64,000 nucleotides of DNA from positions 2,129,206 to 2,193,205 of the forward strand of contig NZ_CP018477.1 in the NCBI RefSeq assembly GCF_002277955.1. Reading direction: 5' to 3'. A program made the translations under genes and the position numbers. Positions 1 through 64,000 of the stretch are shown piece after piece. Numbering within the stretch: position 1 is the first letter of the stretch; each line of letters starts with the position of its first letter. A model generated the notes under the pieces. It searched no databases. It saw only the letters and a program-made list of their open reading frames with translations, and was not told the origin of the DNA. The stretch comes from Thermogutta terrifontis. Lineage in GTDB: Bacteria; Planctomycetota; Planctomycetia; Pirellulales; Thermoguttaceae.

Positions 1-12
1 CGCCACATTGAC

Positions 13-774
13 GTGCTTCCCAGTGTTAAGCCATCACCCGAGGAAGATGTTCTCATCCGCATGCAGCGGGACCTGGCCCGCGCTATGGCCAAGCCTATGG
101 AGCAGCGGCGGTGGGTGATGATCATCGACACGCGCAAGTGTGTGGGATGTCATGCGTGCACCGTGGGCTGTGTGGCTGAAAATCATCTTCCGCCAGGGGT
201 AGTCTATCGTCCCGTCGTCACTGAAGAGTATGGGGAATATCCGCATGTTCAGATGCGTTTTTTTCCGCGGCCCTGCATGCAATGTGACGTACCACCCTGC
301 GTGCCAGTTTGCCCAGTTCATGCCACGTGGAAACGCCCGGACGGCGTCGTTGTAGTCAATTATGACCGGTGCATCGGATGCGGTTACTGCATCACGGCCT
401 GTCCTTACAACGCCCGTTCACGGGACCTGGGAGAATACTGGCTGGACGGAGCTGCGGAAGCGGACACTCCCAGTGAACTCCCCATTCTTGGGCAAAACGC
501 ACCCTGGGAAAAAATTGCCTCCAATGAGTACGCCAAGTCATGGGATCGGACTAAAGGTTCGCCTCTTGGAAACGCCCGCAAGTGCCACTTTTGCTTGCAT
601 CGTTTAGAAGTGGGCCAGCTTCCCATGTGCGTCACCACCTGCATCGGACGAGCGACATATTTTGGCGATGCCAACGATCCTGACTCCCTGGTCAGTGAGT
701 TGATGGCAGCTCCAAATGTTATTCGGCTTCTGGAACATCTGGGAACAGAACCGCGCGTACGCTATTTGATTTGA
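13..774 (+). CDS. Four-cluster Fe-S electron-transfer subunit (TtrB/PsrB-like), 5' end uncertain
   Basis: Electron-transfer subunit of a membrane-bound molybdoenzyme, passing electrons between the NrfD-type quinol subunit and the catalytic subunit encoded downstream. Sixteen cysteines fall in four ferredoxin-like groups (C43/46/49/53, C88/91/96/100, C120/123/126/130, C191/194/206/210 counted from the GTG at 13), the pattern for four [4Fe-4S] clusters in the TtrB/PsrB/DmsB family; length (about 250 aa) fits. The frame stays open to the window edge, so the real start may lie upstream; ATG at 61 is another option. No signal peptide is visible, as expected if the protein is co-exported with a Tat-bearing partner. 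First gene of a tight three-gene operon. Family is clear; the substrate of the complex is inferred. Confidence 0.9.
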
Positions 775-827
775 TCAAGGCGACACCAGGTATCCAATAA
801 CGCAATAGCTACTGAGTGAGGGATGCC

Positions 828-2102
828 ATGCAAAAAGAAAGTGCACGACTTCTCGGCGTGAGGATTTTCCAGGTGCTCGTAATAATTGCCTGGATTTTCT
901 TTGCAGTGCTCGGACTACAGGGAATCGCCGAGCGCTTGTGGCATGGGCATCATGCAGCCAATTACGGGAGCTATGTGGTGTGGGGATTGTGGGTCTCGGC
1001 CTACATTTATTTCATCGGTCTATCTGCGGGAGCTTTTCTTCTGTCCTCTTTGATCTATGTTTTCGATTTCAAGCAACTGGAAAACCTCGGGCGATTGTCG
1101 CTATTCGTCGCGATAGTGACCCTATTTATGGCACTTCTCTCTATTTGGTTCGACCTTGGGCGCATGGACCGATTTTACAACGTCTTTTTGTACCCAAATT
1201 TTACTTCCATGATGGCATGGATGGTGTGGCTGTACACCATTTATACGATCATTATGATTCTGGAACTGTGGTTTTCTTTGCGGCCTGACCTTGCGCGAAT
1301 GCAATCGGTTGGCGGAATTAAGGGTATGATAGCCCGGGCTCTCGCGTTTTCTCGCGGGCCGCTGTCCCCGGAGCAGGAGGAGCGGTGTCTGCATTATCTT
1401 CGGATTTTAGCCATCACCGGAGTACCTCTCGCGATTACGTTTCACGGTGGCGTGGGCGCGCTTTTCAGTACCCTGGCGGCACGCCCCTTCTGGCACACGC
1501 CGCTGATGCCGATCCTGTTTCTGACGGGCGCGCTTGTGTCTGGAGGGGCCTTGATGACATTTATTGTGGCAGCATTCTGGAAAAACGGGGACGCTGAATA
1601 TCGGGAAATGCTCACGCTTCTGGGAAAGGTCGTCCTAGGGCTCCTCATTTTTGACGTGGTGCTGGAATGGGCAGAATACTCGATCCCGATGTGGTACGGG
1701 GTGGGACATGAGGTCGATCTATTGAATAAAGTGCTGTTTGGCGAATTTTGGTGGGTATTCTGGATTATTCACCTGGGACTGGGAACGCTTGTGCCTCTGC
1801 TGCTATTGGTCTTTGGTGGTAATCGTCCCGCGGCGGTGGGGCTGGCAGGTCTCCTCATCGCCGTCACATTCATGACGGTGCGTTTGAATATCGTCATTCC
1901 AGGACTGATTGTGCCCCATGTCCGTGGCCTGGAGTCTGCCTACGTGCATCCTCGACTGGTCTTCCATTATGTGCCGAGCTTTTTCGAATGGAAAGTTACG
2001 TTTTTCGTTGTGGCCGTGGGGATGACGCTATTCTTCCTGGGTTATTGGTTATTGCCGCTTATACCGGTAAAAGACAAACAGAATCTTCAGGCTGCGGCGT
2101 AA
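828..2102 (+). CDS. NrfD/PsrC/TtrC-type membrane anchor, quinol oxidising
   Basis: Polytopic membrane protein of 424 aa with about nine hydrophobic segments, of the NrfD/PsrC family that oxidises quinol and hands electrons to the Fe-S subunit. ATG at 828 is preferred over GTG at 816 because a GAGGG Shine-Dalgarno sits 5 nt upstream of it and overlaps the GTG alternative. It lies 53 nt after the Fe-S gene and 65 nt before the molybdopterin gene; the order Fe-S, NrfD, Mo subunit is the ttrBCA order. Membrane topology is read from hydrophobicity only. Whether it carries haem or only binds quinone cannot be decided from sequence reading. Confidence 0.88.
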   Translation: MQKESARLLGVRIFQVLVIIAWIFFAVLGLQGIAERLWHGHHAANYGSYVVWGLWVSAYIYFIGLSAGAFLLSSLIYVFDFKQLENLGRLSLFVAIVTLFMALLSIWFDLGRMDRFYNVFLYPNFTSMMAWMVWLYTIYTIIMILELWFSLRPDLARMQSVGGIKGMIARALAFSRGPLSPEQEERCLHYLRILAITGVPLAITFHGGVGALFSTLAARPFWHTPLMPILFLTGALVSGGALMTFIVAAFWKNGDAEYREMLTLLGKVVLGLLIFDVVLEWAEYSIPMWYGVGHEVDLLNKVLFGEFWWVFWIIHLGLGTLVPLLLLVFGGNRPAAVGLAGLLIAVTFMTVRLNIVIPGLIVPHVRGLESAYVHPRLVFHYVPSFFEWKVTFFVVAVGMTLFFLGYWLLPLIPVKDKQNLQAAA

Positions 2103-2167
2103 CAGTCGTTATGTAAGTAATGGCGCGCAAGCAAATAAACGAGCTAAAATGATCCGCGAGGTGTATC

Positions 2168-5100
2168 ATGGAAAACAGGAAAGATGACGACGCAATGAAA
2201 CGCAGGCTCACAAGAAGGGGATTTCTGGCTGGTGGCGCTTTGCTGGGCACCGGAATGATCGGGCCGGCAGTAACGGCGGCGGAAAACGACGAGCCGGTCC
2301 GGGTTCTCAATACGGCACGGCCGGACGCAGCTTATCCGCTGGTCAAGGGTGAACATATCATCCATTCTGTGTGTTTGCAGTGCAACACGGGTTGTGGAAT
2401 TAAATGCAAACTTGTTGACGGGATTGTAACTAAAATCGATGGCAATCCATACAATCCATGGACACTCCATCCCCACTTGCCGTACGACACGCCGCTGGCG
2501 GAAGCGGTGCTGGTCGATGGTTCAATCTGTCCGAAGGGGCAAGCTGGCCTGCAGACGGCCTATGATCCGTATCGTATTCGCAAGGTGCTCAAGCGGGCAG
2601 GAAAACGCGGCGAAAATCGCTGGATCACGATCAGTTTTGAGGAGGCAGTCAAAGAAATTTGTGAAGGGGGATATTTATTCAAACACGTGCCGGGGGAGGA
2701 AAAGAGGTACGTGGAGGGCCTGAAAGACCTTGTAGCCCTTCGTGACCCAGGACTGGCCGTTGAGATGAAAAAAGATGTGGACGGTATTCTGAATGAGAAG
2801 GACCATGATAAGAAGCGCGCGCTCGTTGAAGCCTTTAAAAAGAAATTTAGCGAGCATCTTGACCTCCTGATTGACCCAGATCATCCGGACCTGGGGCCAA
2901 AAAATAATCAAATCGTTTTGGCGTGGGGCCGACTGAAAGATGGACGCGGTGATCTCTATAAGCGTTTTGCGGCAGCCCTGGGGACGGTCAATGCCCATGG
3001 CCATACGACGGTCTGTCAGGGCTCGCTTTATTTCACGTGTAAGGCAATCAGTGAACAATACGTGGGAGGGAAGTTTTCCCAAGGGGCGAAGTTCTATTGG
3101 CAGGCTGATCTGGACCACGCGGAATTTGTGCTGTTTGTCGGGGCCAATTTGTTCGAGGCGAACTATGGTCCCCCGAATCGTGCGGTGCGCATCACAGAAC
3201 GACTTGCCACGAAGCAGGCGAAAATCGCGGTGGCTGACCCGCGATTCAGCAAGTTGGCCAGCAAAGCCTGGAAATGGCTGCCGATAAAACCGGGGACGGA
3301 TGCGGCGCTGGCCCTGGCCGTCATGCGGTGGATGTTCGAGCATGGCGGGTATGACGCGAAGTTCCTTTCGGCAGCCAATCGGGCTGCGGCCGCCCAGATC
3401 GGCGACCCGGCATGGAGTAATGCCACGTGGTTGGTCGCCTGTCCGGACGGAAAACCCGGAAAGTTTGTACGGGCGGCAGATATCTCGATCGATGGAACGC
3501 CGTTACGCGCTTCGGAGAAAAGACGCTACCTGGACGAGACGTCGAAGAAAGAAGTCGAATATGAAGAAAAATTCATGGTCGTCATGTCGCAAGGTACATT
3601 GAAGGCCGTTGATCCCAATGACGATCAGGAGGCCGTGTTCGGCGATCTGTTCGTTGATACAAAACTTCCCGATGGTACGCCAGCTAAATCGGCTCTGCAA
3701 ATTTTGAAAGAGGAAGCTTTTTCACGAAGCTTTGAAGAGTGGTGCGAAATTTGTGGCGTGCCCGCGAAGGACGTGGCGGCCGTGGCTCGAGAATTGGTCT
3801 CGCACGGACGTAAAAGCGCAGTGGATATCCACCGTGGAGCGGCACAGCACACCAACGGTTTCTATAACGTTCTTGCCTGGATGACAGTCAACATCCTGCT
3901 TGGGAATATTGGGGCCAAAGGGGGGATGCTCAAAGCCGCGACATACGATCACAAAAAAGGAGTTTTCGATCTGACGCAGCATCCCAGCAAAGCTGTAGCC
4001 TTCGGTATAAGCTGCATCCGTCATGAAGTATCGTATGAGCAAACGACCATTTTTGATGGTTATCCCGCAAATAGGCCGTGGTATCCACTCTCCTCGGATG
4101 TTTATGAAGAGATTATACCTTCCATTGGCGATAAGTATCCGTATCCGGTCAAGGCATTGTTTTTATATATGGGAGCGCCTCCCTATGCACTGCCGGCCGG
4201 GCATACGAATATAGAAATCCTTGCCGACGTTGAAAAGCTGCCGCTGTTTATTGCGAACGATATTCTTGTCGGCAGTGCATCGATGTATGCGGATTACATC
4301 TTCCCGGATCTCTCCTTCCTGGAAAGGTGGGAATTCCATGGCAGTCATCCCAATATTCCCCACAAGGTACAACCCATCAGGCAGCCGGTCATAGCCCCGA
4401 TTCCCGAGGAGTGTGCCGTTTTCGGACAAAAATTACCCCTTTCGTTTGAGGCGATGATCTTTGGGATTGCGGAGTACCTAAAACTGCCGGGCTTTGGACC
4501 CGGTGGACTGGGGGCAGACAAGAACGGACAGCCGCTCGATTTAAATCATCCGGACGACTTTTATCTTCGGGCCGTTGCCAATTTGGCGTGGGGTGATCAG
4601 CCCGATGGCTCGACGGCTGTCCCCGACGCGGCCGATGAGGAGGTAGAAATCTTTCTCAAAGCGCGACGGCATCTGCCGCAATCGGTGTTCGACGCCGCGC
4701 GCTGGAAACGGATCGTGGGTGAAAATCTATGGCGAAAGGTGGTCTATGTATTGAACCGTGGAGGTCGCTTCGAAGCCTTTGAAAAGGCGTTCAGTGATAC
4801 TCATCATACACACGCCTTCAAAGGTCTGTTAAACATTTATCAAGAAAAAACAGCTATGACTATTCACTCTGGCACCGGGGTACCGCATCCCGGATTCGCA
4901 CGATACATTCCGGTCCGAGACTATCTCGGGCGAGAGCCTTCCGAATTGCAGAAAGGTTATGAATTTCACCTGATCACACATCGGGTGATCAGTCAGACGA
5001 AAAGCCGAACAATTGTGGATCCCTGGTTGACGCCCTTATTGCCGGAGAACGTGTTGCTAATAAATCCACGCGACCTTGCCAAGCTGGGATTAAAGAGTGG

Positions 5101-5437
5101 CCAGCGGGTGCGCATTGTGAGCGCGACAAATCCCCAGGGCGAATGGGATTTCAAAAACGGAACTCGCCGGGCGGTCATCGCCAAACTCCACGCCACGCAA
5201 ACCATCCGGCCAGGCATTGTAAGTTTCGCGCTGGGCTTTGGACATTGGGCCACGGGTTCTTCAGACATCGAAATTGATGGCCATATCGTGCGAGGCGAGG
5301 CCCGCCGAAAAGCCGGATTCCATGCGAACGCAGTGATGTGGGTGGACCCAGTTTTGAAGAACACCTGCATGCTTGATCCCGTGGGAGGAAGCGTCAGCTT
5401 TTATGATACCTACGTGCGCTTGGAACCCGTCGGGTGA
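2168..5437 (+). CDS. Tat-exported molybdopterin oxidoreductase, TtrA-like catalytic subunit
   Basis: Catalytic subunit (1089 aa) of a DMSO-reductase-family enzyme. A twin-arginine signal (RRLTRRGFLAGG, residues 12-23) directs folded export. C69, C72, C76 and C121 form the N-terminal [4Fe-4S] site; C283 in HTTVCQGSLYF is a candidate Mo ligand. The C-terminal molybdopterin dinucleotide-binding domain is recognisable around residues 930-1085 (ITHRVISQTKSR). Length and operon order match tetrathionate reductase TtrA better than shorter PsrA or DmsA proteins, but the TtrA/ArrA/SrrA clade uses tetrathionate, arsenate or selenate, so substrate is inferred. A charged helical stretch at about 160-245 looks longer than usual. 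ATG 2168 follows GAGG by 6 nt. No two-component regulator or dedicated chaperone gene lies in the window. Confidence 0.85.
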   Translation: MENRKDDDAMKRRLTRRGFLAGGALLGTGMIGPAVTAAENDEPVRVLNTARPDAAYPLVKGEHIIHSVCLQCNTGCGIKCKLVDGIVTKIDGNPYNPWTLHPHLPYDTPLAEAVLVDGSICPKGQAGLQTAYDPYRIRKVLKRAGKRGENRWITISFEEAVKEICEGGYLFKHVPGEEKRYVEGLKDLVALRDPGLAVEMKKDVDGILNEKDHDKKRALVEAFKKKFSEHLDLLIDPDHPDLGPKNNQIVLAWGRLKDGRGDLYKRFAAALGTVNAHGHTTVCQGSLYFTCKAISEQYVGGKFSQGAKFYWQADLDHAEFVLFVGANLFEANYGPPNRAVRITERLATKQAKIAVADPRFSKLASKAWKWLPIKPGTDAALALAVMRWMFEHGGYDAKFLSAANRAAAAQIGDPAWSNATWLVACPDGKPGKFVRAADISIDGTPLRASEKRRYLDETSKKEVEYEEKFMVVMSQGTLKAVDPNDDQEAVFGDLFVDTKLPDGTPAKSALQILKEEAFSRSFEEWCEICGVPAKDVAAVARELVSHGRKSAVDIHRGAAQHTNGFYNVLAWMTVNILLGNIGAKGGMLKAATYDHKKGVFDLTQHPSKAVAFGISCIRHEVSYEQTTIFDGYPANRPWYPLSSDVYEEIIPSIGDKYPYPVKALFLYMGAPPYALPAGHTNIEILADVEKLPLFIANDILVGSASMYADYIFPDLSFLERWEFHGSHPNIPHKVQPIRQPVIAPIPEECAVFGQKLPLSFEAMIFGIAEYLKLPGFGPGGLGADKNGQPLDLNHPDDFYLRAVANLAWGDQPDGSTAVPDAADEEVEIFLKARRHLPQSVFDAARWKRIVGENLWRKVVYVLNRGGRFEAFEKAFSDTHHTHAFKGLLNIYQEKTAMTIHSGTGVPHPGFARYIPVRDYLGREPSELQKGYEFHLITHRVISQTKSRTIVDPWLTPLLPENVLLINPRDLAKLGLKSGQRVRIVSATNPQGEWDFKNGTRRAVIAKLHATQTIRPGIVSFALGFGHWATGSSDIEIDGHIVRGEARRKAGFHANAVMWVDPVLKNTCMLDPVGGSVSFYDTYVRLEPVG

Positions 5438-5682
5438 CACCGCAAGAGTGGTTACAGGTTAGAAGAAGAATCGCGCACCCGGTTGCTAGCGAGCCTCTGC
5501 GAAATAGACGCTCCGGGAATAGATGGTGGGTTGACCTCGTGTGGTCGATCTCAAACGGGACCACTCTCGCACTCGATGGCGTTTGGAATAACTTGGCAGC
5601 AGGATGCTTTCACCCTACCGGACAGTTTGAAAGACCCTCCGTACTTGGCGGAATAAAAATTCACGTGAGAAAACCCCGACCA

Positions 5683-6006
5683 CTAGTAGACCGAGGGCCC
5701 AACGGGCTGCAACACGCTGGCCACAATTTGTTCGATAGAAGGTCCCGCCTGCTGGAGAAAAGTTTGCAGCGGCGCGGCCTGGAGATGCTGCTGGAGGGCC
5801 TCCAGTGATTCCCACTTTTCAATCACGTGGATGACATTTTCCCGAACGGGGGGCTGCACGGGGATCCCGCTCGGTATTTCCACAGCTGCACCATATTCCA
5901 AACATCCGGGTTCGGCACGGACCTGATCAACGATTTTGAGAAATTCCTCAAGAACTTTTTCTTTTTGGCCAGGTTTCACAATAATCTGAGCAAGGACGTG
6001 AATCAT
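5683..6006 (-). CDS. Antibiotic biosynthesis monooxygenase (ABM) domain protein
   Basis: Small 107-aa protein of the ABM/YgiN-like ferredoxin-fold family. It opens with the typical MIHVLAQIIVKPGQKEKVLEEF strand-helix pattern, has EPGCLEYGAAVE in the middle and ends with a helix containing ALQQHLQAAPLQTFLQQ. Such proteins are dimeric oxygenases acting on quinones or small-molecule sensors; no specific substrate can be read. ATG at 6006 is preceded by GGGAGAG about 7 nt upstream. It lies 97 nt downstream of the enolase-superfamily gene on the same strand and may be cotranscribed with it. Confidence 0.8.
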   Translation of the reverse strand: MIHVLAQIIVKPGQKEKVLEEFLKIVDQVRAEPGCLEYGAAVEIPSGIPVQPPVRENVIHVIEKWESLEALQQHLQAAPLQTFLQQAGPSIEQIVASVLQPVGPSVY

Positions 6007-6103
6007 TGTTTTTCTCTCCCATGAATTTAAGCGTTGTTTAAAGCATCCTTGAGTGGCGTTCGTTTTTCATGCCTGAATTGAAGCGTCGGGCGTATCCAGG
6101 AAG

Positions 6104-7246
6104 TTAATCCAAGTGGGCTTCCTCCAGAATCCATTGACGAAATTGTTGCGGATCCGGCGTTATGCCCAGTCCAGGATTTTCCCACAGTTTTGCCCGAATC
6201 TTGCCATCTTCGGAGTCTCTTTCCAACGTGACTGGCTCGCCAACATCTTCGGCCAGCAGATTGGGCCCCCAGTAATCGGCGGGATAACAAAAATTCGATA
6301 GCGTGCCGAGAGCGAGCGCTGCCCGAGTTCCGACGGCTGTTTGCGGATACATGCCGAGATAACATGGCACACAATGTTCGTGCGCCGCCTGATGGATGGC
6401 CAGTGCGGGGGTGAGGCCGCCCACGCGGACAGGATTAAGGTTGAAATACTTGGCACTATGAAGTTCAAGTGCCATGTCGGCCTGCGCGGGGGTCGTGATC
6501 GATTCATCCAGACAAATAGGTGTCCGAAGGGCCTCCTGCACCATGGCATGTCCGACGAGGTCATCCGCGGACAGCGGCTGTTCCAGCATCCGCAGGTTAA
6601 AATCGTCGAATCGATAGATGATTTCCATCTGACCGAGGCTCAGCGCCCCTTCCAGATCGCCGTGGATATCCGCAACCGGAAATTCATGACGGAGGACGTT
6701 GAGAAGTTGTAAATCTAAGCCCGGCCGAATCTTAACGGCTACGCGGCTGAACCCCTTCTGGAAAGCGTCTGCCACTGCCTGAACGAAACGTTCCAGATCC
6801 GGGCAGTTAGGGCGATCGATGATGGTGCCAAGCGGCAGTTCCCTGTTCGTTCCGCCGAGAGCGGCATAGAGCGGCCGCCCCTCGATACGGCTTTTCAGAT
6901 CCCAAAAAGCAATATCCAGGGCTGCCTTGGCGGCCCGGTGCCCACGGATGATCGCAAGGCACTCCGCCAATTCTGAACTTGCATTGAACTCCTTGTGTAA
7001 GACAAGGGGGGAGATCCAGTCGCGGAGAACACGGTAGGCACCGGCCGACCACTCAGCGGTCCAAAAAGGCCCATTGCCTGGAGCAGCCTCTCCCCAGCCA
7101 CAGATATCGCCGCTCCAAAGGCACACCAAAACCGTTTGCAACTCGGGCCATTCCTGCACGTTTGGCGAGTATGGAACGGTTTCAAAGCGAAGTGGGGAAT
7201 TCAAAGGGATATTTAACAGATAAAGATCGATGCGAGAAATTCTCAT
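6104..7246 (-). CDS. Enolase-superfamily enzyme, OSBS/N-acylamino-acid racemase-like
   Basis: A 380-aa member of the enolase superfamily (MLE/MenC type) with an N-terminal capping domain and a C-terminal barrel. Metal ligands are visible at D193 (ADIHGDLE), E222 (EQP) and D247 (CLDES); K172 (VAVKIRPG) matches the general base on strand 2. The NLNPVRVGG segment (269-277) aligns with the NIKPGRVGG motif of o-succinylbenzoate synthase/NSAR enzymes but has N271 where the second catalytic lysine is expected. It may be MenC, a dipeptide epimerase or a divergent enzyme; no other menaquinone gene lies nearby. ATG 7246 follows GAGG at about 9 nt. Confidence 0.75.
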   Translation of the reverse strand: MRISRIDLYLLNIPLNSPLRFETVPYSPNVQEWPELQTVLVCLWSGDICGWGEAAPGNGPFWTAEWSAGAYRVLRDWISPLVLHKEFNASSELAECLAIIRGHRAAKAALDIAFWDLKSRIEGRPLYAALGGTNRELPLGTIIDRPNCPDLERFVQAVADAFQKGFSRVAVKIRPGLDLQLLNVLRHEFPVADIHGDLEGALSLGQMEIIYRFDDFNLRMLEQPLSADDLVGHAMVQEALRTPICLDESITTPAQADMALELHSAKYFNLNPVRVGGLTPALAIHQAAHEHCVPCYLGMYPQTAVGTRAALALGTLSNFCYPADYWGPNLLAEDVGEPVTLERDSEDGKIRAKLWENPGLGITPDPQQFRQWILEEAHLD

Positions 7247-7356
7247 CCTGGCATACCTCGTGGAAAGATACGACGCCCGAAGGGCTTTATCATGACGCCG
7301 CCCTGCCCTTCTCGCAAGCGGGGTCTCTCCTGTCCCATCCCCGCCTCAGCAAAAAA

Positions 7357-7412
7357 CTATGAGATGCCACAAGCGCAGAGTCTTGTAGGGAGAATTCATG
7401 AATTGCTCCTAC
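7357..7412. repeat. Dispersed palindromic element, copy A
   Basis: Begins with CTATGAGATGCCAC (7357-7370), then 14 nt, then a 28-bp imperfect dyad at 7385-7412 centred on ATTCATGAAT with GTAGG and CCTAC at its outer ends. The same start sequence and core occur at 57404-57460 with a 15-nt spacer. Function unknown. Confidence 0.7.
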
Positions 7413-7620
7413 CCGCAGACAGTTTCCGTGATCGCGGCAAAAGACAGTAAAGTGCCGTGGCCCGGGTTGAACTGGGACCTCCAGTCCCTCACATGATGCA
7501 AATGCGACCAAGACGCTTGATCGGGATGGGAACCGGGTCTATTTGGGGGAGGCCTTCCACGGTGTTTATCAAATACGGAGGGTCGCGCTAATTGTGCCGG
7601 CTAATGCGAAACGAGCATCC

Positions 7621-7657
7621 AACGTTGAGAGGTGGACCTGACAAGCAGGTCGCTCCA
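7621..7657. repeat. AACGTTGA + ACAAG-loop hairpin unit, copy A
   Basis: AACGTTGA (7621-7628) is followed 15 nt from its start by ACCTGACAAGCA (7636-7647). GACCTG-ACAAG-CAGGTC (7635-7651) forms a perfect 6-bp stem with a 5-nt loop. The same layout with identical spacing recurs at 57676-57711, and a 24-bp stretch (7634-7657) recurs with one difference at 57722-57745. Confidence 0.7.
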
Positions 7658-7887
7658 GGCAGATGTCGCTCCCGCGCGAACCCGTATGGATGCCGGCCCC
7701 GCCATGAGCAGAGGAAAGGTGAGGGTGAGTCAGTTTGGTACCGATGTTGTTTTCCCCAGTTCCCGGCCTAAGATAAAAAAACGGCCGCATTTCGCTTAAT
7801 TCGCCGTGACGGCGAGCTGGTGGCCAGGTTCCAATCCCAGAAAATCAGGTGAGGTCTCCATTTTGAATCGAAATTGTGAGTGGCCGC

Positions 7888-8553
7888 ATGGTCATCCTGG
7901 CAATCTCCGACCTTCATGGCAACCGATGCGCACTAGATCGAATCCTGGAGCAGTCCGGCCCGTGTGACATGATCCTGCTTGCGGGCGATTTGACGCATTT
8001 CGGCTCCGGCCGCGACGTGGATCCGCTCATCGAGCGATGTCGCGAGAAATCGCCGATTGTTTACGCCGTCGCTGGTAATTGTGACACCAAAGAGGTCGCA
8101 CTTCGGTTGGATGAGCTGGGTGTAAACCTGGCGGCTCGCGGCACAGTCGTCAATGGGGTGGGGGTACACGGTCTGCCAGGAATTCCGCACTGGCGGCCTG
8201 GCATGTATCAATTCAGCGAGGATCAACTCCGCGACATGCTTGAGCAGGGGTGGACCCAGCTTGAGAGTGCATCATGCCGGATCACACTCGCCCATGCACC
8301 ACCCCGCAATTGTGCTGTGGATCGTGTTTACTGGGGGTGCCATGTGGGAAGCGTCGCCCTCAGAGAGTTTATTCAGCGCAATCAGCCAGCGGTTGTCATC
8401 TGCGGTCACATTCACGAAGGAAGGGGTTTGGCCAGTGAGGGAAGCACACAGATCGTTAACTGTGGACACGGTTCGTCTGGATTTTACGCAACGATTACGG
8501 TCGAAACGTCTTCCGATTGCCCCTCAATCCAGGTGGCTTTGCATGAAGCGTAG
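7888..8553 (+). CDS. Calcineurin-like metallophosphoesterase (YfcE/MJ0936-like)
   Basis: A 221-aa binuclear metallophosphoesterase. All five motifs are present in order: DLHGN near the N-terminus, GDLTH, GNCD, LAHAPP and GHIHEG, giving the full metal-ligand set of the YfcE/MJ0936 class, which hydrolyses phosphodiesters or nucleotide phosphates. The protein is cytoplasmic, with no signal. ATG 7888 puts the first strand (MVILAISDLHGN) at the N-terminus as in the family; GTG at 7876 is an alternative and neither has a strong Shine-Dalgarno. It converges on the PAP2 gene with only 25 nt between stops. Substrate unknown. Confidence 0.85.
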   Translation: MVILAISDLHGNRCALDRILEQSGPCDMILLAGDLTHFGSGRDVDPLIERCREKSPIVYAVAGNCDTKEVALRLDELGVNLAARGTVVNGVGVHGLPGIPHWRPGMYQFSEDQLRDMLEQGWTQLESASCRITLAHAPPRNCAVDRVYWGCHVGSVALREFIQRNQPAVVICGHIHEGRGLASEGSTQIVNCGHGSSGFYATITVETSSDCPSIQVALHEA

Positions 8554-8578
8554 GGATCCGTCGAGGAAATTGGGTAGT

Positions 8579-9352
8579 TCAGGACGACGGCGTACACGTT
8601 TCTGGGGTCGACTTCCACCATCGAACTGGGAGTACGAACCGGGTAAAAAACCAGGCTGCACACCAACCGAGACCGGCTCCAAAAGCGACGTCGCTCGGGA
8701 AGTGGGCCCCTGCAAAAACCCGCTGCAGGCAAGCGAAGCCAGTTAAGAGGGCGAACACGGTTTTCCCGTCTGGATAGAGGGTTGTCAAAGCAAAAGCCAA
8801 ACCAGCAGCCGTAGCAGCGTGTGAAGATGGGAAAGAACCGCTGAGTTTTGCAGGATGAAGGCTCAGAACCGGGAGCCACTCGTGGAAGGTGGTCCAGACG
8901 TTACCGGCGAAATCGAAGTCGCGGGGACGGATCCGGAATATCACAAGCTTCATGAGATCACCCGACAACCCAGCGAGAAGACCCGTACATCCCACATAAA
9001 GTGCGTGTATTCGCCGGGGATCGAGCGTTGCGATCAGGATCGCGATCACTATGATCCCAAAGCCGTGAGCGAAAAACTCACTTAAATTGGCAGCTTTGAC
9101 CAACCACCTGGGGAACAGATTGGCCCGGGCACACTCCGCAACGGTTAGATCAATGGCAAAACAGAAAGGAGCAATCGCGAGGAGAAATACCCCAATTCCC
9201 ACGGTTGGAAGAGATCGAGTTGTGGCAGATGCGGAACTGTGGGCAGAGAGAGGACGATTCATTCCTTTAGGTCGGCTCAGTTGTAAAACGAAGTTTAACA
9301 CCGCGCTGGACGTCCGGTGACGCCGTTCCATTCCTGCTTCAAGATTCTGCAT
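8579..9352 (-). CDS. PAP2-superfamily membrane phosphatase
   Basis: Integral membrane phosphatase of the PAP2 family (257 aa from ATG 9352). The three catalytic motifs are seen: KLVIFRIRPR, FPSSHAA (PSSH in place of PSGH) and RVFAGAHFPSDV (R-x5-H-x3-D). About five to six hydrophobic segments surround them, placing the active site at the outer face of the membrane. Members dephosphorylate phosphatidate, undecaprenyl pyrophosphate or phosphatidylglycerophosphate; which applies here cannot be told. Internal Met codons at residues 8 and 31 could be the true start because the first 40 residues are not hydrophobic and look unconserved. Divergent from the deacetylase gene with a 51-nt gap. Confidence 0.85.
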   Translation of the reverse strand: MQNLEAGMERRHRTSSAVLNFVLQLSRPKGMNRPLSAHSSASATTRSLPTVGIGVFLLAIAPFCFAIDLTVAECARANLFPRWLVKAANLSEFFAHGFGIIVIAILIATLDPRRIHALYVGCTGLLAGLSGDLMKLVIFRIRPRDFDFAGNVWTTFHEWLPVLSLHPAKLSGSFPSSHAATAAGLAFALTTLYPDGKTVFALLTGFACLQRVFAGAHFPSDVAFGAGLGWCAAWFFTRFVLPVRWWKSTPETCTPSS

Positions 9353-9378
9353 TTTAGCATTGTTTGGTTTTTGCTCCG

Positions 9379-9404
9379 AGAGCGATAAGTAAGAGCGATA
9401 AGTA
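9379..9404 (+). repeat. 13-bp tandem duplication abutting a start codon
   Basis: AGAGCGATAAGTA occurs twice head to tail (9379-9391 and 9392-9404). The final A of the second copy is the A of the ATG at 9404. The duplication therefore fills the whole ribosome-binding region, where no ordinary GGAGG-type site is seen. Confidence 0.85.
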
Positions 9405-10150
9405 TGAGTGAACAGGTGTTGTCAGCCTTTCAGAAAAAGCCCGAGGAAGTTACTCAGGTGGACGTGATTGTTGTGGCTCCGCATCCGGACGACGCGGAGC
9501 TTGGGATGGGGGGCACCATTCTCAAGATGGTGGCTCAGGGACTAAGGGTGGGCATTGTCGACATGAGCGACGGCGAACCCACCCCTCACGGAAGTTCCGA
9601 GATCCGCGCTCGGGAGACAGCCCGCGCCACTGAGCTTCTCCAGCTCGCATGGCGAGTCAATTTGGGACTGCCCAATCGGTCGATCCAACCAACGCTGGAA
9701 GCGCGCGCACTGCTGGCGGGCGTCTTTCGGCTCGGTCGCCCAAAAGTGGTGTTTTGTCCTTATTGGGAAGATGCCCATCCTGACCATTGGGCTGTTACCG
9801 AAATCGCGGAGGCCGCCCGCTTTTGGGCAAAGTTGACCAAAACGAATCTTCCGGGCGATCCATATTATCCGCCGCGATTGTATTACTACTATTGCACGCA
9901 TCTTCGGAAACCGTTCACACCCAATTTCATTGTTGACATTTCTGATGTAATCGATCGAAAATTGGACGTGGTACGGTGTTATGAGAGTCAGGTCATCGTC
10001 GGCAGGCCAGTAGAACCTATCTCCTTTCTCGACCAACTTAAGGCGATCGCGGCATCCCTCGGATGGTTTGGTGGGTGTGCCTATGGAGAGGGGTTTGCCG
10101 TCAAAGAAGGACTGTGTCTTCGGGACCTCCGCGCTTTCCTCTTAGGGTGA
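9404..10150 (+). CDS. PIG-L/LmbE deacetylase, BshB1-like
   Basis: Zinc-dependent N-acetylglucosaminyl deacetylase family protein, 248 aa. APHPDDAELGMGG (residues 25-37) and the later HPDH carry the zinc ligands and catalytic Asp. LYYYYCTHLRKPF and FIVDISDVIDRKLDVV closely resemble BshB1, which deacetylates GlcNAc-malate in bacillithiol synthesis. No bshA or bshC is seen in the window, so bacillithiol synthesis is inference; another GlcNAc conjugate is possible. The ATG is preceded by a 13-bp tandem repeat instead of a normal Shine-Dalgarno. Confidence 0.82.
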   Translation: MSEQVLSAFQKKPEEVTQVDVIVVAPHPDDAELGMGGTILKMVAQGLRVGIVDMSDGEPTPHGSSEIRARETARATELLQLAWRVNLGLPNRSIQPTLEARALLAGVFRLGRPKVVFCPYWEDAHPDHWAVTEIAEAARFWAKLTKTNLPGDPYYPPRLYYYYCTHLRKPFTPNFIVDISDVIDRKLDVVRCYESQVIVGRPVEPISFLDQLKAIAASLGWFGGCAYGEGFAVKEGLCLRDLRAFLLG

Positions 10151-10471
10151 GTTATCGGCTATAGTTATTGGATGTCAAGTAAAGACCGACCGTTTTTGGT
10201 CGGCCATCGCCTGGCCGAAACGCCTGTGGGAATTCCGGTCGAAATGGATTTAACGAATAGCCGCGAGGACACTGTTGAGGCAGCCAGCAACTGCCGTATG
10301 GGATAATCATTCAAGCTGGGCGGAAAGCAATTCCGTGACTCGTAAGGCTTTTTGGGGCCGATGCTTGTTACGGTATGCTGCATTGTATCGGATCATGAGG
10401 CATGTCAGGAAACGACGTTCCTGGTGGGCACGCGGGATGAGTGACCACTGCCGTATCGCTGTCGAATTGTT
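10151..10471. other. Intergenic region with one stem-loop
   Basis: About 320 bp with no credible gene. CCGACC-GTTTTT-GGTCGG (10186-10203) can form a 6-bp hairpin shortly after the deacetylase stop codon, but it is not followed by a T-run, so it is only a weak terminator candidate. Nothing else recognised. Confidence 0.4.
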
Positions 10472-11503
10472 ATGGGTGCCCAGTTCCAGCATAGTTTACT
10501 TCTGCTCACCCAACAGTATCTGCGACGACATGCTCGTCGGCTAGCTCGCTCGCTGCGGGGTGCCTTCGACGGAGCAAATGTCGAAGCCATCCATCAGGTG
10601 CGTGTAGCGTGTCGCCGGTTGCGCGCTGGTTTTCGGGTGTTTCACGACATTTTGGGGAGGACACGGGTACGGCGGTGGCGGCGGAGCATTCGTCTTCTGG
10701 CGAAGAAACTGGGTGAAGCTCGCGACCTCGATGTCGAAATCCAGGCCACCTTGGAACGCCTTGCCCAGATTCACGATGTGCACATGATTCCCGGTGTGGC
10801 CTACTGGTTGGCACACCTGGAGCGAGAGCGGGCCCGGCTTCAGCCAAAGGTGCGACGGGCGGTGCGAAAATTTCTGCGTTCCGGTACATTGGGCAATATG
10901 CGACGGTGGTGGAGACGCTCGGTTGTCACACCCGCCTGTCAGAGCGAACCGACAAGCGATCGGACTCGCGACGCTGCGCAAATGGCACTCCAGATTTGCA
11001 TTCTCCAGCGGCGTCTGGACGCCTTTCAAAAGGCGTCCGCGTCCCTGAGCGACCCGGCCGACCAGGAGGGGCATCATGTGTTCCGGATCAGGGCTAAGAA
11101 ACTTCGGTACTCGCTGGAAGCCCTTTTGCCGGTTCTGGGAAGCACTGCGGAAGTTGCCGTGGAGGCTTTAAAGCAAATTCAAGGATGGGCGGGGGAGATC
11201 CACGACTACGATGTGTGGTCGGCACGGTTGGACAAGGCGATGAGACGGGTTGAATCGGGAGACCCGATGGCGCCCCGGTGGCTGAATCCGCACCGGCTGG
11301 TACCGGGATTGACTGCACTCCACGAGTATTACCGGCAGGCTCGAATACAGGTCTTCGATCGCTTGCGAGAATTTTGCACTCAGGAGAAGTTGCGCAACCT
11401 TTGGCGGTCGTTAGAGCAATCACATTTTCACGGCGACTGCCGTGAATCCGGTGAGACATCCGCAGCACCTGTTTGCGATGGGTTGGACGGACAGCGTAGC
11501 TAA
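10472..11503 (+). CDS. CHAD domain protein
   Basis: A 343-aa protein that is almost wholly a CHAD domain, an all-helical fold rich in Arg/Lys and His that binds inorganic polyphosphate. Two diagnostic helices are visible: AIHQVRVACRRLRAGFRVF (about 39-57) and HHVFRIRAKKLRYSLEALL (about 193-211), the two halves of the duplicated fold. The net charge is strongly basic. It is followed on the same strand by a Ppx/GppA phosphatase and polyphosphate kinase, so a role in organising or sensing polyphosphate is well supported by context. No enzymatic motif is present. Confidence 0.9.
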   Translation: MGAQFQHSLLLLTQQYLRRHARRLARSLRGAFDGANVEAIHQVRVACRRLRAGFRVFHDILGRTRVRRWRRSIRLLAKKLGEARDLDVEIQATLERLAQIHDVHMIPGVAYWLAHLERERARLQPKVRRAVRKFLRSGTLGNMRRWWRRSVVTPACQSEPTSDRTRDAAQMALQICILQRRLDAFQKASASLSDPADQEGHHVFRIRAKKLRYSLEALLPVLGSTAEVAVEALKQIQGWAGEIHDYDVWSARLDKAMRRVESGDPMAPRWLNPHRLVPGLTALHEYYRQARIQVFDRLREFCTQEKLRNLWRSLEQSHFHGDCRESGETSAAPVCDGLDGQRS

Positions 11504-11684
11504 TTGGATATATGACTAACTGGTTTAGTAAGTTACCCAGTGCGCCACCTGTTTAAATGCGTGGCTGTTTGGCACTTTTGGGCCTGAAATGGGAATACAC
11601 CCTGAGCCGGGGAACGCGTTGGAAGCTGCGTAAGCCGACGGTGGGTTACTACTATTTCAACTCGAGTATTGCCGCTCAAATCAG

Positions 11685-13247
11685 ATGATACCCTCCGAGG
11701 AAAGCAAGGAAACGACTGGTCGGGCACACCCCGTGGCCGTTATTGATATCGGCACGAACGCTATTCGTATGGTGATCGCCCAGGTTTTTGAAGATGGGCA
11801 GATTGAAGTGCTGGAGCGAGTCCAACGGCCCATTCGGTTGGGAAAAGATACGTTTTCTCGCGGCCGGATTGGGGCCCAGTGCATGCGCTCGGCTGTGGAA
11901 ATACTCCGAAACTATCAGAAGATAATGGAGACCTACGGGGTGGAAAAAGTCAGGGCAGTGGCGACCAGTTCGCTTCGCGATGCTGCCAATGCCGACAACG
12001 TCCTTGACCGTATCTTTCTGGCGTGCAGACTCTCCGTGGAAGTAATCAGCATTGCCGAAGAAGGTCGGCTGACGGTGGCAGCGGTGCGGGAGGCTGTCGA
12101 AGCCTTTCCAGAGGTCAACCAGGGAAAAACTTTGATTGTCGATGTGGGGGGCGGAAGTACCATCCTGACGATTCTTGAAGAGGGCGAGATTGTCAATTCA
12201 GTTGGGTGGCGTCTGGGATCTGTGCGGCTCCTGGAAACCCTGGGATTGCAATCCGAACCGCCCGAACGCGCCGCCCAGGTTCTGGAACAACACATTCGCA
12301 GCCAGGTCGCGATGGCAAAGCGCACACTGCCGCTGGCAGCGTGTGACACGTTTGTCGCGGTCGGGGGAGACGTTCGATTTGCCGCCCGCGTGGTGGGATA
12401 TCCCAGCCGTTCAGAGAAACTGTTCATTGTTGAAAAGGAACAATTCCAAAAATTGATACGCCGATGTCAGCGCTACCGACCGGAAGAGTTGGCCCGGCAG
12501 TACAATCTTCCCCTTACCGAGGCGGAGACGCTGCTCCCTGCGCTATTAACCTACTGGGAGCTGCTGTGCCATACTTCCGCTCCGCACGTGATTGTCTCCC
12601 AGGTCTCGATGCGGGATGGGCTTCTGCTGGAACTAGCCCGACAGACCACGGGCAAGGAAGATACCGCTCTTCAGGAGGGCATCATTCACGCGGCTCTGGC
12701 GATGGCTCAGCGTTATGGTGCAGACCTGGAACACGCGCAAATTACTGCTGATATTGCGGTCCGATTGTTCGACACTCTCACCACTGACCACGGCTTGGGA
12801 AGTCGGGAGCGGCTTCTATTGCGGGTGGCAGCAATTCTCCACGAGGTTGGGGGATACATCAACCTGAGTGCTCATCATAAGCATAGTTATTACATCATTG
12901 CGCATTCAGAAATCTTTGGATTGACACGAGGAGAGACACAACTGGTAGCCCACGTGGCCCGGTATCACCGGAGAAGTTCGCCAAAGGTTTCTCACCTGGA
13001 CTACATGGCCCTGCCGCGGGAATCTCGCGTGATCATCAATAAACTGGCTGCCATCCTGCGTGTGGCCGACGCTTTGGCACGAGGCAGGATTCGCCAGGCA
13101 GAACAGGTGGAATTTCACCATGAGGGCGACGAATTGAGTATCGTGGTCCATGGTGCTGAGAATCTGGTTCTTGAAAAGAAATCGGTGGCAGCCAAAAGCG
13201 ACATGTTTGAGGATGTCTACGGAATGAAGATCCGTTTCGAACAATAA
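11685..13247 (+). CDS. ppx: Ppx/GppA phosphatase with C-terminal HD-type domain
   Basis: Exopolyphosphatase/guanosine pentaphosphate phosphatase family, 520 aa. Residues about 10-310 are the actin-like ASKHA phosphatase: VAVIDIGTNAIRMVIAQ (first phosphate loop), ATSSLRDAANADN, and VDVGGGSTILTI (second phosphate loop). Residues about 320-510 match the HD-like domain of long Ppx proteins, with HEVGG and HHKHSYYIIAHSEIFGLT. It hydrolyses polyphosphate ends and/or pppGpp. It lies between CHAD and ppk1 genes on the same strand (gaps 181 and 86 nt), which favours polyphosphate as the substrate. Confidence 0.9.
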   Translation: MIPSEESKETTGRAHPVAVIDIGTNAIRMVIAQVFEDGQIEVLERVQRPIRLGKDTFSRGRIGAQCMRSAVEILRNYQKIMETYGVEKVRAVATSSLRDAANADNVLDRIFLACRLSVEVISIAEEGRLTVAAVREAVEAFPEVNQGKTLIVDVGGGSTILTILEEGEIVNSVGWRLGSVRLLETLGLQSEPPERAAQVLEQHIRSQVAMAKRTLPLAACDTFVAVGGDVRFAARVVGYPSRSEKLFIVEKEQFQKLIRRCQRYRPEELARQYNLPLTEAETLLPALLTYWELLCHTSAPHVIVSQVSMRDGLLLELARQTTGKEDTALQEGIIHAALAMAQRYGADLEHAQITADIAVRLFDTLTTDHGLGSRERLLLRVAAILHEVGGYINLSAHHKHSYYIIAHSEIFGLTRGETQLVAHVARYHRRSSPKVSHLDYMALPRESRVIINKLAAILRVADALARGRIRQAEQVEFHHEGDELSIVVHGAENLVLEKKSVAAKSDMFEDVYGMKIRFEQ

Positions 13248-13333
13248 AATACTATTTTGAACGTTTATGGCTGGGTGATTTCACAACTTGAGGTCAGTTG
13301 AATAACTTTGCGGAGCCAATTCGGGGACGGTCG

Positions 13334-15469
13334 ATGAAGAAAAAGAGCTTTTCTGATCCTTCGCTCTACATCAACAGAGAATTGAGTTGGCTGGAATTCA
13401 ATGAGCGGGTTCTCCAGGAGGGTTTGTCGCCGGATGTTCCTCTTCTCGAACGACTGAAATTTCTCGCGATAGTCAGCACGAACTTGGACGAATTCTACAT
13501 GATCCGGGTCGCCAGCCTCAAGCAACTTCAAAAGGCTGGAAAATCACGGCGTGATATTTCGGGTATGACGCCTGAGGAGCAACTTCAGGCAATTGCCGAG
13601 AGAGTTCGCCGGATGGTGAAGGACCACGATCGCGGCGTCCTGCGCGCGTTCGAAGAGCTTGCTGAGCACGGAATACAATGGCTCCGACCAGCCCAATGGT
13701 CCGAAGAAGATCGCGTCTTTTTGCGGCAGTACTTTGAGCGAGAAATAGCCCCCATCCTTACCCCTTTAGCAATGAGCGATTTATCGCCTCCTCCGGCGAT
13801 TCCGGGGCTACAGATTCATCTCGGTGTGGTTTTGCGATCTCGAAAAAAAGATAACGGGAGCGAGGGGAAAATTGCGTTTGTTCCCATCCCCACACGCCAT
13901 CCCCGGTTTGTCTTTCTGCCCGCGACGCAGGGACACCGCCTGGCCCTGCTCGACGATGTGATAGCAACGTTTGTCCAAAACCTCTTTCGCGGCTATCAGG
14001 TGGTGTATGCTGGGCCGTTCCGTGTAACTCGGGATGCCGACGTCTCAATCCAGGACGATGACGCAAGTGATCTGCTGAACGCGGTGGAGGAAGCGATTCT
14101 GGCCCGTCGCCGCCGGGCGGCTGTGCGTTTGGAACTGGCCGCGGGGACGCATGAACGACTTTATGAATTTCTATTGAATCTGTTCCAGTTGACGGATGAA
14201 GATGTGTTCGCGGTGGAATCATTTATTTCCGCCGCATCTCTGCGGGAAATTGTGGGGCTGCCAGGTTATACGCACCTGCGCGATCCCGAGTGGCCACCGC
14301 AACCTCCGCGCGATCTGCTGGGGTGGGAGGACCTCTGGAAGGCGGTCCTGGACCACGACGTGATGCTGTTCCATCCCTACGAAAGTTTTGAACCCGTGGT
14401 GAGATTTCTCCGCGAAGCAGCCAACGATCCTGATGTGTTGGCGATCAAGCAGACTCTCTATCGCACGAGCGGGGAATCACCCATTGTGGAAGCCCTGGAA
14501 ACGGCTGGCCGAAAAGGCAAAGAAGTCACGGTGATCGTCGAAGTCAAAGCGCGGTTCGATGAGGCAAGAAACGTCCAGTGGGCAAGACGGCTGGAAGATG
14601 CCGGATGCCACGTGATCTATGGGGTGGCCGGCTACAAGACTCACGCGAAGGCCCTGCTGGTTGTCCGAAGGGAACAGGGACGAATTCGACGGTATGTGCA
14701 TCTTTCTACTGGCAATTATAACGATCAAACGGCACGGATTTACTCGGATATCGGGCTGTTTACTGCAGACCCAGATATAACCACGGATGTAGCAAGCTTT
14801 TTTAATCTCCTCACAGGATATTCTGAGGCAGTGGGGTGGAACAAACTCACTGTTGAACCAGGAGAACTGAAGGCAAAATTCATCTCCCTGATTGAACGAG
14901 AAATCGAGGCAGCCACGGCCGACTATCCGGGACTGATTCTCGCAAAAATCAACTCTCTCCAGGATAAAGATATTTGCGCCGCACTTTACAGGGCAAGTCA
15001 GGCGGGTGTTAAGATTAAACTGAATGTCCGCGGTATTTGCTGCCTGCGTCCCGGGATTCCCGGTGTTTCGGACAATATTGAAGTGCGATCGATCGTGGAT
15101 CGATTTCTGGAGCATGCCCGAGTCTTCTATTTCTCAAACGGCGGGCGAGAAGAAGTGTACCTGGCCAGCGCGGATTGGATGGAACGCAATCTCGAACGGC
15201 GTGTCGAAATTATCTTTCCCGTGCAGGACCCTGTTCTGCAACAGCGGTTGATGGAAATTCTCAACATTTACTTTTCAGATAACACTAAGGCCTGGGAACT
15301 CTGTCCGGACGGAACCTATCGCCGTGTTGCGCCGGGGCATCCCCGGATCCGCGCGCAGGAATACTTTTACCAAAAAGCCGTCGAGGCGGCCCAAACATCT
15401 CTTCCCAGGGACATTCGCTATCGTCCACTACACCGGGAACAGGCGTCCAGCGAAACCTCGGAACGATAA
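13334..15469 (+). CDS. ppk1: Polyphosphate kinase 1
   Basis: Reversibly polymerises ATP gamma-phosphate into polyphosphate. 711 aa from ATG 13334, the usual PPK1 length (N, head, C1 and C2 domains). The N-domain begins YINRELSWLEFNERVLQEG. The autophosphorylated histidine is in GYKTHAKALLV (H437), followed by YVHLSTGNYND, and the second catalytic His is in FLEHARVFYFSNGG. A TTG start 36 nt further upstream is possible, but ATG 13334 with GGGGACGG just upstream fits the family N-terminus. Third gene of the CHAD-ppx-ppk run, with 86 nt between ppx stop and this start. Confidence 0.95.
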   Translation: MKKKSFSDPSLYINRELSWLEFNERVLQEGLSPDVPLLERLKFLAIVSTNLDEFYMIRVASLKQLQKAGKSRRDISGMTPEEQLQAIAERVRRMVKDHDRGVLRAFEELAEHGIQWLRPAQWSEEDRVFLRQYFEREIAPILTPLAMSDLSPPPAIPGLQIHLGVVLRSRKKDNGSEGKIAFVPIPTRHPRFVFLPATQGHRLALLDDVIATFVQNLFRGYQVVYAGPFRVTRDADVSIQDDDASDLLNAVEEAILARRRRAAVRLELAAGTHERLYEFLLNLFQLTDEDVFAVESFISAASLREIVGLPGYTHLRDPEWPPQPPRDLLGWEDLWKAVLDHDVMLFHPYESFEPVVRFLREAANDPDVLAIKQTLYRTSGESPIVEALETAGRKGKEVTVIVEVKARFDEARNVQWARRLEDAGCHVIYGVAGYKTHAKALLVVRREQGRIRRYVHLSTGNYNDQTARIYSDIGLFTADPDITTDVASFFNLLTGYSEAVGWNKLTVEPGELKAKFISLIEREIEAATADYPGLILAKINSLQDKDICAALYRASQAGVKIKLNVRGICCLRPGIPGVSDNIEVRSIVDRFLEHARVFYFSNGGREEVYLASADWMERNLERRVEIIFPVQDPVLQQRLMEILNIYFSDNTKAWELCPDGTYRRVAPGHPRIRAQEYFYQKAVEAAQTSLPRDIRYRPLHREQASSETSER

Positions 15470-15834
15470 AAACGAGACCAGTGCCAAACTGAAAGCCCTG
15501 GACAGTTGCGTATCAGCTTTCGTTGCCAAGACTGCAAGGCGTTTTGCCAACTTGTGCCGGAATGCATGCGCCGAGGTGCGGGCATGCGCGAGGGCGAGAT
15601 GATTCCGGTGCAACAAAGCTCCGCGTGGCCATTTGCGAAGCGATAGAACCCCAGCACGCGAGAGGGGGCATAATCCAAAGGCTCCATTCTGCGAGCCCTG
15701 GCGCGGTGACGGTGTCAAAGGCTTGACCGAAGCGAGCCGGAACAAATCAGATCCTAACCGTCCCGGTTCCCACAAGAAATGGGCCGCGCTCTCTCTTGAA
15801 AATGTCTGAATATCCGTCCGCCAAGTCTGGAGCG
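15470..15834. other. Convergent intergenic region, nothing recognised
   Basis: About 365 bp between the converging ppk1 and EF-G-like genes. Short frames on both strands lack motifs. No clear terminator hairpin, promoter pair or RNA gene was seen. Confidence 0.5.
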
Positions 15835-17937
15835 TTATTCCTCTTCTTCCTCTTCCAGCTTGGCTTTTTCGATGATTTCCCGCTGGATATTGGCGGGCAC
15901 GACATCATAGTGGCTGAACTCGAGTGTATAACTCCCCTGTCCGCCGGTAATACTCGAGAGGGCCCGGCTGTAATTGATGACTTCCGCCAGGGGCACCTCC
16001 GCTACAATCGTTTGAAAGCCACCTCCCGCGGAGGTCATACCGAGCACCCGACCGCGGCGTCCCGACAGGTCGCTGTTGATATCCCCCACTTTGTCAGCCG
16101 GTACCGTCACTTCGATCTTCACAATCGGTTCCAGCAGGGCAGGCTTGGCCTGTTGGAAGACGTTCCGGAACGCCATCGAAGCTGCCGTCTTGAAAGCCTG
16201 TTCCGAACTGTCCACAGGATGGTGTTTTCCGAAGAAGACTTCCACGCACACATCCTGAACCGGATACCCGGCGATGACTCCCTTGGCGATTCGTTCAAGA
16301 AAGCCTTTTTCGACGGCGGGCATAAAGTTACTCGGAATAGTTCCGCCCACGATGGAGTCAATCCACAGGAAATTCGACTCCTCATGGTAGTGGATTTCTT
16401 TCATTTCAGGAAAGCGTTCCTTGGTGGCAAACTCCTCAATCTTTGTGCCACGTGGGAACGGGAACATCCGGATGTGGACCTCCCCAAACTGGCCGCGACC
16501 ACCCGTTTGCTTCTTGTGGCGGTACATCCCTTCGGCCTTGGCCTGGATCGTCTCCCGATAGGGAATTTTCGGCTCTTTGACGTCCACCTCGACCTTGTCA
16601 CGCCGCTTGAGTCGCTCTCGGATAACCTGAAGATGCAACTCGCTCATCCCCGTGATGACCAACTCCTTGGTCTGGGGATCGCGATCCAAACGGCAGGTCG
16701 GATCTTCCTGACAAATTTTGGCGAGGGCGCCTGAGAGTCGCTGCTCGTCGCCCCGACTCTTCGGCGAGATAGCAAGACCCGTCATAGGCGTGGGGAACTC
16801 GATGGGAGGCATGCACAACTCGCCGATCGACATACCTGTGCGAAGCTCTTCCACTTTCGTCACGGCGACGATTTCACCCGCGATGGCCTCCTCGACGGGC
16901 ACCATCTCACTGGCCTGAACATGGAAGAGTTGCGCGATTTTTACACCTTTCCTTTCACCGACGACGGGAACGGTAGTATTCGCCTTGAGTGTCCCCGAGA
17001 AAACGCGGAGATAGCTGATCTTCTGCACGAAGGGGTCAACCCGCGTTTTGAACACCTGCGCGACGAGGGGGCCGTTCGGATCGGCATGGAGTTCAACGGT
17101 CTCTTCGGCGTCAACCTTTTTCGCCTTGCGAACAAGGCGATCGGGGGAAATGCCGCACAACTCAAACGTCTGGAGCAACTCGGGAATCCCGACACCAGTC
17201 TTCGCTGAGATGCACACGATGGGGATCAGCGAACCGTCCAGCATGGCCCGGGCGAGCAACCGCGAGATTTCTTCATCCGTCGGCATTTGGCCTTCGAAAT
17301 AGCGCCCGAGAACTTCCTCGTCGGCGACAACGATGGATTCCATAAGAGACTGGCTGATGCTGCTCGGGTCGATCACCGCCCCGGCGACGTTGCTCTCCGC
17401 ACGCAGAGTGCTCGCCACGCCACGAAATTCCTGTCCCAGGCCGATCGGCACATTGAGCGGAACACAGCGATCACCGAATGTCTCTTTAATTTGGTTGAGC
17501 AACTTGGGAAAGTCGATGTTCTCAGCGTCGAGCTTGTTGAGGATGATCAACCGTCCAAGCCCTGCCTTTTCCGCCTCTTGAAAAACGCGTCGCGTGTTGA
17601 CTTCGATTCCCGCCTGCGCGTTGATGACGATGGCAGCGATGTCCACGGCTCGAAACGCCCCGATGACCTGGCCGATGAAGTCTCGGTAACCCGGGGTATC
17701 GAGCACGTGATAGTGATATCCATTGTGGTCGAAGAACGTGACCTTGGCCTCGATGGTGTAGCGATGGGCCTTCTCCTCTTCGTCGAAATCGCAGAAGCTG
17801 GTGCCCTCATCCACGCTCGCTGGTCGGTTGATGGCCCCTGTGAAATTGAGAAGGTGATCGAGAAGCGTGGTCTTTCCCACCGAACCGTGACCGCATAAGG
17901 CAATATTGCGAATTTTGTTGACGGACAGTTCTGCCAT
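15835..17937 (-). CDS. EF-G-like translational GTPase (EF-G2 type)
   Basis: A 700-aa GTPase with full EF-G domain order. The G domain carries GHGSVGKTTL (P-loop), DTPGYRDF and NKLD; domains II-V follow, ending in an EF-G IV/V region (GRRGRVLGMTS) and a run of six Glu. It differs from canonical EF-G in having S-V in the P-loop instead of D-A/H-G and Tyr in place of the catalytic His of DTPGH, both features of the EF-G2 paralogue family (for example in Thermus). It is therefore probably not the main translocase; its cellular role is uncertain. ATG 17937 follows GAGGGA at 9 nt; a GTG two codons earlier is less well spaced. No rpsL/rpsG/tuf genes are nearby, consistent with a paralogue. Confidence 0.88.
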   Translation of the reverse strand: MAELSVNKIRNIALCGHGSVGKTTLLDHLLNFTGAINRPASVDEGTSFCDFDEEEKAHRYTIEAKVTFFDHNGYHYHVLDTPGYRDFIGQVIGAFRAVDIAAIVINAQAGIEVNTRRVFQEAEKAGLGRLIILNKLDAENIDFPKLLNQIKETFGDRCVPLNVPIGLGQEFRGVASTLRAESNVAGAVIDPSSISQSLMESIVVADEEVLGRYFEGQMPTDEEISRLLARAMLDGSLIPIVCISAKTGVGIPELLQTFELCGISPDRLVRKAKKVDAEETVELHADPNGPLVAQVFKTRVDPFVQKISYLRVFSGTLKANTTVPVVGERKGVKIAQLFHVQASEMVPVEEAIAGEIVAVTKVEELRTGMSIGELCMPPIEFPTPMTGLAISPKSRGDEQRLSGALAKICQEDPTCRLDRDPQTKELVITGMSELHLQVIRERLKRRDKVEVDVKEPKIPYRETIQAKAEGMYRHKKQTGGRGQFGEVHIRMFPFPRGTKIEEFATKERFPEMKEIHYHEESNFLWIDSIVGGTIPSNFMPAVEKGFLERIAKGVIAGYPVQDVCVEVFFGKHHPVDSSEQAFKTAASMAFRNVFQQAKPALLEPIVKIEVTVPADKVGDINSDLSGRRGRVLGMTSAGGGFQTIVAEVPLAEVINYSRALSSITGGQGSYTLEFSHYDVVPANIQREIIEKAKLEEEEEE

Positions 17938-18054
17938 AGTCACTGTTCCCTCGCTTTCTCAGGGTCCACAACGCTCGATCGTGCTTCCTTGAGTGTGTCC
18001 CTCAACAGAAGTGACAGTTATGCGTGGATGTTCTCCGTTAATTCCCACGACGGC

Positions 18055-18074
18055 CCCTCCAAAAAACCGGAGGG
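18055..18074 (-). terminator. Possible hairpin downstream of hisA
   Basis: CCCTCC and GGAGGG form a 6-bp GC-rich stem around an 8-nt loop, 25 nt beyond the hisA stop. There is no T-run after the stem on the minus strand, so this is only a weak terminator candidate. Confidence 0.35.
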
Positions 18075-18098
18075 TTACTCTTCATCCGCGGTTAGACT

Positions 18099-18860
18099 TC
18101 ACCGCGCCGAGTTGGCCGACACGGATCCCCCTTCGGTTGCTTCACGTTCTCCAGCGGCCTCCAGTGCTTCCGAGAGGCTGAAACGCTGTTCATAGAGGGC
18201 CCGGCCCAAAATGCAACCCGCCAGGCCCGCGGCTTTTAAGGCGCGGATGTCCTCGAGCGTGGTGATTCCGCCCGAGGCGATCACAGGGACGCTGACGGAT
18301 CGCTGCAACGCGGCCATCGCAGCCACATTGACGCCTTTCAGCATTCCATCACTCGCAATGTCCGTATAAACGATCGCAGCGATCGGCTCGTCCTGGAATC
18401 TCTGCGCCACCTCGACGGCGGATTCCCGTGTGGTCTCAAGCCACCCATCGGTGGCGACCAATCCATCCCGAGCATCCAACCCCAGGACGATTTGCCCTGG
18501 AAATCGGCGGCACAACTCTCGGAACCACTGGGGATCCTTGATCGCCCGAGTGCCGATGACCACTCTCGCCACTCCTGCCCCGAGCAGTTCCGCCACCGCC
18601 TCAGTCTGCCGTAGTCCCCCGCCCACCTGGCAGACCAGGCCCGTTGCCTGAACGATCTTGATTATTACAGGAAAATTAGTAGGGTTTCCCGTCCTGGCCC
18701 CGTCGAGGTCCACAATATGGAGGCGCATTGCTCCTAGCCGCTGCCAGTGCCGCGCCATTTCAACCGGATCTTCGCCATATACAGTTTCCCGGTTGAAGTC
18801 CCCCTGGCAGAGCCTAACGCACCGGCCGCCTCTGATATCGATCGCGGGCCAGACCTCCAC
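18099..18860 (-). CDS. hisA: HisA, ProFAR isomerase
   Basis: Phosphoribosylformimino-5-aminoimidazole carboxamide ribotide isomerase, fourth step of histidine synthesis. 253-aa (beta/alpha)8 barrel. The catalytic aspartates are D8 (PAIDIRGGRCVRLCQGDF) and D129 (LGLDARDG). Half-barrel phosphate motifs CQVGGGLR and VIASGGITT are both present, and the IVDLDGA motif is seen. The start is a GTG at 18860 with GAGGAG upstream. No other his gene is adjacent, so it is a solitary his gene here. The C-terminal 20 residues are Ala/Glu/Ser rich and look unconserved. Confidence 0.95.
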   Translation of the reverse strand: MEVWPAIDIRGGRCVRLCQGDFNRETVYGEDPVEMARHWQRLGAMRLHIVDLDGARTGNPTNFPVIIKIVQATGLVCQVGGGLRQTEAVAELLGAGVARVVIGTRAIKDPQWFRELCRRFPGQIVLGLDARDGLVATDGWLETTRESAVEVAQRFQDEPIAAIVYTDIASDGMLKGVNVAAMAALQRSVSVPVIASGGITTLEDIRALKAAGLAGCILGRALYEQRFSLSEALEAAGEREATEGGSVSANSAR

Positions 18861-19382
18861 TATGCTTTCTCCTCACAGGTAGCCGTCGCATGCGGGAGTG
18901 TAAAACCTGTAATATGACACATTTGCCGTGCTTCTTCAAGTCGGCGCATAGTTGGCCCATGCCCGCTTTTTAAGGACCGGCGAGCGAAAAAAGCTCAAGG
19001 TTATACAGGCGATTCACGAATGGCGCCTGCCATTCGAACAGAAACCCCACCAGGCAGGCGGATCCCAGCCGGTGAAATGGATCACCTATACCTCGTGGTA
19101 TGGGCGGACGTCACGAGCAAACCGTTCTCGAGTGAATTTCGCGCCTGCGCGAGACCGTGTGAGACCCGCGCGCCTTTTCTGCGGTAGAGAATAAATGGAA
19201 ATGGCTCAGGGGAAACGGGGATTGGAGATAACGGCGAGTACGCGTGTGCCGTCTGTGACCGAAAGCACTGTGAGAGGGTGCCTCTCTCCCATGCACCAGG
19301 CATAATCGTGTACAATCAAACGCTCCCAGGTAACAAACTTTTTTCGATCAGTGGAACCACAACCGAAGTGAAGGAGCTTGCG
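18861..19382. other. Divergent hisA/dodecin intergenic region
   Basis: About 520 bp with no credible gene. CATAAT (19301-19306) and TACAAT (19311-19316) resemble -10 boxes for the dodecin gene, but neither has a recognisable -35 at proper spacing. Nothing else identified. Confidence 0.4.
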
Positions 19383-19598
19383 ATGGCTGACGCGGTGTAC
19401 AAAAAAATTCAGCTTGTGGGAACCTCCACACAGTCGTTTAGTGACGCCGTGGCGCAGGCCGTCAAAAAGGCTGCCACCATGGAAAAGAATCCCTCCTGGT
19501 TTGAGGTCGTCGAGTTGCGAGGGTCGATTGCGGATGGCAAAGTCGCACAGTATCAGGTTACCGTCAATATTGGCTGTCGGATTGTCGACGAAAAGTGA
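19383..19598 (+). CDS. Dodecin
   Basis: A 71-aa dodecin, the small flavin-storage protein that forms hollow dodecamers. The match runs end to end: MADAVYKKIQLVGTSTQSF at the N-terminus, W39 in NPSWFEVVELRG (the Trp that stacks on the flavin) and YQVTVNIG in the last strand. ATG 19383 is preceded by AAGGAG at about 7 nt, and the reading frame upstream of it shows no dodecin similarity, so this start is firm. Monocistronic; the next gene is convergent. Confidence 0.93.
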   Translation: MADAVYKKIQLVGTSTQSFSDAVAQAVKKAATMEKNPSWFEVVELRGSIADGKVAQYQVTVNIGCRIVDEK

Positions 19599-19699
19599 TC
19601 CGTTTTTTTGCGGAGACGATTTTTCACGACATCCAGTGGTGACCGGTTGGTCGGGTTTCCGGCCTCCGCACCCGGATGTAGCGTGACGTAGTCCTGGCA

Positions 19700-20353
19700 C
19701 TATCCACGGACAAAAGGATTGTGTGTTTTCTCGTGCCCCACGGTGGTCGGTGGGCCGTGGCCCGCCCAGAGTTGCGTCTCCGGGGGCAACGTGTAAATCT
19801 TGGACCTGATCCCTTCCGCCAGGAGTTCAAAATCGCCCCCCGGAAAGTCGGTACGCCCGACGCTCCCGGCAAAAATCACGTCACCGACGAATGCCAGGGG
19901 CGGGGTGGCGTCGTTCAGAAGGTAAATTACGTGCCCCTCGGAGTGCCCGGGAACTTCCCGGACAAGGATTTTCATACCCGCATAGTCCAAAAAACGGCCG
20001 TCCTCGACGAGTCTGTCAGCAGGTGGCGTGGTTAGGGGGAATCCGAAATCTGCTGACAGATTCAGGGTAGGATCGGTCAGTTTTTGCGCGTCGCGTCTCC
20101 CAACGACAATCTCGGCCTCCGGCCACCGCTGCTTCACGGCTTCCACTCCAGCGATATGGTCTGCATGACCGTGGGTGATCAAGATCGCCGCAGGCGTGAG
20201 ATCGAGTTGCGTGACTTTTCGGATGATTTTTCCCCAGTCCAGACCTGGATCGATGATGATGCAATCAGAACGGTTATCCCGGTAGACCACGTAGCAGTTT
20301 TGGCCAAACATGGCCGAGACGATCGTGACCACTTTGGGATCTCGCTGTTCCAC
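19700..20353 (-). CDS. MBL-fold hydrolase, glyoxalase II-like
   Basis: A 217-aa metallo-beta-lactamase-fold hydrolase. The binuclear zinc motif THGHADH (residues 60-66) is complete, and the later ligands are visible in VPGHSEGHV, GRTDFPGGD and WAGHGPPT. The short form without a C-terminal extension resembles the GloB/YcbL hydroxyacylglutathione hydrolase-like group; many members act on thioesters, but the substrate is not readable. ATG 20353 follows GGAG. Cytoplasmic, with no signal. Its stop lies 101 nt from the dodecin stop, on the opposite strand. Confidence 0.88.
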   Translation of the reverse strand: MEQRDPKVVTIVSAMFGQNCYVVYRDNRSDCIIIDPGLDWGKIIRKVTQLDLTPAAILITHGHADHIAGVEAVKQRWPEAEIVVGRRDAQKLTDPTLNLSADFGFPLTTPPADRLVEDGRFLDYAGMKILVREVPGHSEGHVIYLLNDATPPLAFVGDVIFAGSVGRTDFPGGDFELLAEGIRSKIYTLPPETQLWAGHGPPTTVGHEKTHNPFVRG

Positions 20354-20480
20354 TCCGCTCTCCTTTAAAATGGAAAGACATGCAAACTGGGAAGTTGGAC
20401 AAAAATGGGGATGGGATAGCTATTAGAGAAATCAGTCGCAGGAGTTTAACCATTTTAATAAGAAGCACGTGCCAACGCGA

Positions 20481-20500
20481 TAACCCATTAAGACGGGTTA
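20481..20500. promoter_or_regulatory. Operator-like inverted repeat upstream of the DUF1571 gene
   Basis: TAACCC (20481-20486) and GGGTTA (20495-20500) form a perfect 6-bp dyad with an 8-nt spacer, about 100 nt upstream of the gene starting at 20603. No clear -35/-10 pair was recognised beside it, so an operator role is speculative. Confidence 0.3.
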
Positions 20501-20602
20501 AAGGATACATTTTCACGGCGCACCGTGCCGTGCAAGCGTCGTGAGATTTCTTTTTCGGTAAGGATAGCACCACAATTTGTGTGTTGAAGTGGAGGCGATC
20601 GG

Positions 20603-21496
20603 ATGTTAACGAGGCGATTTCTCCTCTCTTCCTGTTCTCTGGTCGCGGTCATCGCGGGAATCAGTCTTTGCAGTGGACTGGCAGCCCAGCAGGCGAATGA
20701 CCCATCAAAACAGTCGTCGGGTCCCCAGGCGCAGTTAAGGATTGCCGACCGATCCGCTCCGCAGGAAAACACAGTCGTGGAACACCCCCTCATGCCTGCG
20801 ATCCGCTGGGCGTATCAGGGCCTTCAGGATATCCAGAAAATCCAGGATTACTCGGCGATCATGGTCAAACGGGAGCGGATAGACGGAAAGTTGAACGATC
20901 CCGAGTACGCGTTCGTCAAGATCCGGCACAAGCCGTTCAGCGTTTACATGTATTTCCTGGAACCCGCGTCAGTTAAGGGGCAGGAAGTGATCTATGTGGA
21001 AGGCGCGAACGGAGGCAAGATGTGGGCCCATCCCGCAGGGATCCGGAACAAGCTTATCGGCACGGTCTCGCTCGATCCCACAGGACCAATTGCCATGCAG
21101 AATAGTCGATACCCTATCACAGAAATAGGAATTCTCAATCTCGTGCGGCGGTTGATCGAGGTGGGCGAACAGGACATGAAATACGGAGAATGTGAGGTCA
21201 AGTTTTTCGAGGGCGCAAAAATCAACGACCGCACCTGTACATGTATCCAGGTGGTGCATCCGGTTCCACGGCGCAACTTCCGCTTCCATCTCGCTCGCAT
21301 CTATGTGGACACCGAGTACAACCTCCCAATCCGCTATGAGTCGTACGATTGGCCGACAGAGCCGAATGGGCCACCTCAACTCATCGAAGAGTACACTTAT
21401 TTGAATATCAAATTGAATAATGGCTTCACCGACATGGACTTTGATATTCGCAACCCGAATTACGACTTTCGGGTGAAAGATAAAGAGGCTCAGTGA
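20603..21496 (+). CDS. Exported DUF1571 protein
   Basis: A 297-aa protein with an N-terminal signal peptide (RRFLLSSCSLVAVIAGISLC, then a likely cleavage after LAA near residue 27) and a DUF1571 domain over residues about 60-290, a family common in planctomycetes and without known function. The YSAIMVKRERIDGKLNDPEY and PFSVYMYFLEPASVKGQEV segments are characteristic; the fold resembles outer-membrane lipoprotein sorting (LolA-like) beta proteins, which is inference. Followed after 22 nt by the convergent SLOG-family gene. Confidence 0.8.
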   Translation: MLTRRFLLSSCSLVAVIAGISLCSGLAAQQANDPSKQSSGPQAQLRIADRSAPQENTVVEHPLMPAIRWAYQGLQDIQKIQDYSAIMVKRERIDGKLNDPEYAFVKIRHKPFSVYMYFLEPASVKGQEVIYVEGANGGKMWAHPAGIRNKLIGTVSLDPTGPIAMQNSRYPITEIGILNLVRRLIEVGEQDMKYGECEVKFFEGAKINDRTCTCIQVVHPVPRRNFRFHLARIYVDTEYNLPIRYESYDWPTEPNGPPQLIEEYTYLNIKLNNGFTDMDFDIRNPNYDFRVKDKEAQ

Positions 21497-21518
21497 GAAA
21501 TTCGACGGACGAAGGCGG

Positions 21519-22010
21519 TCACGGCCCAGGCCGCCCGAGTTTCGTCAAAACAGCGTCCAACACGCGCTTAGCCCGGGCGTAAATGCCCGGGCAAGTGCTT
21601 TCTCGAGGGCCTGCTACGTTGAGCACGCGGATTTTATGCATACGAAGCCATTCAAGAATCCGCTGTGCGATTTGCTCCGGATCACCGATTCGCGCGAGAT
21701 CGACCACTAACAGAGGCTTGTTGTACCGCAAAGCGATTACGGCCGTAAGGCGAGTGCCCCCCGTCAGGTTTTCAGACGTCAGAATGAGTGTGCCGTCGGA
21801 ATCTCGTACATTCCACTCGGTGCGCACCGCATACTCGGCCGTCGGTGTTTCGATCAACGCGTAAATCTCGGGAATTCGGCCATCCTCGGCAAGTCGGCCG
21901 GCAGGACACCAGCCGCCGTGAGCGAGATTGCTTTCGCGGGCGGCATCGAGGGCAGCCCGATCGACTCCCGTTTGGCCCCCGCTGATGACCACGAAGGGCG
22001 CTTGAGTCAT
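21519..22010 (-). CDS. Putative molybdenum carrier/SLOG-family protein
   Basis: A 163-aa Rossmann-like protein. FVVISGGQTGVDRAALDAA near the N-terminus, GWCPAGRLAEDG, YAVRTEWNVRDSDGTLIL and GGTRLTA match the putative molybdenum carrier (PF12694) branch of the SLOG nucleotide/ligand-binding superfamily. ATG 22010 puts the first strand at the N-terminus as in the family; the frame stays open upstream to a GTG at 22100, but that stretch looks non-conserved. It lies 158 nt downstream of pheA on the same strand. The molybdenum link is by family name only, although a molybdoenzyme operon is present at the start of the window. Confidence 0.75.
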   Translation of the reverse strand: MTQAPFVVISGGQTGVDRAALDAARESNLAHGGWCPAGRLAEDGRIPEIYALIETPTAEYAVRTEWNVRDSDGTLILTSENLTGGTRLTAVIALRYNKPLLVVDLARIGDPEQIAQRILEWLRMHKIRVLNVAGPRESTCPGIYARAKRVLDAVLTKLGRPGP

Positions 22011-22168
22011 TAACCAGGGCGGGATAGGCTGACGGAAGCAGCCGGGACTCCCGGACCGTTTCACCGAGTTCGCTTGAAAACCCGTTTCCATGGTGTGCAC
22101 GTGAGATCCCTGCTGCTTCTCATTTTGGGTGTCGCTTGCTCTGGAGCACTCGTTGATTTCTCGTCACG

Positions 22169-23290
22169 TCACGTGCTTACCGGAGCGGTGACAGGATACG
22201 AGCCGAGAATCTCCAATCGTTGGGTCTTGCTTTTGAGGGCATTCAAAGCCCGCCGTACCCGCTGCTCCGACTCATGACCTTCCAGTTCCACAAAGAAGTA
22301 GTATGCCCCTCGGCATCCCGGGGCCGGAAAGGACTCGATCCACGTAAGATTGAGGCGATTCCGCTTGAACACGTTCATCGCGTCAGCCAGGGCTCCGGGT
22401 CTGTGTTCCACCTGGAACATCAAGGCGGTCTTGTCGTTGCCTGTTCTCGCACAGATTTGATTTCCAATGATCGCAAAACGTGTCGTATTTCCCGGATTGT
22501 CTTCAATATTCTCCGCAAGTGGTGTCAGTCCGTAAAAAACACCCGCCTGAAGACTTGCGATGGCAGCCGCTCCCGGCTTCTCCGAAGCGAGTTGTGCGGC
22601 AGTTGAAGTACTCGTCACCTCAATAAGGCGGGCGCCTGGGAGGTGCTTGGCCAGCCAGTTGCGGCATTGGGACAAGGCCTGGGGGCGGCTGTAGACCTCG
22701 CGAATCTCAGAGCGGGGGCATTTCGCAAGCAGCGTGTGATGAATTTCCAGCTCGACCTGGCCACAAATTCGCGCCGGGGTGCGGATGAACATGTCCAGCG
22801 TATCAGCGATACGGCCATCCGTGGAATTTTCCAGAGGTACGATCCCAAACTGGGCGTGCCCCCGGAGCACCTCCTCAAAAACGGCCGAGATGCTTCCCAC
22901 AGCAACATATTCCACCTGCTGGCCAAATCTGTGAAGGGCTGCGAGGTGACTGTAGCTGTACTGTGGGCCGAGGTAAGCCACCCGAAGAGGCTTGATGAGC
23001 GCCCGGCAAGCGCTGAGAACTTCACGGAAGATGGCCTGCGTCGCTGCCCGGCTCAACGGTCCGGGGTTTTTTTCGAGGACCGCCGCCAATTGCCGATCTT
23101 CGTCTGAAAGCTGAAAATCGGGCTCTCCTTCCTCTTTGCGGAGTTCAGCTAGCTGCAGGCTCAGCTCGGCCCGGCGATTGATGAGCGCGAGAAGATGCTC
23201 ATCCAGAGCCTGCAGTGCCTGTTGGACTTTGCTGGCCGTCGGTTTCCCGCTGACACCGAAGGACTTGGCAGATTTCAGGCCTTTGGCCAT
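22169..23290 (-). CDS. pheA: PheA, chorismate mutase-prephenate dehydratase (P-protein)
   Basis: Three domains in order: an AroQ-type chorismate mutase (residues about 20-100), prephenate dehydratase (about 103-280) and an ACT regulatory domain (about 290-365). The dehydratase is well kept: VAYLGPQYSYSHLAA, GIVPLENSTDGRI and the catalytic NTTRFAIIG. The mutase domain lacks several residues known as catalytic in E. coli and Pseudomonas P-proteins, and the ACT ESRP motif reads ESFP, so chorismate mutase activity and phenylalanine feedback may be altered. ATG 23290 is chosen because AGGG lies 7 nt upstream; an ATG two codons earlier is too close to it. Confidence 0.9.
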   Translation of the reverse strand: MAKGLKSAKSFGVSGKPTASKVQQALQALDEHLLALINRRAELSLQLAELRKEEGEPDFQLSDEDRQLAAVLEKNPGPLSRAATQAIFREVLSACRALIKPLRVAYLGPQYSYSHLAALHRFGQQVEYVAVGSISAVFEEVLRGHAQFGIVPLENSTDGRIADTLDMFIRTPARICGQVELEIHHTLLAKCPRSEIREVYSRPQALSQCRNWLAKHLPGARLIEVTSTSTAAQLASEKPGAAAIASLQAGVFYGLTPLAENIEDNPGNTTRFAIIGNQICARTGNDKTALMFQVEHRPGALADAMNVFKRNRLNLTWIESFPAPGCRGAYYFFVELEGHESEQRVRRALNALKSKTQRLEILGSYPVTAPVST

Positions 23291-23886
23291 AACCATACCC
23301 TGCGCTCACGTCTTTGGCCGCTCGTGCATACCCCCATTCCCCCTTGTAGTTACGCAACGGTGGGTTGTCAACCTACCCTCCGAGTGGGCAAAAGGAGGCA
23401 AACGCGGTGGGAAAAGAGAGCCGGTGCAAGATGTTCGCGCGCATTTTATATGCATTTCCATCGTATATGCATGCATAGAAGTGTCCTTATCGTGTATTGT
23501 GTCTTGGCGAAGGGAAGCCTCGCTCACACATATGCTGGTTGCCACGCCGCCACCGGGGCGTTTCCTGTCGAGGCGGATCAGTTCTGACTGCGGTATACGG
23601 CAGTTGACAGATGCATCGTGAACCAAAAGAGGCCAATCTCAACTGTCTGGTTACTGCGACGCCGTCGCGCCTGCTCTTTTGGGAGCCCCAAAGTGAAGCC
23701 AGCGCTGCCTGCTGCTTGGAAGGCAGGGCCGGGGGCGAAATGGGTCTTTGGTGAAGAGTCAGGACTTGTTGCTACTTACGGAGTGGTTTCGCGGCCACGC
23801 TAATGTGTTACCATAAGAAAATCCAGCGATATAACCCGATGATTGCTGCAAGACGCCGCAGGGACGTCCTGGGGCGAGTGAGTTAG
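23291..23886. other. Divergent intergenic region
   Basis: About 600 bp without a credible gene. TATATGCAT occurs twice (23447-23455 and 23464-23472) 17 bp apart in an AT-rich patch, and CTGCCT/AGGCAG can form a short stem around 23704-23725. No promoter pair or RNA gene was recognised. Confidence 0.45.
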
Positions 23887-24597
23887 ATGTCTCACACGGT
23901 TGAATATCGAGGCAATCGTTCACGCTACCAATATAGAGAAGAACGGACCACAGCTATGGCGGCGAGTTTACGAAAGTTCCGTGCGCCTTCCGCTGCTGAT
24001 TGGGACACTGTTTATCGAGAAGGCTTGCCCCCGTGGGAAATGGGGATACCGTCCCCTGCACTCGAAGAGTTTTTGAAGCGGGAACTCATTCGTAAGGGAA
24101 GTGTCCTGGAACTGGGTTGTGGTACGGGAGCCGACGCGGTCCTGCTTGCGCAAAAGAAATTTGATGTCACGGCCATCGACTTTGCACCCACGGCAATTGA
24201 AAGGGCCCGGACGCGGGCCCAGCGGGCCGGGGCGCGGTTGTGTCTGGTTCTCGAGGATGTCTTCCTGTACAACTATAAGGGAGCGACCTTCGATCTCGTT
24301 TATGATTGTGGGTTTTATCAGTACGTTCGTCTTTGGGAGTTGTCGAGGCTTCTCGATCTCCTATGGCGTGTGACAAAGCCGGGATCGTATTATCTTTCCG
24401 TAAGCTATTGTGGAACGGAGGAATTTCCCGGATTGACGAGTGTCACGGAAGATAACATCAGGTGGGAGTTGGGAAGACTGTTCGAGCTAAAAGAGCTGTC
24501 CACGTTTCGCTTCTATTCCCCTCTTCAGCGGAAGGAGATCGATGGCATTTCAGCCCTGCTGTACCGTCCGGAGCCGAAAAGAACAGAGAAACAATAG
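23887..24597 (+). CDS. Class I SAM-dependent methyltransferase (TehB/TPMT-like)
   Basis: A 236-aa methyltransferase. The SAM-binding glycine loop is VLELGCGTGADAVLL (about residues 73-87), preceded by LPPWEMGIPSPALEEFL, a pattern typical of the thiopurine/tellurite (TehB-like) group. FDLVYDCGFYQYV forms motif IV. Small-molecule or metalloid methylation is a family-level inference. ATG 23956 (residue 24) may be the real start because the first 23 residues look unconserved and no strong Shine-Dalgarno precedes 23887. Stand-alone, 95 nt before a lipoprotein gene. Confidence 0.8.
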   Translation: MSHTVEYRGNRSRYQYREERTTAMAASLRKFRAPSAADWDTVYREGLPPWEMGIPSPALEEFLKRELIRKGSVLELGCGTGADAVLLAQKKFDVTAIDFAPTAIERARTRAQRAGARLCLVLEDVFLYNYKGATFDLVYDCGFYQYVRLWELSRLLDLLWRVTKPGSYYLSVSYCGTEEFPGLTSVTEDNIRWELGRLFELKELSTFRFYSPLQRKEIDGISALLYRPEPKRTEKQ

Positions 24598-24692
24598 TAG
24601 CATGGGATGTGTTGTGCTAGAATCCACTCAAGTGGTATTCCGAGGGGCGTGTACAGAAGAACGAGAGATTAGGTTTTGCCTTTAAGGAAAGG

Positions 24693-25157
24693 ATGCTCAG
24701 GATGAAGACAACTGCTATTTGGATCTTGTCCGTCATGGTGTTAGCACTTGCCGTTGTGTCCATTGGGTGCCAAAAAGGTTCCGGTACCGGCGAAGGACGA
24801 ATGACCGGGCCTGCGACGTCGGTTCAAGCTCAGGAAAACTTGTCGGCGCCCGAGCAGCGTACGCCAAGTTCGCAGGAAAGCCGTGGATTGGATTCTGCCG
24901 CTATTCCCGCCGAACGGACGCAGCCCCGACCCTCTGACACAATGGTCCAACCGGCTTCCCCGCCCGCCCCGTCAAGCCCCTCTCAGCCCGAGCAAGGGGC
25001 GGCCTCCTCAGAGGATGATGAGGGCGATGTTCGTCTCGGCCGGATGGTAAGGGGATTATTCCGAGCGGCTCAGTCTGCCGTTCCCGGTGTTACCACACGC
25101 GAGGAATCCCAGACGAAAACCGAGGAAGCTCCGCCGTTCATTCCTCCTCAGCGGTGA
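24693..25157 (+). CDS. Small putative lipoprotein, Pro/Ser/Glu-rich
   Basis: A 154-aa protein with a lipoprotein signal: MLRMKTT, a hydrophobic stretch, then the lipobox VSIGC with Cys26 as the lipidation site. The mature part is low-complexity (Pro, Ser, Gln, Glu, Ala) and probably disordered, with an acidic patch SSEDDEGD near residue 108 and a short amphipathic segment RMVRGLFRAAQSAV. No known domain is recognised. AAGGA lies 4 nt upstream of ATG 24693; ATG 24702 is an alternative. A weak hairpin GTGAT/ATCAC with a later T6 run (25154-25181) follows the gene and may end transcription. Confidence 0.65.
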   Translation: MLRMKTTAIWILSVMVLALAVVSIGCQKGSGTGEGRMTGPATSVQAQENLSAPEQRTPSSQESRGLDSAAIPAERTQPRPSDTMVQPASPPAPSSPSQPEQGAASSEDDEGDVRLGRMVRGLFRAAQSAVPGVTTREESQTKTEEAPPFIPPQR

Positions 25158-25794
25158 TCAACGCATCACATCTTGTTTTTTCAGTACCTGTAACTTGCCG
25201 CGGTTACGTGGGTACGGCTTGGCGGCGGTGTAGCGGGGGTTCCGCGACGTATTCCCGTCACGTGAAGAGCAGACTCTGCTGTCTTAATTGCTGACTGAGG
25301 CCAGGCTGCCCCCTCAAGTGAGGTTGCGGTCCATCGGGGGGAAACGGTTAAGACCCCGGCATGCCGAGGAAGTTGTCGTTCGACGGCGCTCAGGCCGAAA
25401 CTACGTCGTGCTCCGAAATGTGGGCGGCAAGACGCTCCTTGAACCGCGACTGGCAAAATAGCGGCACTTCAAAGCGCCTCAATCGCACTTCTAAGGTGTT
25501 TGCAGGTGTTATACCTGCCCCGGTATAATCATATTTGCACCCTGGGACATGGAATCGTTCAGGACGGGGTAAAACGTGGAGTCGTGGCGGCCTGGGGTAT
25601 CGCACCACGGGGTGGTAAACATTACAGCGGGTCTGCTTCGCATTGGCCGTTGCTTATTGAGTGACCGTGTTCGCTCTCCGACGGGCTTTTGCCCACCCGT
25701 CGTGATATTGATGCATGGGGCAATAGTCAAAGTGTGCCAGTACTGTCGGGTTGGGGTGTACAACCTCGTCTTCTGAGTTTTAGAAGGTGCCGAT
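25158..25794. other. Intergenic region with promoter and possible long leader
   Basis: About 640 bp without a credible gene. It contains a promoter-like pair with an embedded dyad at 25500-25529 and a GC-rich hairpin (CGACGGG 25679-25685, CCCGTCG 25696-25702) between that promoter and the next gene. If the promoter is used, the mRNA leader would be about 260 nt. Confidence 0.5.
25500..25529 (+). promoter_or_regulatory. Sigma-70-like promoter with operator-like dyad
   Basis: TATAAT (25524-25529) is a consensus -10; TTGCAG (25500-25505) is a weak -35 at 18-bp spacing. GCAGGT-GTTAT-ACCTGC (25502-25518), a perfect 6-bp dyad, lies across the -35 and spacer, where a repressor would block polymerase. 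It points toward the gene at 25795. Confidence 0.5.
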
Positions 25795-28239
25795 ATGAAC
25801 GCGCCCGATCAAGAACGCGCCCGATTTGGGGCTTCGGCGAATTTTTCAAATGCTGAAGACGCTCGTCTGGTGGAACTGGCCGAGCAGAAAGCCGCCCGAT
25901 TGGGGTTTCGTTTTGTGGACGTGCGGGCTGTTCACCCTTCCCCCCAGATTCTCCGCCTCGTTCCCGCGGATTTTGCGCGATCGTTCCAGATTCTTCCGAT
26001 TGAGTTCGATCAGGATCGCCTCGTGGTGGCAATGAGTGATCCGCCGTCGCCGGAGATGTCTGATCGACTTCGGTTTGCGCTGGATCATCCGGTCCGGGTG
26101 GTACTGGCCGTCAAAGAACATCTTATGGAGGCGATCGAAAGGGCTTACGGAAAGGGCACGGCTCAGGAGAGCAGTCCGGGTGCGGAAGCCGCGGAGGTAC
26201 CGCCCAGCGCATCGGTCGAGTTCGTGGAAGTTCGAGAGGAAGAGGAAGCCCCCGGAGAGGCGGCTGCTGTCGACCCGGAGTCCCCGGAAATCACTCGGGC
26301 CATTCAATCGGTGGTCGGAGAGGCCATCCGGCTGGGAGCCACCCGCGCGGCGCTGGTCCATTATCATGGGACGACCAAAGTGGGGTACAAAGTGCACGAC
26401 GGGATTTGCACTCGCGCCGATATCCCCTTCGAGCTTCTGGCGCCGATGGCCGCCCGCATGCTGGCAATGGTCAACTTTTACGGTTACGTCAAAGTCGTGG
26501 CCCGCGGCACGGAAAGAAAAATTCGGGTTGGGTGTCGAACCACCCCTTATGGTTTGTCGCTGATCCTGGATTTTGATAAGGACGATTCGGCTGTGCAGGC
26601 GGCCAGGGAAAAGGCCGTGTTGCTGGGATACGGTTTCGATGACCTGGAGCGTGTTCAGATTCCCGCCGAAGTTTTGGCGACTGTTCCTGCGGATATTGCC
26701 CGCGCCTATCATATTCTGCCGCTTTCGCTGAAAGGGGATATCGTCACCCTAGCATTCGTGGAGCCGCCGACCCCGCAGCTATCGGATGAGTTGCGATTTA
26801 CCCTGGGAAGACCGTTTGAGATCGTTCTGGCTCCCGAAGGCAGAGTTCGAACACTTGTGGAAAGGCTTTATGGCCCCGCGGAGCCTGAAGTGGTGGCTCT
26901 TCTTCTTGCAGAGCTGGCCCGACCGTTGCCTGTGGTGGAAACGCCACGCCCTGCAGAATGGACTCGGCCTGTTCCCTCGTCGGGGCATCCGGCGGAAGCC
27001 GTTTTTCACTACCTGCGGCAATTTGCCACAGAAAAGCTGCTCGATTTGTTCGAGGACATTCGGAGACGGCCGAAATTGTGTATCAGGTCGGCGGAAAAAT
27101 GGCAGGTGGATGTGGTCATTCCTCGAGCCGAGATGATCTCTGTACTGCCGGCGTCGCTACGATCCTACCTGGAGAATCGTCTGTGGCTGGTTCGTGAAAA
27201 CATTATTGCGCGACTGTTTAACATTCTTGCCCAGAAGGAACAGGTGCGCAGTATTGCTCTGGCCTACGCTCTGTACGTAGCTGCGTGCCGCATGTCACAG
27301 GGCGAACGTGAAGTTCCCCTGGACCCGGTGTTGCTTGTTGATGAATGGTTCAATTTTCTGTTCTGCTACGCGCTGAAACTAAATCCGTCACTGGAAAGTA
27401 ATTCCGGTCTGTTAAACTATCTTACGAACCACTCGGAAGAGTTTGCCGAGCGGGTGGCCCAAATTGCCGAAGATCCCTCGTTAGTTCAGGATGTCGGCGC
27501 TGCCAAACGGTGGTTGGAAAATCTCTCGCGCCAGGTTGTAATCCGGGACCTCATCGACGAGAAGTGTGGGATTCCGGAAGCAATGCTCCATTTGTTTGTG
27601 GCGGAGGCTCATCATTACAGCGCCTCCCATATGCTGATTTTGCCGCGCGATGAGTATTTGGAAATTGTTTATCGGGTGCAGAACCGGCTTTTCGCGACAA
27701 CCAGGTTCCCCGTATGCTGGTTCTTCCCCGTGTTATCGCGTCTCATGTGTTGTCTGATCGACCATGCCGAATGGCAAACCTCAGTCGCCGGTCAACCGGT
27801 CAGGGCAGCCGTTCGACTCGTCGCCACTCCCGGAGGATTGGCCGCTTTAGTGGAGTTCCGGCAGGATCCCCGAGTTTTGGATACAGCGCAGGCCCTGGCC
27901 GTGAGCGCGAACTGTCGCTTCATGCGACTTCACGACATTGAGGTGCCGCCAGGAGCTCTTCAGCTCATGGACGTGGCAGTAGCACGCCATCTCGGTCTGC
28001 TGCCGCTGGGAATGGAGGGCGACGCGGTGGTAATTGCCACGGCGCAACCCCCGACAGCGCGTCGGCTCCAGGAACTGCAGATTCTTTTTAATCGCCCAAT
28101 CGAGGTTGTTATCGCTCCCGAACCGGAACTGCTGGCAGCGATTTACCGGCATTATCCACCTCCCCATCGCTTCGAGGCATCGCCGATGGCGACGTATATC
28201 TTTCAGCAGTACACGGGGCTCCTCAAACCGGGCGTATGA
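25795..28239 (+). CDS. Protein with three GspE/MshE N-terminal-type domains, no ATPase motor
   Basis: An 814-aa cytoplasmic protein of unknown function. Three segments align with each other and with the PF05157 (T2SSE_N/MshEN) fold: residues about 27-118, 267-359 and 695-787. Each has a P-x-x-(I/V)AR-x-x-x-(I/L)LP core, then a VxxAxxxPP strand-turn and an RF-type helix. Residues about 165-262 (ITRAIQSVVGEAIRLGAT, then VGYKVHDG) resemble the N-terminal subdomain of PilB/GspE secretion ATPases. No Walker A, Asp box or Walker B follows; residues about 380-690 are mostly helical and unrecognised. ATG 25795 follows AAGG by about 7 nt. No type II or IV pilus gene is adjacent. A regulator or scaffold derived from a secretion ATPase is inferred; c-di-GMP binding is unproven. 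Confidence 0.7.
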   Translation: MNAPDQERARFGASANFSNAEDARLVELAEQKAARLGFRFVDVRAVHPSPQILRLVPADFARSFQILPIEFDQDRLVVAMSDPPSPEMSDRLRFALDHPVRVVLAVKEHLMEAIERAYGKGTAQESSPGAEAAEVPPSASVEFVEVREEEEAPGEAAAVDPESPEITRAIQSVVGEAIRLGATRAALVHYHGTTKVGYKVHDGICTRADIPFELLAPMAARMLAMVNFYGYVKVVARGTERKIRVGCRTTPYGLSLILDFDKDDSAVQAAREKAVLLGYGFDDLERVQIPAEVLATVPADIARAYHILPLSLKGDIVTLAFVEPPTPQLSDELRFTLGRPFEIVLAPEGRVRTLVERLYGPAEPEVVALLLAELARPLPVVETPRPAEWTRPVPSSGHPAEAVFHYLRQFATEKLLDLFEDIRRRPKLCIRSAEKWQVDVVIPRAEMISVLPASLRSYLENRLWLVRENIIARLFNILAQKEQVRSIALAYALYVAACRMSQGEREVPLDPVLLVDEWFNFLFCYALKLNPSLESNSGLLNYLTNHSEEFAERVAQIAEDPSLVQDVGAAKRWLENLSRQVVIRDLIDEKCGIPEAMLHLFVAEAHHYSASHMLILPRDEYLEIVYRVQNRLFATTRFPVCWFFPVLSRLMCCLIDHAEWQTSVAGQPVRAAVRLVATPGGLAALVEFRQDPRVLDTAQALAVSANCRFMRLHDIEVPPGALQLMDVAVARHLGLLPLGMEGDAVVIATAQPPTARRLQELQILFNRPIEVVIAPEPELLAAIYRHYPPPHRFEASPMATYIFQQYTGLLKPGV

Positions 28240-28344
28240 CTCGTCGCCCGTGCTCATGAAGATTTCGCCACTGCCGTCCGCGGCTGCGGGGTTGATCGGT
28301 CTGCGCGAACCCGTGTAGCCGACGAGGACGTGACGCACGGTGTA

Positions 28345-28371
28345 TTGACAAATGCCAAAAATGCCTATAAT
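28345..28371 (+). promoter_or_regulatory. Consensus sigma-70-type promoter
   Basis: TTGACA (28345-28350) and TATAAT (28366-28371), both perfect boxes, 15 bp apart. Transcription would start near 28378, so the ATG at 28352 lies inside the promoter and cannot be used from it. This supports ATG 28418 as the start of the next gene. Confidence 0.7.
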
Positions 28372-28417
28372 AAGTGGCAGAAATTCTGACATTCCAAGTC
28401 GGATCGGGAAAAAACTC

Positions 28418-30415
28418 ATGTGCTTGACAGTGTTCAGAAGGTCGTGCTCCGTGGGTGTTGCGGTCCGTGGCGCTCTGCTACTTGTTGGCACTCTCGCATT
28501 TGTCCTGGGAGGCACTCAGTGGGGCGTGGGTGAGCCAACGGGCGATGCTCACGTGCAGGCGACCGAAACCCGTGTCGATTTTGTTCACGAGATTGCGCCC
28601 GTTATCCAGAAACGCTGTGGTGAATGCCACGTTGGTCATCGCGCGGAAGCAGGCCTCTCTTTCAATACGCGGCAGTCCCTTCTTAAGGCCGAGGTCATCG
28701 TCATCGGCCATCCGGAAGAGAGTGAGTTGGTGCGGCGCATCTCGTCGAACGATCCTGATGAAAGAATGCCGCCGAATGGGCCGCCGCTGGATCCGCAGAC
28801 CATCGAAAAAATCAAACTCTGGATCGCTCAAGGTGCCCCATGGGAAGAGGGCTACGCCCTCAGTCCACAGGAGAATCAGACCGAGCCGCCGCTCAAGCTA
28901 GCCGAGGTCACGATCCCGCCCGCGGATGATGAGGTCACCCATCCGATTGATCGGCTGGCTCGTGAGTATTTTCGGACGCACAATATGACATTCCCGCAAG
29001 TGGTGGATGATCAAACATTCCTTCGGCGAGTAGGATTCGATCTGGTCGGGCTTCCTCCCACACCCGAAGAAGTGGCGGGCTTTCTGGCTGACTCGGCGTC
29101 GGATAAACGAGATCGCTGGGTGCGACGGCTTCTCGATGACCGAACGGCTTACGCTGACCACTGGATGTCTTTCTGGAATGATTTACTGCGGAACGACTAC
29201 ACGGGCACCGGCTACATCGATGGTGGTCGAAAGCAAATCTCCGCCTGGCTTTATCAAGCTCTGTATAACAATATGCCCTATGACGAATTTGTGCGCGAGC
29301 TCGTCGCTCCCTCCAGCCCTGAGTCCGAGGGTTTCATGCGGGGCATCAAATGGCGGGGCAATGTGAACGCGAGTCAACGGGTGGAATTGCAATTTGCCCA
29401 GACCACGTCCCAAGTCTTTCTGGGCATCAACATGAAGTGTGCCTCTTGCCATGATAGCTTTATCGACCGGTGGAAACTGACAGATGCGTATGGGCTGGCA
29501 GCGATCGTGGCGGAAGAGCCATTGGAAATTCACCGTTGCGATAAGCCTACTGGCCAGATGGCAACGCCGCACTTTCTCTATCCAGAGCTTGGCGATATCG
29601 ATCCGAACCCGCCACCCCAGGAACGGTTGAAGCAATATGCCCGACTGCTGACCGTTGCCGACAACGGTCGCACCAGTCGGACGATCGTCAATCGCATTTG
29701 GCATCGTCTGATGGGGCGGGGACTGGTCCATCCAGTGGACATGATGTCCCAGCCGGCTTGGTCACCAGAGCTGTTGGATTACCTCGCACGTTACCTCGTT
29801 GATCATAAGTGGGATTTGAAAGAATTGATCTACCACATCTGTACTTCGCGAATCTATCAGGCGGTGTGTGATGAGTCGGCGACGCCGGGCGAAGAAAAGT
29901 ATGTGTTTCGTGGTCCCCTGCCCCGTCGCATCACCGCAGAGCAGTTCTGTGATACCGTGTGGCGGCTGACGGGGAACAGCCCGGCCAAGCCGGCGTTTAA
30001 TCCACCGGTTGCCGATCGAAAAGCCGATTTTGTACGGGCATCGCTGACGGCTGCCGATGCCTTTCAATTGGCCCTGGGTCGACCGCAGCGGGATGTGGTG
30101 GTCTCCACTCGGCCGGAAGTCATTACCACCCTTCAAGCCTTGAATCTGTCCATTGGTCCCAGGCTGCACGAGGACCTGGAAGCTGGGGCGCGAAATCTCC
30201 TACAAAAGTTTGCCGACAAACCCGCTGATGACTTGGTCCGGCACATTTATCTGATGACGTTGACGCGAGAGCCAACTCCAGCGGAAAAGCAGGTTCTGAC
30301 AAGCGTGCTTAACATTGAAAGTCTCGATATTCCCGCGCGAAACCTGGAAGCAGCGCACGTGGAAGACCTGCTGTGGATGATCGTCATGCTGCCCGAGTTT
30401 CAAACAATCCGTTGA
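28418..30415 (+). CDS. Planctomycete cytochrome C (PSCyt1) / DUF1549 / DUF1553 protein
   Basis: A 665-aa exported protein of the planctomycete-specific PSCyt1-PSCyt2-PSD1 family. A signal peptide (VAVRGALLLVGTLAFVLGG) is followed by a c-type haem site CGECH in VIQKRCGECHVGHRAEAGL. DUF1549 (PSCyt2) covers about 165-380, with CASCHDS as a second CxxCH, and DUF1553 (PSD1) about 390-650. These proteins are usually paired with DUF1501 proteins, as here (102 nt downstream); the pair is often linked to degradation of sulfated or complex glycans, but biochemical function is unknown. The start is set by the promoter that overlaps the upstream ATG 28352. Confidence 0.88.
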   Translation: MCLTVFRRSCSVGVAVRGALLLVGTLAFVLGGTQWGVGEPTGDAHVQATETRVDFVHEIAPVIQKRCGECHVGHRAEAGLSFNTRQSLLKAEVIVIGHPEESELVRRISSNDPDERMPPNGPPLDPQTIEKIKLWIAQGAPWEEGYALSPQENQTEPPLKLAEVTIPPADDEVTHPIDRLAREYFRTHNMTFPQVVDDQTFLRRVGFDLVGLPPTPEEVAGFLADSASDKRDRWVRRLLDDRTAYADHWMSFWNDLLRNDYTGTGYIDGGRKQISAWLYQALYNNMPYDEFVRELVAPSSPESEGFMRGIKWRGNVNASQRVELQFAQTTSQVFLGINMKCASCHDSFIDRWKLTDAYGLAAIVAEEPLEIHRCDKPTGQMATPHFLYPELGDIDPNPPPQERLKQYARLLTVADNGRTSRTIVNRIWHRLMGRGLVHPVDMMSQPAWSPELLDYLARYLVDHKWDLKELIYHICTSRIYQAVCDESATPGEEKYVFRGPLPRRITAEQFCDTVWRLTGNSPAKPAFNPPVADRKADFVRASLTAADAFQLALGRPQRDVVVSTRPEVITTLQALNLSIGPRLHEDLEAGARNLLQKFADKPADDLVRHIYLMTLTREPTPAEKQVLTSVLNIESLDIPARNLEAAHVEDLLWMIVMLPEFQTIR

Positions 30416-30517
30416 ACGTGCGGAGTGCGGAAGTTTGACCCACGAAGCGGCACCGGGTGAATGTCCTTGTGGCAAGGAAGGGAACAGTGTCGCAGGGGAT
30501 CGAAAGGAGGTGCGGAG

Positions 30518-31963
30518 ATGAAGTCAAATACGATTCCCTCCGAAAGGCAATTAACGCGGCGAAGTTTTCTTAAATGGACGGCTGGGGCAGCGGCAGCGAC
30601 GTACCTTTTGGGAGAGCCACGTCTTTTGGCCAACCCTGCACCTAACGCCCCGGCGCCGCGAGCCGATTGCTGCGTCCTGCTGTGGATGGCGGGTGGAATG
30701 GCGGCTCCAGAGACGTTTGATCCGAAGCGTTACGCGCCGTTTGCCAAAGGGTTGCCGGCCAGCGAGATTCTGAGTACCTTTCCGGCCATCGACACAGTGC
30801 TTCCCGGCGTCAAAATCTCACAGGGATTGGAAAACATTGCACAGGTTTTGGATCGTGGCACGCTTATCCGTTCCCATGTGTTGCCAGATCTGGGGCACAT
30901 CCTCCATTCGCGTCATCAGTACCACTGGCACACGGGATATGTGCCTCCGCAAACCGTGGCGGCGCCCCATATGGGAGCGTGGATGGCACGGCTGCTCGGG
31001 CCGCGTAATCCTGCCATCCCGCCGTTCATCGTGATTGGTCAGCGCCTGGAGGGAATCGGCGAGAAGGAAGAGTTGAAGGCTTTCCATACGGGGGGTTTTC
31101 TCGGCGCAGAGTATGACCCGTTTCTCATCCCTTATCCCGAACAGGCTCTCGAAGCAGTGCAGCCTCCGCGGGGGATGACGCCTTCCCGGTTTGAAAGCCG
31201 CTACCAGTATTACCGAAAGCTGGCAGAGCTGGATCCCCGCTATAAGGACGCTAGTGATTTTCACCGCACGTCGATTTTGCGGGCCATGGAAAACGCCCAC
31301 CGATTGCTCTCGTCTCCGCAACGGAAGGCGTTCGATATCTCAGAGGAACCAAAGTCAATTTACGAGAAGTACAACACGGGCAGGTTTGGGCTGGGTTGCC
31401 TTTTAGCAAGACGTCTGGTGGAGGCCGGTGCCCGCTTTATCGAAGTCAGCACAGAATATGTGCCGTTTGAAGGATGGGACACGCACGAGAACGGCCATCT
31501 GCGTTACGCGAAGATGAAGGAGCTGATTGACCGTCCAATCGCCCAACTTATTCTGGACCTCGAAGAACGTGGGCTGCTGGATAGAACCCTTGTCATTGTT
31601 GCCAGCGAATTCAGTCGAGACATGCTCATCGAGGGTGTTCCCGGCAGTAACGCCCGGGATCAATCACGGGCGCCGGCGGATAGGATGGAGGAAATGATCC
31701 ACTACGGGCTCCACCGTCACTTTACCGGGTCAAGCTCCGTGCTTCTATTCGGGGGAGGAATTCGTCGCGGCGTGGTATTTGGAGAATCGGCACCGGAGCG
31801 GCCGTGTCTCGCCATCAAGGATCCCATCGGTGTTACCGACCTTCATGCGACGATTTACACAGCCATGGGTATCTCGCCACAAACAGCGATGGAGGTGGAA
31901 CGACGGCCGTTCTACGTCACCCAAGATGGCAAAGGTCGCCCGGAAATGCGGCTTTTCGCGTGA
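30518..31963 (+). CDS. DUF1501 protein, Tat-exported
   Basis: A 481-aa DUF1501 protein, an alkaline-phosphatase/sulfatase-fold relative typical of planctomycetes. The twin-arginine signal TRRSFLKWTAGAAAATYLLG lies at residues about 12-31. CCVLLWMAGGMAAPETFDPK and WDTHENGHLRYAKMKEL match conserved DUF1501 segments. ATG 30518 is preceded by AAAGGAGGTG, a near-perfect ribosome-binding site about 8 nt away, so the in-frame ATG at 30461 is rejected. Probably cotranscribed with the upstream DUF1549/DUF1553 gene. Catalysis has not been established for the family. Confidence 0.9.
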   Translation: MKSNTIPSERQLTRRSFLKWTAGAAAATYLLGEPRLLANPAPNAPAPRADCCVLLWMAGGMAAPETFDPKRYAPFAKGLPASEILSTFPAIDTVLPGVKISQGLENIAQVLDRGTLIRSHVLPDLGHILHSRHQYHWHTGYVPPQTVAAPHMGAWMARLLGPRNPAIPPFIVIGQRLEGIGEKEELKAFHTGGFLGAEYDPFLIPYPEQALEAVQPPRGMTPSRFESRYQYYRKLAELDPRYKDASDFHRTSILRAMENAHRLLSSPQRKAFDISEEPKSIYEKYNTGRFGLGCLLARRLVEAGARFIEVSTEYVPFEGWDTHENGHLRYAKMKELIDRPIAQLILDLEERGLLDRTLVIVASEFSRDMLIEGVPGSNARDQSRAPADRMEEMIHYGLHRHFTGSSSVLLFGGGIRRGVVFGESAPERPCLAIKDPIGVTDLHATIYTAMGISPQTAMEVERRPFYVTQDGKGRPEMRLFA

Positions 31964-31972
31964 TTGTTGCAA

Positions 31973-32032
31973 CCTATCCGAAAACCTCAAAATTGGCGTG
32001 ATTCCCCGGGCGCAGTTCGGTTTTTGGATAGG
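31973..32032. terminator. 14-bp inverted repeat between convergent genes
   Basis: CCTATCCGAAAACC (31973-31986) and GGTTTTTGGATAGG (32019-32032) pair over 14 positions with one G-T wobble, around a 32-nt loop. It lies 10 nt after one stop and 74 nt from the other. It could be a bidirectional terminator or the remnant of a small mobile element; the long loop is unusual for a terminator. Confidence 0.45.
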
Positions 32033-32105
32033 CTCTTATTCCCGCTGAGCAGCCTGGATTGTTCCCGGAAACAATCGCAAGATGCCCGACTGAATTAGGG
32101 ATGAT

Positions 32106-35100
32106 TCACTTTCTGTGTTGAGGGCCTTTTTCAAGGACGGCCTTGGCGTGGCGGGCCAAATGCCCTCGGAGATCTTCCGTGTAAGCCCGAAGAATCTGCT
32201 CGCCAATGCCCCCGTAATCCCCGCAGCGATAGAGAGCTCGGGCAAGTGACAATTCCCGGATCGAGTCCCGCCGTGTCTTGACGGCATCGGTCCCGCCGGG
32301 GCTCTCTTGATCGAAACGGATGGCATCCTCGACGGTACGGTGGACGTAGCCTGTCATGCCGGGAATGGTGAGCAGCTCAGCGAGAGGCTGCGCGGCACGG
32401 GGATCACCAATCATCTCCAGAGCCAGCGCCACAGCGCGGAAGTGCGAGAATTCCGACTCAGGTTTAAGCAAACGCATTTTCTGCAATATCACGGGAACGG
32501 CTCGGGGGTCGCGGGTTCGACCAAGGGCGATGATCAGTTGATCCAGCCGACTGAGAGCGCTTCCAAACTGGCCCATGCCTCGGTAATCCCATCCTTTATC
32601 CCAGTCTGTGTACTTACGGACTTCGTTGATCAGGGTATCGAGACCGGTGGCGTCCCCCAGCACGGCCAGAACATGTGCGTAGATAAGACGCTCTTCCTCG
32701 CTGTTCGCCTGCTGGTACGCCTCGCGCACCATGGGACGGGCAATGTCAGCATGGGCAAGCACCACGGCAGCGCCTTCGTAGTTATTCTTAAGACGCTCAA
32801 CTGCCTCACGCACCTTTTCGGGCGGATAGGGAAGGGAATCTTTCTCGGTGAGTACTTCTTCTGGCAGATTGCCCATCTCTATGAGGTGACGCTGAAGGGC
32901 CTTCACATCGAGCTCGCGCACCGACATGTTCTGAGCGGCAATCCAGGCGGCGGCAACACCAGCGGCATAGCCCTGATTCTGAATATCGGCTTGCATCCGG
33001 ATGAGCGGCAGCGCATCCCGATGGGCACTAATACCGAGTCCCGTTACCAGAATTCCTTCTAACCCTTTGGGAATGAGACAGCGGTACGGGATATTGACGC
33101 GGAAGCCTTTCTTTTCGGGATGCTCCAGCTCAAGATAGGGATCCACTGTGAAGCCATGCGTGTCGAAGTTGCTGTAAGCCACACAAATGGTGTCGGGATA
33201 GCTTCGCTGCAGCATCTGATCCAAAATCGTCATGGTGAACTCACCCACGATCCGTCGGCGCTCTCGTGTATCCACGAGCCGTCCCTGATCAAATGCTTTG
33301 CTGTATTTAAGCTTGGAGTACACGAAGACATGCCACACATCCATGACGTCGGTTTCGTCCGTGATCGTGAAGTCTGTGTTCGCGTAGGTTGCCCCAAGAT
33401 CCCGCGGAGGCAGTCCCGTTCCCTGCACGGCAGGTTCAGTATCATCCGTGTACATCGTTTCCGCGCCGGCCGCGGCCGCAATATCGGCGTTTCCGGTAGA
33501 GTCCACGATAACGTCTGCCAGGACAACGCCCCGACCGAAAGGCGTGGTCACGACGACGCCCGTCACTCTATCGTTGGTGACAACGGCTCCACATCCCAGA
33601 CAACTCATCCAAATCTCAGCGTTCGCCTTGAGCAGTTCGCTTCGCCACCATTCAGCCTTTTGCTCGATGACCCATGTGGGACGGCCTTGATCGACAGTCG
33701 CGGTAAATCCCACCCGATTGCCCCAGTAATAGGATGAAATGGCCCCCGATGTGCCCACCCCGCCGAGCGTTGTGAGATACTCAATGACGAGTGTCTTCGC
33801 TCCCTGTCGGGCCGCACCGATTCCGGCGGCTGCTCCCCCCGTCCCACCGCCTACCACGACGACATCGAAGTGCCCCAGAACAGGGAGTGCTGAAGCATCC
33901 TGAGGAATTCTGGGATACTCGTGAACGGGCCGCAGACCATACAGAAACTCCCGTACATCACCCGGCAAATATGTGTCTGCCGCACTTGCCACCACTCGTG
34001 GTGCTTTGGAAGCAGGAAGGGTTTTGGCTTTCCGGGCGATTTCTGTTCCCAAACGCTCGCCGAGGGCCATCAGGTTCACCGGGCGCAGGAGCTTCTCTGC
34101 CTGCTGTCGAGATACACCCGCACAACCTCCCAGAATCCACACGCGGTCGATTCCCCTGGGTGTCAGCGCCGCCAGAGGAATGGCCTCGACTCCGCGCCAC
34201 TCACCGTCGCACGGCTCCTGCGGTATGACGGGATCGGGCGGAACTTCAAAAAGCATGTCCGAAGTGAATTGCTGCTCAGGGTGATAGGTGAGCGTTCTGG
34301 CCAGTTGTTCGGCTTTGGCCCAGCTCCGCCATGAACCGTCTTCCATCGGAAGCTGAAGAGTGTATTCGATGATCTTAAAAACACCGCTCGATGTGCGAGC
34401 ACGATTTGGATACGGGCCGATAAAAGGAGGATCGATCACCCGCGCTGTGACGTTCTCTGCCTGAACGGGCTCGCCACCGACCACCACACGCTTGAATGTG
34501 TGGAGCCCAGCGGGATAGGGAGCGAATGGAGCTCCAGCAAGGCGGGCAACAACAGCGCGGGGTGTCGCATCGATAATTGTCTTGGCCAGGATGACCTGTC
34601 TCCCTGCCCGGTTGGCGATCACCACGCCACAGATTTCGCCGTTCTCGTCGCGGACAATGTCGGTCGGGTAGCAGCTATACAGAAAAGGAACTTTGGCTTC
34701 CAGAAGATAGGCATCCAGAGTTTGCTTCACATGGAGAGGACGCGGCGCCGGAGTGCGAGCTCGCTGCGGAGAAGATTCTTTCTCCGGCGGACCGAGCAGT
34801 TCTAGCTCTCCCAGAAGCATGCGGTCAACGTCGGGGGCCTTGCGTACATGAACTCTCACAAATCGCACTGTTTGATGGCCGATATCCAGAAAGACGGGCA
34901 CCGGCATGTCCGCGCCTGCTGCAGGCGGAGGTGATGCTTCCACAGAGCCGACTTCTTTCCATGTGTTCCCGTCGTCACTGATCGCTACGTCGATTCCTGC
35001 CACCTTAAAGCCAACGTCAGGCGCGGCGTTTCGCCAAAACGCAATGAGATTGACGCGGTCGATGAGCTTCGGTTCTCCAAGATCTGCCGTAATCGTGGCA

Positions 35101-35585
35101 TCGCTGTTGAACTGGACACTTTGCGTCGGGGCCTCGAAATATTTTCCGTCATTCAGCATGCTGGGCGGCTGCGTATCCCGGTGCTTGGGATCGCTCGGCA
35201 CATCCACGCTATAGGTGAACTGGTAACGTGGGCGATTGGGTTCCTGTTTGGGACGGTCGGGATCTGTGTAGACCCTGCGGGCCAAATCGGTCGCCAATTC
35301 TTCGCCTTCTTCCAGCCACAATTGAAGTGTGGCCGTGATGTCGTCGCCCAGGTAAGGTTGTTGTGCCACCAGAAAAACCCGGGCACCTTCCTTGGCGGCT
35401 GCGACTGCCGCCGCAACCGCCCCTGTGCTTCCCCCAATAACCGCTACGTCTACATCAGCCACGACGGGCAGGGTGCGAGCCGATTGTTGGACAAATTCAT
35501 TCCCCAGGCCATTTCTGCTCGCCAAAGCTGCGCAGACAACTAAAATACACACAGCAGAAGAATGCAAAATCCTCGCTTTTTTCAT
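32106..35585 (-). CDS. Exported double FAD-dependent oxidoreductase with discoidin-like insert and HEAT-like tail
   Basis: A 1159-aa exported protein from ATG 35585 (signal: KKARILHSSAVCILVVCAAL). It holds two FAD_oxidored (PF12831-type) Rossmann units: VDVAVIGGSTGAVAAA at about 46-61 and FDVVVVGGGTGGAAAGIG at about 560. The first is interrupted by an F5/8-type discoidin-like module at about 135-270 (FNSDATITADLGEPKLIDRV, FVRVHVRK). The last 200 residues contain alpha-helical HEAT-like repeats. Such oxidoreductases accompany glycan-degradation loci, but the substrate is unknown. The in-frame ATG at 35624 is less likely because it lies before the signal peptide. Tandem fusion of two complete FAD domains in one exported chain is unusual. 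Confidence 0.82.
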   Translation of the reverse strand: MKKARILHSSAVCILVVCAALASRNGLGNEFVQQSARTLPVVADVDVAVIGGSTGAVAAAVAAAKEGARVFLVAQQPYLGDDITATLQLWLEEGEELATDLARRVYTDPDRPKQEPNRPRYQFTYSVDVPSDPKHRDTQPPSMLNDGKYFEAPTQSVQFNSDATITADLGEPKLIDRVNLIAFWRNAAPDVGFKVAGIDVAISDDGNTWKEVGSVEASPPPAAGADMPVPVFLDIGHQTVRFVRVHVRKAPDVDRMLLGELELLGPPEKESSPQRARTPAPRPLHVKQTLDAYLLEAKVPFLYSCYPTDIVRDENGEICGVVIANRAGRQVILAKTIIDATPRAVVARLAGAPFAPYPAGLHTFKRVVVGGEPVQAENVTARVIDPPFIGPYPNRARTSSGVFKIIEYTLQLPMEDGSWRSWAKAEQLARTLTYHPEQQFTSDMLFEVPPDPVIPQEPCDGEWRGVEAIPLAALTPRGIDRVWILGGCAGVSRQQAEKLLRPVNLMALGERLGTEIARKAKTLPASKAPRVVASAADTYLPGDVREFLYGLRPVHEYPRIPQDASALPVLGHFDVVVVGGGTGGAAAGIGAARQGAKTLVIEYLTTLGGVGTSGAISSYYWGNRVGFTATVDQGRPTWVIEQKAEWWRSELLKANAEIWMSCLGCGAVVTNDRVTGVVVTTPFGRGVVLADVIVDSTGNADIAAAAGAETMYTDDTEPAVQGTGLPPRDLGATYANTDFTITDETDVMDVWHVFVYSKLKYSKAFDQGRLVDTRERRRIVGEFTMTILDQMLQRSYPDTICVAYSNFDTHGFTVDPYLELEHPEKKGFRVNIPYRCLIPKGLEGILVTGLGISAHRDALPLIRMQADIQNQGYAAGVAAAWIAAQNMSVRELDVKALQRHLIEMGNLPEEVLTEKDSLPYPPEKVREAVERLKNNYEGAAVVLAHADIARPMVREAYQQANSEEERLIYAHVLAVLGDATGLDTLINEVRKYTDWDKGWDYRGMGQFGSALSRLDQLIIALGRTRDPRAVPVILQKMRLLKPESEFSHFRAVALALEMIGDPRAAQPLAELLTIPGMTGYVHRTVEDAIRFDQESPGGTDAVKTRRDSIRELSLARALYRCGDYGGIGEQILRAYTEDLRGHLARHAKAVLEKGPQHRK

Positions 35586-35749
35586 AGCGGCTTCCGCTCC
35601 GTTCGATCTTGTTTCTGAAAGCATGAGCAGGACGGTCTCGCCCTTTCAAATTGGCAGGATTGGGACAAAGGCTCGCGGTGTCTCCTGGAGGTATTTCCCT
35701 ACCACCGCAATGATACCCACCCGAATACCTATTCTCCAGTGCGGTACAG

Positions 35750-36571
35750 CTACTGAGAGAGCTCGCGGGCACGCCGCCAGGCGGCTTCAACACCAGCGAG
35801 GACCGCCCCCCGGAAACCCTGACTCTCCATCGCCGCCAGCGCTGCAATGGTGGTTCCTCCGGGGCTTGTTACCTGATCTTTCAGGACGGCCGGATGCTGT
35901 CCGGTTCTCATCACCATTTCTGCGGCACCGCGGACCGTTTGGGCAGCGAGTGTCAGCGCTACATCGCGGGAAAGGCCATGCCGAACTCCTGCATCGGTGA
36001 GCACTTCGATCATGAGATACACATAAGCCGGTCCGGAGCCTGACAGAGCCGTGACTGCGTCGAGCAGCTTCTCATCTACCCGAACAGCGATGCCGATCGC
36101 CTCGAGAAGCTGCTGCACCAGGCTGGCATCGTCCGGCCCTGCGTTTTTCCCGAGTGCATACGCCGACGCAGCAAATCCTACCAGGGCAGGCGTATTGGGC
36201 ATCACACGGATCACGCGGGTATGTGCTCCCAGGCCCTCTTCAAGCTGCTGGAGGGCAATTCCCGCCGCGATCGATATAACGAGTTTTTCGGGGGCGACGC
36301 GTCCTCTCAGCTCCTCGAGTACCTTGGGGATTTGCTGGGGTTTAACAGCCAGGATTACCACGTCCTGTCGGCGTACCACGTCCAGATTGTTGGGCGTGGT
36401 TTCGGCGCCGGTTGCCTCGTGAAATTTTTGGCGGGCAGACTCGCTTGGGTCAGAGGCCAGCACCTGATCGGGAACGAGCAAGCCTTTGTGGAGCAATCCC
36501 TCGGCTAGAGCCCGTGCCATTTGTCCCGCGCCGATAAAGCCAATTTTTTTGGTGATCATGCGCGCTTTCAC
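35750..36571 (-). CDS. proC: Pyrroline-5-carboxylate reductase
   Basis: Final step of proline synthesis, reducing pyrroline-5-carboxylate with NAD(P)H. 273 aa. The N-terminal dinucleotide-binding motif IGFIGAGQMARALAEGL lies at residues 10-26. VMPNTPALVG, LSGSGPAYVYLMIE and VTSPGGTTIAAL are the diagnostic ProC motifs of the dimerisation/active-site domain. ATG 36559 (residue 5) is an alternative start. It begins only 20 nt after the rhamnosidase stop on the same strand, so it is probably cotranscribed with the rhamnose genes although no pathway link is evident. Confidence 0.94.
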   Translation of the reverse strand: MKARMITKKIGFIGAGQMARALAEGLLHKGLLVPDQVLASDPSESARQKFHEATGAETTPNNLDVVRRQDVVILAVKPQQIPKVLEELRGRVAPEKLVISIAAGIALQQLEEGLGAHTRVIRVMPNTPALVGFAASAYALGKNAGPDDASLVQQLLEAIGIAVRVDEKLLDAVTALSGSGPAYVYLMIEVLTDAGVRHGLSRDVALTLAAQTVRGAAEMVMRTGQHPAVLKDQVTSPGGTTIAALAAMESQGFRGAVLAGVEAAWRRARELSQ

Positions 36572-36591
36572 TACCTTCGATTGTCCAGCCC

Positions 36592-39500
36592 TTAAGGGAC
36601 GGTGACGACAAACTCATACCGGCCTGCAGGGGCATGTAGCACAAGCCAGTTGTCCTGCTGTCCGAGTGTTTTGACGAGCGCTGTATCCGAGAGTGGCAGA
36701 CCGTTTACCGTGATTGTGGCCCCAGGTCCGGCGGGCACGTAGAGGGTGGCAGTCGTGTTAGCGGGAATGACCACTCGCCACTGCCAGGAGTTTCTGTCTT
36801 TACGCCAAGCGCTGTGAATTTCTCCACAGATCGAACCGTAGCGGGCTTCCACCCAATCAAGACCGTCCGCCACATGAGGCTTGAGCACCAGCTTTCGGAA
36901 ACCTGGTCCGTCCGTGTCGATCCCGGCCACGTACTGAAACATCCACTGTCCCACTGCCCCGAACGCGTAATGGGCAAACGAATTCATCCCGGGGTCCTGG
37001 AACCCTTTTTCAGGTGTCCAGCCGTCCCAGCGTTCCCAGATTGTGGTGGCGCCATGTTTGATGGAAAATCCCCAGGACGGGAAGGTATCGTTGAGAAGCA
37101 GCCGGTAGGCGAGTGGGGTGTGTCCTGCTTCGGAGAGCACCGGCATCAAATAGCCTGTGCCGATAAACCCTGTGGAGAGGTGATCATTGCGGCTGTGAAT
37201 GTCCTCCACGAGATATTGCACTGCCTTGGCCCGTAGCTCTTCCGGCAGCAGGTTGAAGCGAAGGGCCAAAACGTAGCATGTTTGCGTATTGCCCTGAATG
37301 CGGCCATCAGCCGCTACATAAGCCTTTTGGAAGGCTTCACGAATTCTCCCGAACAGTTCATCGTAATAGGCCGCCTTGTCTTTCAGGCCTAAAGCCCGTG
37401 CGCACTCCGCCGTCAAAAAGGTGCTATACGCAAAGTAGGCGGTGGCGAGCACGTCTTTCGGCGTATCGGCATTGATTGATAGCCAGTCGCCGTATCCTTG
37501 CGCGGGTCGCAGAAGGTCCTTGCTGTGGGCGACGCAATACGCGATCCATCGTTCCATCGCGTCGAAGTGTTCCTCCAGGACACGGCGATCGTTGTAAACC
37601 CGGTGGATGGTCCACGGGCAAATCACCCCTGCGTCCGCCCAGCCGGCCGTTCCGCCGCCGAGGGCCACGACGCGGGGGGCAACGTCCGGAAAGTCACCTT
37701 CCGGTCCCTGGGCATCTTCGAGATCCACCAACCATTTTGTGAAAAAGGCAGCCACATCGGCGTTGTAGGCGGCCGCCCGAATGAAAATCTGGGCGTCGCC
37801 CGTCCAGCCAAGCCGTTCATCTCTTTGCGGACAGTCGGTAGGTACGGAGATGAAATTGGCCCGCTGTGTCCACACGATGTTGCTGTACAGTTGGTTGACC
37901 ATTGGACTGGAGCAGCGGAAAGAACCGACAAGCGGAATGTCCGAATTGATTGCCAGGCCAGTGATTGCGTCCGGGCCAGGCTCACCGGGATAGCCGGTGA
38001 CCTCTACGTAGCGGAAACCGTGAAATGTGAAGTGGGGAGCCCATGTTTCTTCTCCCTCTCCTTTCAAGATGTATGTATCGGTAGCCCGTGCTGAGCGAAG
38101 GTTGGCGGTGTAAATGGTTCCATCAGGATTGAGAACTTCCGCAAACCGAAGCTGGACAGCCGTCCCACGCGGTCCCTTCACCCGCAGCCGGGCGATTCCC
38201 GCGAAATTCTGCCCCAGGTCGAACACGTAAACACCCGGGCGTGGCTGGGTGATCTTCTTTGGTTTCAACTCCCCTGTGATCACAACCGGGACGCCGGGTT
38301 GCGCTTCGAGCTTGGTCGGTACATTTTCGGCAACTCGCACTGCCTTCCATTGCGAAACATCCAGTCCAGGTTCGGACCAGCCGGGGATTTCCAGACGAGC
38401 ATCGTATGTTTCTCCTGCGAGGAACTCGCCCTCCAAATGTGGCCCGAAGGTCATTTTCCATGAACCATCGGAGATCACCACCTGGTGCTCGCCATCAGCG
38501 GTTTCAATTTCCAGCTGCATCCAGAGCTTGGGATCACGTCCGAAGTGAAACCGCTCGCTTTTCCAACCAATCGCACCGGCGTACCACCCGGCAGCCAGAA
38601 TCGCGCCGATGGCATTTTCCCCTTGTCGCACCAGTCCGGTCACGTCGTAGGTGTTGTAATAAACCCGCTTCCGGTAGTCAGTCCACCCTGGGGCGAAGAA
38701 CTCATTACTGACCTGATGACCGTTAATATGGGCTTCGCCAATTCCCAGCGCACTCATGTAGAGGGTGGCTTTGCGGATGGGCTTGGTCACGCGGAACTCT
38801 TTACGAAAGAGCACACACCCGAGGACATCCAGTCCTTCAGCGCTGATTTTGCCCCAGGGGGCATCTCCCATCTGACCAATGACGAGAGCCTGGGACCATG
38901 CGCTGTCATCAAAGTTGGCCTGGTTCCATCCCGGCGGAGCTTCCTGGTTGGTTTTCCACGTGCCGTCGATGACGTACTCCACAGGATCGCCCTGATCGAA
39001 CTCAATGCGAATCCGCCCGGCCAAGCCTGCGGGTGAGGGACTCGCGTTCGTTGCCACGATAGCCAGAACGTTGTGCCCGGAGTGCACTCGATTGGTGATA
39101 TCCGCCAGCTGCGGCGAAGTGTGTCCGCTTCCCCGACCGGCAGGCTGCCCGTTACAGAAAAGCTCGAACGAGTCGTCGGCTGTGATAAGAAATCGGGCAC
39201 GCTTGATGGTTCGTCCTTCCGGAATCTCCAAAATCTTTCGGAAATACCGTGGCCCCGCCGGGGCTTTTTCCCGCGGATTGGTCCCCTGCTCTGGGTACCA
39301 CGCCCACGGGCAATTTCCAAAATCGAGGATTCCCCCCTTGGCTGGGTGCACGAGCGGACAGGGAGCTTCGATCCATTGAGCCACCCTGTCCGAGTCTTCC
39401 AACAGCCCCATCGACCACATGGCCGGCTCGCTCCACTGACTCACCTGGCCCTGGTGGTCCCAAATGCGAACTTTCCAATAGCAAGTTTGACGCGATGGGA

Positions 39501-39822
39501 GGGGCTTTCCTGCATATTCGATCTGGTTCATTTCCGACGATTCGACCTTTCCGGAATCCCAGAGATCCCCCTCGTCCCGTGCCAGCAACTCGGGGGATGA
39601 CGCCACCAGGATCTGATAGGCCGTCTGCGCAGCTCCGTAGCGATGATCGTCGATGGTCCAGCTCAACCGTGGCTTACGGGTGCCGATCCCCAGCGGATTA
39701 ACCCGATATTCGCAACGGAGTCCCTTAACCTGGGCCGGGGATTGTACCTCTGCTGACTCCACTGAGGTTGTTCCCGTCAACGCGAGGACGAGTCCTGCAA
39801 ACACAGTCAGGAACCAATTCAT
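36592..39822 (-). CDS. GH78 alpha-L-rhamnosidase, exported
   Basis: A 1076-aa exoglycosidase removing terminal alpha-L-rhamnose. Signal peptide MNWFLTVFAGLVLALTG; an N-terminal Ig-like domain (VKGLRCEYRVNPLGIGTRKP) and a beta-sandwich Bac_rhamnosid_N region follow. The (alpha/alpha)6 barrel holds the conserved acidic motif DCPQRDERLGWTGDAQ at about 661-676, which contains the GH78 catalytic region. The C-terminal domain is a beta-sandwich. ATG 39822 has GGAG 8 nt upstream; the frame extends 13 codons further but without signal-like sequence. It follows the transporter gene by 83 nt on the same strand. Released rhamnose would feed RhaA encoded upstream. Confidence 0.92.
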   Translation of the reverse strand: MNWFLTVFAGLVLALTGTTSVESAEVQSPAQVKGLRCEYRVNPLGIGTRKPRLSWTIDDHRYGAAQTAYQILVASSPELLARDEGDLWDSGKVESSEMNQIEYAGKPLPSRQTCYWKVRIWDHQGQVSQWSEPAMWSMGLLEDSDRVAQWIEAPCPLVHPAKGGILDFGNCPWAWYPEQGTNPREKAPAGPRYFRKILEIPEGRTIKRARFLITADDSFELFCNGQPAGRGSGHTSPQLADITNRVHSGHNVLAIVATNASPSPAGLAGRIRIEFDQGDPVEYVIDGTWKTNQEAPPGWNQANFDDSAWSQALVIGQMGDAPWGKISAEGLDVLGCVLFRKEFRVTKPIRKATLYMSALGIGEAHINGHQVSNEFFAPGWTDYRKRVYYNTYDVTGLVRQGENAIGAILAAGWYAGAIGWKSERFHFGRDPKLWMQLEIETADGEHQVVISDGSWKMTFGPHLEGEFLAGETYDARLEIPGWSEPGLDVSQWKAVRVAENVPTKLEAQPGVPVVITGELKPKKITQPRPGVYVFDLGQNFAGIARLRVKGPRGTAVQLRFAEVLNPDGTIYTANLRSARATDTYILKGEGEETWAPHFTFHGFRYVEVTGYPGEPGPDAITGLAINSDIPLVGSFRCSSPMVNQLYSNIVWTQRANFISVPTDCPQRDERLGWTGDAQIFIRAAAYNADVAAFFTKWLVDLEDAQGPEGDFPDVAPRVVALGGGTAGWADAGVICPWTIHRVYNDRRVLEEHFDAMERWIAYCVAHSKDLLRPAQGYGDWLSINADTPKDVLATAYFAYSTFLTAECARALGLKDKAAYYDELFGRIREAFQKAYVAADGRIQGNTQTCYVLALRFNLLPEELRAKAVQYLVEDIHSRNDHLSTGFIGTGYLMPVLSEAGHTPLAYRLLLNDTFPSWGFSIKHGATTIWERWDGWTPEKGFQDPGMNSFAHYAFGAVGQWMFQYVAGIDTDGPGFRKLVLKPHVADGLDWVEARYGSICGEIHSAWRKDRNSWQWRVVIPANTTATLYVPAGPGATITVNGLPLSDTALVKTLGQQDNWLVLHAPAGRYEFVVTVP

Positions 39823-39905
39823 GGCCAACACTCCATTTTGTGAGCAAACTTGTTGACACAATAACCCGAATTCTGCATTTACTGCGTGCTTTTTGCTGAA
39901 ATTTG

Positions 39906-42305
39906 CTAAGCCGATTGCCGCGCGCTCTGAAGCCGTTCCCGGTAGTTGAGGTAGAGCACTCCCGTGACAAAGTAGGCAAGGGCCAGGTAGAGCAGCGTGG
40001 GTTTAACTTTGTCGGCCGACATGTAGCCTGCGAATACGAACCAGGCGAAAGTCACGCTTGCTACCAGGCACAACAGCGCTGCAAGGCCAAAAATGACCAT
40101 GAGAAAACGACTTTGTCCAATACCTTTTTTGACGGGTACCGGCGATGGTGCCGGAGTTGCCGTTTCCGTTGTTTCGCCAACTGAGTGTTCCGATGCCGAA
40201 TAGAGCGGTTCCGATTGCCCGGAGGCTTCTTGCCTTTTGGGAGCTCCCAGCAAACCCGCCAGAATAATGTACGTGATGGCCGTGGCAAACCAGACGGGAA
40301 TCACAAGGAAGAACAGATGCAGCCATTGCATTCGCCAGAGTAGAAGTGCCAACCCCAACCCCACAGCCCATGCTATGAGCGCTGCCACGTTGAGCAACTG
40401 ACCCTTCCGCGTAGACCAGAACTTCTGCCACCCAAGAATGGGAAAGAGCCAGTGTTCGACGACGACGATCGTCCCCACAGGCATAAGCAGAATCCCATAG
40501 ATTCCCACAAAGTCCAAGAGGTACAGAAAGACGAACGGGAAGCATGCAATGGCGGTGGTGATTGTTCCCGCAAGGAATGTTACCAACCAGCGCGGCCAGT
40601 TGGGAGTGATGACCTGGAGGGCCAGTCCAGCACGATAGAGAGTGGGATTGGCAGTTGTCCATCCCGCGATGATGACCGCCAGGGCCCCTGCCCACCCGAG
40701 GGCGAAATAGGCGACCTGCCCGGAATCCAGTTGCATCAGCGGTTGCATAAATGCTCGGGCGGCTGCTGCCCCCATGATACCAGCGCACATCCAGGCCAGA
40801 TAATGTCCCAGAAACATTCCGAACGCCGAGTACAGACCGTACCAGGCACTTTTGGCGTATCGAAAGATGGCCATATCCGAAAGGCCCAAGTGCATGGCCA
40901 GATTGCATATCCAGGCAAAAAATACGATGTGCCAAAACCCGATGGGGGAGCGCGCGCTCAAATGCTGTGAGTTAACGGCGGCTTGAAAACTCTGCAGAGG
41001 GACAAAGTTCTCGTTGCAGATGACACCACCGCGACTCTTGGGCATCACATACTTGACGGCAGCGGGTTCCGGAACCGACTTGCTTTCGACACGAATGCGG
41101 TAGCCAAGAATAGGCGGTTTGGGCGGGACTTCGACTACAGGAGCGACGGGAGGCATGAATCCCCCACCACCCCCCGGTCCCTGGCTGCTCGCGCCTCCTT
41201 GGGAGCGGGGACCTCTTTGCGACCTAGCCTGTTCCGCTGGGGAACCGGCTGCAGGTTGTTCCGCGATCGATGTGGCGGCAGCAGTGACTGTACTGACGGA
41301 TGAAGTATCACTAGGTTGCGCCGACGAAGGGTCGGTTTTTGCTTTCTCTTCCGACTCGTTTTTTCCCTCTCCACCTGATGCCGGCTGCTCTTCGAGTTTC
41401 CCGTAGATGTATTCCAGCCGGGCTTCCGCGGGAACAAAATCCTCCGGCTTCGGAGTGGCCGTTGGTGCCAGGAAGAACCCCGGCAGGGACACCTGGGTGG
41501 GATCAGCTTCGGCGGCCGCTGCCACACCTGTCGCCTCTTTAAGAACCTGCAGATGTCCTTTGACATTTTCCAACTCCAGGACAATCTGGCTTCCCTCACG
41601 CTTGACGACCGCGACCGATGGGCCTGGTCCGCTCCAGATTCGCTCCTCGGCAACGTTCCACAGGGTCTTCCAGTTGGAAACGTGACCGACTGTGGGAAGC
41701 GTCACAAGGGCCCCGCACACAAACATCAGCAGCATCCAGGGTGAGCACACCACAGCGAACTGGGACAGCCGCTTAAATCCAAGAATAGCAAGCGTGACGA
41801 CGACGGCTCCCACCGCCACAACCACGACGACAAATAAAGGATCCTGCGGGAGCCAACCAGTTTGCGGGGGGATGCCAAACGGTATGCGCACCGCCGAGGC
41901 TGCTACTGTGATCATGCAACCCGCCAGAATGCAGTAGAGAACAGCATTGAGGAGGTTATAGATGACCGTTAAGACCGGGCCACCGATCTGACGAAAGTAC
42001 CAGTACAGTGTCAGCCGCGTCTGGACGGCGATCGGAGCACAGACGAGCGTCCAGGAAAGCACAGCCAAGAGGTTTCCCAGCAAAAGACCAGCAACCACGT
42101 CGAACGTGCGGGCACCCCAGATTACAAAGAGGGCCCCGATCACGAATTCCGTGGCCGCCACGTGTTCGCCCGCGTAAAGCCCAGCGAAATATCGCCCACT
42201 TTGAAGTTTATCCGATGTTACGGGGCGCCTTTCAAATTCATTGAGCTTGTCAAGCCGCGCGAAGATGGATTCTTTCTTGCCGGTTGCTTCTTCTGTGGTA
42301 GCCAT
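39906..42305 (-). CDS. NCS1-like (purine-cytosine permease-type) transporter with large inserted loop
   Basis: A 799-aa membrane protein with about twelve hydrophobic segments. The N-terminal part (RYFAGLYAGEHVAATEFVIGALFVIWG) resembles NCS1/cytosine-permease-like transporters. Residues about 220-455 form a non-membrane insert between two helices, with a Ser/Ala/Pro/Gln-rich low-complexity stretch and a GPGGGGGF run, unlike standard 400-500-aa NCS1 proteins. Its position between rhaA and an alpha-L-rhamnosidase gene suggests rhamnose or a rhamnose-containing sugar as cargo; this is inference, as NCS1 proteins usually carry nucleobases and hydantoins. ATG 42305 is 61 nt downstream of a promoter-like pair. 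Confidence 0.72.
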   Translation of the reverse strand: MATTEEATGKKESIFARLDKLNEFERRPVTSDKLQSGRYFAGLYAGEHVAATEFVIGALFVIWGARTFDVVAGLLLGNLLAVLSWTLVCAPIAVQTRLTLYWYFRQIGGPVLTVIYNLLNAVLYCILAGCMITVAASAVRIPFGIPPQTGWLPQDPLFVVVVVAVGAVVVTLAILGFKRLSQFAVVCSPWMLLMFVCGALVTLPTVGHVSNWKTLWNVAEERIWSGPGPSVAVVKREGSQIVLELENVKGHLQVLKEATGVAAAAEADPTQVSLPGFFLAPTATPKPEDFVPAEARLEYIYGKLEEQPASGGEGKNESEEKAKTDPSSAQPSDTSSVSTVTAAATSIAEQPAAGSPAEQARSQRGPRSQGGASSQGPGGGGGFMPPVAPVVEVPPKPPILGYRIRVESKSVPEPAAVKYVMPKSRGGVICNENFVPLQSFQAAVNSQHLSARSPIGFWHIVFFAWICNLAMHLGLSDMAIFRYAKSAWYGLYSAFGMFLGHYLAWMCAGIMGAAAARAFMQPLMQLDSGQVAYFALGWAGALAVIIAGWTTANPTLYRAGLALQVITPNWPRWLVTFLAGTITTAIACFPFVFLYLLDFVGIYGILLMPVGTIVVVEHWLFPILGWQKFWSTRKGQLLNVAALIAWAVGLGLALLLWRMQWLHLFFLVIPVWFATAITYIILAGLLGAPKRQEASGQSEPLYSASEHSVGETTETATPAPSPVPVKKGIGQSRFLMVIFGLAALLCLVASVTFAWFVFAGYMSADKVKPTLLYLALAYFVTGVLYLNYRERLQSARQSA

Positions 42306-42365
42306 ACCCAAAACACCCCTGAATGATGACAAGGAAGGCATGAAGCATCCTCAACGACTTGCCAC

Positions 42366-42395
42366 AGTATGCACCCTCATCACAAATGCTGTCAA
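42366..42395 (-). promoter_or_regulatory. Promoter for the transporter-rhamnosidase-proC run
   Basis: Read on the minus strand, TTGACA (42395-42390) and CATACT (42371-42366) are 18 bp apart, a consensus -35 with a 4/6 -10. The start codon at 42305 lies about 61 nt beyond the -10. It would allow expression of the transporter, rhamnosidase and proC independently of rhaA. Confidence 0.55.
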
Positions 42396-42402
42396 GTACC
42401 AA

Positions 42403-42418
42403 GATGAATTGATTCATC
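42403..42418. promoter_or_regulatory. 16-bp operator-like palindrome
   Basis: GATGAAT-TG-ATTCATC is a perfect 7-bp dyad lying 7 bp upstream of the minus-strand -35 box at 42390-42395. The position suits an activator or repressor of the transporter-rhamnosidase run. The same sequence was not seen by eye elsewhere in the window. Confidence 0.5.
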
Positions 42419-42621
42419 AAGCGATTCCGGGAACTCAGGACGCTCGTGTCCTCTGGTGCTCCGCCAGGCGGCGAGTCATAGACAATCACAAACAAACCCA
42501 AGCAAACCTGCCACGACGGGTGAGCGGACCACGCCAACTGATGTTTGACTGCTTGCCGCTAGGAAAGCTTAAACTCAGGCGACTTGAAGAGTGCCTTGCC
42601 AGCCGAGAACAGAACGCAAGC

Positions 42622-43890
42622 TCAGCCCCGCCGCTTGGGGAAAACTTCCTGCTCGTAGCGTCGTACCTCGTTGAGGACCAGATCATCCCGAGGAACGTTG
42701 TGCCGGGCACAATACTCTTCCCAAACGGCGGCAAAGGGGGCCGTCTTTTCGGCTTCCAATAGTGTCAGACGCGCGGTGTAATCACCCCTCGCTTCGGCAT
42801 CTTTCAGGGCAGCCAGAGGTTCCAGCAGAGCCCAGAGCAGGGCCTTGAGCATGCTTCGCATGCCGATGATCCATGCCGCCAACCGATTGATACTCGCATC
42901 GAAAAAGTCCAATCCGATGAACACTCTATCGAGGTATTGACCGCGCACGAGCTCTTCCGCAATGGCGCGGACATCATCAGTAAACAGGACCACGTGATCA
43001 CTATCCCATCGAATGCCTCGACTCACATGGAGGAGCAAACCGTCCACGTAAAACAACACAGCGGATATCTTGTCAGCGATGGTCTCCGTGGGATGGAAGT
43101 GACCTGAATCCAGGCAAAGCAGAGTTTTTCGTGTGATGGCGTAGCCCAGATAAAACTCGTGTGACCCGGCAACATAGGCTTCCGAACCAATGCCAAATAG
43201 TTTTCCCTCCACGGCATCGCGATGGAATCTTGAGTCAATTTGCTCCGACAGGATTTCATCCAGCGACCGGATGAGCCGTTCCCGGGGGCCCTTTCGATCA
43301 ACGGGAAGATCCTTCATTCCGTCGGGAATCCAAATATTGGTGACGCACACCTTCCCAAGGCGCTGGCCAAAATACGATCCAATACGGCGGCACGCCTGGC
43401 CGTGTCGTACCCAGAACCGGCGAATGCCCTCATCGGCATGGGTAAGGGTGAAACCACTCGCTGCCAACGGATGGGAAAAAAACGTGGGATTGAAGTCCAG
43501 TCCGATCCCGCGTTCAGCCGCCCAATCAACCCACCCCTGGAAATGCTCAGGCCCAATTTCATCGCGGTCCACCTTTTTCCCGCCCGATTCCAGATAAATC
43601 GCATGCAAATTGAAGCGGTGTTTTCCAGGAATCAGTCGGAAGGCCATTTCGGCGTCCGCGCGGAGTTCGTCGGGTGTGCGGGGCTTTCCGGGATAGGAGC
43701 CCGTTGCCAGGATGCCCCCGCCCGTTAATCCCTGGGGGCTTTCAAATCCGCCTACATCATCTCCCTGCCAGCACTGCATGGAGATCGAAATGGAAGCAAG
43801 CGTTTCCATCGCTTTTTCTGTATCCACTCCCCATTCGGCATAGCGCTCTCGGGCAAGTTGGTAGGCTTGGGCGGTTTGGTTGGAGATCAT
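42622..43890 (-). CDS. rhaA: L-rhamnose isomerase
   Basis: Converts L-rhamnose to L-rhamnulose. 422 aa from ATG 43890, the usual RhaA length (E. coli 419). Motifs seen: [63 protein letters not shown] (metal-binding region) and [14 protein letters not shown]. The frame extends 89 codons upstream to 44157, but that part is non-conserved and lies within the divergent promoter region, so it is excluded. First gene of the minus-strand rhamnose group; no rhaB or rhaD is visible in the window, so the kinase and aldolase must be elsewhere. Confidence 0.95.
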
Positions 43891-44335
43891 TTTCCGTCGT
43901 ACTCCTCGGTTTCCGATACAGTGTGATTTCTTCGATCCGGTTGCGCACCACACCAGTGTGGAAGAGAGCCGTTCCCGGCGGTCATTCAAAGGGCCATTGT
44001 GGTGAATCTTCGCTCGGAACGCCAGGGGGATGAACACAGTGATCACCAGTGGCGCTACGTAGCCATTCCCCGTGACGTTAGACGGCGAAGCTGAAAAAAC
44101 AATCTTTCCAGTGGCGGCATGCGATCGCGCGCCCAGATTGAGTGCGGATTGACTCACGGTGGAGTGGCAACAGAATCGTTCGCGCTCCAGTTGGAAACGC
44201 CTCCGTTTATTGACATAAACTCAATACAGCTTTATAAACCAGCGGGGCGATGAAGAGCCTTTCAGGCGTGGCCCCTGGAGGCTCGCACCGTGCGAGAGAT
44301 CGATTCAAACAATTTGGCTGACGAGGAGCCCGACT
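43891..44335. other. Divergent rhaA/GH2 regulatory region
   Basis: About 445 bp between two divergent sugar genes. A strong plus-strand promoter lies at 44210-44238. A plausible minus-strand promoter for rhaA could not be picked out. The open frame extending rhaA into this region is judged non-coding. Confidence 0.55.
44210..44238 (+). promoter_or_regulatory. Near-consensus promoter of the GH2 gene
   Basis: TTGACA (44210-44215) and TATAAA (44233-44238) with an optimal 17-bp spacer. Transcription would start near 44245, giving a leader of about 90 nt. A small TTTAT-TGAC-ATAAA dyad overlaps the -35 box. Confidence 0.7.
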
Positions 44336-46510
44336 ATGGAACGGCCGTACATGCTGTCCAGTTTGTGCCGTGTCCTTCTTCTGGCAGTTTTGTTGCTGCT
44401 CCCCCATAGTGCGGGGGCGGAGGAGAGGAATCACCGAGAAACGATCTCCCTCGACGGCGTGTGGGAACTTGCCAAGGGACGAATGGACACCATACCGAAT
44501 GATTTTCCCTCTCGGGTGCCCGTTCCCGGCTTGGTCGATTTGGCAGAGCCCCAATTCCAGGAGGTCGGTACAGAAGAAAGTTTTCGCTATCGCGAAGCGT
44601 TCTGGTATCGCCGGAGCTTTCGTTTGGACGGTGAGGTTCCATCCCTGGTGCGCTTAAAAATCAACAAGGCGTGTTATGGGATGCGGGTGTATCTTAATGG
44701 CCAGTTGGTCGGTGAGCATTTGCCGAGTTTCACCCCGGCCGTGTTTGACGTGACTCCGTACATCAAAGGGCGAGCAGAGGAGAACGTACTGGTCGTTCGG
44801 GTGGGAGCTCATCGCCGCGCCTTACCGCCGGGCATTCCGGATGGTTGGGATTTTGAAAAGGTCCGCTATATTCCGGGCATTTACGATTCCGTCCAGCTTA
44901 TCCTTTCCGAAAAACCGGAGATTCTTCACGTCCAGACGGTGCCCGATCTTCGCCACGAGCGCGTGCGGTTGTATGTTACCCTCGGCCAGCAGAAACAGCC
45001 TGTGGAGACTGTCATTCAGTGTACGATTCGCGAGGCTCGGTCGGGGCGTGTGGTGGCAGAACAAGAGGTACCGGCTATTCACATAGCGCCCGGTGAGGAG
45101 AGGGAAGTTGAGCTCACGGTCCCAATTCCTGAGTGTCATCCCTGGACTCCCGAGGATCCTTTCCTTTATGAGGCGGTGATTTCTACCTCCGGTGATACCC
45201 AACGATTTCGCTTCGGAATGCGGGAGTTCCGGTTTGATCCGCAGACGAAAATGGCGATGCTCAACGGCCGCATTTATCCGTTGCGCGGGACGAACGTGTG
45301 TATCTATCGGTTTTTCGAGGATCCCGCGCGAGGCAATTTACCGTGGAAAGAAGACTGGATTCGGCGGTTGCATCAAACTTTCCGCACAATGCATTGGAAT
45401 TTTGCCCGGTACTGCATTGGCTTTCCGCCAGAGAAATGGTACGACATCGCCGATGAAGTCGGGTTGCTCATCCAGGACGAATTTCCGATCTGGTATCTCG
45501 GGCAATGGCCGGAAGAACTGGGCCACGAGGAGTTAGCCCGCGAGTACGCCGCATGGATGCGGGAACGATGGAATCATCCGTCTGTGGTCATTTGGGATGC
45601 GCAAAATGAAACACGGACCGAGGAAACTGGAAAAGCCATCCGTGAAGTGCGGCATCTGGATCGCTCAGGAAGACCGTGGGACAACGGATGGGCGGCCCCG
45701 CAGGATCCGCTTGATGTATTCGAATCGCACCCCTATCCGTTTTTCAGCCCAAAGGGCAAAAACGAGCCTTCGAAATTTCGTCTCAGTCAGTTGGCCGGGA
45801 AGCCGAAACGGCCGGACGTGGAAGGTGGTCTGCGGGGAAGCGTGCAACTGAACGCAGGCAATAATCCCGTCATCATCAACGAATATGGTTGGCTGTGGCT
45901 GAATCGGGACGGGAGCCCCACCACCCTTTCGCGCCCTAACTACGATGCGTTTTTAGGACCCAATGCTTCAACCGAGGAACGCCGAAGGTTTTACGCTTAC
46001 ACGATTGCTGCGATGACGGAGTTTTGGCGTGCCGGTCGGGAGGTGGCGGGGGTCATGCACTTTTGTGGGCTGGGCTATTCCCGCCCGGACGGCGAAACCA
46101 GCGATAACTTTGTCGATCTGCACAATTTGGTTTTGGAACCGCATTTCGTCCGTCGTGTTGGGGATGCCTTTTCCCCGGTGATCGCCATTCTCGACTTCTG
46201 GAATGAAGAGGTGACCGCTGGTGTTACTGTTGAGGTGCCTGTGGTGGTCCTTAATGACCGGTGGCAGAATTGGTCCGGAACAGTTCGCCTGGCTCTTGTA
46301 CCGGAAAGTGGTTTTCAGGATGGGGCCGAGAAATTAGCGCCCGTGGTGGCGGAGCGATCCTGCCGACTGGAGCCCGTGGATCGCCAGAGTTTCACTGTGT
46401 CCATTCAGGTTCCGTCACGCGCTGGGATCTTTTACCTGGTAGCGGAACTCACGGATGACGACGGACGCCCCGTGCGAAGTGTCAGACGGGTTGAGATCAC
46501 AAAACCTTAA
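44336..46510 (+). CDS. Exported GH2-family glycoside hydrolase
   Basis: A 724-aa glycosidase of family GH2. The signal peptide (MLSSLCRVLLLAVLLLLPHSAGA) is followed by the sugar-binding jelly-roll (about 36-190, with FWYRRSFRLDG and VYLNGQLVGEH), an Ig-like domain (about 195-295) and a TIM barrel. The acid/base is E425 in WDAQNET and the nucleophile E516 in IINEYGW. GH2 includes beta-galactosidases, beta-glucuronidases and beta-mannosidases; specificity is not readable. ATG 44336 has GAGGAG 9 nt upstream and a strong promoter lies 100 nt upstream. Divergent from rhaA. Confidence 0.88.
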   Translation: MERPYMLSSLCRVLLLAVLLLLPHSAGAEERNHRETISLDGVWELAKGRMDTIPNDFPSRVPVPGLVDLAEPQFQEVGTEESFRYREAFWYRRSFRLDGEVPSLVRLKINKACYGMRVYLNGQLVGEHLPSFTPAVFDVTPYIKGRAEENVLVVRVGAHRRALPPGIPDGWDFEKVRYIPGIYDSVQLILSEKPEILHVQTVPDLRHERVRLYVTLGQQKQPVETVIQCTIREARSGRVVAEQEVPAIHIAPGEEREVELTVPIPECHPWTPEDPFLYEAVISTSGDTQRFRFGMREFRFDPQTKMAMLNGRIYPLRGTNVCIYRFFEDPARGNLPWKEDWIRRLHQTFRTMHWNFARYCIGFPPEKWYDIADEVGLLIQDEFPIWYLGQWPEELGHEELAREYAAWMRERWNHPSVVIWDAQNETRTEETGKAIREVRHLDRSGRPWDNGWAAPQDPLDVFESHPYPFFSPKGKNEPSKFRLSQLAGKPKRPDVEGGLRGSVQLNAGNNPVIINEYGWLWLNRDGSPTTLSRPNYDAFLGPNASTEERRRFYAYTIAAMTEFWRAGREVAGVMHFCGLGYSRPDGETSDNFVDLHNLVLEPHFVRRVGDAFSPVIAILDFWNEEVTAGVTVEVPVVVLNDRWQNWSGTVRLALVPESGFQDGAEKLAPVVAERSCRLEPVDRQSFTVSIQVPSRAGIFYLVAELTDDDGRPVRSVRRVEITKP

Positions 46511-46545
46511 CCAAAAATTTGCTCTTTTCACAGGGTGTGCAACGA

Positions 46546-46573
46546 TTGACACTTTGAGCATCCCGAATACAAT
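46546..46573 (+). promoter_or_regulatory. Near-consensus promoter of the PHP gene
   Basis: TTGACA (46546-46551) and TACAAT (46568-46573), 16 bp apart, with the start codon about 200 nt downstream. It gives the PHP gene its own transcript start despite following the GH2 gene on the same strand. Confidence 0.6.
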
Positions 46574-46770
46574 CGGTGCGGATGTTTTTTGGTGAAGTTT
46601 GGCTTTCGGCGAGCGGGGTGGGAGTTACGGGGTGAAAGGGGAGTTGCCAGGGGCAGAGGTGCATCATTTCAGCGCGTAACCTGCCGATCGGCGCCTCAAA
46701 AAGGTTGAACACACCGCGGTCGTTTGGGTAGTTCTGTGGTATCAACCTAGCCAAGAAAGGACTGTGCCGT

Positions 46771-47859
46771 ATGATGAGACGATTTCTCCAGGTGTGGGTT
46801 TTGTCCCTCTGGTTAATGGCTCTTGCTGCCACAGGCTGGAGCCAGGTCCGGCATGAAATTGCGTTTCCGGACATACCGGGTTACAAGACGTTAAAATGCG
46901 ATTTCCACATGCACACCGTTTTTTCGGATGGAACAGTTTGGCCCACAGTGCGTGTGGATGAAGCGTACCGAACAGGACTCGATGCGATTGCGATCAGTGA
47001 TCATATTGAATATCAGCCGCATAAGGATGATGTGCCAACTAATTTCAACCGTTCGTATGAACTGGCCGTGGGGCGAGCGCGCGAATTGGGGATTATCCTT
47101 ATTCGAGCTGCCGAGATCACGCGTGATACCCCGCCCGGCCATTTCAACGCGATATTCCTGAAGGATATCAATCCCCTGGCCAAGCCCGACCTGGTTGAGG
47201 CTATTTCGGCCGCCTGCGAACAAGGTGCGTTCGTGTTTTGGAATCACCAGGCGTGGAAGGGGGAAGAATTGGGCCGCTGGATGGATATTCATACCGAGTT
47301 GTACGAAAAGAAGCTCTTACACGGTATGGAAGTGGCCAACGGCCCCACCTATTACCCGACGGCCCACAAATGGTGTCTGGAGAAGGGACTGACGATGGTC
47401 GGAAATTCTGACATTCATCAGCCCGATCTCCTCACGCAGAACACGGCCGCTGAGCACCGGACAATCACACTGGTGTTCGTCACGGAGCGGAGTGAAGATG
47501 GCATCCGCGAAGCACTCCGTGCTGGTCGCACCGCGGTTTGGTGCGCCGAGTTTATGATCGGAAAGCCTGAATGGCTGCAGGCTCTTCTCGAAGCAAGTGT
47601 GGACATCGCCCCACCACATCTGCGTTCCAAGACCAGTGTCTGGACCAACGTGACGAATAAGAGTGCGGTCGATATTGTCCTCCGGCGTGTGGGTCAAATC
47701 GGTCCGGCCGAACTGACACTGAAGGCCGGAACAACGACCCTTGTCCGAATCAACGCCCCGGATACGTCCAAGCCCCTCGAGCTTCAGTATGAAGTGACGA
47801 ATTTCCTGGTAGAGCCGGGGAAGGGCCTCACGGTAACCTATACTATCCCGGCCCCGTAA
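46771..47859 (+). CDS. Exported PHP-domain metal-dependent phosphoesterase-like protein
   Basis: A 362-aa protein with a signal peptide (RFLQVWVLSLWLMALAATGWSQ) and a PHP domain. The metal-binding set is present: CDFHMHTVFSDG (HxH), AISDHIEYQ, RAAEIT, FWNHQ and GNSDIHQPD. The C-terminal 90 residues form a beta-rich segment seen in exported PHP proteins of glycan-utilising bacteria. Known PHP domains hydrolyse phosphoesters; the substrate outside the cytoplasm is unknown. AAAGGA precedes the ATG. It lies among glycosidase genes, so a role in processing sugar phosphates or modified glycans is possible but inferred. Confidence 0.82.
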   Translation: MMRRFLQVWVLSLWLMALAATGWSQVRHEIAFPDIPGYKTLKCDFHMHTVFSDGTVWPTVRVDEAYRTGLDAIAISDHIEYQPHKDDVPTNFNRSYELAVGRARELGIILIRAAEITRDTPPGHFNAIFLKDINPLAKPDLVEAISAACEQGAFVFWNHQAWKGEELGRWMDIHTELYEKKLLHGMEVANGPTYYPTAHKWCLEKGLTMVGNSDIHQPDLLTQNTAAEHRTITLVFVTERSEDGIREALRAGRTAVWCAEFMIGKPEWLQALLEASVDIAPPHLRSKTSVWTNVTNKSAVDIVLRRVGQIGPAELTLKAGTTTLVRINAPDTSKPLELQYEVTNFLVEPGKGLTVTYTIPAP

Positions 47860-48032
47860 TTATCTGAATGGCGGTTCAGTGCGTGAGGATTTGCGGCACG
47901 GACGGTCTTATCGATCGTCCGTGCCGGTCATGGTCGGGGCGCAGTTGGAGCATAAGTTTCGGGATGCTCTTCATCCTGGAAATATTTCAGGCTGACTGTG
48001 GTTTTGGGATCAGCGGAGGAGAACTCCCCGTG

Positions 48033-49904
48033 ATGTGGGTGAACCGAAAATCGCCGCGGTTCGTGGTGACCGCGTTGTTTGTGGCTCTGGCGCATGCCCT
48101 TGGGACAAGTGATTTAGGGCAAGCTGTGGAGCGGGCGATTCCGAGGCCCTTGGAGCACCATCCCGGCAATATTTTTCTGGAAGGCGAATCGGTCCGAATC
48201 TCGTTGCCCAAACAGGGTGTTTGGCAACTTCTCGATGCCGATAATCGTTCCGTAAAAACGGTGGTGGCGAATGACAATCTGGTCGAACTTGGTTCATTGC
48301 CGGTTGGTTTTTATCGGCTGAAAAATGAGGATTATCCAGACTGGGTGTCATTGGGGGTGATCGCCCCGCTCAAAGTTCCCACCCCTCAGACGTCGCCCAT
48401 CGCGCTGGATGTGGCGATGAGTTGGTTTTATCGGGAGGACCGCATGGCCGATGTGGCGAGCCTCTGTGCTCTCGCCGGAGTCAATTGGGTGCGGGACCGG
48501 TTGTCTTGGGGGGAGGTAGAGCCACACAGGGGAGAATTCAGATCACGAACCCGCTACGATGCCGCGGCCGAAATTCAGTCTGCCTGCGGCCTCAAGGTAT
48601 TGCAGGTTTATCACGCTTCTCCAAAATGGGCGAACCCCGAAACAAAACGTTTTCCAATTGATTGGCGGAATTGCCACAATTTTCTGAAAGCCGTTGCCGA
48701 ACGATGGAAGGGGAAAGTACTTGCTTACGAACCGTGGAATGAAGCCGACATCGAGGTGTTCGGCGGACACACAGGGGCAGAAATGGCGTCGTTGCAGAAA
48801 GCCGCCTATTGGGCGGTCAAGTCAGCCTCACCCGAGACGATTGTGTGTTGGAGCGTGTTTGCAACCAACAATGCTGCCCATCTGGAAGATATTGCAGCCA
48901 ACGACATTCTTCCCTACTGCGACACCTTCAACTTTCATCATTATCGACCTCTCGAAGATTATCCTTCCTTGTACGAAAGTTTTCGGCAAATTGCCGGGCC
49001 GCGCCCATTGTGGGTAACGGAGTGCGCGCTCCCACTTCGCTGGTCGGGCGACCCTGAGAAACAGGAATTGAGCGACGAGGATCTGTTTGAGCAGGCTCGA
49101 CGGTTGGTCAAGGTTTTTGCGTGTTCGCTTCACGAGGGCACGGCCGCCACTTTCTATTTTCTTCTGCCTCATTACGTGGAAGGGCCCACTCAATTCGGCA
49201 TCATCCGCAGGGATCTAACGCCACGTCCGGCCTACGTGTCACTGGCGGCGGTGGGCAGACTTTTGGCAGACGCTCGACCATGTGGAAAATTGGCAGAGAA
49301 GGACGTGTGGGGTTACCTGTTTAGGGCAAAACCGGATGGAAAGTCGCGACTCGTGCTGGTTCTTTGGAGCAAAGACCAGCGGAATTTGCCGCTTCCAGTA
49401 AAGCCTGTGGCTTTGTACGACCACTTTGGCCGTTCGATCGAGCTACCAGCCGAGAGTTTACCCCTGACGGCTGCGCCGATATTTGCCGTTTTCGACGAAG
49501 ATTCGTTGGCTCAGTTTGATCTCGTCAACCCACCGCAGGCGAACCCTGTTCCGGTAAGCAGCCCTTGCCCTGTGGTGCTTCAAACTTTGTGGCCCTCCGA
49601 CAAGATCGATTTGCGGCAATCAGCCTACAGGGTGAAATTGGACGGGCAGGACCTGTCGTTCCCAATCTTCATCTACAACTTCGGGCAAACGGGTGCGGAG
49701 GGCACAATACGCGTGACGGTACCAACCGGATGGGAGGCAAAATTCATTGATCACTGCCGCCTGGCCGCTCATGAACGCGTAGAACACACCCTGCAACTTG
49801 TTCCCCCGAAGTCTGGCTGGTCAGGAGTTGCGGTCACCAGAATCGAGGGTGATTTTGGTACCCTTGGCCGGAGCGTACTCTCGTTTCGACTTGTCGCCGA
49901 TTGA
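48033..49904 (+). CDS. Exported clan GH-A glycosidase-like protein
   Basis: A 623-aa protein with a signal peptide (SPRFVVTALFVALAHALGTS). Residues about 115-420 look like a clan GH-A TIM barrel (GH39/GH5-like): the acid/base is in AYEPWNEAD and the likely nucleophile in LWVTECALP, with FNFHHYR between them. A beta-sandwich C-terminal part follows. Exact GH family and substrate are uncertain. ATG 48033 (or GTG 48030) follows GGAGGA by about 12 nt and starts the signal peptide; the 55 codons of open frame before it are not conserved-looking. Follows the PHP gene by 173 nt. Confidence 0.75.
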   Translation: MWVNRKSPRFVVTALFVALAHALGTSDLGQAVERAIPRPLEHHPGNIFLEGESVRISLPKQGVWQLLDADNRSVKTVVANDNLVELGSLPVGFYRLKNEDYPDWVSLGVIAPLKVPTPQTSPIALDVAMSWFYREDRMADVASLCALAGVNWVRDRLSWGEVEPHRGEFRSRTRYDAAAEIQSACGLKVLQVYHASPKWANPETKRFPIDWRNCHNFLKAVAERWKGKVLAYEPWNEADIEVFGGHTGAEMASLQKAAYWAVKSASPETIVCWSVFATNNAAHLEDIAANDILPYCDTFNFHHYRPLEDYPSLYESFRQIAGPRPLWVTECALPLRWSGDPEKQELSDEDLFEQARRLVKVFACSLHEGTAATFYFLLPHYVEGPTQFGIIRRDLTPRPAYVSLAAVGRLLADARPCGKLAEKDVWGYLFRAKPDGKSRLVLVLWSKDQRNLPLPVKPVALYDHFGRSIELPAESLPLTAAPIFAVFDEDSLAQFDLVNPPQANPVPVSSPCPVVLQTLWPSDKIDLRQSAYRVKLDGQDLSFPIFIYNFGQTGAEGTIRVTVPTGWEAKFIDHCRLAAHERVEHTLQLVPPKSGWSGVAVTRIEGDFGTLGRSVLSFRLVAD

Positions 49905-49979
49905 GTCAGGCGACAGCCTCTTGCCCTGGGCGGTCATTGTTGACGGAGCCCGCGGCGTGACAAGATGTGCCGCATTCTG

Positions 49980-52013
49980 TCATTTCTGTTCCGAGGCAGC
50001 GGGCCTGATTTTGATCAGGGCGACCCCGTGGCGCCCCACCTCTACTGTGTAGCGTTCTGAAAACACTCCGAGGTCTTTTTGCCGCCAAAGATCCCGCACG
50101 TGCTGGGGACCGTCACACTGAAGATCTTGCCACGAGATCGTCATCGTGCGCGGGAACTCGTCCAGATTGAACAATCCCACTGCCAGGGACCCGTCCACCA
50201 GCGGTTTGGCGAGGACTAATTCCTCTGGGGTTTCCCGAATGATCCGCGCCTGTTTGCCCAGCGGATCCTGGTCCACGGCGATCACTTCTCGATTACACAG
50301 GATGCCTAACGTGAAGTCATCGAGTTTGGTCATGTCTCCGGAAAAGATCAGCGGCGCCGCCATCAGACACCACATGGACATGTGAGTGTACTGTTCATTG
50401 GGGGTTAATGGAGTGGGCCGCCCCTCGCCACCAGTTCGCGCGTCACCCACCCAGCCAATGAGAATGTAATCGGGATCGTTCCAGTGGCCGGGGCCAGCGT
50501 ACTGCCAGAGTTTGGCGTTTTTTAGGCCCACCTGATAGATTCCCCGGTTGAGCGATCCGCCCTCGAGACCGAGGTCGCCGGTGGTCCGCCAGCAATTGCC
50601 GCCCACTGAGGCCCCCCATTCCCACACGGAATCCATGCCGTACTGGCACAGGTTGTACACAATATCCCGGTCCAGCGTTTTCAGAATATCGCCCATGAGT
50701 TTGTACGGCTTCATGAAGTCTTCACGGGTCTTGGCTTGAACGACGCGACCGTACGAACACCAGTCGTACTTCAGGAAGTCAAATCCCCATTCCGCAAATT
50801 TCCTGGCATCAATTTCCTCGTGCTGGTAGCTTCCCACGTATCCACCACAGGTGAGCGGGCCAGGCGAAATATAGATTCCCGCCTTAAGGCCTTTGGCATG
50901 AATGTAATCCGTGAGCGCCTTCATATCTGGAAACTTCTTGTTTGGACGGACTGCGCCCTGTTCATCGCGCGGAGGACCACCCAGGAGTGGATCGTCTGAA
51001 CCAGGCTTGACCATCCAGCAGTCATCAATGTTTACATAGGCATAACCGAAATCGGCCATCCCGGACGACACCATTGCGTCAGCCGCCGCTCGGATGTCCG
51101 CATCAGAAACCCGGTGATAATGGATGTACCAGCTATTCCAGCCCATGGGAGGTGTGAGCGCAAGTGTGTCTCCGACGACCAGCGTCCACTCACCTTCAGC
51201 GACCCCGTGGCGGTTCTCCGCCCTGAGTGTCACACGGTATTCACCACGGACCTCGGGAGCGCGACCGGTAATGATGCCGGTGGTCTCGTCGAGGTGGAGA
51301 CTTTCCGGAAGATTCCGGGCAGTGAAATGGATGGGTCGTTCGCCCGTGCACGGGATGCGGAAGATGACCGGGCGATTCGGCCGGCAGCCGTACCGCTGCG
51401 GATGGTTAAGGACCGGTTCGCGGCCCGGCGACGGCGTGAGTCGGACACGGGGTTCCTCGGGCGCAGGGACGGTTGATGGTGGATCGGCTCGATAGGCGAT
51501 GGTTGCCTCGGCCCAATCCGCGTGGTCAAAATCAATTCCGTCTCCTGCTGCTCCCACGTATAGGAGAAGTTGCTTCACTCCCTGGAGCGGGACATCGACG
51601 ATCTTGGCCTGTTCACCACCGCGCATGATTCCGCTGTCAAAAACTTTCTTGCCGTCGGCATAGACGCGGAATTCCACACTACCCCGGGTGCCCGCCGAAT
51701 CATCCACACCAACCTTGGCCGTGAAACGTTCGGCATTGCCGTCGAGCTTGATGTACAGTGCCGAGACCGCGTGCGTTCCCACCCCATGGGCGAACGCCTG
51801 GCCAGCAATCCGCATTGGTTGTTTGACAATATTACGATTGACTTGCGGCTGGCCGTAACCCTGGGACATGTGTGCCAGGTCCAGAGCAGAGAGTGCAATA
51901 GTCTTGAGTTCCTGGCCGAATGCTGTCGGCATCGCAACTGGCCAAAACAGAAAAGCCAGGGCCATTCCCATACGCAACCAATACAAAATCCGGCGAAGAC
52001 CTTTGGAAACCAT
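49980..52013 (-). CDS. GH27 alpha-galactosidase with N-terminal NPCBM domain
   Basis: A 677-aa exported enzyme releasing alpha-galactose. Order of domains: signal peptide (about 1-33), NPCBM carbohydrate-binding module (about 35-165, AHGVGTHAVSALYIKLDG), Ig-like segment (about 185-270), GH27 TIM barrel beginning TPPMGWNSWYIHYH, and a C-terminal beta domain. The nucleophile is in FLKYDWCSYG (about residue 414) and the acid/base in CWRTTGDLG (about 478). ATG 52013 is preceded by GGGAGGGAAAG; the 34 codons of open frame upstream are outside the signal peptide. Convergent with the GH-A clan gene. Confidence 0.92.
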   Translation of the reverse strand: MVSKGLRRILYWLRMGMALAFLFWPVAMPTAFGQELKTIALSALDLAHMSQGYGQPQVNRNIVKQPMRIAGQAFAHGVGTHAVSALYIKLDGNAERFTAKVGVDDSAGTRGSVEFRVYADGKKVFDSGIMRGGEQAKIVDVPLQGVKQLLLYVGAAGDGIDFDHADWAEATIAYRADPPSTVPAPEEPRVRLTPSPGREPVLNHPQRYGCRPNRPVIFRIPCTGERPIHFTARNLPESLHLDETTGIITGRAPEVRGEYRVTLRAENRHGVAEGEWTLVVGDTLALTPPMGWNSWYIHYHRVSDADIRAAADAMVSSGMADFGYAYVNIDDCWMVKPGSDDPLLGGPPRDEQGAVRPNKKFPDMKALTDYIHAKGLKAGIYISPGPLTCGGYVGSYQHEEIDARKFAEWGFDFLKYDWCSYGRVVQAKTREDFMKPYKLMGDILKTLDRDIVYNLCQYGMDSVWEWGASVGGNCWRTTGDLGLEGGSLNRGIYQVGLKNAKLWQYAGPGHWNDPDYILIGWVGDARTGGEGRPTPLTPNEQYTHMSMWCLMAAPLIFSGDMTKLDDFTLGILCNREVIAVDQDPLGKQARIIRETPEELVLAKPLVDGSLAVGLFNLDEFPRTMTISWQDLQCDGPQHVRDLWRQKDLGVFSERYTVEVGRHGVALIKIRPAASEQK

Positions 52014-52221
52014 GATTTTCTTTCCCTCCCGAGCTGGACTGATGTGCTGTGCCTTGACACGCTCTGTTCTGTTTGCGAATTTAACACTTTCCCCATTGTG
52101 ATTCAAACGTCGCAAACAACTCCAGTAGCCGATGTGTTTTTAGTGGCCCGCTCGGTCCAAAGCAAGATGGGCCATCCTCGGCGGATTGAGGATCAATCAT
52201 TGAGTGGCAACAGGAGCGTTT

Positions 52222-52845
52222 ATGTTGAGCACCGTGGATTTTATCTATTTCGACCTTGGACGCGTGATCATCAATTTTGATAACGACCGGATGTGCCGGC
52301 AAATTGGAGAAGTCAGCGACGTGCCGCCGGATCGCGTCCATAAAATTCTGTTCTCAACCGGGCTTCAAAGGGCGTTCGAGCTGGGACGAATCTCGCCCCA
52401 GCAGTTTTATGAGGAGTTCTGTCGATTGAGCGGACGGTCTGTGCCATGGGATCGGCTTCGTCAGGCCGCGTCGGATATATTCTGGGTCAACACGCCGATG
52501 TTGCCCGTGGTGGCGCAGCTTCAGGCGAGATGCTTTCCCCTGGGGATTCTCTCAAACACGTGCATCACCCATTTTGAGTGGTGTCTTGAACATTTTGCCA
52601 TTCTTCGGAGAGGGTTCCGCGTCTACGGTTTGAGCTGTGAATTTGGCCTGATGAAACCCGATCCCCAGATATTTCTGGCCGCGGCCGAAAAGGCAGGCGT
52701 TGCGCCCGAGCGTATCTTCTTTACGGACGACATTCCCGCGCACGTTGAGGCTGCCCAGCGGGTGGGATTTCAGGCCGTCCCTTTCATCTCTGCGCGACAG
52801 ATCGCTGAGGAGCTTCGCAGACGCGGCGTGCAATTCAACTACTAA
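52222..52845 (+). CDS. HAD-family phosphatase, YihX-like
   Basis: A 207-aa cytoplasmic HAD hydrolase. VDFIYFDLGRVIINFD carries motif I in the DLG form found in YihX-type sugar-phosphate phosphatases, LSNTCITHFEW is motif II, and GLMKPDPQIF plus FFTDDIPAHVEAA are motifs III and IV. YihX dephosphorylates alpha-glucose-1-phosphate; that activity is possible here but not proven. ATG 52222 has CAGGAG 5 nt upstream; an in-frame GTG at 52204 is less suitable. Divergent from the alpha-galactosidase gene and convergent with xylA. Confidence 0.85.
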   Translation: MLSTVDFIYFDLGRVIINFDNDRMCRQIGEVSDVPPDRVHKILFSTGLQRAFELGRISPQQFYEEFCRLSGRSVPWDRLRQAASDIFWVNTPMLPVVAQLQARCFPLGILSNTCITHFEWCLEHFAILRRGFRVYGLSCEFGLMKPDPQIFLAAAEKAGVAPERIFFTDDIPAHVEAAQRVGFQAVPFISARQIAEELRRRGVQFNY

Positions 52846-52940
52846 ACCGCCCGACACAACCCCGCTTTTCCTCTGGAGACACCAGGTATTTAGCGGTATT
52901 TAGCGGCTACACCTCTTGTGATCATCCATCAGGAAAATGA

Positions 52941-52971
52941 AAACGGTAGGGGCGGAATACCCCTACCGTTT
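52941..52971. terminator. Bidirectional rho-independent terminator
   Basis: A perfect 12-bp stem, AAACGGTAGGGG with CCCCTACCGTTT, encloses a 7-nt loop. The A-rich flank upstream gives a T-rich tail on the minus strand, ending xylA transcripts; the TTT at the end of the stem serves the plus-strand HAD gene. A 10-bp tandem repeat GGTATTTAGC lies nearby at 52885-52904. Confidence 0.8.
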
Positions 52972-53082
52972 GTCCTCGTGCTTGTGTGAAGCCGACGACA
53001 TCGGGGACGCGCTACTTACTGAGCATCCGCAAAACGCCCGGCATCCCACGGAGGTGCCAAAATCGGTTGCGGACGACCGGTT

Positions 53083-54396
53083 TCAGAAGATGTACCGGTT
53101 CACGATGTTTTCGAACAATTCCTGCCGACCGCTCTTGTTCGGCGAGACGTCGCCCTTCTCCAGCATGTACTTTTCGAGGGTCTTGAAGTTGTGCTTGCCG
53201 GCTTCGATTTCGGCGCCGATCCCCGTGTCCCAGGATGAGTAGCGCTCCTTGAGCAAGCGTGCAAGCTCACCATCGGCACGGATAGCGGCGGCCACCTTGA
53301 GCCCTTTCGCAAAGCAATCCATCCCGCCGATGTGGGCATAGAACAGATCGATGGGCTCAAAACTTTCGCGGCGGACCTTGGCATCAAAGTTCACGCCACC
53401 CGGTGCGATCCCACCATACTTCAAGAATACGAGCATAATCTTGGTCGTGAGATAAACGTCGGTGGGGAATTGATCGGTGTCCCATCCGAGCAACAGGTCG
53501 CCTGTGTTGGCGTCCACCGAGCCAAGAAAACCTTGCATTCCTGCGTACTCAAGTTCGTGCTCCACATTGTGGCCGGCCAGTGTTGCGTGATTCGTTTCGA
53601 TGTTCAGCTTGAAATACTTTTCAAGCCCGTAGGTACGCAGGAAATTGATGCAGGCAGCAGCGTCGAAATCATACTGGTGTTTGGTGGGCTCCTTCGGTTT
53701 GGGTTCAATGTAGAACTGGCCTGTAAATCCGATTTCCTTGGCATAATCGACAGCCATATGGAGGAATCGAGCCAGGTTGTCCAGTTCACGCTTCATATCC
53801 GTGTTCCAAAACGATTGATAACCTTCCCGGCCGCCCCAGAACACGTAACCCGCCCCACCCAGTTCCTTAGTGACTTCAAGGGCCTTCTTGACCTGCGCCG
53901 CAGCGTAGGCAAAGGCGTCGGCATTGCAGCTCGTGGCCGCTCCATGGACATACCGCGGGTTGCTGAAGAGGTTGGCAGTTCCCCAGAGAAGTTTGACGCC
54001 CGTGCGGTCCATTTCCTCCTTGATAACCTTCACAACCGCATCCAGGTTCTTGTTGGTCTCTGCAAGGGTTTTGCCCTCGGGAGCGACGTCCCTGTCGTGA
54101 AAACAAAAGAATGGGGCCCCCAGCTTTTCGCAGAATTCAAAAAACGCTTTGACTCGGTTGATGGCATTTTCAATGGTGTTTTCGCCGGTGTCCCACGGCC
54201 GGATCATCGTTGGAGCACCGAAGGGGTCGGCACCCGTCCCGCGCATTGTGTGCCAAAACGCCACGCTGAACCGAAAATGCTCTTTCATTGGTTTGCCTTC
54301 CACCAGTTCGTCAGGATTGTAATGGCGGAAGGCAAGCGGGTTGCGAGAATCGGGACCTTCGTACCGAATCTTGGACACTTCTGGAAAAGCTGCCAT
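53083..54396 (-). CDS. xylA: Xylose isomerase
   Basis: Interconverts D-xylose and D-xylulose (and glucose/fructose). 437 aa from ATG 54396, the class II length. Signature motifs are complete: [11 protein letters not shown] with the catalytic His100, [40 protein letters not shown] and [20 protein letters not shown] (metal sites). AAGGAG lies about 8-10 nt before ATG 54396; the nine-codon longer frame to 54423 overlaps that site. No xylulokinase is seen nearby. The strong terminator at 52941-52971 follows. Confidence 0.96.
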
Positions 54397-54678
54397 CGTT
54401 GCGACTCCTTCTTTACCCTTCACAAGTCAATAGGTCCGACATATGGGACGACCTGACATTGATCCTTGCGTCCGGTGGATGGACCATATCCTGGCATATT
54501 CGCACTTGCCTCGCAAGAGGGACCGGCCGAAAAGCGTGGAATATGCGGTCAATCGGCTATCGAAATCAATCCGGGAAACTTAAGATTTACGGAGCAAATT
54601 AAGCGTCCTTCACCCTTCTTAGCAGCCTCATTTCAAGACGGTCAGCGATCAAGGTCGCGACCGTTCGATTGGTCAAAA

Positions 54679-55383
54679 TCATTGCTGAGAAGCTGGCTTC
54701 GGGAAAAAGGCTCTTTGCTGGATGAAAATCGCCAGGTAGTGCTGAGTGCCGGGGATGAACCACACTTCCACGGGAATCCACCCGCCTTCCTCCGCTTCTC
54801 GCACCAAAGTGCTCAGCGGTGTTCCATGGTCCTTCCCTTGCAGGGCAATTTGGGGATAGGTTTCGATGACGGCCACGCGGCCCGAAGGCGTTACCGTTTT
54901 AGCGAGTTCTCGCCAGTAATCGATCCGGGTCTGACCTTCCAGGTGGTGATAAACTTGGGAGATAAACACCAGGTCCACGGATTGGTCAGGGAGCCCCGGG
55001 CGATTGCGCGGACAAAGGTAAGGTTTTGCATTCGGATGGTCCTGCAGGCGCTGCTTGAGTCGATCCACGAGTTCCTGCGTCACTTCCCCGGCATACACGG
55101 TCCCTTCAGCTCCGACCTTTTCAGCAAAATGGGCCGTCCACCAGCCGTCGCCCGCCCCCAAATCCAGGATCCGGTCGCCGGGCTGGATATCGAGTCTCTG
55201 CAGGATGAAATCTAGATATGTGCGATACGCATAACCGCCTCCATCCCGCTGAACAAGAATGTTCGGATCACGCACCCGGCTGGAAGGGATGACAGAAACC
55301 TCTACCTCTCCCCCGCGAGCCGCAAATGCGATAAGCGCGAAAATCGCAGTGAGGAAAATCCAAAGATCACTTCTTCTTGACAT
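54679..55383 (-). CDS. Exported SAM-dependent methyltransferase-like protein
   Basis: A 234-aa class I methyltransferase with RILDLGAGDGWWTAHFAEKVG as SAM-binding motif I at about 70-90, then TVYAGEVTQEL (motif II), DLVFISQVYHHL (motif IV) and PSGRVAVIETYP. It starts with MSRRSDLWIFLTAIFALIAFAARGG, a signal peptide or N-terminal anchor, which is odd for an enzyme needing cytoplasmic SAM; a membrane-anchored form facing the cytoplasm would resolve this. GGGGAGG lies 7 nt upstream of ATG 55383. Substrate unknown. Confidence 0.8.
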   Translation of the reverse strand: MSRRSDLWIFLTAIFALIAFAARGGEVEVSVIPSSRVRDPNILVQRDGGGYAYRTYLDFILQRLDIQPGDRILDLGAGDGWWTAHFAEKVGAEGTVYAGEVTQELVDRLKQRLQDHPNAKPYLCPRNRPGLPDQSVDLVFISQVYHHLEGQTRIDYWRELAKTVTPSGRVAVIETYPQIALQGKDHGTPLSTLVREAEEGGWIPVEVWFIPGTQHYLAIFIQQRAFFPKPASQQ

Positions 55384-55625
55384 GTTGAGCCTCCCCTCGT
55401 GGCAAACCATCGAGTCCGGTGTCTATAAATCCTGGTAGGCTTTTGGAAGCTGACAGACGAAAGGCCCGCAATCACGGTCCTATCATGGTACAGAGATGAT
55501 CACCTTCCGCAAGAGGCGCGATCACGAGGGAATAGCTGGCCTGGCCCATAGCTCAGAAAATGACCGGGCCAAGTTTCACGCAATTGTCGTTTCAAAAGGT
55601 GATTCCCGCACGCCAGGAAAACGAT

Positions 55626-57197
55626 TCATTTGGGGAGGAAATCCTGCACGATTGTCACCTGACGGATCTGGCGACTATCAGGTTCGAAAACGCGAATGGT
55701 GACCTGAACGCCACGGCACGGCGCAGGATAAGGCGGGGGAGCCTCCCATTCTCCGAAATCGTCCACAAGACCGTTGTTGTCGTTATCGAAGCCGTCAGTG
55801 CCCGTATCGGGGCCGTTTGCCCCGTCCTGGTCCAGGCCATCCTTCTCATAATGGATGGACCAGGTATCGTACACGGCAAGGGGGCCCAACTTCGCCTTGG
55901 CGAGCGGGTAGTCGGAAAACGTGGAGAGTGGCCCGATTGCGGGTGACTGGGGACGGTAGGCCAGATCAACGTACGCCCCACCAATCACCGGCTGTTGCGG
56001 CGGCGCTACAAGGTAAGAAAGATCGCCCGGACGAAGTGCCGCTCCGGCGGCGGTGACGGTCACAGGGGCTGTCGGGTCCCAGATCTTCACATCAAACGCA
56101 ATCACATTGGTGAGGACGAGGTCCTCCGATTCGCGATAAAGTTGACCGGCGTTGTTGAGCAGACCGGTCTGTGTGTCAACTTCCTGGAATGGATAAGGAT
56201 TGTTCCAAAAATCGAACGCCCCCATCGGCCCGGAAAGCCGGGTCAGCGTGACTGGCGGCAGAACCCCGCTGCCAAGCCATGCCGTGCCCATGTTAGCCGA
56301 GGCACTTTCCGCAAGGGTGGGAAGCCCCAAAGCCTGCCAACCAGCGATCCGATGGGGATGGAATGGAAACGATGCGACGTTACGAGGGTCTCCCGTCCGA
56401 TGGGCATAACGGTTCTCGGGTTTGGTGAGGTCTCCCAGCGTGGAGAACACCCAGCCTCCCCGGTTCACATCGTAATGGGCAGCAATATCGTAATACCGAC
56501 GGAAGTTTTGGGCGCCGCTGTCACCCGCGGGTACCCACTCCCCCGGATCCAAAATACCGTTCTTGTTAACGTCGCAAAGTTCCATGGCTTTGGGGGCCAC
56601 CAGCCGAACCTGCCTATACAGGCGATTTCCCCGCACGAACCACGCCACTTCGGCTGTATCCGAGTAAATTGTGCTGGGCTGACCATTGATGAGACATCGG
56701 CCGACGAATGGCTCTCCCGTCGAACGCGTGGTAAACATCAGGATGTCGTCGTTGTCGCCAACTGTGGGGTCAGGGAGTGGGTTGCCGTTTCCATCCACAT
56801 CGTCCAAATTAACCGCTACAAGTGGATCGTTGAGCTGCATGATGGGACGGACCTGACCATTTTGCCCTACCGGGCCTTCCGTGTATTCAAAGTAGCCCTC
56901 ATCGTTGGCCGGATCCCGCGGTGGAATGGGGATTACAGTAAGGCCCCGCAAGTCCGATCGCAGTAACTCGGCAGCTGAACGTAAGCGATCGGAGGTTTCC
57001 AGCATTGCACGCGCCTGGTTGATACTCTGCATGACAGACGCGAATACCGCGACCACCGCCCCCAGCATGATGAGTGAGATCGCCGTGGCAAGGAGAATTT
57101 CCACCAGAGTGAATCCGGCACGTCGGAAGCGAGTCATAGCTATCGCACAGCTTTGAAGAGCGTTTTCAGCCGGGCCACGCTTGAAAAGATCGTCCAT
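55626..57197 (-). CDS. Very large pilin-like protein (type IV/GspJ-type N-terminus)
   Basis: A 523-aa protein with a prepilin signal: RRAGFTLVEILLATAIS, cleavage expected after G28, methylatable F29 and E33 (the Glu at +5), then a long hydrophobic helix. The remainder is a large exported domain unlike small pilins of 130-200 aa. It contains Asp/Asn-rich loops resembling EF-hand or dockerin calcium sites: DVNKNGILDPGEW and TDGFDNDNNGLVDD. ATG 57197 is chosen because GGAGG lies 9 nt upstream; ATG 57137, directly before MTRFRRAGF, would give a more usual leader but has no Shine-Dalgarno. No assembly genes are adjacent. Confidence 0.8.
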   Translation of the reverse strand: MDDLFKRGPAENALQSCAIAMTRFRRAGFTLVEILLATAISLIMLGAVVAVFASVMQSINQARAMLETSDRLRSAAELLRSDLRGLTVIPIPPRDPANDEGYFEYTEGPVGQNGQVRPIMQLNDPLVAVNLDDVDGNGNPLPDPTVGDNDDILMFTTRSTGEPFVGRCLINGQPSTIYSDTAEVAWFVRGNRLYRQVRLVAPKAMELCDVNKNGILDPGEWVPAGDSGAQNFRRYYDIAAHYDVNRGGWVFSTLGDLTKPENRYAHRTGDPRNVASFPFHPHRIAGWQALGLPTLAESASANMGTAWLGSGVLPPVTLTRLSGPMGAFDFWNNPYPFQEVDTQTGLLNNAGQLYRESEDLVLTNVIAFDVKIWDPTAPVTVTAAGAALRPGDLSYLVAPPQQPVIGGAYVDLAYRPQSPAIGPLSTFSDYPLAKAKLGPLAVYDTWSIHYEKDGLDQDGANGPDTGTDGFDNDNNGLVDDFGEWEAPPPYPAPCRGVQVTIRVFEPDSRQIRQVTIVQDFLPK

Positions 57198-57403
57198 TGC
57201 AAGGACCTCCATTCACGTCGGTTTTCTCCAACCTCAGCGCTGGCCCGTGATACGTTATCTAATCTCGTGGTAGTTCCGCTTTTTGCCTGGCAATCTAGAC
57301 TGCCGGTCGCACGCGCCCCTCCCCTTTCTAACTATATTCGAATTCCCATGGCGGAGAAAGTCAATGACGGCTCGCTGGAACCTATCGCCACTTTTTGAGA
57401 AAT

Positions 57404-57460
57404 CTATGAGATGCCACCGGCGCACTGCGTTCGTACTGGCGATTCATGAATTGTCCCTAC
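57404..57460. repeat. Dispersed palindromic element, copy B
   Basis: CTATGAGATGCCAC (57404-57417), 15 nt, then a 28-bp imperfect dyad at 57433-57460 with core ATTCATGAAT and right end TGTCCCTAC. Counterpart of 7357-7412. Confidence 0.7.
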
Positions 57461-57554
57461 TGGAATCCGGTTCGGCCATGGTCTATGTGTTATTGGGGTG
57501 ATTTATGAATCGGCCCCACCGATCGTCGTTGTGCGAGCCGGGCCGAGGCAAGGT

Positions 57555-57652
57555 GGTGAAGGCTAAAGCCTTCACCGAAAAGCGGCGATAAATCGCCGCA
57601 CTCCATGGAGTGCGGGGCTTTAGCCCCGCTTTCGGCGCGGGACTTCAGTCCC
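57555..57652. repeat. Array of five adjacent perfect palindromes
   Basis: Each has two identical arms around a 2-nt centre or directly abutting: GGTGAAGGCT-AA-AGCCTTCACC (57555-57576), GCGGCGAT-AA-ATCGCCGC (57582-57599), GCACTCC-AT-GGAGTGC (57598-57613), GCGGGGCT-TT-AGCCCCGC (57612-57629) and GGGACT-TC-AGTCCC (57639-57652). Neighbours overlap by a few bases or lie under 10 nt apart. Each could form a hairpin or cruciform. Confidence 0.85.
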
Positions 57653-57675
57653 CGGTGAAAGGCAATGGATGATCG

Positions 57676-57711
57676 AACGTTGAATGACGCACCTGACAAG
57701 CACGCCCCTCC
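57676..57711. repeat. AACGTTGA + ACAAG unit, copy B, with mismatched arms
   Basis: AACGTTGA (57676-57683) and ACCTGACAAGCA (57691-57702) with the same 15-nt offset as copy A. The left arm ends CCTG and the right arm begins CACGCCC, which do not pair, as if two hairpin variants had recombined in the ACAAG loop. Confidence 0.6.
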
Positions 57712-57721
57712 GAGGGGAAAC

Positions 57722-57745
57722 GGACCTGACAAGCAGGTCCCTCCA
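57722..57745. repeat. ACAAG-loop hairpin
   Basis: GGACCTG-ACAAG-CAGGTCC (57722-57740) is a perfect 7-bp stem; the 24-bp stretch matches 7634-7657 with one difference. Confidence 0.75.
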
Positions 57746-57759
57746 ACTCCGAAATGGAG

Positions 57760-57778
57760 GGGCACGCTTGTCGTGCCC
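57760..57778. repeat. ACAAG-loop hairpin with different arms, inverted
   Basis: GGGCACG-CTTGT-CGTGCCC is a perfect 7-bp stem; on the minus strand its loop reads ACAAG, the same loop as 57722-57745, while the arms differ in a compensating way. Confidence 0.7.
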
Positions 57779-57806
57779 GGTGTCCCCTGGCCACGGGGCT
57801 GTCTTC

Positions 57807-59888
57807 TCAGTATCCGACCAATGCCGGCCAGCGCCGCTCCTGATTCAGGAACACAACCCACAGCATCAATCCGTGAATCACGATGAGGAAAAGGAGATGG
57901 CACAAATCGCCCAGCCAAATATGTGGTCCAAAACCACTGACTTTTGGTCGTTCTACGACCAGAACCGCTGGACGGCACACGAGTGCCAGAGATATACTGT
58001 CCACCAATACTTCGATCCGTTTGAGACGCTCCCGTTTTTCAGACGCCTCTTGAGCCGCCGTGAATGGATAACGCAGGGTCACTATCAGCGGGCGGAAAGG
58101 GCGAGCATCCGTATACTGCAAAATACTGACGCCTGTCGCCGTGCTACTAAAGAGGATCTGGGGGAGGATCAAAATCGGCAACCATGCCACGGCAGCCTCC
58201 TCGCTTCCCACCACAGTCGAGATAACGAATGCCAACCCGAGACCTCCCAGATACGCCAGCCAGAGGCCCCCTAACCAGGCAACCAGGGATCGTTGGGTCA
58301 CCTCGTCTCTCAGATTCTCGGGGAGGACCGAAGGTAAGAGAAGCCTCAACAAGACCAGAAAAAATACGAGTTGTGCCAGCCCAATCAGACCGTACAGCCA
58401 CTTTGCCAATAAATAGCTACCGGGAGCCAGTCCTCCCAATCGATCGCGGATATAAGCCCGGCGGTCTCGCACGAGATCGCGGATCGAATTGTTCATTCCC
58501 AGCCAGCAGGCCACCACAGTTGTGAAAAAGAGCAATCCAAAAATTTTGCCGGGACTGAACTGCGTCAGGGCCACAACCACCGCGAGAATCGCTGGTTGAC
58601 CGATTGTCATCCAGCGCATCCACCTATCCCGCCAAATGCCCAAGGCCGTTCGCTGCGCGACCACCCTGACCGACAAAGGATCGACCTCACGCGTGGGCGG
58701 AATCGCCAACTTGCGTAAGGCCAAGCGACGCGTTCCTGTGTTGGTGCCGAGTTCCTCGATCTCCTCGGGGGACGCGCCGGCAGGAGATCCCTGTCCGTCC
58801 TCATTGGACGATTCTCGCCCGGCTCCGCCCAATGGCTCAAACTCTCCCCGTTCCAGTCGCTCGTAAAGATCGGCAAAATTCCGGCAGCCGAGAGTCGGTA
58901 AAAGAGCGTCAGGCGGTCCGGCGTAGGCTACTCTGCCCTGCCGCTCGAACACGCCGAGGACCAAAACCGAGTCCAAAAGATAGATGTTCTCCATCAGATG
59001 AGTGGTGCAAATCACCGTAGCGCCCTGGCGGGCCACCACCACGAGATTTTCCATCAGCCGGGCCTCATTGGCGGGGTCAAGCCCTGCCGTCGGTTCATCC
59101 AGCAGGAACAGTTCCGGCCGGCGGATCCACTCCATGGCCACGCTCGTCCGCTTTCGCTGGCCGCCGCTCAAATATCGAGCCAACTTCTCGGCGTGCTCCT
59201 TCAAACCGAAGAGTTCCAGGGCCGCCTCCACACGACGCTGCCGCTCCGGTGCAGGTAGCTTGTCGGCCAAACGCAGCTCGCAAGTTAGGGCTATGTTTTC
59301 GCGCACCGTCAGCAAGGGATTAACGACATCGTCCTGCGGAATAAAAGCAAGGCGGCGCCGATAACTGTCGATATCCTTCCAGACATCGGGCAGGTCCCCG
59401 CAGGCGATGATCCCGGAGCTCGGCGGCCGGATCCCGCCCAGCGTCCGCAAAAGCATCGTCTTCCCGGCTCCACTTGGCCCCAAAATCCCCGCGACCTGTC
59501 CCGACGCCAACGACCATCTCCAACCGCCAAAACTCACCAGCACCCGGTTTGCGACTTTCACCTCCAAACCTCTGACGGACAGCCCCGCGGATTCCGCCGG
59601 CACCAAACGTAAACCGCTTTCCTCCACGGCATACGTCACCACCTCCCCAAATCGGACGCGATCCCCAGGCCTGAGTTGCCGTTCCCGAATTCGCAAACCG
59701 TTCACAAATGTCCCAAACCGGCTCTCCAGGTCGCGGACAAGCAATCGGCCATCCCGCACTTCAAGCACGGCGTGTTGCCGCGAGACTGTCGGTTCGGTGA
59801 GACAGAGATCCGCCTGAGTTCCGCGACCAACCTGAAGCGGAAGACCACTCAGTGGCACAAAGCCGGGATTCGGTTCCAGCTTCGACAT
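57807..59888 (-). CDS. ABC transporter half-molecule with N-terminal FHA domain
   Basis: A 693-aa fusion: FHA domain (about 15-95), ABC ATPase (about 105-330), linker, and a six-segment ABC-2-type permease (about 480-680). FHA phosphothreonine contacts are visible: VGRG (R22), SRQH (36-39) and FVNG (N63). The ATPase has Walker A GPSGAGKT (137-144), signature LSGGQRKR (240-247) and Walker B LFLLDEPTAG (260-269). The permease-last order resembles ABCG-type exporters, which dimerise. ATG 59888 follows GAGGGA by 5 nt and only 8 nt after the upstream stop, suggesting translational coupling. FHA binding of a phosphorylated partner made by the kinase two genes upstream is inferred. Confidence 0.88.
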   Translation of the reverse strand: MSKLEPNPGFVPLSGLPLQVGRGTQADLCLTEPTVSRQHAVLEVRDGRLLVRDLESRFGTFVNGLRIRERQLRPGDRVRFGEVVTYAVEESGLRLVPAESAGLSVRGLEVKVANRVLVSFGGWRWSLASGQVAGILGPSGAGKTMLLRTLGGIRPPSSGIIACGDLPDVWKDIDSYRRRLAFIPQDDVVNPLLTVRENIALTCELRLADKLPAPERQRRVEAALELFGLKEHAEKLARYLSGGQRKRTSVAMEWIRRPELFLLDEPTAGLDPANEARLMENLVVVARQGATVICTTHLMENIYLLDSVLVLGVFERQGRVAYAGPPDALLPTLGCRNFADLYERLERGEFEPLGGAGRESSNEDGQGSPAGASPEEIEELGTNTGTRRLALRKLAIPPTREVDPLSVRVVAQRTALGIWRDRWMRWMTIGQPAILAVVVALTQFSPGKIFGLLFFTTVVACWLGMNNSIRDLVRDRRAYIRDRLGGLAPGSYLLAKWLYGLIGLAQLVFFLVLLRLLLPSVLPENLRDEVTQRSLVAWLGGLWLAYLGGLGLAFVISTVVGSEEAAVAWLPILILPQILFSSTATGVSILQYTDARPFRPLIVTLRYPFTAAQEASEKRERLKRIEVLVDSISLALVCRPAVLVVERPKVSGFGPHIWLGDLCHLLFLIVIHGLMLWVVFLNQERRWPALVGY

Positions 59889-59896
59889 GGCTTCCC

Positions 59897-61126
59897 TCAA
59901 GGCGTGTTGATGATTGTGCAATGGTAAGTCAATCTCACTTCGGGACTGGTCTCAAACCGAGTTTCGAACAACAGGTGATCCCGGGAAGCCTCCTCCATCG
60001 TTCCGGTCGCCTGTAATTTCGCCGATTCAATGTGGCCTTTTGTGATGTTGTATTTAAGCTCACCACGCGGGGTAAGGCTGGCCAGCCGGGTACGGCTGCT
60101 GTCGGTTGCGTCAACAGTGATCGATCCCGAATAGCAGCGAAGCAAGGCGTACCTCTCGCCGTTTTCCTGAAAATCCTTCTCCCGCCGAATACTCACCTTG
60201 CCCCGCGGTGTACCTCGCCATGATGGCGGCAGAAAATCACTGAAGGCTCTTCCGTCCACATCCCACACGTCGCCCGGTTGGCTCTTCATATCGGGCAGCA
60301 AATACGCATCGGTGACCACGGCCGAGGCCATTAGCAAATCTCGTTCCTCTTCTGTCAACTCACAATCCACAGGCTCCAGCTCAACCACACCTTGACCATC
60401 AACAAAGGTGATGCGGACCTTCTTCCCTTTCAGTGAATCCACCGCGGCCGTCACCTTTGTGTTCGCTTGGTCCAGAAGATACTCGGTCCCCGCCTGGTAA
60501 CCCACACAGATCCCTTGAATGACTGCTGGCGCGAGTTGCGACGCGCCACCTCCAGTAACTGTTGCATCCAAAAGTGCGACCAACGCTCCCAGGAGCAGGG
60601 ATCCCGGTTCCGTGGGGACAAACCGGACTTCGACCTGACTGGCAACCTTCACAGCCGCGGCTTCCAAAATGTGCCGCAATTCGACGACGCGATGGCCATC
60701 GTTCTTCTCGATTGTTCGCCGCATTCTCATTTCGGCACGATACGCCACATGAATTGTCCGCTGAAAACCCCATTGCTTGTCGCGGGCGGGAGCGGTGATC
60801 TCTGCCGTCGTGATTACCTCGTACGTCTTCCCCTCCTGTAACACGTCGCGGATCCGGTCAGGAGAGCCAACTGTCGGCGGCGGCGCTGGCGCCTCGGAGG
60901 GACGCGGCACCTTTTCCCCCGGCTTTGCTATCGGCGTGTTGCCGCCGCTCGGCCCTCGCTGTGTGTTTTGCTTCTCACCGTGCGGCCACAACACGACCAC
61001 CAAGATCACCAGCAACACGATCAGGATCGCCCCCAGTAATGCCTTGGTCACGGCGTCTGCGGCCCCTTTTCGTGAACCTCTTCTTTGGTCGTACCTTCGT
61101 TGCCCAGGGATGCGCTCTGTTTTCAT
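59897..61126 (-). CDS. Single-pass membrane protein of unknown function
   Basis: A 409-aa protein: a short basic N-terminus (TERIPGQRRYDQRRGSRKG), one membrane segment (ALLGAILIVLLVILVVVLW, about 29-47), a Pro-rich linker and a soluble extracytoplasmic domain of about 330 residues with alternating beta segments. The domain is not recognised; its central part, around TEPGSLLLGALVALLDAT, is mildly hydrophobic. It sits between the kinase-WD40 gene (106 nt upstream) and the FHA-ABC gene (8 nt downstream) and may be a sensor or the phosphorylated partner, by context only. ATG 61126 has AAGGA about 8 nt upstream; an ATG three codons earlier is too close. Confidence 0.72.
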   Translation of the reverse strand: MKTERIPGQRRYDQRRGSRKGAADAVTKALLGAILIVLLVILVVVLWPHGEKQNTQRGPSGGNTPIAKPGEKVPRPSEAPAPPPTVGSPDRIRDVLQEGKTYEVITTAEITAPARDKQWGFQRTIHVAYRAEMRMRRTIEKNDGHRVVELRHILEAAAVKVASQVEVRFVPTEPGSLLLGALVALLDATVTGGGASQLAPAVIQGICVGYQAGTEYLLDQANTKVTAAVDSLKGKKVRITFVDGQGVVELEPVDCELTEEERDLLMASAVVTDAYLLPDMKSQPGDVWDVDGRAFSDFLPPSWRGTPRGKVSIRREKDFQENGERYALLRCYSGSITVDATDSSRTRLASLTPRGELKYNITKGHIESAKLQATGTMEEASRDHLLFETRFETSPEVRLTYHCTIINTP

Positions 61127-61232
61127 GCCGTTCATCCTTTTTTCTGTGTCTGACCTTTTTTCTCATCTACCGCGCAATCCCATTCGCAGCCAAAGCGGTT
61201 ACGGTGGGTTTGCGCTCCACTTGATCCAGCTT

Positions 61233-64000
61233 CTAACCGCCCAGCTTAACCCGAACCAAGTCCGGCCTGTGGTAACGCCGGATGACCTCCTCCATCGGCA
61301 AATCCTGGCCCGTCACAGGGTCATAATAGGTCACGGGCAACTCAATCGGGTCGATGATGTCCGTATCGAAATACCCCTCCGGCGTCAGGACCAGCCAGTG
61401 GCCGTCGGTGAACCCATAAAACCGGCACAGCTCCCGCCCCGTGGCGACATCCCACAGCCGGGCCGTGCCATCCTGCGAACCGGTGAGAATCTGCCGCCCA
61501 TCCGGACGGAAGGCCACAGACGAGACCATGTCAGTGTGGCCTTCAAACCGCCGCAACTCATGCCCTGTCGTGACATCCCACAGCCGGGCTGTGTTGTCCG
61601 GGGCTACTCCAACGAAATGACCGGCCCCCGTGAGGACCTGCCGACCATCCGGACTGAAGGCCACAGGCCAGACCGCGTCAGTGTGCCCTTCGAACCGCCG
61701 CAATTCTTTCCCCGTGGCCGCATCCCACAGCCGGGCCGTATTGTCCCGCGACCCCGTGAGGACCTGCCGCCCGTCCGGACTGAAGGCCACGGACGTGACC
61801 GGGTCAGTGTGGCCTTCGAACCGCCGCAATTCTTTCCCCGTGGCCGCATCCCACAGCCGGGCCGTATTGTCACCCGACCCCGTGAGGACCTGCCGCCCGT
61901 CCGGACTGAAGGCCACGGACAAGACCGGCAAAATGTGCCCTTCGAACCGCCGCAATTCTTCCCCCGTGGCGGCATCCCACAGCCGGGCCGTATTGTCCCG
62001 CGACCCCGTGAGGACCTGCCGACCGTCCGGACTGAAGGCCACGGAAGTGACCCAGTCAGTGTGGCCTTCGAACCGCCGCAATTCTTTCCCCGTGGCCGCA
62101 TCCCACAGCCGGGCCGTCTTGTCCGCCGACCCCGTGAGGACCTGCCGCCCGTCCGGACTGAAGGCCACGGACAAGACCGGCAAAATGTGCCCTTCGAACC
62201 GCCGCAATTCTTTCCCCGTGGCCGCATCCCACAGCCGGGCCGTCTTGTCCGCCGACCCCGTGAGGACCTGCCGCCCGTCCGGACTGACGGCCACGGACAA
62301 GACCGCCTCAGTGTGCCCTTCGAAGCGCCGCAATTCTTTCCCCGTGGCCGCATCCCACAGCCGGGCCGTATTGTCACCCGACCCCGTGAGGACCTGCCGC
62401 CCGTCCGGACTGAAGGCCACGGACGTGACCGGGTCAGTGTGGCCTTCGAACCGCCGCAACTCCTGCCCCGTGGCCGCATCCCATAGCCGGGCCGTATTAT
62501 CGGAGGTTCGTTCAAAAGGATTACCGGACCCCGTGAGGACCTGCCGCCCGTCCGGACTAAAGGCCACGGACAAAACCCAACCGGTGTGGCCTTCGAACTG
62601 CCGCAATTCTTTCCCCGTGGCCGCATCCCACACCCGGGCCGTGCCATCCCACGACCCCGTGAGGACCTGCCGACCGTTCGGACTGAAGGCCACGGACGTG
62701 ACATACCCTGAGCTTGTGGTGACAACCACCCTTGGAAAAGAAGGTGATGTGGGCCCAACTGCCGGGGGCCTATCAGAAGTTAAGGCCACGTCCCCCTTAA
62801 CGCCAAAAGGCGTCGTCGGGCCAACTTCCGGCGGCGTATCAGGTGTATAGGGCATATCCCTGCTGGGGATGCGTCCTGACGGAGGCCTTTTTGTCACAAC
62901 GAGCACGACGCCCACAAGGACCAAAACACCCAGTCCAACTGCAATGACTGCATAGAGGCCCGACCGGCGAGATTCTTGGGCAATCGCTTCATTCGGTACA
63001 GGAATCCAGTGCGTGCCTGAAGGTGAAAGTGATGGCATGGCACTGTGTTTGACAGGCAAATCGGGGAGCGACGTGGTGCCCCCAGGACGTGTTGCCTGAG
63101 CTGAGCTGGAGGCAGATTCCTCCTGGCGGTCGGCCGCTGTGAAAACGAATTTCGGCACCAGAGGTGGCGTGGGCGGGGAATGAGGACTCGCCGGACGGTC
63201 GTCTGCCTGTGGGCCAGGAGTCTCCTCTGCCGCGTCCGCTGGTCTTATCAGTCCGTTCTCCAGGAGGGCCTGCCGCAGACTCGCCACCGAGTCGAAACGC
63301 CGCTCCGGCCAGGGCTCCAGCAGGCGCTCCAGAATCCGATCAAACGCCGCCGGCACAGTACGGTTCATCTGAGAGGGGGCCTGCCAGCGACCCGTCGGCA
63401 ACCGACCTGTCAACAGTTCGTAGAACGTGACCCCCAGGGCATATAAATCAGCTCGCTGGTCCACACTTTCCGGGTTCTCCCATTGCTCAGGCGCCATGTA
63501 ATGGTAGGTGCCCAGGGCTGCACCCGTCGCCGTCAAAGAGGCCGTCTCCTGGCCCAATCGCCGGACGATTCCCAAATCCCCGACCACCGCGCGACTGGCC
63601 CCATCCAGCAAGATGTTGGAAGGCTTCAGGTCTCGATGCACGAGGCCCAACTGATGCAGGACCTCCAACCCCGCCATCACATCCAAAAACCATCGCAAGG
63701 CGACCTCAAAATGGCAGACCTGCTTTTGCCGCCTCAACTCGTCCAGCACCGCACGCAAACTGCCTTGCGCCATGAGCGGCGTCAGAACACAGGGCAACCC
63801 CTTCCACCGCCCCTGCCCGAGCCGCCGCAAGACCCGAGGATGCCGCACCTGACGGAGGATTTCCGACTCGCGCTTGAAGCGTTGCAGGGCCGCATCGTCG
63901 TTCAGTAAATGCGGCATCAAAATCTTGATCGCCACCGGTTCGCTCTGGCCATCCACCTGGCCCTCGAACACCCACGTCATTCCGCCCTGACCCACCAACC
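61233..64000 (-). CDS. Ser/Thr protein kinase-WD40 transmembrane protein, N-terminus cut by window edge
   Basis: At least 921 aa, with the N-terminus outside the window. The Hanks-type kinase domain starts inside its glycine loop (LVGQGG) and runs to about residue 250: VAIKI (K25), HRDLKPSN (D123), DLG in place of DFG (141-143), MAPEQW and DQRADLYALGVTFYELLTGRLP. A Pro-rich linker leads to one membrane helix (about 347-368), so the C-terminal part is extracytoplasmic. That part has ten WD40 repeats of 42 residues (about 430-860), near-identical to one another, and ends with HWLVLTPEGYFD, a motif also seen after bacterial WD40 domains. First gene of the kinase-membrane protein-FHA/ABC series. 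Confidence 0.9.
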   Translation of the reverse strand, partial: LVGQGGMTWVFEGQVDGQSEPVAIKILMPHLLNDDAALQRFKRESEILRQVRHPRVLRRLGQGRWKGLPCVLTPLMAQGSLRAVLDELRRQKQVCHFEVALRWFLDVMAGLEVLHQLGLVHRDLKPSNILLDGASRAVVGDLGIVRRLGQETASLTATGAALGTYHYMAPEQWENPESVDQRADLYALGVTFYELLTGRLPTGRWQAPSQMNRTVPAAFDRILERLLEPWPERRFDSVASLRQALLENGLIRPADAAEETPGPQADDRPASPHSPPTPPLVPKFVFTAADRQEESASSSAQATRPGGTTSLPDLPVKHSAMPSLSPSGTHWIPVPNEAIAQESRRSGLYAVIAVGLGVLVLVGVVLVVTKRPPSGRIPSRDMPYTPDTPPEVGPTTPFGVKGDVALTSDRPPAVGPTSPSFPRVVVTTSSGYVTSVAFSPNGRQVLTGSWDGTARVWDAATGKELRQFEGHTGWVLSVAFSPDGRQVLTGSGNPFERTSDNTARLWDAATGQELRRFEGHTDPVTSVAFSPDGRQVLTGSGDNTARLWDAATGKELRRFEGHTEAVLSVAVSPDGRQVLTGSADKTARLWDAATGKELRRFEGHILPVLSVAFSPDGRQVLTGSADKTARLWDAATGKELRRFEGHTDWVTSVAFSPDGRQVLTGSRDNTARLWDAATGEELRRFEGHILPVLSVAFSPDGRQVLTGSGDNTARLWDAATGKELRRFEGHTDPVTSVAFSPDGRQVLTGSRDNTARLWDAATGKELRRFEGHTDAVWPVAFSPDGRQVLTGAGHFVGVAPDNTARLWDVTTGHELRRFEGHTDMVSSVAFRPDGRQILTGSQDGTARLWDVATGRELCRFYGFTDGHWLVLTPEGYFDTDIIDPIELPVTYYDPVTGQDLPMEEVIRRYHRPDLVRVKLGG
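61421..62702 (-). repeat. Tandem 126-bp WD40 repeats at DNA level
   Basis: Ten in-register copies of a 126-bp unit encode the WD40 repeats; for example, GACCTGCCGCCCGTCCGG starts at 61761 and again at 61887, exactly 126 bp apart. Copies 2 and 9 carry small in-frame insertions. The high identity keeps several other frames open, which explains long spurious frames on both strands. Confidence 0.85.

Follow-up and report, generated by a model that had tools for sequence, protein, structure and literature searches.

The window, i.e., the whole 64,000-nt stretch of DNA that was analysed, belongs to Thermogutta terrifontis R1 (order Pirellulales), whose genome of 4,810,751 bases forms one contig. 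At its right end, there were three real genes on the minus strand, which encode a Ser/Thr kinase, a middle protein (MID) and an ABC exporter fused to an FHA domain (Table 1). The initial annotation had described three same-strand genes here, with the ABC gene starting 8 nt past its neighbour. Both points were borne out: the ATG of the exporter gene was found 8 nt after the MID stop codon. The gap between the kinase and MID genes was 97 nt. A terminator-like hairpin after the exporter gene was graded weak because 16 such sites were found against 9.1 expected. A transposase-like remnant was located just upstream of the cluster.

Table 1. Positions in the window of the genes, domains and sites of the cluster (residue numbers refer to the encoded proteins).
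Feature	Position	Strand	Remarks
FHA-fused ABC exporter	57807..59888	-	693 aa, ATG 59888; single chain with FHA, nucleotide-binding and ABC-2 membrane domains
FHA domain of exporter, residues 20-81	59646..59831	-	Core G21, R22, S36, H39, N63, G64 present
Nucleotide-binding domain of exporter, residues 124-268	59085..59519	-	Walker A GPSGAGKT, signature LSGGQ, Walker B LFLLDEP
ABC-2 type membrane domain of exporter, matched stretch 407-586	58131..58670	-	Pfam; hydropathy
MID	59897..61135	-	412 aa; TM helix, linker, exported domain (predicted beta barrel with helices)
Ser/Thr kinase, part in window	61233..64000	-	ORF runs 595 nt past the window edge
Kinase domain, residues 198-414	63354..64000	-	First residue just outside the window; VAIK, HRD, DLG, APE present
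Activation-loop T-A-T (T355/T357)	63525..63533	-	Aligned with two activation-loop threonines of mycobacterial kinases
TM segment of kinase, residues 549-567	62895..62951	-	Only TM by hydropathy; between kinase domain and WD40 repeats
Ten WD40 repeats	61416..62738	-	C-terminal to TM; repeat starts span residues 635-1027
Terminator-like hairpin	57582..57599	-	About 210 nt after the exporter stop; consensus only, weak

Domain composition of the three proteins

The ABC transporter carries an N-terminal FHA domain of its own, as had been claimed earlier from the letters of the DNA. Pfam matched FHA (68.6 bits, a single stretch), ABC_tran (100.3 bits) and ABC2_membrane (45.3 bits). The Gly, Arg, Ser, His, and Asn of the phosphothreonine-binding core (G21, R22, S36, H39, and N63) were all present; these are the five conserved FHA residues according to PMC4238996. 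Among PDB structures, this FHA domain matched FHA-1 of Rv1747 best (6cah, E = 7.9e-8), and the whole exporter matched lipid-transporting ABCA proteins best, through the ATPase part. A Thr/Ser-rich linker spans residues 355-412. Of the twelve FHA places in the genome, two correspond to the exporter and the kinase of the window, and inspection of the remaining ten gave no ABC signature, so that no further FHA-ABC copy was found in the genome. By sequence, its other FHA proteins included histidine-kinase-like, PP2C/GAF-like, sigma-54-activator-like and secretion-ATPase-like ones.

The full kinase ORF (L009:7439-10801) encodes 1120 aa from a GTG, with an ATG 22 codons further in. The protein is filled, in this order, by an FHA domain, a zinc ribbon, the Ser/Thr kinase domain (Pkinase, 119 bits, over the Pfam cut-off), a Thr/Ser/Pro-rich linker, one TM segment and ten WD40 repeats. 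It had been described as a transmembrane Ser/Thr kinase with a WD40 propeller; the kinase, the one TM segment and the WD40 part stood, and the term propeller is a loose one, as the repeats number ten. At the DNA level, the WD40 region contained a 126-bp unit in 6.9 copies with 90% matches (61626-62498). From the topology, the array would be extracytoplasmic. The N-terminal FHA domain, which lies beyond the window, scored 35.3 bits with Pfam; by eye, its phosphothreonine core was altered, with Ser replaced by Asp (VDRHHA) and Asn-Gly by Gly-Gly, and a four-cysteine ribbon was recognized in the same N-terminus. The T-A-T of the activation loop is a candidate docking site for an FHA domain. Among the 25 top-scoring of 60 Pfam matches to this kinase, no DO-GTPase domain was seen.

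The middle protein had been called an unrecognised single-pass protein, which agreed with the lack of any Pfam or NCBIfam match over cut-off and with one strong TM segment. The main hydropathy peak lies at residues 32-50, within a membrane helix of about residues 25-50; a weak second peak (180-198) corresponds to a helix of the exported domain in both structure models. The predicted cytosolic tail is short, and its threonines were not common to the aligned relatives. DUF5518 was rejected (E = 0.0041; 17.7 bits, below the cut-off of 27), and the PADLOC models gave no match to MID. From its sequence, MID is predicted to be a membrane-anchored periplasmic protein of a family that has no Pfam name.

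The two structure models of MID had pLDDT values of 75.7 and then 84.4, and their fold searches returned barrels of various kinds. In the fold search, apoB ranked at the top (Z 12.0, rmsd 5.7, 225 aligned residues), followed by outer-membrane barrels (11.1), and the Foldseek TM-scores were at most 0.39 among the matches listed. The top structural matches of the model thus included the apoB and lipovitellin barrels, with outer-membrane barrels almost equal. As the lipid-transfer (apoB, lipovitellin or MTP N-terminal barrel) and outer-membrane barrel types were nearly tied for these predicted structures, no fold family was assigned. With the first model, M. smegmatis LmcA was among the matches, at rank 50 (target TM 0.30).

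Distribution and arrangement of the gene set

As the rarest member of the set, MID served as the search probe. The first threshold gave MID in 12 of 101 genomes of the family, and it was present in 30 of 396 Pirellulales genomes by profile search and in at least 7 of 392 genomes across the phylum, few candidates being scored per genome in the latter; it was found in none of three other Thermogutta genomes. Thirty-six Pirellulales genomes had a MID match, and 35 neighbourhoods were examined, with the 117-nt fragment in G828 left out. The initial annotation had proposed conserved co-occurrence as a check, and the genes stayed together in many relatives. MID was directly followed by a same-strand ABC gene in 25 of the 35 neighbourhoods, and a kinase-like gene adjoined 22 of these 25, ten of the 22 being over the Pfam Pkinase cut-off and the rest recognized with profiles built partly from the same loci (one of them, G757, at only 30 bits). 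The three MID-ABC loci without a kinase were those of G066 (broken copies) and G057, at contig ends, and that of G279, in which no kinase was found in an 18-kb stretch. Separation of the genes in relatives, named earlier as a refuting observation, occurred in part: 10 of the 35 MID loci had no ABC gene, and 25 were linked. These ten comprised all six genomes examined of one genus group, in which MID stood alone, two genomes with MID beside predicted pseudokinases (G726 and G234), G058, and G730, whose MID match lay outside the listed ORFs.

The order kinase-MID-ABC was found in the window, in G031 and in the pseudokinase loci described below. In G073, G075, G088, and G773, the order was MID-ABC-kinase and the membership was kept, as read from the loci L031 (G075), L089 (G773), L032, and L047. 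The set recurred in several families of the order, with genes that overlapped or were closely spaced. The adjacency is more than chance, since the set recurs in distant relatives. The kinase gene of L022 was interrupted by a frameshift or an assembly fault. Outside the order, MID had large Ser/Thr kinases and no ABC gene as neighbours in two loci of G381 (L071, and L068 with one gene between), and a weak MID match in G372 was divergent from a kinase. Neither a kinase nor an ABC gene was found beside the MID matches of G356, G452, and G654.

The search was also run from the exporter: 296 Pirellulales genomes were queried with the ABC from the clade of the window, and ten genomes were obtained at E = 1e-70 or better. 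G000, G031, and G279 exceeded 1000 bits, which holds by construction because their sequences form part of the query; the next best score was 333 bits. No other genome scored above that value, and the search thus revealed no additional close ABC lacking MID. MID was present in five of the ten genomes (G000, G031, G279, G073, and G088) and absent from the other five, and none of the six ABC loci below the score gap had a MID match. Among the Pirellulales loci, L115 and L119 had a Ser/Thr kinase beside an ABC with three and two FHA stretches, respectively, so that the pairing of a kinase with an FHA-ABC also recurs without MID. They differ from the Thermogutta cluster in lacking MID; in L115, moreover, the kinase gene is divergent and its product carries a fused HSP70-like domain, and in L119 a TM protein without a MID match follows the ABC gene. 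The profiles gave no kinase match in L116, L117, and L118 (the Pfam scan covered the first two). At locus L114 (G015, 333 bits), only part of a transporter was present, close to the end of the contig; it is possibly a broken relative without MID.

Joint state of the kinase and the exporter FHA domain

Kinases classed as active were found in six genomes. Those of the window, G031, and G773 had the glycine-rich loop, VAIK/VALK, HRD, DLG, and APE, and those of G073, G075, and G088 had the Lys, HG(D/N), DWD, and (A/S)PE; the kinase of L031 (G075) was classed as active with HGN in place of HRD, the catalytic Asp being missing. Thirteen other upstream proteins were classed as pseudokinases, in which the Lys was replaced or the N-lobe was missing and the DFG position was lost in 12 of the 13; their inactivity is only predicted because five of them keep the HGD Asp. 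Two pseudokinase alignments matched over 517 columns with 99.7% probability, which indicated that the members without a Pfam kinase match belong to this group too. The activation-loop TxT occurred in five of the six active genomes vs. none of the 13 pseudokinases.

The FHA core was scored as Gly, Arg, Ser, His, Asn, and Gly, using the first stretch in the three exporters that have two. All six residues were kept in the exporters of all six genomes with kinases classed as active, and in none of the 11 exporters beside inspected pseudokinases. The same was true of all 17 ABC rows of the pseudokinase clade (0/17), including L030, which has no kinase on its contig. The 11 genomes leave aside L087 and L090 (without ABC) as well as L054, L088, L092, L093, and L098 (kinase motifs left out of inspection); L048, with an intact FHA domain and no kinase, stands outside the six, and L028 (broken) outside every residue count. 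The Pfam FHA scores were 52.7-68.6 bits in the six exporters beside active kinases. Of the 17 pseudokinase-clade rows, ten scored 16.7-51.1 bits and seven had no FHA among the matches listed; the highest value belonged to the exporter of L101, beside a predicted pseudokinase. The exporter of G279 had an intact FHA domain without a local kinase (18-kb stretch). Walker A and B were kept in 24 of 24 ABC rows and the SGG signature pattern in 21 of 24.

In the ABC tree, the two states lay on either side of one well-supported split, and the most decayed group was nested within the decayed side. The agreement between kinase and FHA domain therefore rests on one or two events, and many independent losses were ruled out. 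Since both kinase and FHA domain were degenerate in 11 of the 17 genomes inspected, the phospho-switch is not a constant core of the module. This joint decay of catalytic and binding residues suggests that the kinase switches the exporter.

Proposed function, alternatives and related systems

We consider it fairly probable that the cluster encodes a phospho-switched ABC exporter module similar to PknF-Rv1747, with a periplasmic partner added. The membrane kinase would autophosphorylate its activation loop, and the FHA domain of the exporter would dock on the phosphorylated loop; alternatively, the kinase would mark the linker of the exporter (residues 355-412), and the FHA domain would dock on the phosphothreonines of its own chain. 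The docking would set the transport activity or the clustering of the exporter. MID, in the same membrane, may reach into the periplasm and serve as an acceptor of the cargo or as a conduit. The residues of the FHA and kinase domains are compatible with phosphorylation of the exporter by the kinase and with an FHA-dependent interaction. The writer/reader idea of the initial annotation thus gained support, in that the genes stay together despite changes of order and the catalytic and phosphothreonine-pocket residues are kept or lost jointly. Control by an outside ligand did not, because the WD40 part is not conserved among the relatives. The two tandem kinases of L089 (G773) have a common front of FHA (19.5 bits, just under the cut-off), ribbon and kinase and differ at their ends, one carrying an FGE-sulfatase domain and the other membrane segments and TPR. 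WD40 repeats are replaced there, which makes them one input among several.

Docking could also occur without gating, if the kinases and their dead relatives form a membrane scaffold for MID and the exporter and phosphorylation only recruits or localises the transporter. The predicted pseudokinase versions keep the neighbourhood, and the 517 matched columns include both the kinase-like region and the C-terminal part. The altered core of the window kinase's own FHA domain (S to D, N to G) would fit such a structural use. However, the class I kinases (L009, L022, and L089) keep VAIK/VALK, HRD, DLG, APE, and TxT, and the phosphothreonine pocket was lost only in the clade that lost the catalytic residues, as expected if the phosphate matters; we regard the scaffold as doubtful. 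Another possibility, which is unlikely, is that the cluster is co-regulated without forming one circuit, the kinase acting on MID or some other protein while the exporter FHA domain reads a different kinase. The MID genes beside Ser/Thr kinases in G381 and beside pseudokinases in G726 and G234, all without ABC, as well as the intact FHA domain of G279, would be in keeping with this, but a kinase-like gene adjoins nearly all MID-ABC loci, its state follows the FHA domain where both were inspected, and the short predicted tail of MID has no threonines conserved in the alignment. A chance neighbourhood of unrelated genes could account for the patchy presence, the absence of MID from the three congeners and the remnant upstream of the cluster. 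This was ruled out, its probability being close to nil, by the recurrence of overlapping or close genes in several Pirellulales families with changes of order.

A conflict or defence device, in which the kinase senses attack and the exporter and MID are effectors or envelope guards, seems very unlikely. In its favour, the kinases beside MID-ABC in G073, G075, and G088 carry a long extension, GTPase-like in L031, and the next genes have a YGHDG- or WGHNG-type start and presumably resemble GAP1. The extension contained DO-GTPase1 over the Pfam cut-off in L031 (E = 4.3e-10), DO-GTPase2 at only 0.051 in L047 and neither among the matches listed in L032. PMC7159879 treats DO-GTPase/GAP1 systems as predicted conflict systems. 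Neither part was seen in the window, where no DO-GTPase or GAP1-like gene was found by eye beside the cluster, and Pfam gave no GAP1 match in the three YGHDG/WGHNG-start genes scanned. The patchy distribution of the module and the PADLOC matches of PD-T4-6 to the window kinase domain (E = 9.8e-58) and of mad3 to the ATPase part of the exporter (2.8e-21) also point towards defence. However, any Ser/Thr kinase or ABC ATPase would give such PADLOC matches, which cover the kinase domain and short ATPase segments, and MID had none; for the PD-T4-6/MADS type of defence kinase, most matches listed span the kinase domain only (best, residues 196-451) in a library without cut-offs.

The phospho-switched module has its nearest described counterpart in mycobacteria. 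Rv1747 was phosphorylated by PknF in vitro, and both of its FHA domains were needed in the yeast two-hybrid assay (PMC3908365); phosphorylation also promoted its condensation (PMC9312465). Both systems have a Ser/Thr kinase gene beside an ABC exporter in which an N-terminal FHA domain, the nucleotide-binding domain and the membrane domain form one chain. However, Rv1747 has two FHA domains and the Thermogutta exporter one, and the mycobacterial operon consists of two genes with the kinase directly upstream of the ABC gene, whereas MID lies between them in Thermogutta. As these two defining points fail, the cluster is not a member of the PknF-Rv1747 system. Moreover, the Thermogutta kinase carries its own FHA domain, a zinc ribbon and WD40 repeats, and a pseudokinase-plus-hydrolase form exists among the relatives of the cluster. 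In PknQ/MupFHA, the FHA domain docks on the kinase activation loop and needs the conserved Arg and Ser; unlike at the T355/T357 site proposed here, the loop residues that serve for docking lie outside the TxT pair (PMC4238996).

WD40 membrane Ser/Thr kinases have been described across Planctomycetota (PMC11032199), and they share with the Thermogutta kinase a cytosolic kinase domain, a single TM segment and a predicted periplasmic WD40 array. The N-terminal FHA domain, the zinc ribbon and the linkage to MID and the FHA-ABC set the latter apart, and "ABC transporter" had no occurrence in the main text of that paper. The earlier statement that no described system with this exact set was known did not gain support as it stood: PknF-Rv1747 is a kinase/FHA-ABC exporter operon with tested phosphorylation, and only for the precise combination of three genes did the literature searched give no precedent. 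The searches, which reached few subscription journals or preprints, likewise gave no description of MID as a family, of the module of three parts, of its hydrolase extension or of the joint decay. What is new is the MID family and the module around it; the logic of a kinase with an FHA-fused exporter is known. With a second, distant lineage that has the module and natural decayed members, writer-reader coupling would become testable by comparison. The source, a non-pathogenic thermophile, suits the biochemistry of the module, and the cluster links one of the many planctomycete sensor kinases to a candidate output.

A wider reading can be put forward tentatively, namely a planctomycete envelope-export family of (pseudo)kinase, MID barrel and ABC, in part with a lipase-like hydrolase, which would move a lipid or acyl-ester cargo behind a replaceable kinase/FHA gate. 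The gate would be phospho-switched in the Thermogutta-type clade and phosphate-free, with a pseudokinase, in the sister clade (families f3, f7, f16, and f19), where the hydrolase joined and was partly fused. An alpha/beta hydrolase with an (A/G/S)HS(L/M)GG elbow was found in 14 pseudokinase loci and in none of the other 27 neighbourhoods scanned. Eight of the 14 loci encode it by a gene of its own, and in the other six it forms a C-terminal extension of the ABC protein, a fusion that links hydrolase and exporter. The hydrolase, the ABCA-type PDB matches of the exporter and the barrel matches of MID make a lipid or acyl ester the most plausible guess at the cargo. The hydrolase would act in the periplasm, provided that its membrane side is conserved; among the separate genes, a signal-like N-terminus was plain in several, and the ORF start was uncertain in others. 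The Pfam names of the hydrolases were PGAP1-like, DUF676, and related esterases and lipases.

Middle-protein genes apart from the exporter

In one genus group (loci L023–L027 and L100), the gene for the middle protein (MID) was solitary, and neither the FHA-fused ABC exporter (ABC) nor the kinase was found within the stretches examined. This suggested that MID is capable of a function independent of both partners. A gene similar to that of the redox regulator Rex followed MID in four of these six loci (L023, L025, L026, and L027). In G381, a genome from another planctomycete family, the MID homologs of loci L068 and L071 lay beside giant Ser/Thr kinases of 1440 and 1654 aa, and these loci had no ABC.

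Variation among the kinases

The WD40 repeats of the Thermogutta kinase were near-identical at the DNA level (126-bp unit, 6.9 copies, 90%), which is a sign of recent amplification. In the relative from genome G031, the repeats were much less numerous and the reading frame was broken, which may reflect an assembly collapse.

The two tandem FHA-ribbon-kinases of genome G773, located after MID-ABC, shared a common front part with swapped sensors (FGE-sulfatase in one, TM plus TPR in the other), and the start of a third copy was also present. In genome G104, a Ser/Thr kinase fused to an HSP70-like domain was divergent to an ABC exporter that carried three FHA stretches. At loci L031, L032/L046, and L047, a kinase with a long extension (a DO-GTPase in L031) was followed by genes starting with a YGHDG- or WGHNG-type motif, which we take to resemble GAP1; Pfam gave no GAP1 match in the three such genes scanned from these neighborhoods.

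Flanks and possibly disrupted copies

Features in and around the module and at related loci
Feature	Position	Strand	Location
Transposase-like remnant	L009:10641-11525 (64435-65319 in window numbering)		Beyond the window edge, directly upstream of kinase
WD40 repeats	window 61626-62498		Thermogutta kinase
Prepilin-type N-terminal methylation motif gene	window 55626-57212	Module's strand	Next gene downstream
Tandem FHA-ribbon-kinases	L089:11354-16875		G773
HSP70-like-kinase fusion; divergent ABC	L115:4637-9991		G104
Reverse transcriptase gene	L048:6529-7923		G279, upstream of MID-ABC

The transposase-like remnant, which was IS630-like by eye and gave a homeodomain-like HTH_32 match below the cut-off (30.1 bits), may account for the module's patchy distribution. 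On the other flank, the prepilin-motif gene is unlikely to be a module member because a gap of 594 nt separates them.

Stops and frame breaks were observed in both MID and FHA-ABC at locus L028 (genome G066), which represents either a decaying copy or poor sequence. In genome G279, the reverse transcriptase gene (RVT_1, 57.2 bits) occupied the position expected for the kinase gene and was possibly a group II intron insertion.
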